NCBI RefSeq assembly: GCF_028330965.1
Contig: NZ_JAQMUB010000032.1
Location: forward strand, 124,001-188,000
DNA: 64,000 nucleotides
Reading direction: 5' to 3'
Source: Oscillatoria sp. CS-180
Lineage (GTDB): Bacteria; Cyanobacteriota; Cyanobacteriia; Phormidesmidales; Phormidesmidaceae
The notes under the pieces are model-generated. The model worked only from the letters and a program-made list of their open reading frames with translations, did not search any database and was not told where the DNA came from. A program made the position numbers and the translations under genes. Of this stretch, positions 1-64,000 are shown piece after piece; within the stretch, counting starts at the first letter, position 1, and each line of letters starts with the position of its first letter.

Positions 1-2
1 AC

Positions 3-854
3 GAGGCCGCTACGCTGAATCAGCAATTCGACTGGATCAACTGCGTGGGTGTCCTACATCACCTGCCGGATCCGATTAAAGGGTTGCAGGCTCTGGCATC
101 GGTTTTAGCTCCGGGAGGCATTTTTCACATTTTTGTCTATGCGGCTTTGGGGCGTTGGGAAATTAGCCTGACGCAAAAGGCGATCGCTCTTCTACAGGGG
201 GACCGTCGTGGTGATTATGAAGATGGCGTTGCCGTTGGTCGCCAACTCTTCAAGACACTCCCTGAGGACAATCGGCTGAGGCAGCGAGAACAGACCCGGT
301 GGTCGATGGAGAATCAACGGGATGCTAATTTTGCCGATATGTACGTGCATCCCCAGGAAGTGGACTATACAGTCGATACGCTGTTTGAGTTTATTGATGC
401 CTCGGGGTTAACTTTTCTCGGCTTTTCCAATCCTCGCCACTGGGATTTGTCTCGTTTGTTGGGCAATGACTCGACCCTAATGACTCGCGCTCAAACACTA
501 TCGGAACGCGATCGCTACCGCTTGATCGAACTTCTGGATCCTGAAATCACGCACTTTGAATTTTTCCTCGCAAAACCACCCCTGCCGCAAGCCGACTGGT
601 CAGACGATGAAACCCTAAAAGTCGCTCATCCAGAACGTCAGCCTTGTCTGCAAGGCTGGCCGAGTCGATCCATTTTCGACGCGGACTACCAAATCGTGGA
701 GCTGACCGAAGCTGAATTTGCCTTTCTGAAACACTGTGACTCGGCCTTAGTGACGGCAACAGTAGAGGACTGTCTAGTGGGAACGGATCTGGATTTGGCA
801 GGGGTGCGATCGCTCCAGCAAAGACAGTTGGTGCTGTTATTGCCGCGATCGTGA
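3..854 (+). CDS. class I SAM-dependent methyltransferase, C-terminal part (5' end outside window)
   Basis: The reading frame is open to the left edge of the window, so the start and the SAM-binding glycine-rich loop lie upstream. The visible part opens with a segment ending GVLHHLPDP, the post-motif typical of class I methyltransferases that have an HHL/P signature, followed by a strand ending in GGIFHIFVYA. The remaining ~200 residues form a C-terminal extension without a motif I recognise. The substrate cannot be told. The next gene on the same strand starts about 200 bp later behind its own promoter candidate, so this gene is probably not part of the atp operon. Confidence 0.75.
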   Translation, partial: EAATLNQQFDWINCVGVLHHLPDPIKGLQALASVLAPGGIFHIFVYAALGRWEISLTQKAIALLQGDRRGDYEDGVAVGRQLFKTLPEDNRLRQREQTRWSMENQRDANFADMYVHPQEVDYTVDTLFEFIDASGLTFLGFSNPRHWDLSRLLGNDSTLMTRAQTLSERDRYRLIELLDPEITHFEFFLAKPPLPQADWSDDETLKVAHPERQPCLQGWPSRSIFDADYQIVELTEAEFAFLKHCDSALVTATVEDCLVGTDLDLAGVRSLQQRQLVLLLPRS

Positions 855-972
855 GCAGCGTTCTCTCTCAGCCCAATCATTATCGTTAACCCAGACAATT
901 TAGAGGATGCAGCTAAATTCCGCACATTTTTGAGGATTAATTACCTATTCAAATAATTAAAGATTGTTACCG

Positions 973-981
973 TGATATGAT
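973..981 (+). promoter_or_regulatory. candidate extended -10 promoter of the atp operon
   Basis: TGATATGAT is an extended -10 element (TG-N-TATGAT, 5 of 6 to TATAAT). No good -35 box is seen at 17 bp, which is tolerated for extended -10 promoters. It lies 74 bases before the atpI start, in the only long spacer ahead of the operon. Confidence 0.4.
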
Positions 982-1054
982 CGGCGGTGGTCTGGGCAGC
1001 TGCTTGTAAAAGTAGCTCCAGGCATAACCTTCAACGATTGACCGGATAGGCTGA

Positions 1055-1483
1055 GTGGAAACTCCCTCAAGTTCTGAACTATCAGATTTAACAGGAGCCG
1101 AAGCACCTTCACCGTCTTCTTCCGAAGACGCTATGGAGGGTTTTTATCGCCTCCAAAGGCGACTGCTGACGACCACCCTCGTGTTTTCAGCATTTATCTT
1201 TGTGAGTACTTGGTTAGCCTACTCGTCGCATATCGCCTTGAATTACCTCATAGGTGCGTGCGTAGGTGTGGTTTACTTGAGGATGTTGTCAAAAAACGTG
1301 GAAAAGATTGGGCAGGGAGCTGGCGGCGTTTCAAGCGGTCGATTGGCTCTGGTAGCTGCAATGATACTGCTCGCGAGTCAGTGGAATCAGCTGGAAATTA
1401 TGCCTGTTTTTCTAGGATTTTTGACCTATAAAGCAGCTCTCATTGGTTACACCATATGGACCGCTATTCCTACGGGTGAATAG
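1055..1483 (+). CDS. atpI: ATP synthase subunit I (assembly factor)
   Basis: This is the small hydrophobic first gene of the cyanobacterial atp operon (older name atp1), thought to help c-ring assembly in the thylakoid or plasma membrane. The 142-residue protein has a polar N-terminus and about four membrane segments, starting with the stretch TTLVFSAFIFVSTWLAYSSH. The call rests mainly on its size, hydrophobicity and position before atpB, because the family is poorly conserved. The listed start is GTG with AGG a few bases upstream; an internal ATG at 1133 (27th codon) would still keep all membrane segments and cannot be excluded. Confidence 0.75.
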   Translation: METPSSSELSDLTGAEAPSPSSSEDAMEGFYRLQRRLLTTTLVFSAFIFVSTWLAYSSHIALNYLIGACVGVVYLRMLSKNVEKIGQGAGGVSSGRLALVAAMILLASQWNQLEIMPVFLGFLTYKAALIGYTIWTAIPTGE

Positions 1484-1567
1484 CCTATGACCGTAAATCT
1501 TTGGGTTATGAGAGTTTAACACTGTTTTTTCGGCAGGTTTTTGTGCAAACCTTAAGATTAGCTAGAG

Positions 1568-2311
1568 ATGATAGACATTATGCCGATTTCAATGTTGTTG
1601 GCTGAGCTAGAAGTAGGCCAGCATTTTTATTGGGAAATAGCAGGTCTCAAGATTCACGGTCAGGTTTTTCTAACGTCCTGGTTTGTGATTGCACTGCTGG
1701 TTCTGGTCTCAGTTCTTGCTACACGCAAGATTGAGCGCATCCCGTCGGGATTGCAGAACTTCATGGAGTATGCGCTGGAATTTATCCGCGATCTCGCTAA
1801 GGGACAAATTGGAGAAAAGGAATATTGTCCCTGGGTTCCCTTTGTCGGCACACTGTTTCTGTTCATCTTTGTCTCAAACTGGTCAGGTGCCTTGTTGCCC
1901 TGGAAGCTAATTAAGATTCCAGGCAGTGAGTTGGCGGCTCCCACCAACGATATCAACACGACCGTTGCCTTGGCGTTGCTGACGTCTCTAGCCTATTTTT
2001 ACGCGGGTTTAAGTCGGCGTGGACTGGGTTACTTTGCTCGATATATTGAGCCAACTCCCATTCTTCTCCCCATCAATATTTTGGAAGATTTCACCAAGCC
2101 CTTGTCCCTAAGCTTCCGACTTTTCGGAAACATTTTGGCGGATGAGCTGGTTGTTGCAGTCCTAGTGCTGCTGGTGCCCTTGTTCGTGCCTCTACCAGTC
2201 ATGATTTTGGGCTTGTTTACCAGTGCAATTCAAGCGCTTATCTTTGCAACTCTGGCTGCTGTCTATATTGGAGAAGCGATCGAGGGCCACGGTGAGGAAG
2301 AGCATGGGTAG
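1568..2311 (+). CDS. atpB: ATP synthase F0 subunit a
   Basis: Subunit a forms the proton half-channels against the c-ring. The 247-residue protein has the multi-helix hydrophobic layout of the family. Its C-terminal half carries the signature [16 protein letters not shown], with the essential arginine that faces the c-subunit carboxylate. Length agrees with cyanobacterial homologues (older name atpI). A second in-frame ATG at 1580 could also serve as start. It is followed by a 154-bp spacer holding a hairpin before atpE. Confidence 0.95.
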
Positions 2312-2338
2312 TTTACAGACTACCCAGATGATACCTGG

Positions 2339-2372
2339 GTTGATGCGCGGGTTATTAGAGCGCGCCATCAAC
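2339..2372 (+). other. RNA hairpin upstream of atpE
   Basis: GTTGATGCGCG (2339-2349) pairs with CGCGCCATCAAC (2361-2372), with a single bulged C and an 11-base loop. It sits in the atpB-atpE spacer, is not followed by a T-run, and mirrors another hairpin just after atpE. Confidence 0.5.
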
Positions 2373-2456
2373 GAGGCGGTCCCCTGGACCATTTAATAAG
2401 AGCAAGCCAATTGGCGAGTTCAAATCTGTAGCTGTTAGTAGATTGTCAACTCTTGA

Positions 2457-2711
<255 letters not shown>

Positions 2712-2721
2712 ATCTGACGCT

Positions 2722-2755
2722 TCTCGATTGAGAGGGCACGCTTTCTCAATCGAGA
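2722..2755 (+). other. RNA hairpin downstream of atpE
   Basis: TCTCGATTGAGA (2722-2733) and TCTCAATCGAGA (2744-2755) are perfect 12-bp inverted arms around a 10-base loop, starting 11 bases after the atpE stop. No clear T-run follows, so it is more likely an mRNA-processing, stabilising or partial-termination element than a full terminator. Confidence 0.6.
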
Positions 2756-2827
2756 CTTCTCTTGATTTGAATCTGATGATTTAAATCTGATGTAGACCCC
2801 TTCGAATGAAACTGTGGGCTTGGTGCG

Positions 2828-3304
2828 ATGAATTGGACGTTGCTTTTAGCTGTTGAGGCAGCTGCTGAAGAGTCAGGCGGTTTGTTTGACATTGATGCAA
2901 CTTTGCCCTTGATGGCAATTCAGTTTTTGATTTTGGCTGCTGTCCTCAATGCGGTTTTTTATAAACCCTTGGGTAAAGCCATCGATGAAAGAGACGGGTA
3001 TGTTCGCTCTAATGTGACAGAGGCCAAGGAGCGCCTAGCCCAAGCAGAAAAGTTAGCCACGCAGTATGAGCAAGATTTGGCTGAGTCTCGTAAACAGGCT
3101 CAAGCCATTATTTCTGATGCTCAGGCTGAGGCACAGCAGATTGCTAGCCAGCAGCTTGCCGAGGCCCAACAGGAAGCACAGGCTCAAAAGGAGCAGGCCC
3201 AGAAGGAAATTGAGGCTCAGAAGGAGTCAGCTTTTCAGGCTTTGGAAGGCCAGGTTGAGGACCTGACTCGACAGATGCTGGACAAGCTCCTCAGTTTCGC
3301 TTGA
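2828..3304 (+). CDS. atpG: ATP synthase F0 subunit b' (peripheral stalk)
   Basis: Photosynthetic organisms carry two different b-type stalk subunits; this is b'. The 158-residue protein has one membrane helix near residues 30-48 ([17 protein letters not shown]) and then a long charged helix rich in A/E/Q/K that builds the peripheral stalk with b. Position between atpE and atpF is standard for cyanobacteria. The symbol atpG follows cyanobacterial usage (HAMAP: atpF2) and must not be confused with the gamma subunit. Confidence 0.93.
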
Positions 3305-3482
3305 CCCTGTCCCAGGCTAAGACCCTGTTGCAGGAAGACTCAGAATCAACTGTGTCTATCTAAGGTGCTTCATGTCTGGGAGCTACAGCCTTGAAGCCGC
3401 CTCTGGATTCTTGGTTTAGTTGATGACAGCCCTTGAACAGGGTGTTTACGTTCTATTGCATTGATTGTTAGGAAAAACCGCC

Positions 3483-4001
3483 ATGATAAGTCTTTGGCTG
3501 CTAGCAACCGAAGAAGGTGGCTATGGATTTAATTTCGACATCCTGGAAACCAATCTGATCAACCTTGTGATCATTTGGGGTGTGCTGTTTTACTTCGGCA
3601 GCAAGTTTTTGGGAAACACTTTATCCAGCCGCCGTGCCTCCATTGAAGAGGCTATTCAAGATGCTGAGCGTCGTCAGCGTGAGGCGACGAAGGCATTGGA
3701 CGAACAAAACAAGAATTTGGCTCAGGCTCAGTCCAAAGCCCAAGAAATTGTGCAGACGGCTAAGCAGAATGCCTCTAAGGCCCGTGAGGATATACTGGCT
3801 CAGTCTAAGACTGACATTGAGCGGATGCGAGCAGCAGCTGATCAGGATGTTTCCTTTCAGCAAGAGCGTGTTATGCGTGAGCTAAGACAGCGCATTGCAC
3901 AGTTGGCAATGGAGCGCGCTGAGAATGAATTGCCTTCTCGCCTAACACCAGAAGTACAAAACTCGCTGGTAGATAAAAGCATCGCCCTGCTGGAGGACTA
4001 G
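3483..4001 (+). CDS. atpF: ATP synthase F0 subunit b (peripheral stalk)
   Basis: This is the partner of b' in the stator. The N-terminal membrane helix includes LINLVIIWGVLFYFGSKFL and is followed by a long amphipathic helix. I place the start at the ATG at 3483 (172 residues) because AGGAAAA sits 8-13 bases upstream; the frame is open to a TTG at 3465 but that has no such site. The gene is separated from atpG by 178 bases, the longest spacer inside the operon, in which I see no further gene. Confidence 0.93.
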   Translation: MISLWLLATEEGGYGFNFDILETNLINLVIIWGVLFYFGSKFLGNTLSSRRASIEEAIQDAERRQREATKALDEQNKNLAQAQSKAQEIVQTAKQNASKAREDILAQSKTDIERMRAAADQDVSFQQERVMRELRQRIAQLAMERAENELPSRLTPEVQNSLVDKSIALLED

Positions 4002-4004
4002 GTC

Positions 4005-4559
4005 ATGAGCGGAACCATTGTATCCATGGAAATTGCTGACCCCTATGCTCAGGCTCTGATGTCTTTGGCAAAGGATCAGCAGCTAGAGGATAAGTTTGGA
4101 GAAGATTCTAAAGCTGTTTTAGATCTCCTCAACGAATCTGCTGAACTCCAGCAGTTTTTAGCTAACCCGCTCATGGAAGAAGGGGCTAAGAAGGGGGTCC
4201 TAGATCAGATTTCAGGTGAATTGCATCCTCTGTTTGCTAACTTCATGAAGCTTTTAGTTGACAAGGGCCGCATTGGCTTTCTTGAACCTATCTTGAAGCA
4301 GTATCAAGATCTGCTGCGCCAGCTTAGAAAGACTGTCTTAGCGGAGGTGACCTCCGCGATTGAACTCTCAGATGAACAGAAAGATAGGATTCGTCAGAAG
4401 GTCACTGCTATGGCCGGGGCAGAGCAGGTCGAGCTAGAGGTGAACTTAGATCCTGAGCTGTTGGGGGGTGTCATCATCAAGGTAGGTTCTCAGATTGTTG
4501 ATGCTAGCCTGCGGGGTCAGCTTCGACGTCTAAGTATGCAGTTGAGTTCTGCGACTTAG
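4005..4559 (+). CDS. atpH: ATP synthase F1 subunit delta
   Basis: Delta caps the F1 head and joins it to the b/b' stalk. The 184-residue protein has the N-terminal helical bundle (DPYAQALMSLAKDQ) and the conserved C-terminal block LGGVIIKVGSQIVDASLRGQ. It starts 3 bases after the atpF stop with GGAGGA nine bases upstream, so the two are probably translationally coupled. Older cyanobacterial name: atpD. Confidence 0.95.
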   Translation: MSGTIVSMEIADPYAQALMSLAKDQQLEDKFGEDSKAVLDLLNESAELQQFLANPLMEEGAKKGVLDQISGELHPLFANFMKLLVDKGRIGFLEPILKQYQDLLRQLRKTVLAEVTSAIELSDEQKDRIRQKVTAMAGAEQVELEVNLDPELLGGVIIKVGSQIVDASLRGQLRRLSMQLSSAT

Positions 4560-4594
4560 TTCTTCCGCCTGACAGTGTTAACTGCTGGGTTTGA

Positions 4595-6151
<1,557 letters not shown>

Positions 6152-6162
6152 CTCCGGTTTAA

Positions 6163-6201
6163 GGCTTCAGGTAGTCTGCAATGGACTGACTACCTGAAGC
6201 C
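6163..6201 (+). other. RNA hairpin between atpA and the gamma gene
   Basis: GGCTTCAGGTAGTC (6163-6176) and GACTACCTGAAGCC (6188-6201) are perfect 14-bp arms around an 11-base loop, 11 bases after the atpA stop. It lacks a T-run, so read-through into the gamma gene is expected; partial termination or RNA processing is possible. Confidence 0.65.
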
Positions 6202-6225
6202 ATTATTGGTTGGGAAAAGAGACAT

Positions 6226-7173
6226 ATGGCTAACCTCAAAGCAATTCGCGATCGCATTAAGACAGTCAAAAATACACGGAAAATCACGGAAGCGATGCGG
6301 TTGGTCGCAACCGCTAAGGTGCGTCGGGCACAGGAGCAAGTCATTGCAACCAGGCCCTTTGCCGACCGTCTGGCTCAAGTCCTGCACGGCTTACAAACGC
6401 GACTTCAGTTTGAAGATGTTGATCTACCGCTGCTGCAAAAGCGTGAGGTCGAGAACGTTGCACTGCTGGTTATTTCGGGCGATCGCGGTCTTTGCGGTGG
6501 TTACAACACGAATGTGATTCGTCGAGCTGAGAATCGCTCGAAAGAACTAACGGCGACGAACATCAATTACACCTATGTTCTTGTCGGTCGCAAAGCAGTT
6601 CAATATTTCAGCCGTCGCGAACAGCCCATTGACAAAACCTTCACTGAACTAGAGCAGATTCCTACGGCGGAGGAAGCTTCACAGATTGCCGATCAGCTGT
6701 TGTCTTTGTTCTTGTCCGGCACTGTGGATCGGGTTGAATTGGTTTACACCAAGTTTGTGTCTTTGGTCAGTTCACGCCCCGTCGTGCAAACCCTGCTACC
6801 TCTCGATCCGCAAGGATTAGAGGCTCAAGATGACGAAATCTTCCGGCTAATCACTCGTTCGGGGCAAATTGACGTTGCCCGTGAGAAAGTCTCCTTCGAA
6901 GATCGGTCTCTGCCGAAGGACATGCTGTTCGAGCAAGATCCGGTGCAAATTCTGGAGGCGCTGTTGCCGCTGTATTTTAGCAACCAGATCTTACGCGCTC
7001 TGCAAGAAGCTGCTGCTAGCGAGCTGGCTGCTCGTATGACTGCTATGAACAACGCCAGCGACAATGCTAGTCAGCTCGTGAAGTCCCTAACGCTGGACTA
7101 CAACAAAGCGCGACAGGCTGCGATTACTCAAGAAATCTTGGAAATCGTGGGTGGTGCGGAAGCCCTCAGCTAA
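6226..7173 (+). CDS. atpC: ATP synthase F1 subunit gamma (central shaft)
   Basis: The 315-residue protein begins with the gamma signature [20 protein letters not shown] and ends with the helix containing [19 protein letters not shown], the two coils of the rotor shaft. It carries the extra ~35-residue insertion of cyanobacterial and chloroplast gamma subunits (around residues 195-235) but no cysteine pair there, so it lacks the chloroplast thiol switch, as is usual for cyanobacteria. It is the last gene of the operon. Symbol follows cyanobacterial usage (HAMAP: atpG). Confidence 0.97.
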
Positions 7174-7197
7174 CCCTCTGCGCTAACGCTTATTTCG

Positions 7198-7241
7198 AAA
7201 GTACTCCCAATTCAGCATTGCTGAATTGGGAGTACTTTTAG
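7198..7241 (+). terminator. intrinsic terminator of the atp operon
   Basis: Perfect 19-bp inverted arms (7198-7216 and 7220-7238) with a 3-base loop, the right arm ending in and followed by T residues. It starts 24 bases after the gamma stop and before any other gene. Confidence 0.9.
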
Positions 7242-7629
7242 GAGCACAGTTTATTGACCATATAGTTGTCAGTTCCGTTAGGACAAGACGGCGGGTTATC
7301 TATTGATGCACTGAGCATTCAAATATTGCTTGATGCACAAGCCTGGATGGCTGAAGCTATGGTTGCGAATAATCGTCTGGAACTCTTGATAGGTCATTCT
7401 TTTGCAAGAAGACGTTTATGACCCTGGGTAGATTTTAGTTGAGTATCGCGATTGACAAAATACTATCGGAAGTCATTTATCGCTTCCGTGGGCTTTGCGA
7501 TTGCTAACGTTAGCGCAGCACCCAAACAGATCAAGCTGTTGCTATGGTGTCACTTTGAACAATCAACGGAACAGTTGCGCTAGCGTCAGCCATGTTCAAA
7601 GCTTGGAGAAATTCTAGAAGAGGTGAATT
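7242..7629 (+). other. 388-bp spacer upstream of the heat-shock gene
   Basis: No gene is seen. A moderate sigma-70-type promoter candidate is TTGACA at 7452-7457 with ATTTAT at 7475-7480 (17-bp spacing). The perfect palindrome GCTAACGTTAGC lies just downstream near 7503-7514 and could be an operator. No CIRCE element is present. GAAGAGGTG just before the ATG is the ribosome-binding site. Confidence 0.35.
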
Positions 7630-8112
7630 ATGGCAATTGTTCGTTGGGACCCGTTTCGAGAGGTCATGGCAATTCAGCGTGAGATGAATCGTCTGTTTGA
7701 TGACTTGGCGATGAATGGCGAGGGGCAGGAGGCAGGCTCTCGTCGTACAATGGGTTTTCTGCCCCCAGCCGAGATGGAAGAGAGTGATAGCAAGATTCAA
7801 CTTAGGCTGGAAGTGCCTGGAATGAGTGCAGAGGATTTGGACATCCGAGTTATGAAAGAGGCAGTTGTTGTCAGTGGAGAGCGCAAAACCGAGTCTACTT
7901 CAGAGAAGAACGGTCAGAAGCGGTCAGAATTTCGCTACGGCAGCTTTAGCCGGACAATTCCTTTCCCGGTTCCAGTTGATAACAGCACTGTTCAAGCCGA
8001 TTATAAAGACGGCATTCTCAAACTAGAGTTATCCAAGATGGAGGACAACTCTAACAAGGCTGTTAAGGTCAGTTTGGCTGGTTCCAATTCTGATAATGAA
8101 CCTCAGTCCTAA
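7630..8112 (+). CDS. hspA: small heat-shock protein (Hsp20 / alpha-crystallin family)
   Basis: This is an ATP-independent chaperone that forms large oligomers and holds unfolding proteins; in cyanobacteria such proteins also associate with thylakoids under heat. The 160-residue protein starts with AIVRWDPFREV, a hallmark of class A bacterial sHSPs, and has the crystallin core from about residue 48. That core ends in the strand DYKDGILKLELSK, matching the conserved A-x-x-x-n-G-v-L motif in a variant form. It stands alone between spacers. A second, downstream homologue is not seen. Confidence 0.92.
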   Translation: MAIVRWDPFREVMAIQREMNRLFDDLAMNGEGQEAGSRRTMGFLPPAEMEESDSKIQLRLEVPGMSAEDLDIRVMKEAVVVSGERKTESTSEKNGQKRSEFRYGSFSRTIPFPVPVDNSTVQADYKDGILKLELSKMEDNSNKAVKVSLAGSNSDNEPQS

Positions 8113-8326
8113 GCAGGCTGAGTACTTGGGCCAGGGTTGATGAATATTGGGTGGACCGGGTCAAATAAAATGCCTTTGAACCCTGGCTCTAAGTCCTAAG
8201 AATCTCAATAACCCACATAGCTAGAACAGTCGAGAATCCTAAATACACTCCCGATGAGGAGTGAGTACATTTCTCTAGCTATATCCTTATCCTTCTGCCT
8301 TTAGCTATACTTGGAGGCTAGGTTTT

Positions 8327-9106
8327 TTGGCGGCTCTCATTTCTGTACTTGTCACTGTAACCCTATCACTTTTGATTACGCGCATTGCCACCGAAGCGAT
8401 GGTCATGACTGGGCTATCTCGGCAAGCGGCTCAGTTTCAAGCTCGCTCCGCCTTCACGGGTGCCGGGTTTACGACGCAGGAATCAGAGCAGGCAACATCT
8501 CATCCCGTACGTCGGCAGATCATTATGTGGTTAATGCTGCTGGGAAACGCTGGTATTGTTACTGTTGTCTCTTCGCTGGTTTTGACGTTCATTTCCACAA
8601 CAACATCTCAGCAAACGACTTTGAGATTAGCTACTTTAGGTCTGGGCCTTTTGATCCTTTGGGTCATTGCAACTGACCGAGGTCTCAATCGCTACCTAAC
8701 ACAGTTTGTTAAATGGGCATTGCATCGGTGGACTCGCTTAGATGTGCACGACTATGCGAGTCTACTACGACTTACCGACGAGTATACGGTGTCTGAACTC
8801 AAAATCGAGATAGATAGTTGGCTGGCAGATAAACAATTGTGTGAACTACGACTGCAAGCTGAAGGGGTAATAGTGTTAGGAATTCAACGTAGTACCGGAA
8901 CTTATATTGGTGCGCCTCAGGGCAAAACGAAGGTTGTACCAGGAGATGTGCTTATTCTCTATGGACGGGACAAACCCCTTTTAGAGTTAGAAACCCGTTT
9001 AGAAGGACTATCCGGTGAGCAGAGCCATCGAGAAGCGATCGCTGAGCATCAGGCGGTCATTAATCGCGAAACTTTGCAAGATACGGTTACAAAGGTTAGT
9101 CACTAG
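8327..9106 (+). CDS. membrane protein with TrkH/KtrB-like pore motif and TrkA-C (RCK_C) domain
   Basis: The 259-residue protein has a first membrane helix (residues 1-20), then the segment ARSAFTGAGFTT (38-49), which resembles the selectivity-filter loop of one repeat of TrkH/KtrB potassium transporters (SAFNNAGF-type), a second helix (67-90) and a third (99-115). A soluble part from about 140 matches the TrkA-C domain, with LQAEGVIVLGIQR and VVPGDVLILYG. So the protein looks like a minimal pore segment fused to its own regulatory domain. Whether it conducts K+ is inference. The start is TTG with GGAGG ten bases upstream, the best start in the frame. Confidence 0.7.
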   Translation: MAALISVLVTVTLSLLITRIATEAMVMTGLSRQAAQFQARSAFTGAGFTTQESEQATSHPVRRQIIMWLMLLGNAGIVTVVSSLVLTFISTTTSQQTTLRLATLGLGLLILWVIATDRGLNRYLTQFVKWALHRWTRLDVHDYASLLRLTDEYTVSELKIEIDSWLADKQLCELRLQAEGVIVLGIQRSTGTYIGAPQGKTKVVPGDVLILYGRDKPLLELETRLEGLSGEQSHREAIAEHQAVINRETLQDTVTKVSH

Positions 9107-9263
9107 TACCGCTACACAGAATTCAAAATGCAAAATTCAGAATACTCTGCGAGAAGAGCAAAGCTCTACAAAACTAAGGTGGATCAGCTTTCCCAAAGTT
9201 TTGAATGGTGAGCCTATTTTTGCCGTCGTATACTGGTGTTGGTTTTTGGTTCTATTTAGGAAT

Positions 9264-10124
9264 CTAAGCTAATGGCGAGATCCGAATGGTGTAGCTCAAG
9301 GTGGACTGACTGCACTGCTCGGATTTAATATGCCCTGATACGGGGGCAGCTGCCGCTGGATGAGCTGCTGCTGCAAGGGCAATGTGGCGATCGCTCACGG
9401 CTAGACCATGCGTTGGATCAAATCCACGCCAGCCTCCTCCAGGAATATAGACCTCCGGCCAAGCGTGTAGCTCTCGGCTTTCTTGATCCGTGTCCCCTTC
9501 CTGATAGCCACTGACAAAGCGGGCCGCCAACCCCACCGCTTGACAGGCTGCCATGAACAGCACGGCAAAATCTCGACAGGATCCCGATTTCTGTATCAGG
9601 GTAACGTGGGCAGGTTGTGGCGTGCCCTTCGGACGATGGAGATAGTCGAACTCGTCGTAAATATTCTGCGTCAGCTGAGAGAGAAAAAAGCTGACGTTGC
9701 CCTCAACTTTTGAAAGCAGGGTTTGGGCAAACGTCACCACCTGGGGACTCAAGACCGTTGAAAGCGCTGGCTGTAGATAGGGTGTCAGGTAAGCCGCGAT
9801 GGAACTGGGATAGTCTATGGGAGCAGCGATCGCCCAAGGCTCACTCAAATAATTAAAGGGATTGGTCCGAAAGGTTTCAACTGTTGCTTCAGTGTAAATG
9901 CTGAGTTCCGATATAGACTGTTTTGGAAACCATAGTTTTAAGCAAGCATTGCCATCCAGATCCAGCACGTCTGAGAGCTTATCAGGCTGTGGTTGAACGT
10001 TAATTGAAAACTGTCGAAGCATTTGACTGCCATCACTACGAGGGCGGAGCCTTACTGTATGTGCGCCAAGTTGGACCGGATGGTCATAGCGATAGGTTGT
10101 AGTATGAGAAATTTGATAGCGCAC
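9264..10124 (-). CDS. transglutaminase-like cysteine peptidase family protein
   Basis: The 286-residue protein has a bacterial transglutaminase N-terminal domain (starts RYQISHTTTYRYDHPV) and a transglutaminase-like core. The catalytic triad is visible: Cys183 in SGSCRDFAVLF, His220 in ELHAWPEVYI and Asp236 in GFDPTHG. Such proteins hydrolyse or form amide bonds and are commonly encoded next to alpha-E and circularly permuted ATP-grasp proteins, as here. It lies downstream of those two genes on the same strand but separated by 136 bp with a repeat element. Confidence 0.88.
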   Translation of the reverse strand: MRYQISHTTTYRYDHPVQLGAHTVRLRPRSDGSQMLRQFSINVQPQPDKLSDVLDLDGNACLKLWFPKQSISELSIYTEATVETFRTNPFNYLSEPWAIAAPIDYPSSIAAYLTPYLQPALSTVLSPQVVTFAQTLLSKVEGNVSFFLSQLTQNIYDEFDYLHRPKGTPQPAHVTLIQKSGSCRDFAVLFMAACQAVGLAARFVSGYQEGDTDQESRELHAWPEVYIPGGGWRGFDPTHGLAVSDRHIALAAAAHPAAAAPVSGHIKSEQCSQSTLSYTIRISPLA

Positions 10125-10222
10125 AGTAGGTTTAGCAGGCAGAGGGATAAATTAAGGCTTTCCGAACCCGTTGTCGGGGTCTCAAGGGATCTCCAGGGGA
10201 GAATTGAGATGTCATGAGCGTA

Positions 10223-10261
10223 GCGTAATGCACCACATATTTTTATTTTCAGAAATCTCCT
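10223..10261 (-). repeat. dispersed repeat copy A at a gene 3' end
   Basis: The 24 bases 10238-10261 match 39968-39991 at 23 of 24 positions, and GCGTAATG (10223-10230) recurs at 39947-39954. Both copies sit against the stop codon of a minus-strand gene. The spacing between the two conserved parts is 7 bases here and 13 in the other copy. Confidence 0.6.
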
Positions 10262-11217
10262 TAAGAGGCTAAAGGAACCGCTACGAAATCTTCGTAGATG
10301 TGCTCACCCACAATGTTTAGCCGGGTCTGAAACTGATCTAAGAACTCATGCAGCCCTATTTCAAAGACCTCCTCTATAGTCATGTATTCCAGTTCTGAGC
10401 GCAGACGGCCCAATTTACGTTCGCTGCTGTTGCACCAACTGCCCACGGTTGTTCCTGTAATCTGATGGAGCGATCGCTCCGCCTGGATGAGGCAAAACTG
10501 AATAGATCGAGGAAACTCTTGATCAAAAATTAGAAATTTGGTGATGCTCTCAGGTGTGATGCGATGCTGGCGTTTGCGGTACATTTCATAGGCGCTGGCG
10601 GACTTAAGCAGAGCCATCCATTGAAGTTCATCCAGCGGACTGCCCACATCGGTGACTGAAGGCAGAAGAATGTAGTACTTCACATCTAGGATGCGGGCTG
10701 TCTTGTCGGCTCGTTCCAGTAGACGTCCTAACTGTCCAAAGTGCCAGCCTTCGTTATGGGCCATCGTCGCATCCATGACCCCAGCAAACAGATGACTAGC
10801 CAATTTAACTTCAGGGTAAAAGCGATAGAATTGCTCCTCCGTCGTTTCAGTCTGAGCCGCTTCCTTGACCCACAGGTAAAACGAGTTCACCTGCTCCCAC
10901 ATCTCTGAGGAGATCGTCTCACGCACTGCCCGAGCATTTTCTCTCGCTGATTTGACACAAGAGAGAACTGAGTTGGAATATTCGCTATCAAACGTCAAAA
11001 ACTGTAGGACGTTCTGGGCATTGGCATCGCCATAACGTTCGTGAAACAGAGCCTTATCGCCCGTTGTCACAACCAGAGGCTCCCACTGTTGAGTAAAGCC
11101 ACTTACCGGGGTATCCAGCAATAAGTTCAGATTGACCTCTACGAAACGGGCTACATTTTCAGCCCTTTCAACGTAGCGATTGAGCCAATAAATAGAATCT
11201 GCGACTCGGCTTAACAT
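10261..11217 (-). CDS. alpha-E domain protein (DUF403)
   Basis: The 318-residue, almost fully helical protein starts with [20 protein letters not shown], the signature of the alpha-E family. Its role is unknown; the family is known from conserved neighbourhoods with circularly permuted ATP-grasp enzymes and transglutaminases, predicted to make or modify a peptide. The ATG overlaps the end of the upstream ATP-grasp gene by 7 bases, so the two are almost certainly co-translated. Length is typical. Confidence 0.92.
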
Positions 11218-12656
11218 ACGCCCTCCTTCACAACCCAGGTATCTTTGCTGCCCCCGCCCTGCGATGAATTTACGACCAGAGAACCTCGTCTCAGGGCCAC
11301 CCGTGTGAGTCCGCCAGGGTTAACGTAAATGTCTTGCCCGTTGAGGATGAAAGGCCGCAAGTCAACGTGGCAGCCCTCAAACTGCCCCTCGATGAGCGTT
11401 GGTACCCGCGACAGACTCAAGACGGGTTGAGCAATGTAGTTACGTGGATTGGCTTTGATTTTCTCAGCAAACGTACTGCGTTCCTGTTGAGTAGCATGGC
11501 AGCCCATCAGCATTCCGTAACCGCCAGATGCATTGGTGGCTTTCACCACCAGTTGATCGAGGTGCGTTAAGACATGATCGCGCTGTTTGGGATCTTCGCA
11601 AAGATACGTGGGTACGTTGGACAGCAGTTGCTCTTCTCCCAGATAGTAGCTAATCATCTCAGGAACGTAGGCATAAATCATCTTGTCGTCGGCAACGCCT
11701 GTGCCTGGGGCATTGGCGATCGCCACGCGCCCATTTCGATAAACCTCCATCAGCCCCGGTATGCCCAGCATCGAATCGGGTCGAAATGCCTTTGGATCTA
11801 GGAAATCGTCATCGATTCGACGGTAGATTACGTCCACTTGCCGAAGCCCCTTTGTGGTTCGCATCTGCAAGTAGCCATCCGCTACCACCAAATCGCGTCC
11901 TTCCACCAGCTCAGCCCCCATCTGTTGAGCTAAAAAGGAGTGCTCAAAGTAAGCCGAGTTGTAAATTCCGGGTGTTAGCACGACGACGCAGGGGTCACTT
12001 AAATTATCAGGAGCTAGATTCAGCAGAGCTTCGAGAAGTTGACTCGCGTAATCATCGACAGGTTGAATATCCAAGGCTTCAAAGAATTTCGGAAATGAGC
12101 TTTTCATTACCCGACGATTTTCAAGTACGTAGGAGACCCCTGACGGACACCGCAGATTGTCCTCCAAAACGTACCAGTTGCCGTCTCGGTCTTTCACAAG
12201 ATCCGTGCCTGTAATGTGGCACCAGATACCTTGAGGCGGTTGCAGGCCCATACAGGATTGCAGAAATCCAGGTGCCGACTCGATCGCCTCCCGAGGCACC
12301 ACCTTGTCCTTCAGTATTTTTTGCTGATTGTAGATATCGTGAATAAAACAGTTCAGAGCTTCGATGCGCTGCTTCAAACCCCGCTCTAGATACTCCCATT
12401 CTTTGTGGGCAACAAAGCGAGGAATCACGTCGAAAGGAAATATTCGCTCGGTTCCCTGATTATCGCTATAGACGTTAAACGTTACCCCGAGCTTGAACAG
12501 CATGTTTTGAGCGGCTGACTGTCGCCTCAATAATTCTTCGATGGGTAGAGCTTGTATCCGCTCAATCAGTGCTGCTGCCTCTGGACGCGGGGTGCCCTTA
12601 GCAGTAAACATCTCATCGAAGAAATCGCCAGGATCATAGGTCTCCAAGCAGGTCAT
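11211..12656 (-). CDS. circularly permuted type-2 ATP-grasp protein
   Basis: This is a predicted peptide or amide ligase (former DUF404/DUF407). The protein starts with [16 protein letters not shown] and contains the family blocks [51 protein letters not shown] and [16 protein letters not shown] use the ATG at 12656 (481 residues); the frame extends 9 codons further but family members begin at this methionine. It is the first gene of the alpha-E / transglutaminase module. Partner substrates are unknown. Confidence 0.9.
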
Positions 12657-13006
12657 ATGCACTCTCCATGCCGACCGAACCACACATACTTGTTTGTTGG
12701 ACCTGCAAACTGTAAAACTCCATACTCTATTGGGAAGTTACAGGTTTATTTCAGTCAGAGAAGTTCGTTGTCGTGAACGTAGACATTTCATCAATGGCTT
12801 AGAAGCTCATCCGATGATTGTTTCGATCCGGAGTACAGAGAGGGGGCAGCTTATTTACGGATAGTACAGGGGCCAATTCATGAAATGCTTGTAAACACGG
12901 TGATAAGGACATCTTGTGAGTGCTAAATTATACATATTTAGGTGTGCGTTTGTATTGTTTTGTTGGTTTGCCCGTTTCTAAAGATTCAATGTAGAGGTCA
13001 TCACTT
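12657..13006. other. 350-bp divergent spacer
   Basis: No gene is seen. It must hold the promoters of the minus-strand ATP-grasp operon and of the plus-strand adhesin. AGAGG at 12993-12997 is the adhesin ribosome-binding site. An AT-rich stretch lies near 12923-12942. GAGTGCTAA at 12918-12926 equals one arm of a CIRCE operator but the other arm is missing. Confidence 0.5.
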
Positions 13007-16000
13007 ATGGTGCCCGGCTCTGTACTTAACCTGTCTGACCTGAACGGCATTAACGGCTTTGTCATCAGCGGTATTGACCCGTATGACTATTCAGGAGCCA
13101 TTATCAGTGATGCTGGAGATGTCAATGATGATGGTTTTGATGATGTCATTATTGGTAGCTATGGTGCTGATCCGAATGGTCTGAGCGATGCCGGTGAAAG
13201 TTATGTCATATTTGGCACCGATCAGCCTTTTTCTAAGCGTTTTGAGCTTGCTGATCTGAATGGCGAAAACGGCTTCGTTTTGAGTGGTATCAATAGTGGC
13301 GATCGCTCCGGTCGGGCTGTTAGCAGTGTCGGTGACGTTAACAACGATGGGATTGACGACCTGATCGTTGGTGCCTATACCGCTGATCCGAATGGTCTGA
13401 TTCAAGCGGGGCAGACCTATGTCGTGTTCGGTAGTTCTACCTTGGGAACAGGTGGAAATTTTGCTCTATCTGACCTGAATGGAATAAACGGTTTCATCAT
13501 CAACGGTATCGCTCAAGGAGATCGCCTGGGGCGCCGCGCTGTTGCTGGAGCAGGCGATATTAATGGCGACGGTATTGATGATTTTATAGTTGGTGCCTAT
13601 GGTGCAAATTCCGAAGCGGGTCAGAGCTATGTGATATTTGGCGATGGCTCACTTGGCAAGAACGGTAACTTCGACCTAACGTCCTTAAACGGTGATAACG
13701 GGTTTGTTCTTAATAGTGTTAGATCAGGCGAGCGCTCAGGATTTGATGCCAGTGGTTTGGGCGATATCAATGGTGATGGCCTTGATGATCTGATCGTCGG
13801 TTCTCATGGAAGTGGAAGGGCCTATGTCGTATTTGGCTCGGATCAAGGCTTTTCAGAGAGCCTTGATTTAGCTGACCTAAATGGTATCAATGGTTTTACG
13901 GTCTATGGTTTTAGCCGTTCTCGTCGGAGCTTTGCGAGATCCGTCAGTGGGGCAAGCGACATTAACGCTGATGGTTTTCAAGATGTTCTGATTGGTGAAA
14001 GGGACGCAGGCAAAACATACATTTTGTTTGGCAGTGCTTCAGTTGGCAATGCTGGAAGCTTTGACGTCAGAAATTTAGACGGGAGTAATGGTTTCGTTGC
14101 CGATGGAGGGGGATTCAGCGCGGGTGGAACTGCCCGAAGCGCTGGGGATATCAATGGTGATGATATTTCTGACATTATCATTGGTGCCGATAGACTTGGT
14201 GGAACCGGCGGCGGCTATATCATCTACGGAGGAACCTCTATCGGTGAAACAGGCGTTCTTGATCTATTTGATATAGATGGCAGTGACGGCTTAACTATCA
14301 GAGGTGTCGATCAATTTGACTTCGCAGGATGGGCTGTCAACAATGCAGGTGACTTCAACAACGATGGTTTTGACGATTTCCTCATAACAGCACCCTTTGC
14401 AGATCCTGATAGGCGCTCTGAAGCAGGTGAAAGCTATATTGTTTTTGGCCGAAAACCCTCGCTTGTTTCCCTCGTCAGCAACGCTACGACAGTGGGTGAA
14501 AGCGGAGGAGTTGCTCGCCTTACCGTTTCTCGAAGACTAGAAGACATTGCTGGAGATCTCAGTGTTGGTCTTGATCTCAGCGGCAGTGCTGATGCTGCTG
14601 ACTATCGCTTCAGTGACGGTGTTGTCAGTGACAACACATTGACGGTAATTATTCCAGATGGTCAGACTAGTGTAGATGTCTTAATTGCGGCAATCGATGA
14701 CTCTCGCGTTGAGTCTACAGAATTTCTCGAAATTGAACTGACGCGCAGTTTTACATACGTAAATGCGCCTGAGAGCGATACTTCCACCATTGCGATCGCA
14801 GACAACGACCTCTCTGAAGTCAACATCATCCTGAGCATCCCGCAAGACGCTAAAAGCCGAGACCTATTCCAACTGGACGGCTTCACGGTACGCGCTCCTG
14901 GCCGCTTTGGCTTTTCCGTGAGCGATGCGGGCGATATTAACGGCGATGGTATCGATGATGTCGTGATTGGTGCCCCTGGCTATGGTTCTCAATCAACTGC
15001 AGGAACAAGCCATGTGATTTTTGGCTCAGACAAAGGCTTTGATTCTACTCTTAACCCCTCTGAAATAAATGGGAGTAATGGCTTTGTCATTAACGGTATC
15101 AATATTCGCGACAGAGCTGGTCAGTCAGTCAGCGGAGCGGGCGATGTTAATGGAGATGGTTTCGACGACATTATTATTGGCGCGCCTTTCGTTAATACTC
15201 CTTCTCATACCGACGTCTCTACTGGTGCAAGCTATGTCGTGTTTGGGGCAGCTCAGGGGTTTGGGACTAGTTTCAATCTAGCTGACCTCGATGGGAGCAA
15301 TGGTTTTGTCCTTGAAAAGCCCAGGGGATTTGACCGTATCGGTACTTCTGTCAGTAGTGCAGGCGATTTCAACAACGATGGAATAGATGACATCATTATT
15401 GGTGGACCCGGTACATACGGTGAAAGCTATGTCGTATTTGGCTCTGATAAGGGCTTCGATGCGTCTTTCGACCTTTCAAATTTGGATAGTCGTAATGGTT
15501 TCACCATCTATGGCATTCGGGGAAGGAATTTAGGAACCTCTGTTAGCAACGCCGGTGATGTTAACGGCGATGGAATAGACGACGTCATTATCAGCGAATC
15601 TGGTTTTAACAGTAGAAGCTATGTAATCTTCGGTTCTCATAAAGGATTTGACGATTCTCTAGATCTTGCCACTTTAGACGGTACTAATGGCTTTGCAATC
15701 TTTGGGACTGATAAATCTAATTCTTTGGGATTTTCTGTAAGCGGCGCAGGTGATATTAACGGTGACGGTCTAGATGACGTCATTATTGGTGCAAGAGGAG
15801 CAGATCCTAATGGTGAAAGTGATAGTGGAGAGAGCTATGTAGTCTTCGGTTCCGATGAAGGCTTTGATAGTGCCCTCGATCTCTCTTTGTTAAATGGTCA
15901 AAACGGCTTTGCCATCAGTGGTGTCAGTAGATCTGATCAGTCTGGCAGTTCTGTGAGTGGTGTTGGGGACGTCAATGGCGATGGTTTGGATGATCTCATT

Positions 16001-17788
16001 ATTGGCGCATTAGAGGAAAGCTACATCGTATTTGGTGCAGAAACCTTCGCCTCCCATGTTGCTCTTTCTGCGCTAAATGGCGATAACGGGTTGGTTATTA
16101 CTGGTAACCAGAGCAGTGGCTACTTTTCGAGTGCGAATAGTTTTGTTAGCAACGCTGGAGACATTAATAGTGATGGTATTGCCGATTTCATTGTCGGTTC
16201 GGACAGAAGAGGAGTCAGTCGAATTGTTTTTGGCTCTCCGACCCTGAAACTTCCACAAAACAGCTTTCTTGAGGGGGGTGCTATAACTTTATCGGTCTAT
16301 CGTAGCAATGGCAGTTCCGGCGACGTGGAGGTTGTCATTGATTTGGGGGGGACTGCAAACTTCAACGATTACCGCGTCTTTGGAGGGATTGTCGAAGATC
16401 GTCAGCTCAAAGCGATTATTCCAGACGGGCAGGAACAGACTGACATCGTTTTCAGGCTCACAGATGATGATCGAGGCGAAGATGATGAAACCATAACCGT
16501 TTCAATCTCTGACAGCTCAGCATACACGATTGGTTCTGAAGGGACGAGTCATATCACTATTGTTGATAACGATGTCGCTCCTGCTCTGGAAAGCATCACC
16601 CGTCACTTTCCTATTGATGCAGCAACCGATGCCGATACGCTGGTTTTCCGGGCAGCTTTCAGCAAAGCAGTTCAAAACGTTGGTGCTGAGGACTTCACCG
16701 CGATCGGGACGACTGCGACTGTTATGGACGTTACTCAAATGAGTGACTCAGAATATGACGTTATGGTCTCTGGAGGCGATCTTGCTGCTCTTACAGGAAT
16801 GGTTGGCCTCGATTTGGCCTCTACACAAGATATTGCTGACCTTGAAGGCAACGTGCTCACAGATAGCGAACCGCTCATTAATGAGACCTACACTGTTGCT
16901 AAACAGACGCCGCGATCGCCTGTTTTCACCTTCAGACAATATGTACAGTTTCAAGCTTTAGACGAAGGCGTTGTTCCTACCTTGGATGAAGAGCTTTATC
17001 TGCTAGCAAATTCCGATGTTAAAACGGCTGTTGACAGCGGTGACTTGCCGAATGGATTTCAGCACTACAGCCTGTTTGGGGCTTCTGAGGGCCGCCCTTT
17101 ACTGCCACTCAATCTTGAACTAGGTGGTCTCAAGATGGCGGACTTTTTTGATGAGACCTACTACCTTGCTCAGAATCCAGATGTTGCTAGGGGCGTCAAT
17201 CAAGGTTTATTCACCTACGGATTTGAACACTTTTTGAAATTTGGTTTAGCTGAAGGGCGTAACCCCAGTAGCTTCTACAATGAAGTGTTCTATTTGGAGA
17301 ATAACCTTGACGTCAAATCAGCTGTTAAAAACGGAGTTTTGAGTAGCGGATTAACGCATTTCGTCCAAATTGGGCATGTTGAGAATCGAATTGCTAGTGA
17401 ACAGTTTGATCCTCAAGATTATTTATCAAACCATTCTGATGCACAAGCAGCCATTGAAGATGGTGTTTCAACCAGTGGCTTCGACTATTATTTGGAACAT
17501 GGATCGGATAATGACAGGTTTGCTAGCCTGCTGTATGAGGAGGCTTTTTATTTAGAGCAAAATCCAGAAGTCGCTGATGCGGTCAATGCCAAGGATTTTG
17601 AGTCTGGTTTTGAGCACTATGTCAGCTTTGGGCAGCATGAAGGTCGCAACCCAAGTTCACTATTTGATGAAGGCGCTTATCTCCGCATGTATCCGGACGT
17701 TGCATCGGCTGTTGACAATAACAACTTATCTAGCGGCTTTGAGCATTACTTCCGTTTTGGCCGAGCAGAAGGTCGAGCACTTGTGTAA
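13007..17788 (+). CDS. giant FG-GAP/integrin-alpha-like adhesin with Calx-beta domains and C-terminal repeats
   Basis: The 1593-residue protein is probably a secreted or surface calcium-binding adhesin. Order: seven FG-GAP repeats, each with a D-x-N-x-D-G-x-x-D calcium loop (from DVNDDGFDD to DFNNDGFDD, residues ~1-480); a Calx-beta domain (~490-600); seven more FG-GAP repeats (~615-1075); a second Calx-beta domain (~1085-1185); an Ig-like segment (~1190-1305); and six C-terminal repeats of ~50 residues with the pattern YL-x2-NPDV and HY-x2-FG-x2-EGR. Seven repeats make one complete beta-propeller, so two whole propellers are present. No N-terminal signal peptide is seen, so export would be by a C-terminal signal, perhaps type I secretion; no exporter is nearby. 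No operon partner. Confidence 0.88.
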   Translation: MVPGSVLNLSDLNGINGFVISGIDPYDYSGAIISDAGDVNDDGFDDVIIGSYGADPNGLSDAGESYVIFGTDQPFSKRFELADLNGENGFVLSGINSGDRSGRAVSSVGDVNNDGIDDLIVGAYTADPNGLIQAGQTYVVFGSSTLGTGGNFALSDLNGINGFIINGIAQGDRLGRRAVAGAGDINGDGIDDFIVGAYGANSEAGQSYVIFGDGSLGKNGNFDLTSLNGDNGFVLNSVRSGERSGFDASGLGDINGDGLDDLIVGSHGSGRAYVVFGSDQGFSESLDLADLNGINGFTVYGFSRSRRSFARSVSGASDINADGFQDVLIGERDAGKTYILFGSASVGNAGSFDVRNLDGSNGFVADGGGFSAGGTARSAGDINGDDISDIIIGADRLGGTGGGYIIYGGTSIGETGVLDLFDIDGSDGLTIRGVDQFDFAGWAVNNAGDFNNDGFDDFLITAPFADPDRRSEAGESYIVFGRKPSLVSLVSNATTVGESGGVARLTVSRRLEDIAGDLSVGLDLSGSADAADYRFSDGVVSDNTLTVIIPDGQTSVDVLIAAIDDSRVESTEFLEIELTRSFTYVNAPESDTSTIAIADNDLSEVNIILSIPQDAKSRDLFQLDGFTVRAPGRFGFSVSDAGDINGDGIDDVVIGAPGYGSQSTAGTSHVIFGSDKGFDSTLNPSEINGSNGFVINGINIRDRAGQSVSGAGDVNGDGFDDIIIGAPFVNTPSHTDVSTGASYVVFGAAQGFGTSFNLADLDGSNGFVLEKPRGFDRIGTSVSSAGDFNNDGIDDIIIGGPGTYGESYVVFGSDKGFDASFDLSNLDSRNGFTIYGIRGRNLGTSVSNAGDVNGDGIDDVIISESGFNSRSYVIFGSHKGFDDSLDLATLDGTNGFAIFGTDKSNSLGFSVSGAGDINGDGLDDVIIGARGADPNGESDSGESYVVFGSDEGFDSALDLSLLNGQNGFAISGVSRSDQSGSSVSGVGDVNGDGLDDLIIGALEESYIVFGAETFASHVALSALNGDNGLVITGNQSSGYFSSANSFVSNAGDINSDGIADFIVGSDRRGVSRIVFGSPTLKLPQNSFLEGGAITLSVYRSNGSSGDVEVVIDLGGTANFNDYRVFGGIVEDRQLKAIIPDGQEQTDIVFRLTDDDRGEDDETITVSISDSSAYTIGSEGTSHITIVDNDVAPALESITRHFPIDAATDADTLVFRAAFSKAVQNVGAEDFTAIGTTATVMDVTQMSDSEYDVMVSGGDLAALTGMVGLDLASTQDIADLEGNVLTDSEPLINETYTVAKQTPRSPVFTFRQYVQFQALDEGVVPTLDEELYLLANSDVKTAVDSGDLPNGFQHYSLFGASEGRPLLPLNLELGGLKMADFFDETYYLAQNPDVARGVNQGLFTYGFEHFLKFGLAEGRNPSSFYNEVFYLENNLDVKSAVKNGVLSSGLTHFVQIGHVENRIASEQFDPQDYLSNHSDAQAAIEDGVSTSGFDYYLEHGSDNDRFASLLYEEAFYLEQNPEVADAVNAKDFESGFEHYVSFGQHEGRNPSSLFDEGAYLRMYPDVASAVDNNNLSSGFEHYFRFGRAEGRALV

Positions 17789-17851
17789 GCAGAATTACGA
17801 GGTCGAGTTATTGCGTGGTCAAGCAGCCTTTCAATCAAGACGCGATCGCCC

Positions 17852-18760
17852 TCACTCCGAATTTACGGCTAAGTTAGACCACTTGGGATAGGCCAAGTTA
17901 TGCTTGGCAAATATCTTCTTCGCTCGCACGGTCAAGTCAGTTTTGTAGATAAACTCGTCGCGGGCGTCGAGGGGATAGCACTTTAGTTTGAACAGGCTGC
18001 CCCAGCTTTGGTCTTCCATAACGACGATGATCGGTAGACCCAAGTGGGTGTATTTGCTGGTGTGAGCAATGCGATACAGAATTCGTTTGACTAATTCCGC
18101 ATCGACCTCATGACTGAGATAAAACTCCGTGACAACCTGAGCTTCCAATTCACCCATATTGGCGTTGGAGACTGAGTTTGTCCAAATATGATTGTGGGGA
18201 ACGGTGACGATATTGTCTTCTGGTGTGCGAAGCCGGATACCCCGAAGGCCATAGCTCACTACCTCACCATATTCATCAGCAATTTCGATGCGATCGCCTA
18301 CTCGATAGGGCGTTTCAAACAGGCCAATAATGCCTGCAATCACCGAGCTAGCATAGTCCTTGAAGGCAAATCCCAGCGCGACAGCTATTGTTCCCGTCAC
18401 CGCTAACACATTCTCCTGAGACAGTCTCAGGAATAAGTTCATCAGTGTGATAACCGTAAGGGTAATGACAAAAGTCCGAGCAAAGGGTTGAAACTGCATC
18501 ACTTGCAGTCGATTTTCCTTGGCAACTCGTTCTGAAAGCCAATTAACCAGCCAATCCACAGCTTTGATGGTGAGGTAGGCGATGATAACGATGAACAACG
18601 CCTGAATGAGTTTAGTTCGGGTAATCTCAGTAAGAATTTCTCGGGTTTGATTGGCCGTATCGCTAGCCACCTCACTGGCAGCCTCGCCTGCGGCATCGGC
18701 GGCATCTTCAGCAGTGTCTTTTGCAGCTTGGGCTATCAAAGTGAAGAACATAAAGGTCAT
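17852..18760 (-). CDS. MscS-type mechanosensitive ion channel
   Basis: The 302-residue protein has an N-terminal polar, alanine-rich stretch (residues 10-45), three membrane helices (about 50-70, 85-110, 115-150) and the cytoplasmic beta domain. The pore-lining helix is recognisable in TGTIAVALGFAFKDYASSVI, followed by GLFETPYRVGDRIEI, the MscS hallmark. Its ATG is 3 bases downstream of the stop of the preceding gene, a 452-residue protein with a degenerate ATPase fold and winged helix, so the two are probably coupled. Such channels release solutes on hypo-osmotic shock; a gating role for the partner is only inference. Confidence 0.9.
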   Translation of the reverse strand: MTFMFFTLIAQAAKDTAEDAADAAGEAASEVASDTANQTREILTEITRTKLIQALFIVIIAYLTIKAVDWLVNWLSERVAKENRLQVMQFQPFARTFVITLTVITLMNLFLRLSQENVLAVTGTIAVALGFAFKDYASSVIAGIIGLFETPYRVGDRIEIADEYGEVVSYGLRGIRLRTPEDNIVTVPHNHIWTNSVSNANMGELEAQVVTEFYLSHEVDAELVKRILYRIAHTSKYTHLGLPIIVVMEDQSWGSLFKLKCYPLDARDEFIYKTDLTVRAKKIFAKHNLAYPKWSNLAVNSE

Positions 18761-18763
18761 CCG

Positions 18764-20122
18764 CTAGTCCTGAATGTTGATAACAAAATTGTTGCTTGCC
18801 AGTTTCCGCTTCAGTTGCGGGTAGTGCAGTGGATTGACCTTGAGGATGTGGTCGCGCTGCTCAATCAGACCACTGCTGCGTAAAATCTGAACGGAATTAT
18901 TGACCCACGGCGTCTCTTCTCCCAAGCTGTCAGCGAGTGCTGACAGCGTGAGATCTCCATGCACTAGCAGAGAATAGAGGATGTAGAGTTCATTCTGTTC
19001 TATTTCAGGTAAAGCGGGAAGTCTGGGCAGCTTACAGACAACATTATGCCTAAGCGCCACTTCTTGATCGCTATCGTTTGCCTCAGGTTTATGAGCAGCG
19101 TTAGAGGGTTCGGTGGTCTTGTCGGCTTTACGTTCTTTATCGTAGTAGATTGATTTGACAAATAGCTGTAGCGCGATGGTGCCAACGCCATCGGACAATC
19201 TTGCCAAGCGACGAAAATACTCTTGCCAGGAAGAATCCGAACCGTCGTCCTTTGCGGTTTCTGGGTTGAGCGATAGCGTATCTTGCTTCACACTGCGGAA
19301 TAGAGACCTCAAAAACACTACTGTTCCATCAATCAGCGCCACTGTTGTTTTTGTTGGTGACTCTGAGGAAGCCTCTTTCAATTCTTGAAGTCGCTCTCGA
19401 ATTGAGTCCTCGTCGAGTTGAATATTCAGGGTTTCAATAACCGGCATCAGCCAGTCCTGCATCTGCTGACCTGATAGCTTGGGCAGCGTAATGACTTCGC
19501 CACAGTGAGCCTGTAGTTTTAAGACGGAATTGAGGTATCGAAAACCTACCTGCCCACTGCCAATGATCCAAAATCGACGGCGATCGCCTAGCAACTCATC
19601 TCGCAGATAATCAATGCCGTCTAGTCCCTCAGCCGTTCGCAAAAAGCACCAACTCAAGTTAGGAATAACGGCAACGCTGGTACTCGGTTCTGCATCATCA
19701 ACCGCTAGCTTCTCTCGCAGCTTTGATTTTATTTCTTGTGAATCTACCGGACGCTCAACCCAATTCAGCGGGACCAGAGTTAATTTGTTCTCATCAGCCC
19801 AGTCTGTCAGACTCTCGGTGAGAATGCGGGCTACCGCAGAGACAGGACTGGCAATAACGATCAAGGAGTTGTTTGTAGCGCTAGGGTGTTCTTGCCAATG
19901 GGCGATCGCGTCAGAAAGAGCCTCTAAAACCGCACTTTTGCTGTCTGGATGACTCGGCAACTCGTGGACTAAGGTCTTGAGCTTTTGTTCGATTTCAGGC
20001 GGTAGCTCCGTAAGAGTTTCATTAACTTTGGACGGTTTCACCGGGTCCTTCGCCAGTCGCTTCATCCGAAAAGGCCGCTTTTTCAGGAGCCAATTCCTTA
20101 ACTGCTCAACCAAGTTTGCCAT
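18764..20122 (-). CDS. P-loop-like protein with degenerate Walker A and C-terminal winged helix, coupled to MscS
   Basis: I do not recognise this family. The 452-residue protein has a basic N-terminus, then an ATPase-like strand-helix pattern: SLIVIASPVSAVARIL stands where a Walker A loop (GxxxxGK[ST]) would be but has no GK, and VAVIPNLSWCFLRT takes the Walker B position without the usual acidic pair. The last ~80 residues read as a winged helix-turn-helix (LTLSALADSLGEE and QILRSSGLIEQRDHILKVNP). It therefore looks like a non-hydrolysing AAA/STAND relative that senses or binds rather than uses ATP. Start at ATG 20122; a TTG lies one codon before. It is transcribed into the MscS gene with a 3-base gap. 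Confidence 0.6.
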   Translation of the reverse strand: MANLVEQLRNWLLKKRPFRMKRLAKDPVKPSKVNETLTELPPEIEQKLKTLVHELPSHPDSKSAVLEALSDAIAHWQEHPSATNNSLIVIASPVSAVARILTESLTDWADENKLTLVPLNWVERPVDSQEIKSKLREKLAVDDAEPSTSVAVIPNLSWCFLRTAEGLDGIDYLRDELLGDRRRFWIIGSGQVGFRYLNSVLKLQAHCGEVITLPKLSGQQMQDWLMPVIETLNIQLDEDSIRERLQELKEASSESPTKTTVALIDGTVVFLRSLFRSVKQDTLSLNPETAKDDGSDSSWQEYFRRLARLSDGVGTIALQLFVKSIYYDKERKADKTTEPSNAAHKPEANDSDQEVALRHNVVCKLPRLPALPEIEQNELYILYSLLVHGDLTLSALADSLGEETPWVNNSVQILRSSGLIEQRDHILKVNPLHYPQLKRKLASNNFVINIQD

Positions 20123-20255
20123 CAATACCGCTTCTCTTTTCTAAAGCTGTTAAGGGTGAGACTGAAGATATTGCAATTCAAGGATGCTTAAAGTCACAGT
20201 CTGAAATTGCAGATAAGCTACTACGGCCCAATATCAATTTATCGCAGTATTTTCG

Positions 20256-20483
20256 TTGGCTCTTATACAGTTGGAGAGAATTGCGTACGAAAGAGGTTCA
20301 ACGTCATCAGTGCATACTTGCGTTGCTGGAGATACAGTGGAAATTATCATTCTGGAACAATCGCAAACATCTCAATTACCCCAAGTTACAGAAATAGACT
20401 ACCCTCTCCAAGGAACAGTACTACGCTATGACGATCCTTTTGAGCCAGTAGTCTCTGCTGAAGACTGGGAAGTCTTGAAATGA
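20256..20483 (+). CDS. VapB-like antitoxin of a broken PIN toxin-antitoxin pair
   Basis: The 75-codon frame ends with YPLQGTVLRYDDPFEPVV and then SAEDWEVLK, which resembles the C-terminus of small antitoxins that precede cyanobacterial PIN toxins, and contains the AGDTVEIIIL strand typical of their N-terminal part. The stop overlaps the toxin ATG (ATGA), as in intact pairs. The start is uncertain (TTG at 20256 is the first candidate). Because the toxin behind it is truncated, it may now be an orphan or decaying. Confidence 0.5.
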   Translation: MALIQLERIAYERGSTSSVHTCVAGDTVEIIILEQSQTSQLPQVTEIDYPLQGTVLRYDDPFEPVVSAEDWEVLK

Positions 20484-20596
20484 TCGTTTTAGACACACAC
20501 GTTTGGATCTGGTGGGTTAATCGTAGTGATCGCCTGACAGAGCGATTGGATGATCTGATCAAGCTCAGTCAGCTAGTCCGGAAGCTTGAAAGATAG
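20480..20596 (+). pseudogene. PIN-domain toxin (VapC-like), N-terminal fragment
   Basis: The 38-codon frame starts MIVLDTHVWIWWVNRSDRLT, the first strand and helix of PIN ribonucleases with the first catalytic aspartate (D5). A full toxin has about 125-135 residues; here the frame stops after 38 and the rest of the domain is missing. The end runs into the tail of an opposing Uma2 pseudogene, which suggests a deletion joined the two remnants. It overlaps the antitoxin stop by 4 bases. Confidence 0.7.
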
Positions 20597-21181
20597 CCTT
20601 AGCGGTTAGCGTTAGCTGAGGAAAAGTTGGGGAAAAGATACGATCGCGGCCTCGAAATTGCTGAAGCCGATATTCGCCATTCTCAAGGGTGTAAACCGAG
20701 ATGGCAGGTGTTTTTGGAGAGTCGATGTAGCGAGTTGCCCCCAAGGCCAGATAATGCCGATCCAATATTCCAGGATGTCTAGGGTTTCATACTCGGCGAG
20801 CTTATACAGATAGTCATCTCGCCAGTTAGTCGAACTGACCTCTACCGCTAATTGAATCGGGTCTTCTAAGGCGGCATAAGCCTTCGGTTCAGACATCCAA
20901 ACGGCTCTGTCAATCACACTCACGTCGGGAGTACGCCCCTGAATAAGACCGTCATCTCGTCGGGTTTTGACTGAGGCAAAACGCGAGATCTTATAGTTGA
21001 GGCGATCGCGCTTCACCTCATCACGAAACGCATCGTAGATAAAATCAGCGACGTCATCATGGGCTCGGGTTGCCATCAGTTGAACTCGCTCACCGTTGAC
21101 TAATTCATAGCGGTTGCCATCCTCTGGCGTTGTCTCCAGAAATTCAAGAAAGCTAAGCGGGGGAGCAATGGCTTGAGTCAT
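20565..21181 (-). pseudogene. Uma2-family (DUF820) nuclease gene with a frameshift
   Basis: The first ~142 codons (from ATG 21181) give a normal Uma2 protein: FLEFLETTPEDGNRYELVNG, GRTPDVSVIDRAVW, IQLAVEVSSTNWRDDYLYKL and ILEYWI. There the frame leaves the family sequence, and the expected C-terminus (YLALGATRYIDSPKT, then FRGRDRIFSPTFPQLTL) continues in another frame down to the stop at 20565. One missing base near 20755-20765 explains this. Uma2 proteins have a PD-(D/E)XK-like fold and occur in many copies in cyanobacteria; function unclear. A sequencing error is the alternative to real decay. Confidence 0.75.
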
Positions 21182-21267
21182 TGTGACGGATAGTTTCAGT
21201 TAGTTAATAGCAAAGGTATAGACGGTATTTAGCTTACAGACTACCCTGTGCAAAGAATAGTGCTGCG

Positions 21268-23487
21268 TCATGACAACGGTCCTTGCGAGTCAGCGGTATC
21301 TGTCGAAGAATGAGAAGCCTCAAGATGAGTATCTCGATGCTGATCAAGCACCCCATTCAAATAGCTTTGCATCTCTTCAGCCCCTGGATATCCAGGCAAA
21401 ACCTTTAACAGCATTTTTAAGTCATAAATAGCTTCACGAATTTTCAGAGAGGAAGGATCCTTTGAAATAGCTTCTTGATAAAAGTTTTGGGATTGCTCTA
21501 AATCTTTATTGATGAGGTGAAAAATGGCTAGACCAAAGATATTGTCTGTGTCTTCTGAATCCTTTTCATAATCTTCTTCTGCTAGTGCTATTACTTTAGC
21601 AATTGCGGCTTCAGCCTCATCAGATTTTTGCAGAGCTAGGTAAACAATAGCTTGTACACAATAAATGAGATCGTTGTTGAGACCAAGCTCTATGGCACGA
21701 TGACATTCCTCCAATGCTTTTTCGAATCTGTGCATCAGTAGGTAAGTAAAGCTACGCTGAGCAATCGCCCATTCGTATTCAGGATCAAGCTCAACGGCCC
21801 GGTCAAAATCAGCCAGTGCTTCCGAATAACGTTCTATCAACCGATATGTCTGTCCTCGTTTACTAATTACCCATTTGTCTTCAGGATCAAGCTGAATAGC
21901 CCAGTCAAAATCAGCCAGTGCTTCCGAATAACGTTCTATCAATCGATACGTGAAGCCCCGCTGAGCGATCGCCCAATCGTATTCAGGGGCAAGCTCAATA
22001 GCGTGGTCAAAATCAGCCAGTGCTTCTGAATAGCGCTCCATCAGTTGATATGTAAAGCCCCGCTGAGCGATCGCCCATTTGTATTCAGGATCGATCTGAA
22101 TAGCCCGGTCAAAATCAGTCAGTGCTTCTGAATAGCGCTCCATCAGTTGATATGTAAAGCCCCGCTGAGTGATCGCCCATTTGTATTCAGGATCGATCTG
22201 AATAGCCCGGTCAAAATCATCCAGTGCTTCTGAATAGTTCTTCATCAATCGATACGTAATGCCTCGACCAGCGAACGCCCAGGTATAGTCAGGCTTAATT
22301 TCAATAGCCTTATCTAGATCTGCCAATGCTTCTGAATAGCGCTTCATTGCTCCGTAGGCAGCACCGCGATTAGCGAGCGCGCGTGTGTAATTACGATCAA
22401 ATTCAACTGCATCCAGAAATACAGCTATCGTTTTACCGAAGCGTTTCACAATATGGCTGTTGGCTAATCTGTATTGTCCCAGGTCAAGCCTAGTTCTACG
22501 AGTGAGGTTAGCTAATGGTTTTCTATAGCGTTTTGTAAGCCGATAGGATGTACTCCAAAAAGCAATTGCTTTCTTGAAAAATGATTTTAGATAGGATCTA
22601 AACTGTCCTTCTTCAAAGCCTTCAAATTCAGCGATTGAGCGGTTGAATAGGTTAAGAGCATGGTCGTCGTGATCTTGCCGTAGTTCAATACGGCCTAAAC
22701 AGAAATAAATATTGGCTTTAGAAATCGATGTTAGTGATGAATCTTCCTCAATTGCCTCAGTTAACATGCTTTTGGCGATGTCAAGATTATCGCTTTTATA
22801 GAAACTAAAACCTAGCTGTGATTTCAAACTAGACTTAAGGTCTTGAGCGTCTTTATCTTCTGTCAAAACGCCAAAGTCATATTCCATCAGCAGACGCGGA
22901 ATAATATCTCGCTCGTCTTGTTGATAAAAGGCATTCTTTTTGGTGACTTTTTCTAACTGTGACTTAACACTCTCCGATAAACTCTTAAACCGAATCACCA
23001 CCATGCGCCAGGCCCAAAAATCAGGGGCGAATTTGGCGACGCGGTTCAAGGACTCGTCCGGCAGAAACATCAGAATGGGGTGGGGGACGCTTTCCGTGAA
23101 GCTGTTGCGGACCCAGTTCAGGTCTTGTAGGACGAGCGGGTAGTCGCCGACCATGCCGATGGAGGCTTCCAGTCCGGTCAGGAGCAGCACGAGTTTTTTA
23201 TTAGGGTCACGCTCAATCTTTGATAATTCTTTGACGAGTTCATCCCGCAGAAACCGGAGATTGGGATCGTCGAACTTGAGCTTAACAAACTGAATATCCT
23301 GACAGTCGGGATGCTTCTGGAGGGCTTTGACGATGGCAGCGCGGTCTTCGGGGAAGTTGGCGGAGACGAATCCTAAGGTGAATTTTTCTGCGGCGAAGTC
23401 TACAAATGTCACCAATTGACGAAAGGCATCGTCATTTGCCTGCAAAAACGCTTGGGTAGATGGGGATGCCGCAGAGTCAGGTGTCAT
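21268..23487 (-). CDS. TPR protein with N-terminal degenerate NTPase-like domain
   Basis: The 739-residue protein has an N-terminal ~210-residue part resembling a P-loop fold without a Walker A motif (LVLLLTGLEASIG at the Walker B place, then LPDESLNRVAKFAPDFWAW, a block I associate with cyanobacterial TPR-ATPase proteins). From about residue 365 it has eight 34-residue tetratricopeptide repeats, mostly of the form AIAQRGFTY-x5-RYSEALADFD. It begins inside the end of the upstream ATPase gene (11-base overlap), so the two products probably act together, with this one as partner-binding scaffold. Function not known; defence or signalling are guesses. Confidence 0.7.
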   Translation of the reverse strand: MTPDSAASPSTQAFLQANDDAFRQLVTFVDFAAEKFTLGFVSANFPEDRAAIVKALQKHPDCQDIQFVKLKFDDPNLRFLRDELVKELSKIERDPNKKLVLLLTGLEASIGMVGDYPLVLQDLNWVRNSFTESVPHPILMFLPDESLNRVAKFAPDFWAWRMVVIRFKSLSESVKSQLEKVTKKNAFYQQDERDIIPRLLMEYDFGVLTEDKDAQDLKSSLKSQLGFSFYKSDNLDIAKSMLTEAIEEDSSLTSISKANIYFCLGRIELRQDHDDHALNLFNRSIAEFEGFEEGQFRSYLKSFFKKAIAFWSTSYRLTKRYRKPLANLTRRTRLDLGQYRLANSHIVKRFGKTIAVFLDAVEFDRNYTRALANRGAAYGAMKRYSEALADLDKAIEIKPDYTWAFAGRGITYRLMKNYSEALDDFDRAIQIDPEYKWAITQRGFTYQLMERYSEALTDFDRAIQIDPEYKWAIAQRGFTYQLMERYSEALADFDHAIELAPEYDWAIAQRGFTYRLIERYSEALADFDWAIQLDPEDKWVISKRGQTYRLIERYSEALADFDRAVELDPEYEWAIAQRSFTYLLMHRFEKALEECHRAIELGLNNDLIYCVQAIVYLALQKSDEAEAAIAKVIALAEEDYEKDSEDTDNIFGLAIFHLINKDLEQSQNFYQEAISKDPSSLKIREAIYDLKMLLKVLPGYPGAEEMQSYLNGVLDQHRDTHLEASHSSTDTADSQGPLS
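22041..22244 (-). repeat. two near-identical 102-bp tandem units inside the TPR gene
   Basis: The 102-base units 22041-22142 and 22143-22244 are almost identical in DNA (each codes for three 34-codon steps out of phase by one unit with the next), and related units continue on both sides from about 21750. Near-identity in silent positions points to recent duplication of TPR units. Confidence 0.75.
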
Positions 23488-24826
23488 CGTTGTTGTGAGC
23501 TGCCGCTTCTTTGAAAGGAATGCTGTTCTTTACAACTGGATTCACGTAGTTCCAGCGCTTGCCGCCGCCTTCATATTCAAGGACTGACGTATTAAAAAGC
23601 ATTTTCTGCCCATCTTTATTTTGATCGATCCGTTTCGTTTTGCAGATCTCAGCCAGTAGGGAATAGTGATGGGAGGGGATGATGCGCTCGAAATTGATTT
23701 GCTCTTGCTGGATAGCATATTGCACATCGTCCGCCTCAATCTTTTGATGACCCCGCGTTGCCGCTGTTAGGCAGGCCATTGCCGTCATCTGCATCAGTTG
23801 ACGCACATGCCCACCACTCGCTGCCACGAGTTGAATAATTAAGTCATCATCTGAAAACACAGTTTTGTGCTCGATGCGCTGGGTGATTAGTTGGGCCAAC
23901 CGCTTGAGCGCGTTTAGCTCATACTTGGGATCTTGCTGACCAGCGGCATCGAACTGGTAAATGTTCACCATCGGCACCACGTTAGGAGAACCAAAAGTAT
24001 TGTTCAGATTTTTGTCTGAGTACACTACCGAAATCGGTACCGTATAAATCACTGTACATTTCAGCTCTTGAAGCTGTGTGGCGTAGTCGAAGTAGAGGCG
24101 ATCGCCCACAATCGGCGGCACCAAATCCAAGCTGTCAAAAATCACCAGATAGCCTTTTTCATAGCCGTGCTGCTGCACCCTCACAAAGGCATCTTCTAGC
24201 AGCAGATTCATGTCGCTTTTCAGACGACCAATATCCTGCTGCAAGGTTTCTCGAATCCGTTTCTTCTGAACGTTCGATCCCTTGAGCTGTGCGAGAAGCT
24301 TAGTCAGCAGCTTAGACAGAAAGGGGATCTCAACGCCTACTTCAGCGCTGGCGGTTAAGCTCACAGACTTTTCAACAGACTCTTCCGTCTCTTCTGTAAT
24401 CTCCAAAAACCACTTTTGGAAATTGGTCAGCAGCCGCTCATCGAAGGTGAGTCCCAGTTTGGCTAAGTCATCGGAGACCTGTTTGATGATGACTAGATAT
24501 AGGTCAGTGTAGTCCACGTCGCTGATGTCGGTTTCGCTATCGGTTTCCAGATAGATCACTCGATAGGTGGTTTGCCAACGCTTTTGTAAACGACGGAGTT
24601 CTGTACTTTTACCTGAGCCTCGGTGTCCGGTAAACAATACGCTACGGAATTGGCCGGGCGCTGCAAACTCCAATCGGGTGCTGACACTGCTGATGGCATC
24701 GCTGCTGCGAACCGCAGACAAATCAACGTAGTAACGCTGCAACGCTTCGTCTTTCAGCGGTCCGACGTCACAGAGTTGAAAAGCTTCCTTTAGCGTTTTG
24801 GCACGTCCTTCCGGTAAAGCAACCAT
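23477..24826 (-). CDS. AAA/STAND-like P-loop ATPase, partner of the TPR protein
   Basis: With the ATG at 24826 the protein has 449 residues. Walker A is TGHRGSGKSTELRRL (residues 66-80), Walker B LVIFDSLD (227-234); a helical segment with ASGGHVRQLMQMTAMA (sensor-2-like) and a terminal winged-helix-like part follow. The N-terminal block LKEAFQLCDVGPL and RYYVDLSAVRSS is shared with other cyanobacterial ATPases of this type as I recall them. The frame is open to an ATG at 24958, which would add 44 residues with a Cys/His pattern (CGLKH and CYSCRNPH) that could bind zinc; neither start has a good ribosome-binding site. It overlaps the TPR gene by 11 bases. Confidence 0.75.
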   Translation of the reverse strand: MVALPEGRAKTLKEAFQLCDVGPLKDEALQRYYVDLSAVRSSDAISSVSTRLEFAAPGQFRSVLFTGHRGSGKSTELRRLQKRWQTTYRVIYLETDSETDISDVDYTDLYLVIIKQVSDDLAKLGLTFDERLLTNFQKWFLEITEETEESVEKSVSLTASAEVGVEIPFLSKLLTKLLAQLKGSNVQKKRIRETLQQDIGRLKSDMNLLLEDAFVRVQQHGYEKGYLVIFDSLDLVPPIVGDRLYFDYATQLQELKCTVIYTVPISVVYSDKNLNNTFGSPNVVPMVNIYQFDAAGQQDPKYELNALKRLAQLITQRIEHKTVFSDDDLIIQLVAASGGHVRQLMQMTAMACLTAATRGHQKIEADDVQYAIQQEQINFERIIPSHHYSLLAEICKTKRIDQNKDGQKMLFNTSVLEYEGGGKRWNYVNPVVKNSIPFKEAAAHNNDDT

Positions 24827-25112
24827 AGAGAAAGGGGTGAACGGAATGTCAGGCGATCGCTCTGCGTCTGCCGTGATATGAGGGTTGCGGCAACTATAGC
24901 ATTGAGCAATCCTCTGTGAGGCAACTTGATGTTTCAGGCCACAGATCGGCAGTCTCATACTGGGGCGATCGCTTCTAATCCTACGGCCATGCGGTTTCTA
25001 TGGCTATGCGGTGCTTATTCTAGCTTCTGACTTCTAATTCCTGCTGTAGCAAGGCACAGCAACTAACAAAACCAATTATCGTGTGGGTACTGCTCGGTTT
25101 GGGGGTTCCGCG

Positions 25113-27977
25113 ATGATAGGGGTTAATCCTGCCTCTCAAGTTGTTGCTGCACTGATTCTGGGACTGCTGATTGCGTTGACTTGCCAACTGTTGTTGACGA
25201 ATTTGGGGCTAGCGGTTGGCATCACCATTTGGGGCGGGCAGTCTCAGCCCAATGAGGAGGACGCAGAGGGCAGTGAGGAGGACGATGCTTTATCCATCAG
25301 CCTCGGCACGCTTGGCTTTGCAGCAGGGTTTGGACTGTTGTTGACGGTTAATGGTGTGCTGTTCGTAGCCTGCTATGGAGCGGTCAAATTTTGTGCGCCG
25401 GCTACGGCTTTTTCTGGAGCGATGCTGGGGTTAGCGATCTGGTCGGCCTATCTATTGACAATGACGTGGATTAGTACCCGCGCCACTAATTCGCTGGTGG
25501 CATTTATTCTCAGCTCGGCGGTGACGGGATTGCGGCAGATTTTTGACGTGCTGGGTTCGGTGATGCAGACGGTGGTGGGCGATCGCAACACTGACGCACT
25601 GACTCCTGCCGCAGTGACTGGGCTAGTCCAGCAGGAAATGCAGTCAACCCTAGATCAGATTGATATTCCCGGTCTGATTGAAGAGTACATCGACGAGCAA
25701 ATGCCACCACAGTTTCAATGGGAGACGCTACAGTCTCAGCTGGAAAAGACGTTGCAGGACTCTGATTTAGCTAAGCCTGAGCGGCAGGGATTTCTGTCGC
25801 AGCTTGATCCGGGGGTATTAGTACAGCGGATTAGAGACGAGCTGGGCTTTACAGGGGACATTGCAGATGCGATCGCAGACCTATTCAAGCAAATTTGGCA
25901 GCAGTTCACAGAAGGTCGTCCTCGTCCCTTGCAACAGCTACAGGATCTCTTGTCTAGTGCTCCATTGACCGAACTAACTTCAACAAACATAGGTGAGCTG
26001 CTGAAGAGTGTTCAGCAAGAAATTGCGAATCCTTCAGAAGATAAAGAAGACAAAACTGAAAGCTCAGCGTCAACCGAAGAGACGCCTTCATCCCTACTGG
26101 AGCAGACATTCGATGAAAGCGCGATCGCTCGTCAGATAGGGGCAACTTTGCGACAGCGCATTGATTTAAGTGACCTGGATGTTGAAACCGTTTGGCAGCA
26201 AATTAGTCCACTGCTGCAAGACTGGTTGCCTGAGGTCACTTCGTTCGGCAGCAGTGAACGAGTGGTGCGAGACGATGTGAGCGAATACCTACAACAGTTA
26301 GCCCCCTGGCAGTTAAATGCTGAAGTCTTACAGCAGGAGTTCCAGGACGTTCTTATTGATCCAGAAGCTGCTACCGATCAAGTTTTGGCTCAGGTTCAGG
26401 CGTTGAAGCGAGATGACTTGATCGAGAGTTTGCAGCGACGAGGTGATCTTACAACCCATCGTGTTGAGGCGTTGGCGACTGAATTAGAAGAGTTGCGACA
26501 GTCGGCGATCGCTACTCTGACTTCAGCACATTCCTCAACGGCAAGTGATGCTGAGGGTGAAGCCATTCTGGAACCCACTCAGGAACAGGCTGACGCGATC
26601 GCGGAGATTCAGCAAAAGTTAGAAGATTATCTGCACTACACCAGCCTCAGCCAAATTTCTTCTGAGAGCCTGCATCAAAAAGTCCAGACCCTAGTCGAAG
26701 ACTCTCCTGTTGCCGCGAAGGATCTGCACCAGGTTAAACCTCAGCTTCCACTCGCTCCCCTGGTCGAGGTTCTTGACAGTCGTCAGGGCTTGGAATCAGA
26801 TCATCGAGAGCAGATCCTCCAGCAGGTACAGGCAGCATGGCAGCAATCAACGGATACCAGTGAGTCCATCAGCTCCGAAGTCGCGATCGCAATTGAAGGT
26901 GCGCTCTTGCTTGGCATCTCTCAGCTCATTGCCAACCCGATCAATGTTCAAGATTTGCTGCCCAAGCTCATGGAGCCATTGGAGCATGTTGTGAGTGAGC
27001 CAACTGACTTGCGGCGATCGCTCAATCAAATTGACTGGGCCGCCTTACACCAAAAGGCACAATCTCAATTGAATGCCTCAGACACCCAAATTGAACAGGC
27101 TATTTACCAGGTCCGTGTAGCCCTCATAGACTTTCTCAAACCACCCAAGCGATGGGCACTGCGACGGACGGCTGCAGCTCGGGGTTTTTGGGATAGCGTG
27201 ACGGAGTACTTCGCTCACAGTAGCCCTGACCAGCTTGAACCGGAAGCCGTTCGCCGCAATTTGGCGTGGTTATGGCAGCTATCCAACCCAGGACTCGATT
27301 CCGTGCACTCTTTGTCAGCAGACATAATTCAGGACGTCAGCCAAATTGACTGGAATGCTCTTAAACAAGTACTTTCACAGCGTAAAGACTTAGCTGTTGA
27401 GCAGGTTGAAGCTATTTGGCCCGTGGTAGAAGCTTTCCTTGAGGAACTGCTACATCAGGCAAACAGGGCACGTCAGCAGGCACAAGCGTCCCTCGAATCG
27501 TGGTTTGAAACGGTGAAAGTCCTTCTACAAGATTCCGAACAGCTGTCGTTTGATCCGAGACGGCTGAAAGCAGACGTGCGATCGCTCCTGAAAGACTCGT
27601 CCGGCTCCTTTGCTGCCTTAGTGAAACCGCTCAAAGTTCTGGAATCGGAGGGTTTCGCCTCTGCGATCGCTCAGATGAGTCAGGACGCTATGCATCAGCT
27701 GCTCAAAGCTCAGGGCGTGCCGGAACTCCTGCTAGCTCAGGCAGAGGGGATTCAAACCTGGATCTACGATCGCCTAATCGCGGTAGAGCAGGATATTCAA
27801 CAGCGTCAGACGGCCCTTAAGCAAGCTGCCCTGCAACAACTTAACGATGCCCGTAAAGCACTGGCGGCGGCGGCATGGTGGCTATTTGCGATCGCGCTCA
27901 CCTCAGCGATAACAGCAGCGGGAGCTGGAATTGTCGCTGCGATCGGCTTCACTGAAATTTTCATCAGACTGAATTGA
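25113..27977 (+). CDS. large membrane protein with long helical body (unknown family)
   Basis: I do not recognise this family. From the ATG at 25113 the protein has 954 residues (the frame is open to a GTG at 25083). An N-terminal helix (QVVAALILGLLIALTCQLLL), an acidic loop (NEEDAEGSEEDDA), two or three further membrane helices (to ~residue 130) and one C-terminal membrane segment (WWLFAIALTSAITAAGAGIV) flank about 750 residues of predicted helix. The body contains degenerate repeats with the theme L-x2-R-x-DL-x4-Q/R-VE-x-I (for example LKQVLSQRKDLAVEQVEAIW and LIESLQRRGDLTTHRVEAL). It is divergently transcribed from the ATPase/TPR pair across a short spacer. A tether or membrane-stress scaffold is a guess. 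Confidence 0.6.
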   Translation: MIGVNPASQVVAALILGLLIALTCQLLLTNLGLAVGITIWGGQSQPNEEDAEGSEEDDALSISLGTLGFAAGFGLLLTVNGVLFVACYGAVKFCAPATAFSGAMLGLAIWSAYLLTMTWISTRATNSLVAFILSSAVTGLRQIFDVLGSVMQTVVGDRNTDALTPAAVTGLVQQEMQSTLDQIDIPGLIEEYIDEQMPPQFQWETLQSQLEKTLQDSDLAKPERQGFLSQLDPGVLVQRIRDELGFTGDIADAIADLFKQIWQQFTEGRPRPLQQLQDLLSSAPLTELTSTNIGELLKSVQQEIANPSEDKEDKTESSASTEETPSSLLEQTFDESAIARQIGATLRQRIDLSDLDVETVWQQISPLLQDWLPEVTSFGSSERVVRDDVSEYLQQLAPWQLNAEVLQQEFQDVLIDPEAATDQVLAQVQALKRDDLIESLQRRGDLTTHRVEALATELEELRQSAIATLTSAHSSTASDAEGEAILEPTQEQADAIAEIQQKLEDYLHYTSLSQISSESLHQKVQTLVEDSPVAAKDLHQVKPQLPLAPLVEVLDSRQGLESDHREQILQQVQAAWQQSTDTSESISSEVAIAIEGALLLGISQLIANPINVQDLLPKLMEPLEHVVSEPTDLRRSLNQIDWAALHQKAQSQLNASDTQIEQAIYQVRVALIDFLKPPKRWALRRTAAARGFWDSVTEYFAHSSPDQLEPEAVRRNLAWLWQLSNPGLDSVHSLSADIIQDVSQIDWNALKQVLSQRKDLAVEQVEAIWPVVEAFLEELLHQANRARQQAQASLESWFETVKVLLQDSEQLSFDPRRLKADVRSLLKDSSGSFAALVKPLKVLESEGFASAIAQMSQDAMHQLLKAQGVPELLLAQAEGIQTWIYDRLIAVEQDIQQRQTALKQAALQQLNDARKALAAAAWWLFAIALTSAITAAGAGIVAAIGFTEIFIRLN

Positions 27978-28238
27978 TATAGCGGCATGCACTTGCATCA
28001 AGCACACCCTATTCCCTATGCCCTGCTCCCTTAAGATACTGAGATGTACTTGACCAAGCTGCACAGGGCTATATCTTCTGGCGATCGCCCGATGAACCCC
28101 TAACCATATCGTCCTCACTGGGGCTGTGCGCAGCTTTCAGCTCTGCCAGCCTATCGGAATCATGTATTCTTGAGGGGTGTGAATGGTCTATTCATATCTG
28201 GGTAAATAATTTGCTTATATGCTTAGCCAAAGGGGTCG

Positions 28239-29699
28239 ATGACGAAAACTATGACGCAAAAACGTCTATCTACTGGTGTTGCAGGATTAGACACCGTTCT
28301 CAGTGGAGGACTTATTCCGAATCAAGCTTATCTCATACGCGGGAAGACCGGCACTGGCAAGACGACTTCAGGGCTACATTTTTTGACTCAAACCAGCAGT
28401 GAAGAAACGGCATTGTTCATCACCTTGGGGGAAGCTGAAGCGAAGATTCGTCACAATGCCGAGAACTTAGGGTTTGATCTCACTAATATTCACTTCTTAG
28501 ACCTGGGTCCCTCTGCCGATTTTTTTGCCGCTGATAAATCCTACGACATTTTCTCACCGGCTGATGTCGAACGCGGATCAATTACCGAGCAAATCGTGCA
28601 GAGCGTTCAGACGCTTAAGCCTAAACGTGTCTTTATTGATTCGATTACGCAGTTTCGTTACCTAGCTAGGAACAGCTATCAGTTTCATCAGCAGATGCTT
28701 TCATTTATTCGCTATCTGATAGATGAGGGGGCCACCACGCTGCTAGGTTCTGAAATTGGGAATCTGACTCCAGATGACGATTTGCAATTTCTTAGTGATG
28801 GCATTATCACACTGCAAGCCTTAGATGATAGACGGACTATACAGGTCGACAAATTCCGGGGTTCTAGCTTTATTGAAGGGACCCATTCACTTCGGCTAGA
28901 CGACGACGGGATGTGTGTTTTTCCTCAACTAAAACCCGATAAGTTTCGCCGCAGTTTCGAACCCACTATCATTTCATCTGGTGTTCCGGCTCTGGATGAA
29001 CTGATGCATGGTGGACTTGAAAGAGGCACTATTACCATCATTACGGGACCAACAGGCGTCGGTAAAACCACCTTTGGTATCCAGTTCATGAAAGAGGCTG
29101 CGGGGCGGGGTGAACGCTCGGTGGTGTATACCTTTGAAGAGTCGGAAGCCAGTATCCTGCATCGCTGTGAGGCCATCAACATCCCTGTCAAAGCAATGGT
29201 GGAGCAGGGAACCCTTAACATTGACGCCGTTGAAGCATTAGCACTCACTCCTGAGGAGTTTGTTCAGGCTGTGAGACAGGAAGTAGAAAACCAAAACACT
29301 CGGATTGTCATGCTCGACAGCATTTCAGGCTATCGTCTGTCTATTCGCGGTGATAACTTGGTCAATCATATTCATGCCCTGTGTCGCTATTTACAAAACA
29401 TGGGTGTCACGACCCTATTGGTCAATGAAATTGAAGGTGTGACAGGAGACTTCAAAGTCACTGGTCAGGGCCTTAGCTATCTAGCTGATAACATTGTGTT
29501 TTTCCGCCATTTGGAGATTAGAGGGGAACTTCGCAAAGCGATCGGCGTACTGAAGAAACGACTGTCCAACTTTGAGCACACACTTCGAGAATTCGAAATC
29601 ACCCGCTACGGGATTAAAGTAGGCCCCCCCTTGTCCAATTTACGCAATATCCTAAGCGGGGTTCCAGAACAGATACCACCGTCTTCTCACTCTGAGTAG
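28239..29699 (+). CDS. KaiC-like double RecA ATPase (signalling paralogue, not core clock)
   Basis: The 486-residue protein has two KaiC domains. Domain 1: Walker A GKTGTGKTT (residues 35-43); the KaiC catalytic Glu pair is reduced to LGE-A-E. Domain 2: Walker A GPTGVGKTT (270-278) and an intact Glu pair in FEES (E300, E301). The segment matching the KaiC phosphorylation sites Ser431/Thr432 reads GLSYLADNI, so Ser is kept and Thr is Tyr. No kaiA or kaiB is nearby; instead a receiver and a histidine kinase follow directly, so it probably works with them as a signalling ATPase. AGGGG lies 4 bases before the ATG. Confidence 0.88.
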   Translation: MTKTMTQKRLSTGVAGLDTVLSGGLIPNQAYLIRGKTGTGKTTSGLHFLTQTSSEETALFITLGEAEAKIRHNAENLGFDLTNIHFLDLGPSADFFAADKSYDIFSPADVERGSITEQIVQSVQTLKPKRVFIDSITQFRYLARNSYQFHQQMLSFIRYLIDEGATTLLGSEIGNLTPDDDLQFLSDGIITLQALDDRRTIQVDKFRGSSFIEGTHSLRLDDDGMCVFPQLKPDKFRRSFEPTIISSGVPALDELMHGGLERGTITIITGPTGVGKTTFGIQFMKEAAGRGERSVVYTFEESEASILHRCEAINIPVKAMVEQGTLNIDAVEALALTPEEFVQAVRQEVENQNTRIVMLDSISGYRLSIRGDNLVNHIHALCRYLQNMGVTTLLVNEIEGVTGDFKVTGQGLSYLADNIVFFRHLEIRGELRKAIGVLKKRLSNFEHTLREFEITRYGIKVGPPLSNLRNILSGVPEQIPPSSHSE

Positions 29700-29703
29700 T
29701 GAT

Positions 29704-30081
29704 ATGACTACAGCAGGCTCTATCCTCTGTATAGGACGTAATCGACGCAATCAGGAACTCTTACATCAGGTCCTGACGACAGCAGGCTATTCTGTTGAAG
29801 TTGCACTAACTTACGAAGACCTCTCTATTGACGAGCTGGTGGAAGAGAATGGGCGAGCTTCTGTGTCGCTCATATTACTAGACGTTACTGGCTTTGATGC
29901 CAGAATATGGCAGTTTTGTCAGGCATCTAGCAGCCGGGCAATTCCGCTATTCATTATCACGCCATCCGATAGCGCACATTTGCTAGAACGTCATACGCCT
30001 TGTATACGACTGCTGGTTAAACCTTTAGATATCCGTAGTTTGCTGACATTGCTTGCCCATACGCTGCAAATTTCTCAATGA
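29704..30081 (+). CDS. degenerate response-regulator receiver domain
   Basis: The 125-residue single-domain protein has the receiver fold: phospho-acceptor position Asp60 in SLILLDVTGFD and the conserved Lys106 in LLVKPLD. The acidic pair expected near residues 10-12 is absent (ILCIGRNRRNQ), so Mg-dependent phosphorylation is doubtful. It starts 4 bases after the KaiC-like gene and its stop overlaps the next ATG, marking a three-gene operon. It may act as an adaptor between the ATPase and the kinase. Confidence 0.75.
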   Translation: MTTAGSILCIGRNRRNQELLHQVLTTAGYSVEVALTYEDLSIDELVEENGRASVSLILLDVTGFDARIWQFCQASSSRAIPLFIITPSDSAHLLERHTPCIRLLVKPLDIRSLLTLLAHTLQISQ

Positions 30082-31184
30082 GTAAAAGTAGTCTCTTACT
30101 CTTGTTGAATAACAATGAGAACAGACGTCTGCTGATAGAGCGGTTGACGCCTCAGTTTGAGATTATTCTGCCTCTGCAAGCAGCCTCCAGCTTAGAAAGT
30201 GTCGAAGTGGGTACTTTTGATCTGATCATCCTTGATCTAGCAGGATTAAAGAATTGGCATTCAAAACTAAACCTTTGGCGACAGGCGACAGACCCTACCT
30301 TTCTACCCGTGGTTGCGCTGCTGCCGCAAAATACAGTTGGAGGGTTGCCACTTGATATTCGCTATCAGATCGACGAGTTGGTAACTACCCCCGTTGACCC
30401 TGAGGAACTAGATATTCGTATCGCAATTTTGCTCAGGACACGCGATTTGTCCCATAAGGTCGTTCGCCAAAATCAGCAGTTAGAAGAAATGAATAGGCTG
30501 AAAACGCGATTTGTTTCAGTCGTTTCCCATGAATTTCGCAACCCTCTATCGGTAATTTCGGGAATGATTCAAATTCTTGAAACGACCCAACAGAATTTAT
30601 CAGCTGAAAAGGAGAAAAACATATTTAAGCGAGTCCGCAACTCTGTTAGCAAACTCATTGCATTGTTAGACGACTTGCTTGTATTTGATCGCAATGCCTC
30701 TTCTCAAGTCAGCTTCAATCCTGCGATCGTTGACATTGCAAGCCACTGTGAAAAATTACTGGTAGACCTTGAGTCGAGTACTAGCGGTACTCGCAAAATT
30801 AACTTTCAAATTCAAGGAAAATCCTCTGACGTGTATGTTGATACTGCTCTGATAGACACCATCCTCAACAACTTATTGTCGAATGCACTGAAGTATTCAC
30901 CGATTGGTTGCCCTGTTGAACTATCCCTAAACTATGGTCAGGGCGAACTTGTCTTCGAAGTCAAAGACCAAGGCCGAGGTATTCCTGTAGAAGATCAGCC
31001 AGCCCTTTTTGACGCTTTTTTTCGTGCTCGAAATGTAGGAACTGCTCCAGGGACAGGACTCGGCCTCAGCATCGTCAAACAGTGCGTAGAGCTACATCAA
31101 GGAGCGATCGCTTTTGAGAGCCAAGTTGATCAGGGGACAACCTTCACCGTGACGCTTCCCTCAGCGATGGATGCAAGTGTTTGA
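30078..31184 (+). CDS. histidine kinase with N-terminal degenerate receiver
   Basis: The 368-residue protein has no membrane segment. Residues 1-120 are a receiver-like domain that keeps Asp53 (LIILDLAG) but lacks the acidic pair (LLLLLNNNENRR). The kinase core follows: H-box with His151 in SVVSHEFRNPLSVISG, N-box LNNLLSNALKYSP, G1 DQGRGIP and G2 GTGLGLSIVKQ. So it should autophosphorylate in the cytoplasm. It overlaps the receiver gene by 4 bases (ATGA) and is last in the operon with the KaiC-like ATPase. Confidence 0.9.
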   Translation: MSKSSLLLLLNNNENRRLLIERLTPQFEIILPLQAASSLESVEVGTFDLIILDLAGLKNWHSKLNLWRQATDPTFLPVVALLPQNTVGGLPLDIRYQIDELVTTPVDPEELDIRIAILLRTRDLSHKVVRQNQQLEEMNRLKTRFVSVVSHEFRNPLSVISGMIQILETTQQNLSAEKEKNIFKRVRNSVSKLIALLDDLLVFDRNASSQVSFNPAIVDIASHCEKLLVDLESSTSGTRKINFQIQGKSSDVYVDTALIDTILNNLLSNALKYSPIGCPVELSLNYGQGELVFEVKDQGRGIPVEDQPALFDAFFRARNVGTAPGTGLGLSIVKQCVELHQGAIAFESQVDQGTTFTVTLPSAMDASV

Positions 31185-31308
31185 TGGTTTCGCGGTTGGA
31201 GCTCAATAAGGACGCAGACCTTGCTCCGTAACCCCTCAATTTAAGTATTCGAATTAGACATGCAAAACTTTGCCTTTGCCGATGAAGGAAAAACCGATTG
31301 ATTGCTTG

Positions 31309-31524
31309 CTAATCGATAGAAATTTGTTGAGGACCGCTGGTGGGGCCGGAGCCGTTAGAGAAGTCGTCGTCATCGGAAACGCTGACGTTTTGATTATTCA
31401 GCCAAGACTTGACAGGATCTTCGTCTAAGTCTAAGCGTAAAACTCCCGACACAAAACCGCCCAGAAACGCAACAGGCTGGCGGGCCAACTCTTGCAAAAA
31501 TGGCGATAGCTCATCCAAAAACAT
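31309..31524 (-). CDS. small conserved cyanobacterial protein
   Basis: The 71-residue protein starts FLDELSPFLQELARQPVAFL and continues GGFVSGVLRLDLDEDPVKSWL before an acidic, low-complexity tail (VSVSDDDDFSNGSG). I remember the N-terminal part from hypothetical proteins of many cyanobacteria but know no function. The amphipathic N-terminal half could lie on a membrane. It stands alone between the kinase and the cryptochrome genes. Confidence 0.6.
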   Translation of the reverse strand: MFLDELSPFLQELARQPVAFLGGFVSGVLRLDLDEDPVKSWLNNQNVSVSDDDDFSNGSGPTSGPQQISID

Positions 31525-31803
31525 CAGTCACACCTCATCATTTTGAGCATTTTTCAGCATGTATAGCCGTCACCAGTCCGGTAAAGACAAGATGGCGAAC
31601 CATCTACCTAAGCGCTAAGCACCCGAATGATGCTGGGTGCACAGTCTAGATGACTAAAGCTATAACTTTATCCTACAGTTTCTTAACGAAGGGCGCGATC
31701 GCCCTTGCGCCAGAAACCCTTTCAATTTCCCAGCTCTTCAGATTTCCATCAAGCATCTGAATGCTTACGGGGAACTTGCCATTCGGAGAGTCTGATTGTT
31801 TCT

Positions 31804-33267
31804 CTACGCACTGCGGTCCATCGCCGCGTTGTAAATCTTCTCGTTAGCCTGGACGGACTTCTGCAAATCAACAATGGGGTGGGGATAATCTACGCCCAAC
31901 TGAACGTTGAACCGTTTCTGTTCAACGGGTTGAAGTGACCAGGGAGAATGGACCTTCTTCGCAGGAATGTCCTTAAGTTCTGGTAGCCAGTGCTTGACGT
32001 AGTTTCCTTCTGGGTCGTAGTCCTTGGACTGCTTAGGGATATTGAAATAGCGAAAGCCCCGAGCATCGTTGCCGACTCCAGCCGTGTAGTTCCAGTTGCC
32101 CCAATTGCTGCAAACGTCGTAGTCCACCAACAGGGATTCGAACCATTCTGCTCCCATACGCCAATCGATACCCAAGTTCTTGGTTAGAAAGCTAGCGACG
32201 TTTTGCCGTCCTCGATTAGACATGAAGCCCGTTGCAGCAATTTCTCGCATGTTGGCATCGACAAGGGGATATCCGGTTCTCCCTTCGCGCCAGGCATCGA
32301 ATCGTTCCCAATCCTGCTTCCATTTGATCTTCAGGCCTCTGAGACCGGAAGGATAAAAAACGCGATCGCCATGTTTCTGACAGACGAATCGAAAATAGTC
32401 GCGCCACAGGAGTTCAAACACCAACCAGTAGGTTGAGTCGTTACGAACTCGCTCGTTCTCATAGTCCTGAACGGCCTCATGAATTCGTCGGGGAGACAAA
32501 CAGCCCAGTGCTAGCCACGGTGAAAACTTGGAAGAATAGTTGGCTCCCAACATGCCGTTGCGAGTTTCTTTGTAGACCTTGAGACAGTCTGTATCCCAAA
32601 TATAGTCTTGTAAGCGAGCAAGCCCTGCGGTTTCTCCCCCTTTGAAGGGCAGAACGCCGCGATCGTCTGGGTCAGCCACCTCAATGCCCAACGTTTCAGG
32701 CGTTGGCATTTTGCCGGGGTCTAACGATTTCGGCAAGGGAGAGAGCTGTTTGGGCGTTGCGAGTGTTTCGTAGACGGTGCTGTACTTCTCGACTTGTTTA
32801 CGAAATTGGGTAAAGACTGCCGGTAGCTTTTTAACGGGAAAGGGCAGATCGTCGGGATGGTACAGCGTCGTTCCCCAGTAGGTCTGCACCGTTTTTCCGG
32901 CGGCTTCGAGGTGATCAGCGACAGCATTTTCAATGTCTGCCTCTTCTGAAGCAACCTCTTCGTGCCAATAAACAGCTTTTGCGTCTACCTCGTTCGCCAA
33001 AGCAGGGAGAATGTCTTCTGGCTTACCCACCCGGATGATTAAATTACTGCCTTTTTGCTGCAAGGATTGACGCAAGTCTGCGACACTTTCGAGCAAAAAT
33101 TTGGCGCGGAACTTGCCCGTTTTGGGGAAACCAAAGGACGTTTCGCCAAACTGTCGAGGGTCAAAACAGTAAACGGGAATGACCTCTGCTCCGGCTTTGA
33201 GCGCATCTTGCAGCGGCTCATGGTCATGGAGTCTCAGGTCATTTCTAAACCAAATCAGGACTTTCAT
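31804..33267 (-). CDS. DASH-type cryptochrome / photolyase
   Basis: This is a blue-light flavoprotein that repairs cyclobutane dimers, mainly in single-stranded DNA, and may act as photoreceptor. The 487-residue protein has the N-terminal antenna domain (KVLIWFRNDLRLHDHEPL) and the FAD domain with NGMLGANYSSKFSPWLALGC, ELLWRDYFRF, MREIAATGFMSNRGRQNVAS and DYDVCSNWGNWNYTAGVGND, all DASH signatures. I start at the ATG at 33267, where the family begins; the frame extends 25 codons upstream without family similarity. No partner gene. Confidence 0.93.
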   Translation of the reverse strand: MKVLIWFRNDLRLHDHEPLQDALKAGAEVIPVYCFDPRQFGETSFGFPKTGKFRAKFLLESVADLRQSLQQKGSNLIIRVGKPEDILPALANEVDAKAVYWHEEVASEEADIENAVADHLEAAGKTVQTYWGTTLYHPDDLPFPVKKLPAVFTQFRKQVEKYSTVYETLATPKQLSPLPKSLDPGKMPTPETLGIEVADPDDRGVLPFKGGETAGLARLQDYIWDTDCLKVYKETRNGMLGANYSSKFSPWLALGCLSPRRIHEAVQDYENERVRNDSTYWLVFELLWRDYFRFVCQKHGDRVFYPSGLRGLKIKWKQDWERFDAWREGRTGYPLVDANMREIAATGFMSNRGRQNVASFLTKNLGIDWRMGAEWFESLLVDYDVCSNWGNWNYTAGVGNDARGFRYFNIPKQSKDYDPEGNYVKHWLPELKDIPAKKVHSPWSLQPVEQKRFNVQLGVDYPHPIVDLQKSVQANEKIYNAAMDRSA

Positions 33268-33688
33268 TAGGGAATGCGATCGCGGTGTAAACTTATGTAA
33301 ATCTAACAAGTTTGGTCCCCTTCTTGGGAGATTATCTATCACGGCGATAAAAAATATTGATTCCGTTCTTCATGTTTTTGCTGTTCTAGTCTGACGGATC
33401 AGCCTTTCTAAGCTGATTTGAGGGAGGATGGCTGCTGATCTTCGAGGTTTATGCTCCAACTACAAAACCGAAGTCTTGTGCCTTTTGGACTCGCTTTGTT
33501 GGAGTTATCTCAAAATCGTCACGTGCGCTACTTTTTCACTCAGCGCAATTTTGAATAGTAAAAAAGCCTAAGATTGACTGCTAAGATTGCGCGCCAATGT
33601 GCCATGATGCTGTCTAAGAATAAATAGGGCATTCTTCGACTGGAATTGTCCTAGGGCAATTCTGCTGTTGTTTCAGGGGATTACCTTC
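33268..33688. other. 421-bp divergent spacer between cryptochrome and potA
   Basis: It must contain the promoters of both genes; none stands out. Two overlapping short frames occur (ATG 33428 to stop 33571, 47 codons, with GGGAGG touching the ATG; and ATG 33451, 35 codons), but their composition is unlike neighbouring proteins and I do not call them genes. AGGGG at 33676-33680 serves potA. Confidence 0.4.
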
Positions 33689-34816
33689 ATGTCACAGACA
33701 GTTTCTCCCTCAATATCTGTGCCACCAAAGCAAGAAGGTTTGTCAGATGTTGAGCTGCGCCAGGTCTCAAAGTATTTTGACCGGGAAGCTGCTGTTAAAG
33801 ACATTAATTTAGAGATTCGCGAGGGAGAGTTTTTCAGTATTTTAGGGCCTTCAGGATGTGGCAAAACCACCACCTTGAGGTTGATTGCTGGATTCGAACA
33901 GCCCACTAAGGGGGCGGTTTACATTCAAAGGCAGGATATGAGCCGGGTGCCTGCTCATCGGCGTTCTGTCAATACGGTTTTTCAAAGCTATGCTTTGTTC
34001 GACCACATGACCGTGCGAGATAATATTGCCTTTGGGTTGCGTATCAAGCGGATGGGGCGATCGCAACTCAAACAGCGTGTCACCGATGCGCTACGGCTCG
34101 TCAAAATGGAAGACTTTGCCAACCGCCGGCCTCAACAGCTCTCTGGCGGACAACGGCAACGGGTCGCGCTTGCTAGAGCATTGGTCAATCGTCCGGCGGT
34201 CATGCTGCTGGATGAACCACTGGGGGCACTGGACTTAAAGCTGCGAAAACAAATGCAGGTGGAGCTATCTAACTTGCATCGGCAATTGGGCATCACGTTT
34301 GTGATGGTCACTCACGATCAAGAAGAAGCGCTCTGTCTCTCAGACCGCATTGCTGTGATGAAAGACGGCGATATCGAGCAAGTGGGTACCCCAAGTGAAA
34401 TTTACGATCACCCCACAACGCCCTTCGTGGCCGATTTTATTGGCGATACCAATCTTCTTAAAGGCGAGGTCAGTTTTGCCGATAGCAAAATGCTTCAGGT
34501 CAAGACCTTGGAAGGCACGACAATTCTGGTTAGTCGCCCCAATGATATGCCTCAGAGCCTGAGAACTGCGGTTGTTAGTGTCCGTCCCGAAAAAATTCGC
34601 CTCAGCCAAGCTCCCCTTGGCAACAAAGGAAACTGCTATTCTGGCTACGTCAAGCATGTGATGTACCTCGGTACACACATTCACTGTATGGTGCAGTTGC
34701 AGTCAGGTGAATGTCTGACTGTTCTGGAGCCAAACCGAACAGAGCATTCGTTGGAACTAGAAACCCCTGTCTATGTCTCGTGGAGACCGGATGACTGTTT
34801 GGCACTTGCGGCGTAG
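33689..34816 (+). CDS. potA: spermidine/putrescine ABC transporter, ATPase
   Basis: This is the ATP-binding subunit of a polyamine importer. The 375-residue protein has Walker A GPSGCGKTT, Q-loop, signature LSGGQRQR, Walker B VMLLDEPLGALD and the H-loop (MVTHDQEEA), plus the C-terminal TOBE domain (~residues 280-370). I use ATG 33689 with AGGGG nine bases upstream; a TTG seven codons earlier is less likely. It is first of four consecutive genes potA-potD-potB-potC, which together form a complete importer. Confidence 0.93.
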   Translation: MSQTVSPSISVPPKQEGLSDVELRQVSKYFDREAAVKDINLEIREGEFFSILGPSGCGKTTTLRLIAGFEQPTKGAVYIQRQDMSRVPAHRRSVNTVFQSYALFDHMTVRDNIAFGLRIKRMGRSQLKQRVTDALRLVKMEDFANRRPQQLSGGQRQRVALARALVNRPAVMLLDEPLGALDLKLRKQMQVELSNLHRQLGITFVMVTHDQEEALCLSDRIAVMKDGDIEQVGTPSEIYDHPTTPFVADFIGDTNLLKGEVSFADSKMLQVKTLEGTTILVSRPNDMPQSLRTAVVSVRPEKIRLSQAPLGNKGNCYSGYVKHVMYLGTHIHCMVQLQSGECLTVLEPNRTEHSLELETPVYVSWRPDDCLALAA

Positions 34817-34918
34817 TTGTTTACATCTGCTGTGCTTGATTGTTGCCGGTCTAACACTGTGGTATTACATCGTTTTGTAGTCTTTGATGTTGATGACGAT
34901 TAAGTGAGGAACACTGCC

Positions 34919-36070
34919 ATGCCCCGCAAGCGATCGCTGTATTCAAACCAGTTTCGTCGATTAGGCCCCACCCGGCGACGCTTTTTGCAAGGTTCTGCTG
35001 CGGCGATCGCCGGAGTTACCCTGTCTAATTGCCGTCAGAACATCGCCAGCGTTTCAGAAGCCGAGACTGAAGTGGCTGCTGCTGAAGCTGGAGAGGCGTC
35101 TGGGGTGCTGAACGTCTACACTTGGGCTGACTACACCAACGACCAGCTCATAGAGGCGTTTACAGAAAAGACGGGCATTGAAGTTGTGGTTGATATCTAC
35201 GACTCGAACGAAACCATGCTGGCCAAGATGCAGGCAGGAGGTGGGGACGCCTACAGCGTTATCTATCCTTCTGACTACATGGTGCAAGAGATGATCAGCT
35301 TAGGAATGCTGACGAAGCTCGACAAGAGCCGCATCACCGGCATCGACAATATTTTCGACAAGTGGCAAGACCCAGTTTACGATTCAGGGAACAATTTCAG
35401 CGTTCCCTTTGCTTGGGGGACCACCGGGCTGCTCTACAACAAAGACATCATCACTGACAATCCTGAAGATTGGGATTATCTCTGGGACAATAGCTCAGCA
35501 CTGTCCCGTCAGATTACGCTGCTAGACGACGTTCGGGAAACAATGGGGGCAGTCCTCAAGTCTCTTGGCTATTCTTACAACTCAACCGATCCAGCAGAGA
35601 TTGAAGAGGCTTATAACAAGCTGGTGGAACTCAAGCCTGCGATCGCGTCCTTCATGTCCTTTGGCTTTGAAGATGGTCTGCTGGGTGGTGACTTAGCCGT
35701 TGTTATGGCTTATTCAGTAGACGCATTGTCCTCCATTGCAGAGGACGATCGCCTGGAGTACGTCATCCCCTTCAGCGGTTCTTCTGTGTGGACGGATACG
35801 ATGATTATCCCCACGTCAGCGCCTAATGTAGATGCTGCCTATGAGTGGATTAATTTCAACCTGCAGCCTGAAATCGCTCAGTTGAACACTGAAACCCTGT
35901 TTAACGCAACGCCCAATAAAATTGCTTACGACAATCTTTCGGATGAGTTCAAGAGCAATACAGATCTCTTCCCGCCTGAGGAGATTTTGGCGAAATGTGA
36001 GGGGATTGCGCCGGTGGGAGATGCCTCTGCAATTTACGACGAGTTTTGGACAAGAGTCACTAGCGCATAG
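34919..36070 (+). CDS. potD: polyamine ABC transporter, substrate-binding protein
   Basis: The 383-residue protein has a twin-arginine type signal (GPTRRRFLQGSAAAIAG) followed by LSNC, which resembles a lipobox with Asn instead of a small residue before the Cys; so it is exported, perhaps folded, and perhaps lipid-anchored. The mature part shows the PotD/PotF pattern GVLNVYTWADYTNDQLIEAF and GGGDAYSVIYPSDYMV, with PFAWGTTGLLYN further on. ATG 34919 is preferred (GAGGA upstream); a GTG five codons earlier is possible. Confidence 0.92.
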   Translation: MPRKRSLYSNQFRRLGPTRRRFLQGSAAAIAGVTLSNCRQNIASVSEAETEVAAAEAGEASGVLNVYTWADYTNDQLIEAFTEKTGIEVVVDIYDSNETMLAKMQAGGGDAYSVIYPSDYMVQEMISLGMLTKLDKSRITGIDNIFDKWQDPVYDSGNNFSVPFAWGTTGLLYNKDIITDNPEDWDYLWDNSSALSRQITLLDDVRETMGAVLKSLGYSYNSTDPAEIEEAYNKLVELKPAIASFMSFGFEDGLLGGDLAVVMAYSVDALSSIAEDDRLEYVIPFSGSSVWTDTMIIPTSAPNVDAAYEWINFNLQPEIAQLNTETLFNATPNKIAYDNLSDEFKSNTDLFPPEEILAKCEGIAPVGDASAIYDEFWTRVTSA

Positions 36071-36081
36071 GACTGAATGCG

Positions 36082-37032
36082 ATGGCGGTTTCTTCAGGCA
36101 AGAAACACTTTGCTAAACCGAAACTGAATGTGGGACAGCGCCTGAAGTCTTTGGTAGGGCCTCTGGCGCTGTTGGGTCCATCGGGCATCTGGCTGATGCT
36201 ATTTCTGGTGCTGCCAACGCTTCTGATTCTAGATATCAGCTTAGTGCCAGGATTGCGACCGGAGCAGAGCGATGGAGCCTATGGTCTTGGTAACTATTCG
36301 CAGGTGTTTAATCCTCTTGATCCGGCTTTTGATTGGGTTTACTTGCAGGTCATTTGGCGATCGCTCTATTACGCAACGGGAGCAACGCTAGCGTGTCTGC
36401 TGCTGGGATTTCCCGTGGCCTACTGGTTGGCGATTATGGCTCCAAAACGGTGGCGTAATTTTCTCGTGGTGGCGTTTGTCTTGCCACTATGGACCTCGTC
36501 ACTACTGCGAGCCTATGCCTGGATGAGTATTTTGCGTCCGTCTGGATTGCTCAATAGTCTGATTGGCTGGATCAGCAATTGGATTCCTGGCGTGCAGCTC
36601 CCGGAACAGCGATGGCTCTATACCGCCATCGCCGTCTTTATTGGCTTGACATACAACTTCTTGCCCTACATGGTGTTGATTCTGTATGCCTCTTTGGAAA
36701 AGCTAGATATCTCTTTGCTAGAGGCTTCTGCTGACTTGGGCGCAACGCCTCGACAAACATTCTGGAAAATCACCGTACCCCAAACACTACCCGGAATTGC
36801 AGCGGGATGCCTGCTCGTTTTCATCACCAGCATGGGCGATTTCGTAGTCCCAACGCTGCTCGGTGGCGCTTCCAGCATGACCATTTCTCGATTAATCTAT
36901 AACCAGTTTTTGGGCATCACGCGCAATTGGGGATTGGGGTCGGCGCTCAGCATGGTGTTGATTTTGGCAGTGAGCTTAGCGATCGCGCTGCTGCTTAGGT
37001 ATGGCGATCGCGATTCGGTCAAGGAAACCTAA
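36082..37032 (+). CDS. potB: polyamine ABC transporter, permease PotB
   Basis: The 316-residue membrane protein has six helices and the EAA loop EASADLGATPRQTFWKITVP that docks PotA. The long first periplasmic loop and the block LPLWTSSLLRAYAWM are typical of PotB. It begins 11 bases after potD and ends 12 bases before potC. Confidence 0.92.
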   Translation: MAVSSGKKHFAKPKLNVGQRLKSLVGPLALLGPSGIWLMLFLVLPTLLILDISLVPGLRPEQSDGAYGLGNYSQVFNPLDPAFDWVYLQVIWRSLYYATGATLACLLLGFPVAYWLAIMAPKRWRNFLVVAFVLPLWTSSLLRAYAWMSILRPSGLLNSLIGWISNWIPGVQLPEQRWLYTAIAVFIGLTYNFLPYMVLILYASLEKLDISLLEASADLGATPRQTFWKITVPQTLPGIAAGCLLVFITSMGDFVVPTLLGGASSMTISRLIYNQFLGITRNWGLGSALSMVLILAVSLAIALLLRYGDRDSVKET

Positions 37033-37044
37033 GGAGGTGAACGC

Positions 37045-37851
37045 ATGAGTCTTCGGTCCAAGTTCAACCTACCTTGCTCTTGGCAGGGCCTGACGACGCT
37101 GCTGCTTTTTGGCTTTATGTACATGCCAATTCTGGTTTTGGCCGTTTACAGCTTCAATGATTCCCGTCGCTATACCTCGGTGTGGCAGGGATTCAGCTTG
37201 AAGTGGTACGAGAGCCTGCTGCAGGATACCCGTATCTTCAGCGCCCTGCAGGATACGTTGGTGGTCGCGATCGTGGCGGTTGCTATCTCAGCGGTCACAG
37301 GTACGCTGATGGCGATCGGGCTGTTCAAGTACACGTTTCCGGGTAAAGGGCTTTATCGTGGCGCGTCCTATCTGCCGCTGATTATTCCTGACATTTCCAT
37401 TGCGGTGGCGACTCTCGTTTTTCTAGCGTCGATGGCAATTCCGCTCAGCATTTGGACGATTATCGCGGCTCATACCGTGTTTTGCTTGGCTTACGTAGCA
37501 GTAGTGGTGTCGAGTCGCATTGGTAGCCTCGATCCCAATTTGGAAGAGGCCGCACTCGATTTGGGGGCAACGCCAACTCAAGCCATGATCAAGGTGCTAC
37601 TGCCTCAACTGATGCCCGCGATCGTCTCAGGCTGTCTGTTAGCATTTGTCCTCAGCCTAGATGATTTGCTGATCTCTAGCTTCACGGCAGGCGGTGGCGC
37701 AAATCCCTTGCCCATCGAGATCTTTAGCCGCATCCGTAATGGCGTTAAACCCGACATGAATGCTTTAAGTGTGGTGCTGATTTTGGCGTCTGCAATGATT
37801 GCTGCGTTAGCAGAATACATTCGCTACAAAGGGTCAACAATACAAGATTGA
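37045..37851 (+). CDS. potC: polyamine ABC transporter, permease PotC
   Basis: The 268-residue permease has six helices, the PotC-type YSFNDSRRYTSVWQGFSLKW near the start and the EAA loop EAALDLGATPTQAMIKVLLP. AAGGAGG lies 7 bases before the ATG. It is the last intact gene of the importer operon; a decayed frame follows. Confidence 0.92.
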   Translation: MSLRSKFNLPCSWQGLTTLLLFGFMYMPILVLAVYSFNDSRRYTSVWQGFSLKWYESLLQDTRIFSALQDTLVVAIVAVAISAVTGTLMAIGLFKYTFPGKGLYRGASYLPLIIPDISIAVATLVFLASMAIPLSIWTIIAAHTVFCLAYVAVVVSSRIGSLDPNLEEAALDLGATPTQAMIKVLLPQLMPAIVSGCLLAFVLSLDDLLISSFTAGGGANPLPIEIFSRIRNGVKPDMNALSVVLILASAMIAALAEYIRYKGSTIQD

Positions 37852-37852
37852 A

Positions 37853-38041
37853 GTGCTTCTCTGGGTTGCTGAAATGGGACCGGATGACGTTTCCTTCGGC
37901 GCAGACCAGAATACGATGCCGGATGAACAAGGGCATCAGGGGCATCTATCGGGGACGGTTGGCGATCAGCCCGTTAAACTGATGATCGTCTAGCTAGAAG
38001 GCGATCGCTGGCTGGGGTTGAAACCAGGGGACTTAGTCTGA
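37853..38041 (+). pseudogene. probable decayed coding fragment
   Basis: One frame reads MGPDDVSFGADQNTMPDE (from ATG 37874) to a stop at 37991-37993 and continues after it with LEGDRWLGLKPGDLV to a second stop at 38039-38041, just before the next gene. The protein-like, hydrophilic composition on both sides of a single TAG suggests a gene broken by a nonsense change. I cannot name the family. Confidence 0.35.
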
Positions 38042-38042
38042 A

Positions 38043-38990
38043 ATGTTGTCCGTCAAAGCTATTCAAACGGTTACAGTTACTGTATCGAATGCCGAACAAG
38101 CGAGAGACTTCTACACGCAAGCACTCGGATTTGAGGCGATTGGCGATCTAACATTCGAGCCTAATACCTACAGTCGGCTAGCTCCCATCCCACCCAGTCG
38201 AGTGCGGCTGATTACGCTACAGCTTGGCGACGAGTTTGTTGAACTAATCCAATTTTTGGATCTTGATTTTAAGCCTATTCCAGTCGATTCCCAAAGCAAT
38301 GACCTTTGGTTTCAACACATGGCGATTGTGGTCAGTGACATTGATAAAGCCTACACGCACTTGCAATCGTTTCCTATCGAACCGATTTCCGAGGGACCTC
38401 AAACCATTCCAGCAGACAATCCCATGGCCGGTGGCGTGCGAGCCTTCAAGTTTAGGGATCCAGACCGCCATAGTCTGGAAATTATTTGGTTTCCCCAAGA
38501 TAAGGGTAAGGAAAAGTGGCAGAAGCCAAATGGGGACTTGTTTTTGGGCATCGACCATAGCGCGATCGCGATCGCAGATACTCAAGAAAGCCTAGCGTTC
38601 TATCGCGACCTCCTTGGCCTAGAAATTGCTGATAGCGGTGTTAACCAGGGAAAGACTCAAGCCCGTCTCGATGACTTATCGATGCCGGAAGTCCAAATTA
38701 ACTCCCTGCAGCCTGAGCAAACAAGCATTGGCGGTGAACTATTAGATTATGTAGAACCCGGCACGGGGCGATCAGTTCCTAAGGACTGGATAATTAGCGA
38801 CCTTGCTCACCGTCATCTAATTTTAGAAACGAGCGATGATATTGGGGTTGCTTTGGCAGCTTTAAAGCAGAGCCGTATCGAGATCATTTCGTCTCATGTT
38901 GTTGACTTTCCCGATTCTTATCGTTATGCCAAAGGCTGTTTAATTAGAGATCCTAATGGTCACGCGCTACTCTTAGCTGTTTTTCCATAA
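38043..38990 (+). CDS. tandem VOC (glyoxalase/dioxygenase superfamily) protein
   Basis: The 315-residue protein has two vicinal-oxygen-chelate domains. The first (1-150) starts VKAIQTVTVTVSNAEQARDF and ends FKFRDPDRHSLEIIWFP; the second (~165-315) starts FLGIDHSAIAIADTQESLAF and ends LIRDPNGHALLLAVFP. Each has the terminal Glu or related position that binds metal in VOC enzymes, but the first His site is replaced in domain 1 (Q-T-V-T), so metal binding may differ between them. The reaction cannot be told. Confidence 0.85.
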   Translation: MLSVKAIQTVTVTVSNAEQARDFYTQALGFEAIGDLTFEPNTYSRLAPIPPSRVRLITLQLGDEFVELIQFLDLDFKPIPVDSQSNDLWFQHMAIVVSDIDKAYTHLQSFPIEPISEGPQTIPADNPMAGGVRAFKFRDPDRHSLEIIWFPQDKGKEKWQKPNGDLFLGIDHSAIAIADTQESLAFYRDLLGLEIADSGVNQGKTQARLDDLSMPEVQINSLQPEQTSIGGELLDYVEPGTGRSVPKDWIISDLAHRHLILETSDDIGVALAALKQSRIEIISSHVVDFPDSYRYAKGCLIRDPNGHALLLAVFP

Positions 38991-39029
38991 GTGGCCTTTT
39001 CAGACGTTCAACCCCTTCCAGACCCTTTT

Positions 39030-39815
39030 CTACCAAGCTAAAAACCAGCTGCGCTGTTCCCAAATCATCATGACTCCACTGACAGCAACAAAAGCGTAGA
39101 CCATTTGCCGAAACTGGTTGTTTGAAATGCGTTCCAGCACCCATTTACCTAGTAAATTAGCCGGCACCGCGCCCAACCCAATAATCAGTCCATAGCCAAT
39201 ATGATTAGGCTCTAGAACGCCTAAAGCGGCATAACTCAGCAGCTTGAAAATGTGTAGAAAGGCTTTGTTCGAGGCCTTTGTCGCAATCATGGCCTCCTTC
39301 TCCAGCCCGTAGGCAAAGTACATTGGGTTCATGATGGGCCCCGTACTGCCAATGAGGGCTGAACCGACAGAGTTTAAGAAAGAAACGGGAAGAAAATACC
39401 ACGTTTTAACCGTGAAAGGGCGATCAGATAGCTTCAGACATTTGCTAAGCCAGTAGTTGGTAACCATACCCAACAGCGCAACGCCGACCAATATTTGCAG
39501 CCAGTCCGCTTTGACCCAAGTGAAAATGTAGGCCCCCAGGATTGCTCCCAAAAGGCACCCAGGTAAATACCAAGCTGTGACTTGCCAGTCGATCTTGCGC
39601 CAAAAAAATAGACTACGCTGCCCATTCCCAATAAGTAGCCCTGTTGTAATTACAGGGGCAACAGCCTGAGTGCCTAGCAGCACTGACAACAGGGGAATCA
39701 GAACGAGAGGACTGCCGCCGCCTGCCAACATACTAAAAAACCAGGCGACAAAGCTGGTGCCCCCAATCAGCAAAACGACTATAGTCGTCGAAAGTTCGAG
39801 ATGAATGGCTTGCAC
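39030..39815 (-). CDS. TSUP (TauE/SafE) family membrane transporter
   Basis: The 261-residue protein has about eight membrane helices in two repeats, with the family segments MLAGGGSPLVLIPLLSVLLG and GSTGPIMNPMYFAYGLEKEA. Members export sulfite, sulfonates or organic anions. The specific substrate is unknown and the neighbours give no hint. It is a lone gene. Confidence 0.85.
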   Translation of the reverse strand: MQAIHLELSTTIVVLLIGGTSFVAWFFSMLAGGGSPLVLIPLLSVLLGTQAVAPVITTGLLIGNGQRSLFFWRKIDWQVTAWYLPGCLLGAILGAYIFTWVKADWLQILVGVALLGMVTNYWLSKCLKLSDRPFTVKTWYFLPVSFLNSVGSALIGSTGPIMNPMYFAYGLEKEAMIATKASNKAFLHIFKLLSYAALGVLEPNHIGYGLIIGLGAVPANLLGKWVLERISNNQFRQMVYAFVAVSGVMMIWEQRSWFLAW

Positions 39816-39946
39816 GCTCGCAGCAGTCCTCTACAAATAATCTGGATAAGGTTACTCGTCTTAACCTTCCTTTATATTAGTTTAGATGACTCATTGATGA
39901 TGTGAAAGCTAATAGATAGATAAAGAGGGAGCCAATCCTAAGCGCG

Positions 39947-39991
39947 GCGTAATGTCTCACAGCCGGGTATTTTTATTGTCAGAAATCTCCT
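39947..39991 (-). repeat. dispersed repeat copy B at a gene 3' end
   Basis: 39968-39991 matches 10238-10261 at 23 of 24 bases and GCGTAATG is shared at 39947-39954. As in copy A it lies just downstream of a minus-strand stop codon (here the HD gene). A 6-base length difference separates the two conserved parts. Confidence 0.6.
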
Positions 39992-40004
39992 CAAAGGAGT
40001 TCTG

Positions 40005-40934
40005 CTACAAAAAGGTAAATCCTGCCTCCTGCCAAGGGCGGAGCGCTGACGCATCCTCTAAGTTCTGTAGGTGAGAATCTGTTGCGTCGCAGGGAGGTTG
40101 ATCAATCTCGGCTAGACAGAGGTTACTGTATAGCCGAGTAATGACTTTACGACCCTCAGCAGTTGCTCCACAGTAGTAGATGCTTGCCTGGATATAGGGA
40201 TAGACTACTTGCCAGAAAAAACGAGGATAGCCTGCTCGTAGCTCTTCGGGAGACTGATATCCCAGCGATCGATTCATATCTGTTTCTTCGAACTCTCGAA
40301 ATAGCGCCGGCAGTTTTTTCAAATAGTTAGCATCGCTCAGCTGTCCCATCAAATCGGCTGCCCGACATAACCCTCCGTAATGGGCTGTGTCTTGATACAG
40401 CTCTTCGTGAGGAATAGGAAAGCGAGTCATTTCGATGTAGTGCTGAATCTTTCCAATATCAAGTAGCGAATTTTGCTGAAAGGAAGACGAAACGTAGACC
40501 TTGCCTCGATCAACGTGGCTATCGGCTAGGGCTGCTCCAGTCGCTGTTGGTGCGATGACGGTCCAACCCCCTTTGCCATCAGCATAGCGATGACGATCGC
40601 CCTCATCTTGCTCCAAAACGGCTTTCACATATCCCACGTCATGACAGACTAGAGCCGCCATAAATTGCAGCCAATCATGGGGCGATAAGGTTCCATCGCG
40701 GCGCTGTTTTCCTTCTAGAATCAGCTGCCCCACTTCAATAACCTGCAAGGTGTGGTCCACAGTGTGATACGGAGCATCGCCAGCAGCGAGCGTTCTCATG
40801 ACTGGGGTTGCAATCTCGATCAAAAAGTCATCATATCGGGGGCAGAATTGCCCAAAAAGTGCCTGGTAGCGATTGCTAAGCCAGACCAATTTAGCTTTGA
40901 AATCGAGCATTTTTCCAAGTAATCCAGATGACAC
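40005..40934 (-). CDS. HD-domain metal-dependent phosphohydrolase-like protein
   Basis: The 309-residue protein has HD-superfamily metal ligands: H57 and H61 in YHTVDHTLQVI and the HD pair H98-D99 in LVCHDVGYVKA. A later HYIEMTRFPIPHEE and AADLMGQLSDANY supply further ligands. It resembles an HD metalloprotein family widespread in cyanobacteria (annotated from Nostoc as Npun_R2479-type, as I remember). Substrate unknown; nucleotides or cyclic nucleotides are possible. Single gene. Confidence 0.8.
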   Translation of the reverse strand: MSSGLLGKMLDFKAKLVWLSNRYQALFGQFCPRYDDFLIEIATPVMRTLAAGDAPYHTVDHTLQVIEVGQLILEGKQRRDGTLSPHDWLQFMAALVCHDVGYVKAVLEQDEGDRHRYADGKGGWTVIAPTATGAALADSHVDRGKVYVSSSFQQNSLLDIGKIQHYIEMTRFPIPHEELYQDTAHYGGLCRAADLMGQLSDANYLKKLPALFREFEETDMNRSLGYQSPEELRAGYPRFFWQVVYPYIQASIYYCGATAEGRKVITRLYSNLCLAEIDQPPCDATDSHLQNLEDASALRPWQEAGFTFL

Positions 40935-41413
40935 AGCGTCAAAGCAGAGACTCAGATTAGCCGTCTATTGAGGTAAGAGCGATTGCGAGAAACGAGACTT
41001 GCCTGTGTGACTCGCTCAAGGGTTCAATAGATTTCATGTAGCGCTTTTAGGGAAGAACACAACTTTAAGAAGCACTACTGAAATAACAGGGAAGCGTTGA
41101 ATGTACTCACTGTAAACCATCGAAATTTGATACAAAAGACCTGAATCCGCTTTCAGTGTGATCTAAATCAAGTTTATGTAAAGCGATCGCTCGTTATATG
41201 AAGTAAAGCTAGCCTCAGAGAAGGCTGATAAGGCTTGTAGATATTGCGACAGCTATCACTTTTAGCATGAAGCGTTCTTCAAGTAATGTCTACATCAGAA
41301 ATAAGGATGTCACAATTGCTACAGGCAAGAGTAAAGAGACTCAGCCCAAACTCAGACGTACCATGAAGCTCTGCGCCTTTACTAGAGTTTAAGAAATCAA
41401 CAAAAATCAGCGA
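40935..41413. other. 479-bp spacer with one doubtful short frame
   Basis: The spacer between two minus-strand genes holds no clear gene. One plus-strand frame, ATG 41267 to stop 41392, codes for 41 residues (starts MKRSSSNVYIRNKDVTIATG) with a plausible basic composition but no ribosome-binding site. An AT-rich stretch near 41160-41210 could hold a promoter for it or, on the minus strand, for the HD gene. Confidence 0.35.
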
Positions 41414-42046
41414 TTATGACGGTTTTTGCAACGCTTCGTGTTCCATTCGCCTGAAATCACGATTAACCTCTTGCCACAGCACTTTGTTATGAGGGTCAAG
41501 GCGCAGCGCTTTTTTAAGGGCTCGACGGGCCTTGTCGTAATGTCCGTGACGAATGAGATAGCGTCCCCATCGCTGATAAGCGATCGCCTGCCACTGTCTT
41601 ACCTCGGGGTCGTTTGCCAATCGCTGAGCCAGACCATCCACTAGCGCGATCGCTCTGGGAAAACGGCGAGCTTGAAATAAAACCTGGAGCTGATCAAAGC
41701 CTTTTTGCTTGAGAATCTGGTCGTCAGGCGAAAGGGCTGGATTGACCCGAACGCTAACTTTTTCGGCAGTCCTTTTAACAGTGACTCGGGGGCGAGCCTG
41801 CTCGACCGACTTTTGTCCGGAGGGGACTGAGGTGATTTGAGTCGGCATAGCGTCAACTAGGACTTGGTAGGCCTGAGTGATGCGAATAAATTTGTCTTCC
41901 GCCTGGCGATCGCCTGAATTCATATCAGGGTGATATTGTCTCGCCAATCGACGATAAGACGCTTTAACATCTTCAAAAGTGGCGTTTGGACGCAAGCCCA
42001 GCACTCTCAGCTCATCCACCAGTTGCCTTCGCACCGCTTCAACCAC
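41414..42046 (-). CDS. J-domain protein with C-terminal TPR-like helices
   Basis: The 210-residue protein has an N-terminal J domain with the HPD motif at residues 39-41 (RLARQYHPDMNSG) that stimulates DnaK. A linker of ~45 residues and a helical C-terminal part with TPR-like features (HYDKARRALKKALRLDPHNK) follow. It lacks the G/F and zinc-finger regions of DnaJ, so it is a type III co-chaperone, probably recruiting DnaK to a specific target. The start is GTG and uncertain, because AAGGGA abuts it; a GTG four codons later is possible. Confidence 0.85.
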   Translation of the reverse strand: MVEAVRRQLVDELRVLGLRPNATFEDVKASYRRLARQYHPDMNSGDRQAEDKFIRITQAYQVLVDAMPTQITSVPSGQKSVEQARPRVTVKRTAEKVSVRVNPALSPDDQILKQKGFDQLQVLFQARRFPRAIALVDGLAQRLANDPEVRQWQAIAYQRWGRYLIRHGHYDKARRALKKALRLDPHNKVLWQEVNRDFRRMEHEALQKPS

Positions 42047-42344
42047 TCCCTTGACTCACAGTAATGTTATCTGATTAACCTTAGAGCAAAGGCTAACCTA
42101 TAAACCGGAATTATCGCCGGGAAACATGGTTAAGTCTATCTATTAATTCCAAAAATGAACCGTCCGACTAGGGGGTTGTCGCTCAAAAGTAATGATTGGG
42201 CCACTCGTTTTGGCAAGGGCAAAACAGCGTTGTCGGCATTGTTCCAACAGGCTCAATGATCATTTTGATCATGCTTCACCCTTACCAAAAGTCTAGGGAC
42301 AGTTGATTACTATCCCCAAACAACTCATCGTTAACCGAATAGAT

Positions 42345-42962
42345 TTAGGTTGCGGCCTCAATCGCAGCTTGAGTTCGCTCTTCAATCACGCGATCAATGA
42401 GGCCATAGTCCATGGCTTCCTGGGCAGACATGAAGTTATCGCGATCGGTGTCACGCTCAATTTGCTCCAGGGGTTTACCCGTATGCTTCGCAAGCATCTC
42501 ATTCAAGGCTTGCTTAATACGGATAACCTCTCTGGCTTCAATTTCAATATCGGTTGCCTGCCCCCGTGCACCTCCCAACGGTTGGTGAATCATGATGCGG
42601 GCATGAGGCAACGCCAGACGCTTACCGGAAGAACCTGCTGCTAGCAAAAAGGCTCCCATCGAAGCTGCTAGGCCAACGCAAATAGTGATGACCTCTGACT
42701 TGATATGCTGCATGGTGTCATAAATTGCCATGCCTGCTGTGACCGAGCCACCCGGAGAATTGATGTATAGATAGATAGGCTTGCTGTTGTCGTCAGAGTC
42801 CAGATAAAGCAAATAAGCAACGATCGCGTTGGCAATACTATCGTTCACTTCTTCTGACAAAAAGATGATGCGCTCACGAAACAGTCGCTCATAAATGCTG
42901 ATCCACTGTTCGTAAGGACTACCGGGAAGACGGTAGGCAACGCTTGGAACGCCGATAGGCAT
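42345..42962 (-). CDS. clpP: ATP-dependent Clp protease, catalytic subunit (ClpP3-like)
   Basis: The 205-residue serine protease subunit has the full triad: Ser101 in GLAASMGAF, His126 in MIHQPLGG and Asp175 in DTDRDNF. The start at ATG 42962 has AGGAGA 11 bases upstream; the frame extends 16 codons further without need. It is the last gene of a three-gene clp operon, and the only one with an active site. In cyanobacteria ClpP3 forms mixed rings with inactive ClpR, which these neighbours match. Confidence 0.93.
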
Positions 42963-43059
42963 GATAAAAGTCTCCTGAGAGCAGTTAAAGTTTCCATCGC
43001 CGATGGGCAATACCCACCTGTGCAGGGTCTACGCTGAATGTCGGGAAGTCCACAGCGGT

Positions 43060-43695
43060 TTAGCTGTCTCCTAATACCCGGTCAATTAGCCCGTAATCTT
43101 TGGCTCCTTGAGGCGTCATGTAGTAGGTCCGATCCATATCCTGATTGAGTTTCTCAACGGTTTGACCCGTATTCTTGGACAGGATTTCCATCATCAGCTG
43201 ACGTTTCGCAAGGACTTCTTCGGCATTGATCTGAATGTCAGTCGCCTGTCCTTGAGTCGCCACCTTGGGTTGCACTAGCGTAATCATGGCGTTGGGCAAG
43301 CTGACTCGCTTACCCGGACTGCCTGCCGATAGCAATACCGTGGCAACGCCGACGGCCTGACCCAAACAAATCGTCGTAATCTCAGATTTGATGTGCTGCA
43401 TGGTGTCCAGAATTGCCAGACTTGCAGTAATCCCTGACAGACCTGCAAAGGCATCTGCCATGCCTGCCGTCACTGGATCACCCATCGAATTGATATAGAG
43501 ATTGATCGGTTTACCCTGATCCTCTGAATCAAGATAGAGAAGGGCCGAAATAACGGAGTTTGCTAGTCCCATCGTGATGGGCTGGTTTAGGAAAATAATG
43601 CGTTCCTGGCTGAGTCGGGTGTAGATGTTGATCCACTGCCAATTTTGGCTACCAGGAATGTTGTACGGAACGCGCAGAATTTCATCAACAGGCAT
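43060..43695 (-). CDS. ClpP-like inactive subunit (second ClpR-type paralogue)
   Basis: The 211-residue protein has the ClpP fold but none of the triad: Ser is Gly116 ([11 protein letters not shown]), His is Val141 (TLVQP) and Asp is Thr190 (MDRTYYM). It also carries about 13 extra residues ([12 protein letters not shown] region, ~81-92) between the strand after the oxyanion segment and the next helix, compared with the catalytic paralogue downstream. A family of such proteins occurs in cyanobacteria besides ClpR. It likely builds mixed protease rings. It lies 9 bases downstream of clpR. Confidence 0.85.
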
Positions 43696-43704
43696 AAGAC
43701 CCTC

Positions 43705-44400
43705 TTACGCCATCGCCGGCATTGCTTTGGGCAAGTCTTTCGTGCTCTCCAACACGCGATCAATGAGGCCATACTCTTTGGCCTGTTCGGGAGTCAGATA
43801 AAACATACGATCAGTATCTTTAGAGATCTTCTCAGCAGTCTGTCCCGTATTTCTCGACAGGATGTCTAGCATGGCGGCCTTGTTATCCAAAACCTCTTTA
43901 GCTCGAATCTGGATGTCGGTTGCTTGTCCCCGTCCCATACCGATACGAGGCTGGTTTAAAACAATCGTGGCATTGGGTAAGCTAGCTCGGTAGCCTTTGG
44001 TGCCCGCCGAGAGAATCATGGCTGCGGTTCCCATAGCTTGGCCAATACAGATGGTGTGAACGGGGGGCTTAACATAGCCAATCGTGTCACAGATGGCGAA
44101 GGCTTCGGTGTCTTGCCCGATCGCGTCGCCCGTGTACCAAGATGTCCCTGTGGAGTTGATGTAGAAATAGATCGGTTTGTCCGGATCATCAAACTGTAGG
44201 AAGAGCAGTTGAGCAATAATAAGCTTGGTGACATCGACACCAAGCTGTCGCTTATACTCATCTGCTGATACTAGAGGTAACCCTAGATAGATAATGCGCT
44301 CCTTCAAAAGCAAAGAAGGCAGATCTGGCGGAGGAGTACGATAGTAGGCACCACCGCCACCGCCATAGGGAGCTTGTACCGCACGAATTGTTGAACTCAT
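43705..44400 (-). CDS. clpR: ClpR, inactive Clp protease subunit
   Basis: The 231-residue protein begins with the ClpR-specific N-terminus (AVQAPYGGGGGAYYRTPPPD, LPSLLLKERIIYLG). Triad positions are Gly124 (GQAMGTAAM), Asn149 (VLNQP) and Met199 (TDRMFYL), so it cannot cleave. A 7-8-residue insertion, SADEYKRQLGVD, is present near 45-56. It is first in the operon clpR, clpP-like, clpP. The spacer ahead of it is shared with the divergent VWA gene. Confidence 0.92.
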   Translation of the reverse strand: MSSTIRAVQAPYGGGGGAYYRTPPPDLPSLLLKERIIYLGLPLVSADEYKRQLGVDVTKLIIAQLLFLQFDDPDKPIYFYINSTGTSWYTGDAIGQDTEAFAICDTIGYVKPPVHTICIGQAMGTAAMILSAGTKGYRASLPNATIVLNQPRIGMGRGQATDIQIRAKEVLDNKAAMLDILSRNTGQTAEKISKDTDRMFYLTPEQAKEYGLIDRVLESTKDLPKAMPAMA

Positions 44401-44518
44401 AAACGAATGTAATAACTTTGGGTTCCCAGTTCATAACATAGTAGCGTGTGGATGAGGTCCGTCAGAGGGCGAGATATCCCCACTTCATTATCAACTCAGT
44501 CTTTTCGGAGTCGTTTCT

Positions 44519-45757
44519 ATGAGTGTTGCTTTGCACTGTGCCCTCAGTGATCCTTATCTAGATAGTCAGCAGACGGCAAGTCAACGCCAGCTGGCGATTT
44601 CGATTCAAGTTGCAGCGGCTGGCATGGGCAGTCATGCACCGCTCAATCTAGGGCTAATTCTGGACCATAGCGGTTCTATGCATGGTCCACCGCTAACCAT
44701 GGTGAAGGAGGCGGCTGGGCGGTTGGTCGATCAGTTGTCTGATGAGGATTTGCTTTCGGTTATTGTGTTCGACCATCAGGCCAAGGTTTTATTACCCCTG
44801 CAAACTGTGAGTGATCGCGACCTCATTAAGCGTAAGATCGGTATCCTCAAGCCCAGTGGTGGGACGGCGATCGACGAGGGAATGAAGCTGGGTATTGAAG
44901 AAGCGGCTCAGGGAAAGCAGGGAAAAGTGTCCCAGCTGTTTTTGCTGACGGATGGCGAAAATGAACATGGCGACAATAAGCGCTGCCTGAAGCTAGCGGA
45001 GGTCGCTGCCGACTATACCTTGACCCTCAACGCATTGGGTTTTGGAGATCATTGGAACCAGGATGTTCTCGAAAAAATTGCCGATGCAGGTGCAGGTACC
45101 CTCTCCTACATTGAAGAGCCGGATGCCGCTGTCGATGAATTTAATCGATTGCTAACTCGTGCTCAGTCCGTTTTCTTCACCAATGCCCACCTACATCTAT
45201 CGCTACTGCCTGGAGTGCGTTTGGCAGAGTTGAAGCCGATCGCTCAGGTGGCACCAGAAACCATTGAACTGCCCTACCTGCAGGAAGAGAATGAGATCGT
45301 GATCCGCTTAGGCGATCTTATGTCTGAGACCCCTAGAGTTGTTTTGACCAATCTCTATATTGGCGGTCAAGGGGAAGGAACCTTTCCAATTGTCAGAGCT
45401 TATATTCGCTACGATTCTCCTGCTACAGATCAGATGGGATTACAGTCAGAGAGTGTGGAGGTGTCGGCCATCTCTCAAAGTACTTATCAACCGTCTCCTG
45501 ATCAGCACGTTCAAAAGCATGTGCTAACACTTGCAAAATACCGACAAACCCAGATTGCTGAGCAAAAATTGGCTAAGGGCGATCGCCAGGGCGCGGCAAC
45601 GCTGCTACAGTCTGCGGCTAAGACTGCCTTACAAATGGGTGATCAGGGCGCGGCAACGGTGCTACAGGAGAACGCGACACGGTTACAAACGGGGCAGGAT
45701 CTGTCGGAGCGCGATCGCAAACGGACGCGCATTGTTTCAAAAACGCGGCTGCAGTAG
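44519..45757 (+). CDS. von Willebrand factor A domain protein
   Basis: The 412-residue protein has a VWA domain from about residue 42 with a complete MIDAS start, D49-x-S51-x-S53 (ILDHSGSMHG), the Thr site in PSGGTAIDEG and the Asp in LLTDGENEHGD. A beta-rich part and a helical tail with short repeats (QGAATLLQSAAKTAL, QGAATVLQENATRL) follow. No signal peptide, so it is cytoplasmic. It ends 6 bases before the epimerase gene, in one operon with it. Confidence 0.85.
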   Translation: MSVALHCALSDPYLDSQQTASQRQLAISIQVAAAGMGSHAPLNLGLILDHSGSMHGPPLTMVKEAAGRLVDQLSDEDLLSVIVFDHQAKVLLPLQTVSDRDLIKRKIGILKPSGGTAIDEGMKLGIEEAAQGKQGKVSQLFLLTDGENEHGDNKRCLKLAEVAADYTLTLNALGFGDHWNQDVLEKIADAGAGTLSYIEEPDAAVDEFNRLLTRAQSVFFTNAHLHLSLLPGVRLAELKPIAQVAPETIELPYLQEENEIVIRLGDLMSETPRVVLTNLYIGGQGEGTFPIVRAYIRYDSPATDQMGLQSESVEVSAISQSTYQPSPDQHVQKHVLTLAKYRQTQIAEQKLAKGDRQGAATLLQSAAKTALQMGDQGAATVLQENATRLQTGQDLSERDRKRTRIVSKTRLQ

Positions 45758-45763
45758 AGAATC

Positions 45764-46819
45764 ATGCAGGTCATTGTCAGCCCCTTTGAGGTGAATAAAC
45801 GGGTTCCTCTAACAATCAGCCGAGGGACGACAGCCCGTTCAAAAAATATTTGGGTGCGGATTGTGGCCGAGGGAATTGAGGGTTGGGGAGAGACGTCTCC
45901 CTTTTCCATTGGTCAACACGCTCAGGCCGCAGATGCTCTTTTGCAAGAGTTCTCTGCTCTGATTCCTCAGCTGGAGCCTTTTCATCCCCTGGAACGGCAG
46001 CAGCTGGAAGCGACTCTTTCGTCTGCAAGCTCAGCGGTGCGGGCTGGGATAGATGTGGCGCTTCATGATTGGCTGGGTAAGCGATCAGGTTTGCCCCTAT
46101 GGCAGCTATGGGGTTTAGATCGGAAAAAAATTGGCCCAACTGCGGTGACAGTGGGGTTGAATTCGCCCGAAAAGGCCCTTGAGCGTTTGCGACAGTGGCA
46201 GCAGCAGGTTCCTACTGTCAGATCTATCAAGGTTAAACTCGGGAGCCCAGCAGGTGTTGAAGCCGATCAAGCGATGATGACGGCAGTGTTATCCGAAGTC
46301 TCAGCGGATGCAAAAATCAGCGTGGATGCGAATGGGGGCTGGGATTTGGCAGGCGCGATCGCTATGGCGGACTGGCTGGCAGAACGGGGCGTCACCTACA
46401 TCGAGCAACCGTTACCCGTTACCTTGGACGATCAGCTGGGGACACTGACAGCGCGATCGCCCCTACCCATCTTTGTGGATGAAAGCTGTTTCAATACCCA
46501 AGATATCCCTCGACTGGCCGAACAGGTGCAGGGCATCAACATCAAACTTATGAAGGCAGGCGGTTTGTCTGAAGCGTTGCGGATGATTCACACTGCACAG
46601 GCCTGTCACCTTCAAGTTATGTTCGGCTGTTACTCCGACAGCGCTGTGTCTAATACAGCCCTAGCTCACCTGGCTCCCCTAGCCGATCACCTGGACCTAG
46701 ATAGTCATCTCAACCTGATAAACGATCCGTTCAAAGGCGCTACGATTCAGTCAGGCTGTTTGTACCCCAATGAATTACCCGGTTTAGGACTGACGCGCGA
46801 TGAACTACCTGAGAGCTGA
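45764..46819 (+). CDS. dgcA: enolase-superfamily dipeptide epimerase / N-acetyl-D-glutamate racemase (DgcA-like)
   Basis: The 351-residue protein has the muconate-lactonizing subgroup layout: acid/base Lys156-x-Lys158 (SIKVKLG), metal ligands Asp188 (SVDANGG), Glu214 (YIEQPL) and Asp239 (FVDESCF), and the opposite Lys261 (INIKLMKAGG). This fits L-Ala-D/L-Glu epimerases. Because the next gene overlaps it by 20 bases and codes for a DUF1611 protein, the pair resembles DgcA-DgcN, in which D-glutamate is N-acetylated and then racemised. Choice between the two activities is inference from context. Confidence 0.8.
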   Translation: MQVIVSPFEVNKRVPLTISRGTTARSKNIWVRIVAEGIEGWGETSPFSIGQHAQAADALLQEFSALIPQLEPFHPLERQQLEATLSSASSAVRAGIDVALHDWLGKRSGLPLWQLWGLDRKKIGPTAVTVGLNSPEKALERLRQWQQQVPTVRSIKVKLGSPAGVEADQAMMTAVLSEVSADAKISVDANGGWDLAGAIAMADWLAERGVTYIEQPLPVTLDDQLGTLTARSPLPIFVDESCFNTQDIPRLAEQVQGINIKLMKAGGLSEALRMIHTAQACHLQVMFGCYSDSAVSNTALAHLAPLADHLDLDSHLNLINDPFKGATIQSGCLYPNELPGLGLTRDELPES

Positions 46820-47861
46820 CCACCGAATTGCTTTATTGATGCACGAGGGAACGGATAATCCAGGGGGTAAGACGGGATTAGCCATGCTGCGATACAGTCC
46901 TCTCAATATTGTGGCAGTGGTCGATCAGCAACAGGTTGGAAACTCTCTACAGGCAGTCACGGGCATTGAGCGATCAGTCCCGATTGTCGATTCGGTTAAG
47001 GCTGCTATGGAGTATGAACCGACTGTGCTAGCGATTGGGATTGCGCCCTCAGGCGGTGCTCTCCCTGAACCTTGGTATCAAGAGGTGAAAGAAGCCGTTG
47101 CTGCGGGTCTCTCAGTAGTAAACGGGCTCCATACTCCTATGGCGAAGGACAGAAACCTGGCTACGGTGCTGCAAGCCGATCAATGGATTTGGGATGTTCG
47201 ACAAGAGCCAACTGGATTAATGATTGGCAGTGCTGCGGCGCGATCGCTTCCCTGCCGTCGTGTATTACCCGTTGGCACAGATATGGCAATTGGCAAGATG
47301 TCCACTAATTTGGAGCTACACCGCCTTGCAATTGAACATGGACTACGCTCTAAAGTAATTGCGACGGGACAAACCAACTTGATGCTGGGTGATGATGGCA
47401 TTCCACTAGACAGCGTTCGAGTCGATTTTGCAGCGGGTGCTGTCGAACAGCAAATGATGCAGTACGGCAACGACCACGACATTTTATTTATTGAAGGACA
47501 AGGCTCCCTTTTCCATCCAGGATCAACTGCCACGCTTCCTCTAATGCGTGGCAGTCAGCCGACCCATCTCATCATGGTTCATCGGGCTGGGCAGACCCAC
47601 ATTCGCAATCAGCCTACAGTTCAGATTCCACCGCTGAGCGAAGCGATCGCGGTCTGTGAAACCGTTGTTTCTGCAGGAGGGTGCTTCTTACCAGCAAAGG
47701 TTGTGGGAGTTGCTCTCAATACTCATCATTTGGATGAAGCGTCAGCCAAGCAAGCCATCAAAGCAGTTCATCAAGAAACTGGATTACCCTGTACAGATGT
47801 CATCCGATTCAGCGGTAAACCGCTTATGGACGCTATTTTGAACACGACAAGCGCTGTGTAG
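46800..47861 (+). CDS. dgcN: DUF1611 protein, probable D-glutamate N-acetyltransferase (DgcN-like)
   Basis: The 353-residue protein has a Rossmann-like N-terminal domain (YSPLNIVAVVDQQQVGNSL) and a P-loop-like C-terminal domain with VGTDMAIGKMSTNLELHR and ILFIEGQGSLFHPGS. These are DUF1611 hallmarks. DUF1611 proteins next to an enolase-type racemase have been shown in other bacteria to acetylate D-glutamate using acetyl-CoA (DgcN). The 20-base overlap with the racemase gene argues for joint function in D-glutamate or murein-derived D-amino-acid use. It is the last gene on this strand and converges on infA. Confidence 0.75.
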   Translation: MNYLRADHRIALLMHEGTDNPGGKTGLAMLRYSPLNIVAVVDQQQVGNSLQAVTGIERSVPIVDSVKAAMEYEPTVLAIGIAPSGGALPEPWYQEVKEAVAAGLSVVNGLHTPMAKDRNLATVLQADQWIWDVRQEPTGLMIGSAAARSLPCRRVLPVGTDMAIGKMSTNLELHRLAIEHGLRSKVIATGQTNLMLGDDGIPLDSVRVDFAAGAVEQQMMQYGNDHDILFIEGQGSLFHPGSTATLPLMRGSQPTHLIMVHRAGQTHIRNQPTVQIPPLSEAIAVCETVVSAGGCFLPAKVVGVALNTHHLDEASAKQAIKAVHQETGLPCTDVIRFSGKPLMDAILNTTSAV

Positions 47862-47910
47862 GCTACCAGAAGATCTCAAGCGGTTCCTCTACCTCTCGCG
47901 GGTAGGTTGC

Positions 47911-48135
47911 CTACTTCTTCCGGAGACGATAAGTGATCCGACCTTTGCTTAAGTCGTAAGGCGTAAGCTCAACTTTGACGCGATCGCCCGGCAAGATTTT
48001 GATGTAGTTACGACGAATTTTCCCCGAAATATGGGCTAAAACGTTAAACCCATTGTCCAGATCAACTCGGAACATCGCATTAGGTAGAGACTCCGTGACG
48101 GTGCCTTCCATCTCAATCAAATCTTGCTTAGACAA
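47911..48135 (-). CDS. infA: translation initiation factor IF-1
   Basis: The 74-residue OB-fold protein starts [20 protein letters not shown] and ends [15 protein letters not shown], as in all bacteria. It binds the ribosomal A site during initiation. It is the last gene of the ribosomal operon here; the usual next genes (rpmJ, rpsM, rpsK, rpoA) are not present, since a converging gene ends 49 bases away. Confidence 0.97.
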
Positions 48136-48232
48136 ACGAATACCTCCTGAAATTAGTCAGATGACAGCCTGACTTACATATCATAGACACCTTTAGAGTA
48201 GCAAAATTATCAAAAATCTTCTCTTTGGGATC

Positions 48233-48799
48233 TTAGGGTTGAACAACTTTGATCAACTCTTCCGTGACTTCCTCGACAGGTTTATTGCCATCGACAGAGA
48301 CCAGCTGCTGTCGATTTCGATAAAAGTCGATTAAAGGTTCCGTTTCTTCACGATAAACCTTGAGACGATTTCGAATGGTGGACTCGGTATCATCAGAACG
48401 CCCTTCTTCCTTACCTCGCTGTACAAGCCTAGCGATAACAACTTCGTCAGGGACTTCCATATTGACGACACACTCAAAAGGCTGCTCCAGCTCTTGCAGC
48501 AGCGTGTCCAAAAAAGATGCCTGGGCAACGTTGCGAGGAAATCCGTCTAAGAGCCAGCCATTGGAGGTATCAGCCGCCGTCAGCCGCTCTCGCACAAGTC
48601 CCAGAGTCAGCGCATCAGGTACTAGCTCTCCAGTTTCCAGATAAGCTTTGGCTTTGATGCCTAGATCGGTTTCTTGGGCAACGGCAGTCCTAAAGATGTC
48701 TCCTGTAGAAATATGGGGAACTTGACAAGCTCCAGAAAGTTTCTTCGCCTGAGTGCCTTTACCTGCTCCAGGCGGTCCCAAAAAGATTAATCGAGTCAC
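48233..48799 (-). CDS. adk: adenylate kinase
   Basis: The 188-residue protein interconverts AMP, ATP and ADP. Walker A is LGPPGAGKGTQAKKL near the N-terminus, followed by HISTGDIFR (AMP site), LDGFPRNVAQASFL and the lid RGKEEGRSDDTESTIRNRL. The lid is the short form without zinc cysteines, common in cyanobacteria. The start is GTG, overlapping the secY stop by one base. Confidence 0.95.
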   Translation of the reverse strand: MTRLIFLGPPGAGKGTQAKKLSGACQVPHISTGDIFRTAVAQETDLGIKAKAYLETGELVPDALTLGLVRERLTAADTSNGWLLDGFPRNVAQASFLDTLLQELEQPFECVVNMEVPDEVVIARLVQRGKEEGRSDDTESTIRNRLKVYREETEPLIDFYRNRQQLVSVDGNKPVEEVTEELIKVVQP

Positions 48800-50112
48800 T
48801 ATTGCTTCACCATTCCTTCGTAGCGTTGAGAGATCACATAAGTCTGAATCTGTTTGGCGGTGTCGATCGCCACCCCGACCAGAATCAGCAAGGAGGTTGC
48901 CCCTAATCCTCTGAAGGTTTGAACACGGGTTGCGCTCTCAACAGCACTCGGAATAACAGCAACTAAGCCTAAAAAGATAGCGCCTAAAAAAGTCAGACGA
49001 TTCAAAACCCGACTTAAATAATCGCTTGTCGCTTTGCCCGGACGAATCCCGGGTATACTAGCCCCCATTTTCTTCAGGTTTCGAGACATGTCTTCAGGGT
49101 TGACCACCAAAGAGGCATAAAAGTAGCTGAAGAATAGAATCAGCAGAAGATACAAGGTGACGTAGAGGGCAGATGTTGGATTTAGGTAAACGCTTACAAA
49201 ATTAACAAAATCTCGGTTGTTGATGTACTGAGTCAGTGACAAAGGCAAAACCAACACAGCCGAGGCAAAGATGATCGGCATGACTCCCCCTTGATTGAGG
49301 CGCAAGGGCAAGTAATTACTCTGCTCCAAATAGAGCTTACGACCAACCTGCCGTCGAGCAGAGATGATGGGAATCCGTCGTGTTCCCTCCTGCACAAAGA
49401 TAATGCCAACGATCATGGCTAGAAACACGAGCAAAAGGATAATGACACCCCCGACGAGGTTGCGGTCCCCACTCTGCGCTAGGGTAATCGTTTGGTTGAG
49501 CGATCGCGGCAGCGTCGAGACAATATTCAGAAAAATTAGCAGCGAAGCTCCGTTACCCAATCCCCGCTCAGTAATCAGCTCGCCCACCCACATAACAAAC
49601 ATAGAGCCTGTCGTGAGGGCAATGACTGTTTGCACAATGAAAAAGACGCCAGGTTCCTCTGCAAAAGGCGCTAATAAGAATAGAGAAAGCAATGTACTTT
49701 GCAGAACTGCCCAGCCCAAGGCAACATATCGGGTGATTTGAGAAATGCGGCGTCTCCCTGCTTCACCTTCGTTCTTCTGCAAATCTTCCAGCGAAGGAAT
49801 GGCTGCCGTCAGCAACTGCATGATGATAGAGGCATTGATGAAGGGCAGAATGCCAAGCGCAAATATCCCTAAGGCGGAGAGACCACCACCCACAAAGATA
49901 TCGATGAAGCCTACAAATCCACCTAGGCCACCTGAGCGAATAGCACTCCCAAATGAAGCTCTATCAATACCCGGAACAGGGATAAAAATGCCCAAGCGAA
50001 CCAGTACCAGTAAGCCGAGGGTCAGAAGTAGCCGACTCCGTAAGCCAGCAGCTTGTGCCATCTGCATAAAGGTTTCTTGGGCACCGGGATTTTTGCCGCG
50101 GCTAACAACCAT
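48799..50112 (-). CDS. secY: preprotein translocase subunit SecY
   Basis: The 437-residue channel subunit of the Sec translocon has about ten membrane helices with the family blocks GIFIPVPGIDRASF, GILPFINASIIMQLLTAAIP and GMVKQ at the C-terminus. In cyanobacteria the one SecY serves both plasma and thylakoid membranes. The gene lies between rplO and adk as usual. Confidence 0.97.
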   Translation of the reverse strand: MVVSRGKNPGAQETFMQMAQAAGLRSRLLLTLGLLVLVRLGIFIPVPGIDRASFGSAIRSGGLGGFVGFIDIFVGGGLSALGIFALGILPFINASIIMQLLTAAIPSLEDLQKNEGEAGRRRISQITRYVALGWAVLQSTLLSLFLLAPFAEEPGVFFIVQTVIALTTGSMFVMWVGELITERGLGNGASLLIFLNIVSTLPRSLNQTITLAQSGDRNLVGGVIILLLVFLAMIVGIIFVQEGTRRIPIISARRQVGRKLYLEQSNYLPLRLNQGGVMPIIFASAVLVLPLSLTQYINNRDFVNFVSVYLNPTSALYVTLYLLLILFFSYFYASLVVNPEDMSRNLKKMGASIPGIRPGKATSDYLSRVLNRLTFLGAIFLGLVAVIPSAVESATRVQTFRGLGATSLLILVGVAIDTAKQIQTYVISQRYEGMVKQ

Positions 50113-50208
50113 AATTCAAAACACCTCTTGGGCATCAACGTAATATCGGGGAACAGATTCGGTCTCCAGACCTACGTCCATAACGTGATCATAGCGACTG
50201 AAGCGCCT

Positions 50209-50655
50209 CTAGGAAAGCACCTCGCAAGTTCCGCCCGCAGCTTCGATCTTTTGCCGCGCTGATTGAGTGAATGCAGCAGCCTTGACAGTCAAGGGATTTG
50301 AAAGTTCACCGTCGCCTAGTATTTTCAAAGGACCATCATTGGTAGTCACGATGCCAGCTTCCATCAGGGACGCTAAGGTGACCTCGGTGTTCGCGTCTAA
50401 GTCAGCTAGATCGCTCACATTCACAATCGTATAGACCTTTTGATTGATAATGGGAAAATGCTTCAGCTTAGGGATACGGCGATAGAGGGGAAGCTGTCCG
50501 CCTTCAAAACCAGGGCGGGTACCGCTGCCAGAACGGGACTTTTGTCCGCGCATACCGAATCCGCAGCTTGCACCCTGACCAGCTGAGATGCCTCGACCAA
50601 CCCGTCGTCGCCGCCGCCTTGAACCCGCTTGAGGGCGAGCATCATTGATTCTCAT
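50209..50655 (-). CDS. rplO: 50S ribosomal protein L15
   Basis: The 148-residue protein starts [20 protein letters not shown] and has the glycine-rich block [20 protein letters not shown] typical of L15, and it ends [10 protein letters not shown]. Binds 23S rRNA late in 50S assembly. Position between rpsE and secY is standard; rpmD (L30) is absent between them, as in cyanobacteria generally. Confidence 0.97.
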
Positions 50656-50697
50656 AGTGACTCCTAAACGGTATCTTGCAACAATAGTTCAAAAAAC

Positions 50698-51222
50698 TCA
50701 GGCATACAGCTTTTCGACCGGGATGCCACGCTCTTCGGCAACTTCAGCAAAGGTCCGTAGAGACGCAAGCGCGTCTGCGGCTGCCCGAGCATTGTTTAAC
50801 GGATTGTTAGAGCCGAGCTGCTTCGCTAATACATTACGAACGCCAGCGAGCTCAAGCACAGTACGAACCGCACCGCCAGCAATCACACCCGTACCCGGAG
50901 CTGCAGGTCGCATAAAGACTCTAGCTCCACCACCTGTGCCTGTTGCGGGCTGAGGAATTGAGTAGGAACGGGTAAGAGGGACATCGACTAGATGTTTCTT
51001 CCCATCAGCAACGCCTTTTTTCACAGCACCAATAACGTCGCCAGCTTTGCCGACTCCAACGCCGACCTGTCCTCGCTCATTACCAATCACGACAATGGCT
51101 CGAAAGCTGAGCTTTTTACCCCCTTTCACCACCTTAGTAACGCGCCGAATTTGAACGACGCGCTCCTGCCATTCAGTTTCTTTCTCTTTGTTTCGAGTGT
51201 TTTTTCGACGATTATTTGCCAT
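50698..51222 (-). CDS. rpsE: 30S ribosomal protein S5
   Basis: The protein has 174 residues from ATG 51222, which has GGAG five bases upstream; the frame runs 7 codons further to a GTG. Family blocks: [20 protein letters not shown] (double-stranded RNA-binding-like domain) and [18 protein letters not shown]5 acts in decoding accuracy at the mRNA entry. Confidence 0.97.
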
Positions 51223-51269
51223 TTCTCCAAACCCTTCCACCAACTACACAGTTAAACAGCAACGGCTTT

Positions 51270-51629
51270 CTAGAAGGTCAATCCTGCTTCGCGGGCAGCA
51301 TCTGCCAAAGCCGCAACGCGACCGTGGTAGAGCTTACCGCCCCGGTCAAAGACCACTTCGTTGATGCCCTTCTCGATCGCGCGCTCTGCAATCAACTTCC
51401 CCACCGTCGAAGCACCTGTCTTATTAGAGGTATCGCCAAGGGATTTGATTTCGGACTCCAAAGTTGAAGCCGCCACTAAGGTATGGTGAGCGGTATCGTC
51501 AATAATCTGTGCATAAATATGATTATTAGACCGAAAAACTGCTAATCGGGGTCTCTCAGTAGTACCAAAAACACGCCGCCTGATTCGAGCATGACGGCGA
51601 CGAGTCAGACTCTTTCGACTTGCCTTCAT
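51270..51629 (-). CDS. rplR: 50S ribosomal protein L18
   Basis: The 119-residue 5S rRNA-binding protein starts [20 protein letters not shown] with [20 protein letters not shown] next, and ends [10 protein letters not shown]. It lies 3 bases downstream of... rplF ends 4 bases before its own coding context begins on this strand, so rplF and rplR are nearly contiguous. Normal length. Confidence 0.97.
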
Positions 51630-51632
51630 AAC

Positions 51633-52172
51633 CTATTTCTTCCCTGCCTTACCAGCCTTACGTCGAATGTACTCGCCCGCATATCGTACCCCTTTGCCCT
51701 TATAGGGTTCAGGAGGACGCGCTGCACGAATCTTAGCGGCCATGTTGCCAACGACCTCTTTATCAATGCCGCTAACAACCACATTAGTGTTGTTTTCTAC
51801 GGCAAACTGCACGCCTTCAGGTGGCTCAAACACAACCGGGTGACTGTAGCCTAAACTCATGTTCAAGTTTTTGCCCTGAACCTGCGCTCGGTAACCAACC
51901 CCTTGAATCTCAAGACGCTTTTGGTAGCCGTTTGATACGCCCTCGATCATATTTGCCACCAAGGTTCGACACAGCCCGTGGCGCTCCCGCGATCGCCGAG
52001 ACTCATCTTGCCGCTCGACAACAATGGTTTCGCCTTCTTGAGAGAGCACAACACCGTCTGGTAACACTCTAGAAAGCTCACCCTTAGGGCCTTTCACACT
52101 AACAGCCTGACCATCAAGATTGACCGTCACCTTCGAGGGTATCGGTATCGGCTTCTTCCCAATTCGAGACAT
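51633..52172 (-). CDS. rplF: 50S ribosomal protein L6
   Basis: The protein has 179 residues from ATG 52172, preceded by GAGGAGGAAG, a strong ribosome-binding site; the frame extends 10 codons upstream but the family starts at [16 protein letters not shown]. The C-terminal block [19 protein letters not shown] is diagnostic. L6 supports the factor-binding stalk base. Confidence 0.97.
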
Positions 52173-52229
52173 CCTACTTCCTCCTCTTCTTAACAACCGC
52201 AAAAATAGGTCGAGGCAGCCCGTACAGAC

Positions 52230-52631
52230 TTACCAGACATAGCACAGCACCTCGCCTCCAATGCCTCGTTGTCGAGCGTCACGGTCAGTCATGATGCCAC
52301 TAGAGGTCGAAATGATAGCAATCCCAATGCCGCCTAAAACTCTAGGTAACTCTTTACGATTAGAGTAAACTCGCAGACCAGGACGGCTGATACGCTTCAG
52401 ATTCTTGATAATAGGATCTCGGGTTTTGCCGCGATACTTCAGCTTGATGACAAGTTTGCGCAGCACACCTTCGCCCGCAAGCTCGAAGCTCTCAATAAAT
52501 CCCTCCTCTTGGAGTACCTGAGCGATGCTTCGCGTCATCCGTGTAGAGGGGATATCCACAGTCTGATGACGGGCAAGATTCGCATTTCGAATCCGCGTCA
52601 ACATATCTGCGATTGTGTCGTTAGCCGCCAT
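52230..52631 (-). CDS. rpsH: 30S ribosomal protein S8
   Basis: The 133-residue protein starts [20 protein letters not shown] and ends with the signature [20 protein letters not shown] followed by EVLCYVW. S8 binds the central domain of 16S rRNA early in assembly. Confidence 0.97.
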
Positions 52632-52652
52632 AGTCCTCTCCAGTGATTAAAC

Positions 52653-53198
52653 CTAATTCTCGCGGAAGGGCATGCCCAATTCCTTGAGGAGGGCGCGTCC
52701 TTCTTCGTCAGTGTTGGCTGAGGTCACGATTGTGACGTCCATGCCGCGTATCTGGTCGATGCTGTCGTACTCAATCTCAGGAAAAATGAGTTGCTCACGT
52801 AGGCCCAACGTGTAATTGCCCCGTCCATCAAAGCTTTTGGGACTGACGCCACGAAAGTCACGAATTCGAGGTAGCGTCAGGTTGATAAGGCGATTGAGAA
52901 AGGCATACATGCGAGTAGATCGCAGGGTGACCATTGTGCCAACGGGCATTCCTTGTCGAATTTTGAAGCCTGCGATCGCCTTCTTAGCTCGTGTAACCAC
53001 TGGGCGCTGACCTGTGATAGTCGCAATCTCCGCCACGGAAGCTTCTAAGGCTTTTGCATTTTGAGAAGCCTCACCAAGCCCTCGGTTGACCGTTACTTTG
53101 ACCAACTTTGGAGCCTGATGAATGTTGCCGTACTCAAACTGTTCCATCAGTTTGGGGACAACTTTTTCGGTGTAAAACGTCTTAAGCTGTTCAGCCAT
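52653..53198 (-). CDS. rplE: 50S ribosomal protein L5
   Basis: The 181-residue protein has the blocks [37 protein letters not shown] and [20 protein letters not shown]. It carries 5S rRNA into the large subunit. Length is typical. Confidence 0.97.
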
Positions 53199-53296
53199 TG
53201 TGAATATCCTCTCGGGCTTTCTGGGCTTGGTCAGAAAGCAATTTGAAACAGTACAGTCGAATCACGATGAAAATGGGATAGTGATTTTCAAGAAAA

Positions 53297-53644
53297 TTAG
53301 TCGATAATTTCGCCTGTCTTCTTGAGTACACGTACCTTCCTGCCGTCTTCAGTAAAGGTGTAACCAATACGGCTGGCCACCTTTTGCTTCTCGGAATACA
53401 GCATGACGTTGGAGCTATGAATGGGGGCTTCCTCAGTCACGATCTGGCCTGATTGTCCTTCTTGGGAGGGCTTCACGTGACGAGTGCGAATGTTGACGCC
53501 CTTGACGAGAATCTGACTCTTCCTAGGAATTGCCTTTAGAACCTCGCCAACTTTGCCTTTGTCTTTGCCAGAGATGACCTGAACGGTATCGCCAGCCTTG
53601 ACGTGCATTCGAGTTTTCGTTGATCCTTTCTGGGATTGAGGCAT
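53297..53644 (-). CDS. rplX: 50S ribosomal protein L24
   Basis: The protein has 115 residues from ATG 53644, which overlaps the rplN stop by one base (TGATG); a GTG directly before it is in frame. The KOW motif is [21 protein letters not shown]24 starts 50S assembly. Confidence 0.96.
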
Positions 53645-54009
53645 CACAACACCTCCGGTGCTAGAGAAACGATTTTGGTGAAGTTCTTATCGCGCAGTTC
53701 CCGAGCAACTGGCCCAAACACACGTGTACCCCGAGGGTTATTGTCTTGGTTGATAATGACCGCAGCGTTATCGTCAAAACGAATGCTCATGCCACTACTG
53801 CGTCTCAAAGACTTGCGAGTGCGAACGATAACGGCTCTAACCACGTCTGACTTCTTAACCGCCATGTTAGGAATCGCATCTTTGACCACTGCGATGATGA
53901 CATCCCCAACACCGGCATAGGTCCGGTTACCGCCCAGCACTCGAATACACATCAGTTTGCGAGCACCGCTGTTGTCGGCAACGTTCAAATAAGTTTCTTG
54001 CTGAATCAT
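53644..54009 (-). CDS. rplN: 50S ribosomal protein L14
   Basis: The 121-residue protein starts [20 protein letters not shown] and has the signature block [25 protein letters not shown] lies 6 bases before the ATG. Part of an inter-subunit bridge. Confidence 0.98.
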
Positions 54010-54021
54010 GGGTACCTCCTG

Positions 54022-54273
54022 CTAGACCTGGGTTGTCCGATTCAAAATGTCGGCAACGGTCCACCGCTTGGTCTTGCTCAAGGGACGAGTTTCTCGAATG
54101 AGGACGCGATCGCCCACATTGCACTGATTTTCCTCGTCATGCACCTTATAGCGCTGAGTGCGAACCATAATTTTGCCGTACTTGGGGTGAGGCACCCGAT
54201 TCTCCACCGCGACCACGACGGTCTTCTGCATTTTGTCGCTAACGACAAGGCCAACTCTCTCTTTTACTGCCAC
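54022..54273 (-). CDS. rpsQ: 30S ribosomal protein S17
   Basis: The 83-residue OB-fold protein starts [20 protein letters not shown] and has the block [18 protein letters not shown]. Binds the 5' domain of 16S rRNA. Confidence 0.97.
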
Positions 54274-54286
54274 TTGTTCTTTCTCC

Positions 54287-54595
54287 CTATTCCTCTTCAG
54301 CCACGTCAGTAGTATCCACGGTGTCAGTTATGCTAGCTGCACTCGCTGCAATGTCTGCTGATGTATCGTCGCTAGCCTCTTCCTGCGGCTGTGCAGAAAG
54401 CTCACGCTCTCGGAGGACGGTCATGAGTTGAGCCAAGCGATGACGCTCGTGCTTAAACTGGTGTAATCCACTTTCTAATTGTCGGGTTGCCTGCTGAAAT
54501 CGCAGGTCAAAGAGGCGTTTTCGAGTGTCAATGATCGCCGCTTCCAAAGCCTGATCGTCTAGTTCGCGAGCCTCTTGTATTTTAGGTAGCGCCAT
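54287..54595 (-). CDS. rpmC: 50S ribosomal protein L29 with acidic C-terminal extension
   Basis: The first ~68 residues are an ordinary L29 ([40 protein letters not shown]). The protein then runs on for about 34 more residues of mainly Asp, Glu, Ala, Ser and Thr ([17 protein letters not shown] and following), giving 102 residues against the usual 60-75. L29 sits at the peptide exit tunnel near the SRP and trigger-factor site, so an acidic tail there would be exposed. Confidence 0.95.
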
Positions 54596-54597
54596 CT

Positions 54598-55017
54598 CTA
54601 GCTATCCTCCTGCTGACGAGCAATAATCTTAGTCTTGAAAGGCAGCTTGAAGGAGGCCAATCGCATTGCTTCCCGAGCCGTCTCTTCAGGAACACCCGCA
54701 ATTTCAAAAATAATGCGACCTGGCTTGACAACGGCTACCCAGAATTCAGGATTTCCCTTACCTGAACCCATTCGGGTTTCTGCCGGGCGCATAGTAATTG
54801 GCTTATCTGGGAAAACTCGAATCCAGATTTTTCCACCCCGGCGTACGTATCGAGTCATGGCTCGACGAGCAGCCTCAATCTGGCGAGAAGTCAACCAACA
54901 GGGTTCTGTTGCCTGAATCGCATACTCCCCAAAGTTGATCTTGTTTCCCCGCTGGGCCATGCCTCTCATACGACCGCGGTGCTGCTTTCGAAATTTAGTT
55001 CTTCTAGGACTTAACAT
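54598..55017 (-). CDS. rplP: 50S ribosomal protein L16
   Basis: The 139-residue protein starts [20 protein letters not shown] and has the signature [17 protein letters not shown] followed by [20 protein letters not shown]. It organises the A-site tRNA region. It lies 2 bases before rpmC. Confidence 0.98.
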
Positions 55018-55085
55018 GGCTCTATTTCTGCCTACGAATCACGTTGATAAAAGGGGTTGGCCCAAGCATTGAGGATTTTGAAACC

Positions 55086-55820
55086 CTAAGAGTCGTTTGA
55101 GCGGTCTTCAAACTGCTGCCGTCGCCGCTGCTGCCGTCGCCGAGGTTGAGCAGTATCCGTGGTGGGTCGCTGTTCTTCTTGTCCAGGAATAACTTCACCT
55201 CGAAACACCCACACCTTGATTCCCAAGACTCCGTAGGTCGTCTGGGCCGTGCGATAGGCATAATCGACATCTGCCCGCAGCGTATGGAGAGGAACGCGGC
55301 CTTCACGGGTCCACTCTGTCCGGGCAATTTCTGCACCGTTCAAGCGCCCGCTGACCTGAATCTTGATGCCCTCAACGCCAGCCCGTTGTGCTCGCTGAAG
55401 CGCTTGACGAACAACCCGACGAAAAGCAACCCGACGCTCTAGCTGCTGCACGATGTATTCTGCCACCAGAGGGGCATCTGCATCGACACGAGTAACCTCA
55501 ACAACGTTGATGCGAATTTGACGACTAGAATCACGAAGTGCTTTTTGTAGGCCAACGCGCAGGGCTTCAATACCGCTTCCGCCTCGACCAACTACAACAC
55601 CAGGGCGAGCTGTCCGGACCTCTAGGTCGATCTGGTCCGCTTTGCGCTCAATGCGAATGTCAGAAATCCCAGCATTGCTCAGGTTTTTCTCAATGTACTC
55701 ACGAATGATGTAATCCTCTCTGAGGAGTTGAGGATAGCGATCGCTATCGGCATACCATCGCGATCGATGATCTTGCACAATCCCTAGCCGAAAACCTGTT
55801 GGATGTATTTTCTGTCCCAC
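55086..55820 (-). CDS. rpsC: 30S ribosomal protein S3
   Basis: The 244-residue protein has the KH domain block [20 protein letters not shown] and the C-terminal S3 signature [21 protein letters not shown] basic Gln/Arg-rich tail ([19 protein letters not shown]) ends it, as in other cyanobacteria. It lies at the mRNA entry. Confidence 0.98.
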
Positions 55821-55869
55821 TCGTAATCCCTCTGATGAAAGCTGTAATCGTCAACAAATCGACCTGAAT

Positions 55870-56223
55870 CTACTCGCCGGGTGCCACTGCGATAGTGATA
55901 TGGCAGGTTGGCTTGCGGATCTGATAAGCCCGGCCCTGTGCTCGCGGACGATACCGTCGGAGAGATGGCCCTGCATCCGCAAATGCTTCACTAATCACCA
56001 ACGAGGCTGGATCAAGCCCATTGTTGTGTTCAGCATTCGCAACTGCTGAACGAAGCACTTTCAATACTGGGTCGCACGCTCTGTAGGGCATGAATTCTAA
56101 AATAATGAGTGCCTCTCGATAGGACAGCCCTCGAATCTGATCGAGTACCCGTCGTACCTTATGAGGCGACATGCGGATGTAGCGGGCAACCGCTTTAACC
56201 TGTTCAGTAGTATCAACAGCCAT
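55870..56223 (-). CDS. rplV: 50S ribosomal protein L22
   Basis: The 117-residue protein has [20 protein letters not shown] and the exit-tunnel loop region [20 protein letters not shown], ending ITIAVAPGE. Normal length. Confidence 0.97.
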
Positions 56224-56243
56224 TGGACTCTCCGACTCCGAAA

Positions 56244-56522
56244 TTATCGACGCGCTTTCTTATCACTTTTGGCGTGGCCCCGGAAGGTTCGAGTCGGGGC
56301 AAACTCACCTAATTTATGGCCCACCATCTGCTCAGTAACGTAAACCGGCACATGCTGACGACCGTTATGGACCGCGATCGTGTGACCAATCATTTGGGGG
56401 ATAATGGTCGATGCCCGCGACCAAGTTTTGATGACCTGCTTGTCGCCTTTCGCATTCAAAGCTTCCACCTTACGCATTAGATGGTCCGCGACGAAGGGAC
56501 CTTTCTTTAGGGAACGCGACAT
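56244..56522 (-). CDS. rpsS: 30S ribosomal protein S19
   Basis: The 92-residue protein starts [20 protein letters not shown] and has the signature [20 protein letters not shown] followed by [13 protein letters not shown]. It is part of the 30S head. Confidence 0.98.
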
Positions 56523-56592
56523 AACCGCTACAACCTCGCACTACTCTCAATCAGTAAAACAACCGTACAATCGCACTTAAGAACGCCAGGTC

Positions 56593-57456
56593 TTAAGTGT
56601 TCCGTCCGCCCCGTCCCCGCTTAGAAGTCCGACGACGACGACGGACAATAAGAGAGCTACTCGCTTTTTTCTTCTTCCGCGTCTTCAATCCCAATGCCGG
56701 CTTACCCCAAGGCGTCACCGGACCGCTACGACCAATAGGCGCACGGCCCTCACCACCGCCATGAGGGTGGTCAACTGGGTTCATAACGCTACCCCGAACC
56801 TCGGGGCGACGTCCTAACCAGCGTTTGCGTCCAGCTTTACCCAAGGTGACGTTACGAGAATCGACGTGCCCTACCTGACCCAGGGTGGCGTAACATTCAC
56901 GCCGTACCATCCGCACTTCAGTCGAAGGCAACTTCAACGTGACGTAGCCACCTTCTTTAGCGACCACTTGAGCAGACGTCCCTGCTGCTCGGACAATCTG
57001 TCCTCCCTTACCCGGCTGAAGCTCAATGTTATGCACTTCAGTTCCTAAAGGAATCTTGTATAGAGGCAGAGCATTGCCGATTTCTAAAGGCGAATCGGGA
57101 CCCGACATCACCGTTGCACCCACTGCCAAAGAAGCTGGGTGCAAAATATATCGCTTTTCACCATCCTGGTAGTGCAGGAGGGCGATTCGGGCATTACGGT
57201 TAGGGTCGTACTCAATGGAGGCAACCTTTGCCGGAATATTGGTCTTGTTACGGTGAAAGTCGATGATTCGGTAGAGGCGCTTGTGTCCCCCTCCCCGGTG
57301 ACGACAGGTAACAACGCCTCGATTATTTCGCCCTTTCGCACGGTGAACAGAGACAGTCAGTGACTTCTCAGGCTCAGAACGGGTAATTTCAGAGAACTCT
57401 GAAACGGTCCGTTCACGAGTTCCAGGGGTGAAGGGTCGATAGGAACGAATGCCCAT
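56593..57456 (-). CDS. rplB: 50S ribosomal protein L2
   Basis: The 287-residue protein has the RNA-binding domain block [20 protein letters not shown] and the peptidyl-transferase-centre signature [20 protein letters not shown] with the conserved histidine. It ends in the usual basic tail. Length is standard. Confidence 0.98.
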
Positions 57457-57509
57457 TGCTCAACTTACTCAATAAACTGCATCAGCGTTTTAAACAAAGG
57501 TCAGGTCAC

Positions 57510-57818
57510 TTACAGATCTGGGAACAGTGGGATTGTGTCACCCTCTGCCAGCGTCACGACTGCTCGCTTGTAGCTCGACCGAAACCCTTCAAAGCGACCG
57601 ACGCGGCGCTTCTTACGGGGAGGATTAGCAGTGCTTACTCCCGTCACCTTGACATCAAAAAGCTCTTCGATCGCAGCCTTGATTTCTGGTTTGGTAGCCC
57701 GAGGCGAAACTTCGAAGGTGTACTGATTGTTTTCCAGCAGAAGCGTAGCCTTTTCAGTCACAAGGGGACGGCGAATTAAATCAGCCAGTTGCCCTAAGGA
57801 AGAGTTCTCAGTCACCAT
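57510..57818 (-). CDS. rplW: 50S ribosomal protein L23
   Basis: The 102-residue protein has [20 protein letters not shown] and the block [20 protein letters not shown]. It is the trigger-factor and SRP docking protein at the tunnel exit. It begins 11 bases inside the end of rplD. Confidence 0.97.
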
Positions 57819-58440
57819 ATACCTCCTGGATTTTTTCCATTGCTGATGCGGTCACCACAAGCCGATTTGCATTCAACAAATCGAAAATGTTGAGGTTAGC
57901 TGCTGAAATGATTTCGACGCGGCTGATATTGCGAAGCGAGAGAACAACCATCTCCTGCATCTCAGGCAAGATGAACAAAACCTTATCAGTAGGATCAATA
58001 CCCCAACGCTTCATTGCTTCAACCATCTCGCTGGTCTTTGGTCGAGGTAGCTGATCCGCAAAATCTTGTACCACAACAGCATCTTCCAAGCGACTCTGAA
58101 AGGCCGTTCGAAGTGCTAGTCGGCGCTCCTTACGGTTCATCTTGATACTGAAGTCCCGAGGTTTGGGCCCAAAGATAACGCCGCCGCCTTTCCAAAGAGG
58201 AGAACGACTTGATCCAGCCCGAGCTCGGCCTGTTCCCTTCTGTCGCCAAGGTTTCTTGCCGCCACCCCTAACCTCGGAGCGAGTCTTGCTAGACAAGGTT
58301 CCTTGCCGAGCGTTGTGCATCTGCCGCAAAAGGGCACGATGCACGATATGGGATGCACTCTCAGGCTTGGCTACCTTCAAGTCAATAGAAGCTTTGCCAG
58401 CCTCCTGTCCTTGCCAGTCTTGAACAACGCACTCAACCAT
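57808..58440 (-). CDS. rplD: 50S ribosomal protein L4
   Basis: The 210-residue protein has the extended-loop signature [20 protein letters not shown] with [20 protein letters not shown] next, which reaches into the exit tunnel. In other bacteria L4 can also repress its own operon; whether this applies here is unknown. Overlaps rplW by 11 bases. Confidence 0.97.
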
Positions 58441-58503
58441 AGTTTTCGTCTCTACTCACGTTCCCAGAAAATCTGCCCTTTCTCGCCAAGGTTTCCAAAA
58501 AAC

Positions 58504-59142
58504 CTATTGCTTGCCGACAACATTTGTTGGAGCAATGCTGAGTAGCATCCCCGGTTTGCCTGGGACCGCACCTTTGATAACCAGCAGGTTTTTGTCAGCT
58601 TCAACTCGAACAACCTGAAGTTTGCGAGTAGTAACCCGCTTACTTCCCATATGACCCGCCATCTTTTTGCCTGGATAGACGCGACCTGGAGTGGTTCCAG
58701 GGCCAATTGATCCAGGTAGGCGATGGTTCTTAGAACCGTGGGACATAGGTCCTCTCTGGAAATTGTGGCGTCTTTGGTTACCGGCAAATCCACGACCGAT
58801 ACTTGTCCCAGTCACATCAACGAGCTGTCCTGCTTCGAACTGATCAGCCGTAATGCTTTGACCCAGTTCAAACCCGTCTGCCTGATCGACTCGGTACTCT
58901 TTCAGGTGACGCACTGGAGTCGCTTCTGACTTAGCCAGATGCCCTAGCTGAGGTTTATTCAAAGCTTTTTCTGCCACACTGCCATAGCCAATCTGCACAG
59001 CCGCGTAGCCATCTGTTTGTGCTGACTTGACCTGTGTGACAACACAGGGGCCTGCCTCAATCACGGTGACAGGAATCGCGTTCCCCTCATCGTCAAAAAT
59101 CTGGGTCATGCCCAATTTGGTTCCAAGAATCCCAACTGACAC
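58504..59142 (-). CDS. rplC: 50S ribosomal protein L3
   Basis: The 212-residue protein starts [20 protein letters not shown] and has the signature [20 protein letters not shown], with [10 protein letters not shown] following. First gene of the long operon; rpsJ (S10) is not upstream, as usual in cyanobacteria. The promoter candidate lies about 300 bases upstream, giving a long leader. Confidence 0.98.
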
Positions 59143-59439
59143 CGTTACCCGTCTCCGTTGCTACACGTTATCGACAAAAAACAGCCGATTCAAGAAAAGC
59201 TTGAACCAGCTTATTAAGCGAGTTGAGACATTTGTCACCAACCCAGACCAGCAACTCTAAATAGAGTTACCTCTGATGCGCTTCGTAGAAGCCCCTGTCA
59301 AATGCATACCTTCAGCGGCTGAACTTTGCGCAGCACCAAAGCTTTTTGATCAGACAAGACATAGGCCGAGGTAATCCAGCCTTTTCGTCACCACAGACTT
59401 GGGTCGATCGCCCAGTTTCCGTTTCAGCGACAGTTAATC

Positions 59440-59468
59440 ATGATACATAAACTAATCAGAAATGTCTA
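59440..59468 (-). promoter_or_regulatory. candidate promoter of the ribosomal operon
   Basis: On the minus strand TAGACA (59468-59463, 5 of 6 to TTGACA) and TATCAT (59445-59440, 5 of 6 to TATAAT) are exactly 17 bases apart. Transcription would start near 59433, leaving about 290 bases before rplC. Confidence 0.55.
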
Positions 59469-59648
59469 TCTTTTTCTTTTTGTCTGTCTTGAAAAAATAT
59501 AGGGAACTTCCACCGATATGCTGGTATCTATAAGTAGATGGATGCAGCCAATACGCCCCCTTCTTCAATTTTGGCTGCAATTTTCACAAGGCTTTAAGTT
59601 TTTATCTCAGGAAGCGGCGTTGCTCCAGAAGTCAGCACACCGCAAAAA

Positions 59649-59677
59649 TTGCCTGTTTTCACTGATCCCCGTATAAT
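59649..59677 (+). promoter_or_regulatory. promoter of the M23 peptidase gene
   Basis: TTGCCT (59649-59654) and a perfect TATAAT (59672-59677) lie 17 bases apart, about 58 bases before the ATG. Confidence 0.7.
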
Positions 59678-59734
59678 CCTGAGGTCAATTCTCGTAAAGA
59701 ATCGAAAATTCTCGTCCGTTCCCTGGAAACTACA

Positions 59735-60604
59735 ATGCGTCTTCGATTGCCAAGACCTTACACCATTCTGATTACTCGAACAGGTGAGACACCCATCGCA
59801 ATCAGCCTCCGTCCTTTTCCCATCGTATTAGTAGGACTTGCGCTGTCTTCCTTGCCCGTTGTCTGGGTGGCAAAGCTAATTGGAGACAATGAGCAACTCA
59901 CCCAGCGAAATGAAAATTTGACTGAAACGGCCAGTGAGGTTCTTCTAGAGCTAGAGACGCTAGATTCCGAGGTGGAGGATTTACGAGAAAGAGCTGGCCT
60001 ACCTGAAGAGGGGACTCCTCCCTCACAGTCTGTCCTTGAGCGATCGCAGGGCGGTATTGAGCAGCCTGCCGATGCAGAGCGTCTTTTTCAGATGGCTCAG
60101 ACTCGTTTGCCTCAGATCGATCTTGAACTTGAAGCTCAGGTCCGACCCGCTTTAGAAGATACACTGGCAGAAGAATCTGCTCGGGCCGCAGCTCTGCCGA
60201 ATGCTAAGCCCCTGAAAGGTAATTTGGACGTCTCCTCAGAGTTTGGCATCCGGCGTAACCCGTTTGGCGGATTTAATTATGAGATGCACAGCGGTATTGA
60301 CTTTCGTGGCCCTGTCGGAACGCCTGTTTATGCCACTGCAGACGGCACGGTGATTCGAGCTGAACATTCTGGTGGATATGGTAAGCATATTGTTATCGAT
60401 CATGGCTATGACTACGAAACCCTGTATGCTCATCTGTCTAACATCCAAGTTCAAACGGGCGATCGCATCAAACGAGGAGACTTGATCGGTGCCCTGGGCA
60501 GTACTGGACGATCCTCCGGCCCTCACCTACACTACGAAGTTCATCGCGATCATAAACCCATTAATCCCAGGTACTACCTGCGTATAGAGGAGTCAGTCGA
60601 TTGA
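59735..60604 (+). CDS. M23 (LytM) family metallopeptidase, membrane-anchored
   Basis: The 289-residue protein has one N-terminal membrane helix (PIVLVGLALSSLPVVWVAKL, ~29-48), a short coiled coil (51-90), an acidic linker and a C-terminal M23 domain. Zinc and catalytic residues are complete: H185 and D189 (MHSGIDF), H233 (YAHLS) and H266 (HLHYEVH). Such proteins cut murein cross-bridges or activate amidases in the periplasm. It is followed after 23 bases by a DUF4168 gene, perhaps in the same transcript. Confidence 0.92.
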   Translation: MRLRLPRPYTILITRTGETPIAISLRPFPIVLVGLALSSLPVVWVAKLIGDNEQLTQRNENLTETASEVLLELETLDSEVEDLRERAGLPEEGTPPSQSVLERSQGGIEQPADAERLFQMAQTRLPQIDLELEAQVRPALEDTLAEESARAAALPNAKPLKGNLDVSSEFGIRRNPFGGFNYEMHSGIDFRGPVGTPVYATADGTVIRAEHSGGYGKHIVIDHGYDYETLYAHLSNIQVQTGDRIKRGDLIGALGSTGRSSGPHLHYEVHRDHKPINPRYYLRIEESVD

Positions 60605-60627
60605 AGAGTCGGCGGAAGGACGAGTAG

Positions 60628-61026
60628 ATGAGACGCTTTCTGAAAGCTTGTTTGCTAATTATTTTTTGCGGGTTTCTTCTAACCGCGTTGCCTGCGCTGG
60701 CGGAGACTGAAGTCGATGATGTGCCTCGCCCTTCCTTGTCTGAGGGGCTGAATGTCACAGATATTCCGGCTGAGAAAGTTGATCAATTTGTCACAGCGTA
60801 TCTTCATGTTGTGGATCTGATTGACGATCGCAGCGAAGACTTGCAGCGAGCAGAAACCGAAGCAGAATTCTTGCAGCTACAAAGGACAATTGAGGCCGCT
60901 GCTTTCAACCTAATGCAGGAGGCTGGGTTGACACGAGAAGAATACTTTCAGTTGCTGGGCCTAGCGAATGCCGATATAGAGTTTCGCGATCGCGTTTTAG
61001 CGCAAATTGAGGAACGCGATCGCTGA
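60628..61026 (+). CDS. DUF4168 secreted protein
   Basis: The 132-residue protein has a signal peptide (LLIIFCGFLLTALPALAETE; cleavage expected after ALA) and a helical mature part with IPAEKVDQFVTAYLHVVDLI and the terminal ANADIEFRDRVLAQIEE, the DUF4168 pattern found in cyanobacteria and some proteobacteria. Function unknown; periplasmic. Confidence 0.85.
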   Translation: MRRFLKACLLIIFCGFLLTALPALAETEVDDVPRPSLSEGLNVTDIPAEKVDQFVTAYLHVVDLIDDRSEDLQRAETEAEFLQLQRTIEAAAFNLMQEAGLTREEYFQLLGLANADIEFRDRVLAQIEERDR

Positions 61027-61146
61027 TCTGATTCTGGTGGAGGTTACGTTACTCTGCAAGAAGTCGAAACCTGATGTCCTCTAACCTCGATCCTGTACAG
61101 ACGGTTTTTGAGTCGCGGTTAGCTTATTGCTTCGTTCCAGAATTCC

Positions 61147-61602
61147 ATGCCCTTCAGTGATATGACACAAGAAACCGTTTTTAGCGAATCCGCTCAGCAA
61201 TACGGTGATATTGCGATTGCGCGTGCAGCATCTGATCCTTTCGAGAAATGGCCGAACCAGACGGATAACGCCTATCTAATTCATCTCGAACATCCAGAAT
61301 TTACAGCGTTGTGTCCCCGGTCTGGATATCCAGATTTCGGGACCATGGTGGTGGATTATCAGCCTCGTGACTGGGTCGTAGAGTTAAAAGCATTCAAGCT
61401 TTACATCAACGCTTATCGAGATCAGCGTATTAGCCATGAAATGGTCACCAATGAAATCGCGGATCGCCTTTGGCAAGAGCTGAATCCAGTGGGCCTGCGG
61501 GTCATTGGCGATTTTACACGGCGGGGCGGAGTTAAAACGGTGATCACCGTTATCAAAGGAGACGATGGTCTCTTTGCTCCTTACTCTCCCAACCTTCTTT
61601 GA
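61147..61602 (+). CDS. queF: NADPH-dependent 7-cyano-7-deazaguanine reductase (preQ1 synthase)
   Basis: QueF reduces preQ0 to preQ1 on the way to queuosine in tRNA. The 151-residue type I protein has the catalytic Cys56 and Asp63 in TALCPRSGYPDFGTM and the family motif ELKAFKLYINAYRDQRISHE, with GDFTRRGGVKTVIT later. An in-frame ATG at 61162 could also be the start. No preQ1 riboswitch is seen in the 120 bases upstream. It is followed 6 bases later by a pseudouridine synthase gene, so two RNA-modification genes form an operon. Confidence 0.95.
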   Translation: MPFSDMTQETVFSESAQQYGDIAIARAASDPFEKWPNQTDNAYLIHLEHPEFTALCPRSGYPDFGTMVVDYQPRDWVVELKAFKLYINAYRDQRISHEMVTNEIADRLWQELNPVGLRVIGDFTRRGGVKTVITVIKGDDGLFAPYSPNLL

Positions 61603-61608
61603 CGGGCA

Positions 61609-63255
61609 ATGGATCTGCTGCATGCTATAGACGATTTTGATATGGACAACGCCTTGGTCGCAGGCGCTGCTCCTGACTATTGGTATACGGGGCGATGTCC
61701 TCGTACAAGGGAGCTTTTGCGTTTACCTCGGACTGCTCAAGCTAAAGCGATCGCCCAGAGGTTAATGCAATCCTTAGCGACCCAATCGTCTTACTCAGCA
61801 GAAGGGAAAATGTATGGTGTTTTGGTTGTTGAAACACTAAGCGGCAAGCTAGGTGTGCTTCAGGCTTTTTCAGGATTATTGCAGGGAAAAAGTATTCAAG
61901 CGGGTTGGGTGCCGCCTATTCCAGGTCGCCTACAGGTCGCTTTTTTAGAAAAGCAAACGTTAGATCAGTTGAATGCTCTAAAACAGCAAATTGTTGACCT
62001 CAAGCAACTGCCTGAGCGAACAACATTCGCAACGCTGTCGCAGCAGTATGCTGAGCAGCTGCAAGCCTTATCTGAAAAGCACCACCAGCGTAAGCAAAGC
62101 CGTGATCGTCAACGCGAATATGGTGCCAAAACTTTGCAGGGAGACGCATTGGAGAAGGGTCTCAAAAATCTTGTTCGGCAGAGTCAGGAGGACGGGATTG
62201 AGCGAAAACGGCTCAAACGAGAACGCGATCAGGCGCTAAACCCCCTTAAAGAGGCGATCGCCCTAGCCGACCAACGGATTACCCAATTGAAGCAGCAGCG
62301 CAAATCCCTATCCCGTCAGCTGCAAGCGCATATGCACGCAGCCTACAGCTTGACTAACTTTGCGGGTGAAACGGCCTGCATAGAGACGTTTCGGGCAGCA
62401 GGATTACCCACAGGAACCGGGGACTGTGCTGCTCCCAAACTTCTACACTATGCAGCTGCTCATCATCTGAAACCTGTAGCGCTGGCTGAATTTTGGTGGG
62501 GACCTTCCCGAGGAGACAAACAGCCAGGACAGTTCTACGGCGCTTGTGTAGAGCGGTGTCAACCGATTATGGGATTTTTGCTATCAGGGCTTCCCCAAGC
62601 CTCCACTCCGCCAGGTCGGTCAGACATCACTCTCCCTATTCTGTATGAAGACGATGAGCTGATCGCAGTGGACAAACCCACAGGTTTGCTATCAGTGCCG
62701 GGGCGGACGAGCGATCTTCAGGATAGTGTCCTTAGCCGCCTCCGCTGCCAGTTCGCTCAAGCTGATGATTTAGCTGCGCCCCATCGTTTAGATAAAGGGA
62801 CCTCAGGCGTTTTGATCCTGGCCAAAACGCGAGAAATTCACCGTTTGCTCAACCAGCAATTTGCTCAGCGTCAGGTTAGCAAAGTTTACGAGGCTATTCT
62901 CAGTCACCGGGTTGAGTCAGAGCAAGGCACTATTGATTTGCCCTTATGGCGAGATCCCTGCGATCGCCCCAAACAATCTGTCAATTTCCAGCGGGGAAAA
63001 CCCAGCCTGACTACGTTTCAGATCTTGGAACCGAGCGAGACTCCTCGCGTTTGTTTCAGACCACAGACGGGGCGTACTCATCAACTCCGTGTCCATGCCG
63101 CCGACCCTAACGGACTCAACGCTCCTATCTTGGGCGACACCCTGTACGGAGCCAAAGACCAAACCTGCCGCCTTCATCTCCATGCCAAGTCGCTTGAACT
63201 AACTCATCCCCTAACCCAACAAAGCCTGAAGTTGGTGTCCAAAGTTCCTTTTTAA
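61609..63255 (+). CDS. RluA-family pseudouridine synthase with long N-terminal extension
   Basis: The 548-residue protein has a C-terminal RluA catalytic domain (~345-548) with the active-site Asp in APHRLDKGTSGVLILAKT and the blocks LIAVDKPTGLLSVPG and FRPQTGRTHQLRVHA. The first ~340 residues are unlike standard RluA: an N-terminal part (YYWYTGRCPRTR-like start, GKMYGVLVV), a charged helical middle (~130-250) and a conserved-looking GDCAAPKLLHYAAAH region. I remember such long forms from cyanobacteria and some proteobacteria. The uridine target is unknown. Confidence 0.88.
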   Translation: MDLLHAIDDFDMDNALVAGAAPDYWYTGRCPRTRELLRLPRTAQAKAIAQRLMQSLATQSSYSAEGKMYGVLVVETLSGKLGVLQAFSGLLQGKSIQAGWVPPIPGRLQVAFLEKQTLDQLNALKQQIVDLKQLPERTTFATLSQQYAEQLQALSEKHHQRKQSRDRQREYGAKTLQGDALEKGLKNLVRQSQEDGIERKRLKRERDQALNPLKEAIALADQRITQLKQQRKSLSRQLQAHMHAAYSLTNFAGETACIETFRAAGLPTGTGDCAAPKLLHYAAAHHLKPVALAEFWWGPSRGDKQPGQFYGACVERCQPIMGFLLSGLPQASTPPGRSDITLPILYEDDELIAVDKPTGLLSVPGRTSDLQDSVLSRLRCQFAQADDLAAPHRLDKGTSGVLILAKTREIHRLLNQQFAQRQVSKVYEAILSHRVESEQGTIDLPLWRDPCDRPKQSVNFQRGKPSLTTFQILEPSETPRVCFRPQTGRTHQLRVHAADPNGLNAPILGDTLYGAKDQTCRLHLHAKSLELTHPLTQQSLKLVSKVPF

Positions 63256-63281
63256 GGACTTCAGGTCGACCAGTCGCCTAT

Positions 63282-64000
63282 CTACCCACCAATCTGCGAC
63301 ATGGTACGGCTATACGCTCCAGTTGTCCCCGATTCTCTCATTTTGAAGTTGATTTCCGGTTTAGCGTCAACGAGGTGAGCGACTTGATCGCGAATCTTGG
63401 CTAGCGGTACGTCTCCTCGCAAGAGTTCGCGCAGGTTAATCTGTCCTGTTTCGTTCAACAAACAGGGGCGTAACCAGCCATCTGCTGAGAGACGCATTCG
63501 GTTACAGCGATCGCAAAAGCACTCCGACATCTGACTGATGAAGCCCAGCGTTCCTTGAGCGCCGGGAATTTGAAAAACGTCAGCTGGGCCATTTCCTTGA
63601 ACAGTCCCTTCAATCAGCCCCCAGCGATCGCGAATGCGCTGTCTCAGGTCCTCAGACGCAATCCAGCCCCGATGTTGAAACAGGTCGCCGTTACCGATGG
63701 GCATGAATTCAATAAAGCGAACATGCCACTCTCGGTCTATCGTCAGGGCAGCCAGATCTAGAATTTCACTATCGTTAACCCCAGGAATGACCACAACGTT
63801 CAATTTCAAAGGGGAAAAGCCAATTTGGTGAGCCTTTTGAAGGCCTTCCCATACTTCATGCCAGCGTGATTTGCCTCGACCACCAATGATGGCTTGAAAC
63901 GTGTCTGGATCAAGGGAATCCAAGCTGATGTTAATGCGACGTAGGCCGGCTTGCCAGAGGGCATCGGCTTTCTTAGCGAGCAGGAAAGCATTGGTCGTCA
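63282..64000 (-). CDS. moaA: GTP 3',8-cyclase MoaA, C-terminal part (5' end outside window)
   Basis: The frame stays open to the right edge with [20 protein letters not shown] and [15 protein letters not shown], well-known MoaA segments, so the radical-SAM CxxxCxxC cluster lies beyond the window. The second iron-sulfur site is visible as C-x2-C-x13-C ([18 protein letters not shown]). The C-terminus ends in SQIGG, the double-glycine tail needed for catalysis. First step of molybdopterin synthesis. It converges with the pseudouridine synthase gene. Confidence 0.95.

What the first reader, a model, noticed from the sequence alone, without database searches (positions are those of the whole stretch)
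21268..24826. Overlapping AAA-type ATPase / TPR pair with an inactive NTPase-like domain
An ATPase with intact Walker A (TGHRGSGKST) and Walker B (LVIFDSLD) overlaps by 11 bases a TPR protein whose own N-terminal half looks like an NTPase without a P-loop. Active-plus-inactive pairing with a repeat scaffold is an architecture often used in STAND-type sensors and defence systems, but I do not recognise this one as described.
Basis: partly seen in the sequence, partly recalled or inferred. Interest (0 to 1): 0.6.

Follow-up and report, generated by a model that had tools for sequence, protein, structure and literature searches.

The report
Paired active and dead ATPase receptor
A working molecular-switch ATPase is made together with a partner whose own ATPase domain is dead and is joined to a repeat-built sensor; this gene pair recurs across many bacteria, often several times per genome, and in many relatives the sensor's binding face changes fast, as in immune receptors, though the function is untested.

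Summary
In detail: a 449-aa AAA+ ATPase (Walker A, Walker B, SGGxxR and winged helix intact) overlaps by 11 bp a 739-aa TPR protein whose first ~170 residues are predicted (pLDDT 89.5) to be an AAA+ core without a P-loop. The pair is a conserved module. The genome holds five such pairs. Of 80 loci found with the ATPase alone, 71 have the dead domain in the next gene, including all 13 uncut non-cyanobacterial ones. Partners co-evolve (r = 0.89 against a permutation maximum of 0.09). The dead domain is an interchangeable head on TPR, nSTAND1-WD40, NACHT and NB-ARC proteins, so the pair works like a two-subunit NLR/STAND receptor. In 48 of 114 sensor genes (0 of 114 ATPase genes) the repeats are near-identical at DNA level, with amino-acid changes concentrated on the ligand-binding face; the window's own array is only mildly so. 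No recurrent defence gene lies nearby, no effector domain was seen, and one class sits beside ftsQ-ftsZ. Best reading: an ATP-gated sensor of variable, probably non-self, ligands. It is a new variant of the known active-plus-inactive STAND pairing (nSTAND2, BREX, iSTAND systems). Defence is plausible, not shown.

The parts
23477..24826 (-). AAA+ ATPase, 449 aa (P0001): STAND/ORC-Cdc6-like core, lid, winged helix
   Evidence: Translation; AF2 pLDDT 93.7, pTM 0.92; Cdc6 Z 15.7 (rmsd 6.9, 280 aligned), Orc1/Cdc6 2qby Z 15.3 (4.6, 274), PABY2304 Z 14.8 (4.5, 295), CED-4 Z 13.5 (4.8, 287)
24602..24631 (-). Walker A TGHRGSGKST (aa 66-75)
   Evidence: P-loop present in 46 of 46 homologues
24125..24148 (-). 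Walker B LVIFDSLD (aa 227-234)
   Evidence: D231, L233 invariant, D234 at least 90% conserved in 46 homologues
23801..23818 (-). Sensor-2-like SGGHVR (aa 337-342) in the lid
   Evidence: G338, G339, R342 invariant in alignment A3
23543..23668 (-). Winged-helix region (aa 387-428)
   Evidence: Helix-helix-strand-strand in the model; matched by Cdc6/ORC alignments that run to the C-terminus
23477..23487 (-). 11-base overlap of the two genes
   Evidence: eight of 114 surveyed pairs share exactly this overlap
21268..23487 (-). Partner protein, 739 aa (P0002): P-loop-less AAA+ head, linker, TPR array
   Evidence: Translation; Pfam TPR_1 E 6e-62
22984..23487 (-). P-loop-less AAA+ (pseudo-ATPase) head, about aa 1-168; invariant R127, A154, D156
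   Evidence: AF2 and fold search; no P-loop in 46 of 46; invariant residues
21746..22347 (-). 5.9 tandem 102-bp repeats coding near-identical 34-aa TPRs
   Evidence: TRF 81% matches, no indels

Best explanation
The two genes make a two-subunit receptor that works like an NLR/STAND switch. Shown: the first protein has every motif of a working AAA+ ATPase of the ORC/Cdc6-STAND type; the second carries a predicted AAA+ core without nucleotide-binding motifs, followed by a TPR array; the two are inherited and co-evolve as a unit; the dead domain is an exchangeable head on TPR, nSTAND1-WD40, NACHT and NB-ARC proteins. Inferred: the dead head docks onto the active ATPase, as catalytically dead subunits do in ORC or clamp loaders, tying ATP binding in one protein to ligand binding by the repeats of the other. 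When the repeats bind a ligand, the ATPase is released or assembled and signals onward, perhaps through its winged helix or a third factor. Because repeats in many family members turn over by recombination and vary mainly at ligand-contacting positions, the ligand is probably fast-changing and foreign (invader or non-kin). The output is unknown.
For: Five ATPase paralogues in the genome, each directly followed by a gene with the dead domain, found by separate searches. 71 of 80 loci retrieved with the ATPase alone have the dead domain next on the same strand, including 13 of 13 uncut loci from Chloroflexota, Acidobacteria, Planctomycetes, proteobacterial groups and a Methanothrix bin. Both genes in 66 of 292 cyanobacterial genomes, against about 16 expected if independent (67 and 71). 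Where pairs are split, the same genome carries both orphans of the same class. Mirror-tree r 0.886 over 107 pairs, permutation maximum 0.09; true pairing ranks first of 120 within this genome. Interchangeable receptor backbones. Structures. Repeat turnover in 48/114 sensor genes and 0/114 ATPases; WD40 arrays L097/L098 pN/pS 1.54; positions 5, 7 and 23 after GH are the three most variable in three of five WD40 arrays and in the top seven of all five; TPR positions 2, 5, 9, 12 hold 25% of nonsynonymous against 12% of synonymous changes over 26 arrays, reached by 0.3% of random sets. Fungal NLR repeats behave alike (PMC4986451).
Against: No complex was modelled or measured. No recognised effector domain in either protein. 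No recurrent defence neighbours. The nSTAND1-WD40 class is fixed beside ftsQ-ftsZ in about 10 lineages. The window's own TPR array is less extreme (82% identity, pN/pS 0.43). Position 31, outside the canonical contact set, is also variable in TPRs. The 26 arrays are not phylogenetically independent, and the diversity tests were not corrected for gene conversion.
Confidence: 0.55

Rival explanations
1. An internal regulatory switch, not immunity: the pair senses a cell-own protein or stress signal through its repeats and controls a physiological process such as division or envelope homeostasis.
For: The nSTAND1-WD40 class is fixed beside ftsQ-ftsZ in about 10 independent clusters; other copies lie beside cytochrome biogenesis, leuA and gltX genes; no recurrent defence neighbours; STAND ATPases also act as transcription regulators (general knowledge).
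Against: Present in only 66 of 292 cyanobacterial genomes, with 1-9 copies; window-class copies are missing in some congeners; plasmid copies; diversifying repeat faces in many relatives.
Confidence: 0.25
2. The dead head is itself the sensor: like other inactive STAND domains it is proposed to bind foreign nucleic acid, and the repeats only scaffold the complex.
For: This role is proposed for iSTAND domains of MoxR-vWA and BREX systems (PMC8195603, PMC12839542); the ORC/Cdc6-like fold of both proteins is compatible with DNA binding.
Against: The head keeps invariant residues R127, A154, D156 and co-evolves with the ATPase, as expected of a protein interface, whereas diversity lies in the repeats. 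[quoted passage not shown]
Confidence: 0.12
3. A chaperone/co-chaperone remodeller: the AAA+ ATPase remodels client proteins brought by the TPR partner, as in R2TP-like assemblies.
For: AAA+ plus TPR partnership; RuvBL structures are among the weaker fold hits.
Against: Same head with NACHT, NB-ARC and nSTAND1-WD40 receptors; STAND-type Walker B and winged helix rather than pore-loop chaperone features; variable repeat faces.
Confidence: 0.08

Closest known systems
nSTAND2 two-gene systems (Kaur et al. 2021, PMC8195603, Fig. 6C)
   Same: Two-gene operon of an active and an inactive STAND ATPase, the inactive one fused to variable modules
   Different: There the inactive member carries mostly GT4 or HEPN domains, which were not seen here; here it is a small P-loop-less head fused to TPR, nSTAND1-WD40, NACHT or NB-ARC, and profile comparison does not place both modules in one family. 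Their alignment was not available, so kinship could not be tested.
[quoted passage not shown] 2020, PMC7159879)
   Same: P-loop-less STAND/AAA+ domain next to an active AAA+; in G167 this very ATPase family is fused to the vWA-L linker of such an operon (L067)
   Different: The head does not match PF19995 although the true iSTAND in L067 does at 1e-20; no MoxR or vWA gene next to the window pair
BREX BrxB/BrxF inactive STAND with BrxC ATPase (PMC12839542)
   Same: Inactive STAND/ORC-Cdc6 subunit working with an active ORC/Cdc6-clade AAA+ ATPase
   Different: No BREX model among the matches of the five window genes scanned with PADLOC; the cap-like beta-sheet insert described for BrxB is not evident in the modelled head (five core strands)
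Fungal and bacterial NLR/STAND receptors (NACHT or NB-ARC with WD40 or TPR)
   Same: Receptor grammar; near-identical repeats with variation on the binding face (PMC4986451)
   Different: The switch is split over two proteins and, in TPR-only members such as the window's, the receptor has no working nucleotide-binding domain of its own
ORC, clamp loaders and Rif2
   Same: Mixed complexes of active and dead AAA+ subunits; best fold matches include ORC3, RFC and Rif2
   Different: Replication or telomere roles; no sequence kinship shown

Membership tests
STAND/ORC-Cdc6 clade of AAA+ (the ATPase) | P-loop and Walker B in an AAA+ core | tested here: met
   46 of 46 with P-loop, 45 of 46 with hhhhDxLD by pattern
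STAND/ORC-Cdc6 clade of AAA+ (the ATPase) | Helical lid with conserved Arg followed by a winged helix | tested here: met
   SGGxxR conserved; model topology and Cdc6/ORC/CED-4 matches over most of the chain
STAND/ORC-Cdc6 clade of AAA+ (the ATPase) | Above-threshold match to a curated Pfam family | tested here: not met
   Window ATPase is below all cut-offs; three of its four own-genome paralogues just pass the KAP_NTPase cut-off of 20 bits (21.3, 21.1, 26.7)
Inactive STAND/AAA+ domain (the head), broad sense | AAA+ fold without Walker motifs | tested here: met
iSTAND PF19995 (MoxR-vWA systems) | Match to the PF19995 profile | tested here: not met
   Not listed for P0002 at E up to 10; positive control in L067 at 1.4e-20
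iSTAND PF19995 (MoxR-vWA systems) | Adjacent MoxR and vWA genes | tested here: not met
   None among the window neighbours scanned; present only at L067
nSTAND2 two-gene system | Inactive STAND fused to GT4 or HEPN effector | tested here: inconclusive
   None in the second genes read one by one; the census of 64 lists only the 25 commonest of 109 families
nSTAND2 two-gene system | Both modules of one STAND family, both with an arginine finger | tested here: inconclusive
   hhalign between the two modules not significant; arginine fingers not assigned; published alignment not available
Known defence systems (PADLOC 2023) | Strong match to a system model | tested here: not met
   Best hit of the ATPase is mad8 at E 1.2e-4; P0002 hits are TPR models only
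NLR-like STAND receptor | Exchangeable head, nucleotide switch and repeat sensor | tested here: met
   Met by the pair taken together and by nSTAND1, NACHT and NB-ARC members; TPR-only members lack an own active switch
NLR-like STAND receptor | Ligand-driven ATP-dependent oligomerisation | not testable with these tools
   Needs biochemistry
Cyanobacterial housekeeping pair | Present in all or nearly all cyanobacteria | tested here: not met
   Both genes in 66 of 292 genomes

The most novel reading that the evidence does not exclude
A widespread, undescribed family of split NLRs: a dedicated AAA+ ATPase and a repeat receptor joined through a dead AAA+ head that acts as a universal adaptor for TPR, WD40-nSTAND1, NACHT and NB-ARC sensors. 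Cyanobacteria carry up to about nine or more such receptors per genome, with repeat faces diversifying for recognition of phages or non-kin cells.
Probability: 0.3. Interest if true: 0.85.

Novelty: new variant of a known kind. Interest (0 to 1): 0.62.

Why it matters
Catalytically dead STAND/AAA+ domains recur in conflict systems but their role is debated (nucleic-acid receptor, regulator or adaptor). Here a dead domain is tied one-to-one to an active partner ATPase across phyla and heads many receptor types, which makes the adaptor idea directly testable with two small proteins. If the repeats bind variable foreign ligands, this is a multi-copy receptor repertoire in bacteria with the design and evolutionary behaviour of fungal and plant NLRs.

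Tried and rejected
Profile-profile comparison of head and ATPase: not significant, so recent duplication of one from the other is not claimed. PDB sequence profiles: only generic P-loop hits for the ATPase, nothing for the head. NCBIfam: only sub-threshold matches (Sll1717 family, DS41 anti-phage protein). N-terminal extensions of some ATPase ORFs (L136, L146, L176) look like upstream-start artefacts in GC-rich DNA, not effector domains. Defence-island test: 132 flanking proteins matched 116 PADLOC families, no family in more than 4 proteins, against 43 families in 128 control proteins; the larger number comes partly from many methyltransferase models hitting one protein, so it is neither proof nor disproof. 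Viral contigs and phages: no relative. RNA families: none in 15-31 kb. Conserved third gene: none found. Fusion of ATPase and head in one ORF: none. vWA-L survey: of the vWA-L proteins retrieved, only L067/L207 carries the ATPase; the others mostly carry FGS.
Full report
Observation. The two reverse-strand ORFs are as described: ATPase 23477-24826 and TPR protein 21268-23487, overlapping by 11 bases. Walker A and B are intact. No Pfam, NCBIfam or PADLOC family is convincingly reached by the ATPase. The partner's TPRs are strong Pfam hits; its N-terminus has none.

The pair is a unit. The window lies in a cyanobacterial genome of 6.5 Mb, contig C70. A search of that genome with the ATPase gave five clear copies; an independent search with only the partner's N-domain gave five hits, each directly downstream of one of the five ATPases. 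The other second genes are head-TPR (C21, C83), head-TPR-nSTAND1 (C57, 1006 aa) and head-TPR-nSTAND1-TM-WD40 (C3, 1741 aa). Over 292 cyanobacterial genomes, 67 hold the ATPase, 71 the head and 66 both (overlap counted from the listed handles). In the truncated hit lists 105 of 150 heads have the ATPase upstream on the same strand, 66 within 60 bp; only one ATPase lies within 6 kb in any other arrangement. Of 20 apparently unpaired heads re-read, 10 were paired after all.

Split pairs. The remaining orphan heads are mostly of the nSTAND1-WD40 class, and the same genomes carry orphan ATPases whose closest relatives are partnered with that class. So the two are kept together even when separated.

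Beyond cyanobacteria. A scan of 84,980 species genomes with the ATPase alignment alone returned 80 loci (best 80 kept); 71 have the head in the next gene on the same strand. These include Thermoflexus, Anaerolineae, Acidobacteria, Planctomycetes, Methylococcaceae, Competibacteraceae, Deltaproteobacteria, Desulfobacteraceae and a Methanothrix bin; the Verrucomicrobia contig ends just after the ATPase. Most of these are metagenome bins, so individual assignments, the archaeal one above all, need care. Closest relative: Phormidesmis priestleyi, 71% identity. Of 114 pairs, 63 overlap and eight share exactly the 11-base overlap (starts are mechanical, so overlap lengths are approximate).

Co-evolution. 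Distances among 107 ATPases and among their partner heads correlate at 0.886; the best of 500 permutations reaches 0.09. Among the five pairs of this genome the true pairing ranks first of 120, an effect species phylogeny alone cannot give.

Structure. The ATPase model (pLDDT 93.7) is an AAA+ core with a long helical insert, lid and winged helix; best VIA-align matches are Cdc6 1fnn (Z 15.7, rmsd 6.9, 280 aligned), Orc1/Cdc6 2qby (15.3, 4.6, 274), PABY2304 (14.8, 4.5, 295), TnsC (14.5, 3.9, 292), NRC4 (13.8, 4.7, 287) and CED-4 (13.5, 4.8, 287); neighbouring rows are tied. The head model (pLDDT 89.5) is a five-strand AAA+ core: TnsC Z 11.5 (3.9, 159), ORC3 10.6 (6.0, 187), Cdc6 10.3 (4.0, 148); Foldseek adds RFC, NSF and Rif2. 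None of 46 heads has a P-loop; R127, A154 and D156 (P0002 numbering) are invariant or nearly so in 46 heads and, with the corresponding residues, invariant across 64 longer partners. These are predictions; a shared fold does not show function.

Interchangeable receptor backbones. The head precedes TPR arrays (55 of 64 shorter second genes), nSTAND1 (9 of 64, plus the long nSTAND1-WD40 class), DUF4062-NACHT-FGE (L143), NNH1-NACHT (L137) and NB-ARC-TPR (L140). Short stand-alone heads also occur (L078-L080). That is how an adaptor domain of NLR-like receptors behaves. No TIR, protease or nuclease domain was seen in the proteins read one by one. In one cyanobacterium (G167) the ATPase is fused to the vWA-L linker, the effector slot, of an iSTAND-MoxR-vWA operon; that copy is 93-94% identical to ATPases paired with nSTAND1-WD40 receptors in related genomes. 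This is one case only.

Sensor diversification. 48 of 114 second genes but 0 of 114 ATPase genes contain tandem repeats of period 60 bp or longer. In WD40 arrays L097 and L098 pN/pS between units is 1.54, with changes concentrated at positions 5, 7 and 23 after GH; these positions are the top three in L097, L098 and L164 and in the top seven of all five WD40 arrays. In 26 TPR arrays, positions 2, 5, 9 and 12 hold 25% of nonsynonymous but 12% of synonymous differences, reached by 0.3% of random four-position sets; adding 6 and 13 gives 37% against 17%. That these are ligand-contact positions is general knowledge of the folds; fungal NLR repeats show the same pattern (PMC4986451). Limits: arrays are not independent, position 31 is also variable, and the window's own array is less extreme (82% identity, pN/pS 0.43).

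Genomic context. No conserved third gene and no recurrent defence gene was found. The nSTAND1-WD40 class lies divergently beside ftsQ-ftsZ (named here from sequence motifs) in about 10 independent clusters, that is, it is vertically stable. The window's class is accessory: present at 50-61% identity in some relatives, missing in others, and neighbouring genes of the window are likewise poorly conserved. Seven cyanobacterial plasmid records carry relatives, one beside an integrase and HicAB on a conjugative plasmid; none was found in phages or viral contigs.

Interpretation. The best-supported mechanism is a two-subunit STAND switch: dead head as adaptor, active ATPase as switch, repeats as sensor. 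Complex formation is inferred from co-inheritance and co-evolution, not shown. A role in sensing variable foreign ligands is inferred from repeat evolution in relatives. The output is unknown. Known parallels are the nSTAND2 two-gene systems, the iSTANDs of MoxR-vWA systems and BrxB of BREX; this family failed the PF19995 test and could not be tested for nSTAND2 kinship. I found no paper describing it in the open-access text searched, but supplementary tables could not be read, so prior listing there is possible.

Noticed in passing
window 18764-20125 (-) with 17852-18760 (-): A 453-aa protein with an NTPase-like N-terminal region without an evident P-loop and a C-terminal MarR/TrmB-like winged helix (weak hits only), directly followed by an MscS-type channel gene; relatives of about 400-450 aa occur in 12 of 24 related genomes. 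Possibly another dead-NTPase regulator.
   Followed up: partly
window 20612-21181 (-): Uma2 family putative nuclease gene just downstream of the pair (Pfam E 5e-19; PADLOC candidate PDC-S03 E 5e-40); PDC-S03 models also hit control regions.
   Followed up: partly
window 13007-17788 (+): 1593-aa protein with many FG-GAP-like repeats (VGDVNGDGIDD motifs), by eye, and a C-terminal repeated domain.
   Followed up: no
window 28239-29699 (+): Two-domain KaiC-like ATPase (Pfam E 4e-71) followed by a receiver-like protein; a close homologue was found in only one of 14 relatives searched.
   Followed up: partly
L067:1390-6609: iSTAND-MoxR-vWA(CoxE)-[vWA-L + this ATPase family] operon in genome G167; elsewhere the vWA-L slot holds FGS, FHA, pentapeptide-TM, TPR, TIR or GUN4-like modules.
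   Followed up: yes
L116:11673-12923: Third gene after a pair (Gomphosphaeria) encodes yet another P-loop AAA/STAND-like ATPase.
   Followed up: no
L099:5369-8264: Two tandem copies of the ATPase before one head gene, whose TPR part is broken off.
   Followed up: no
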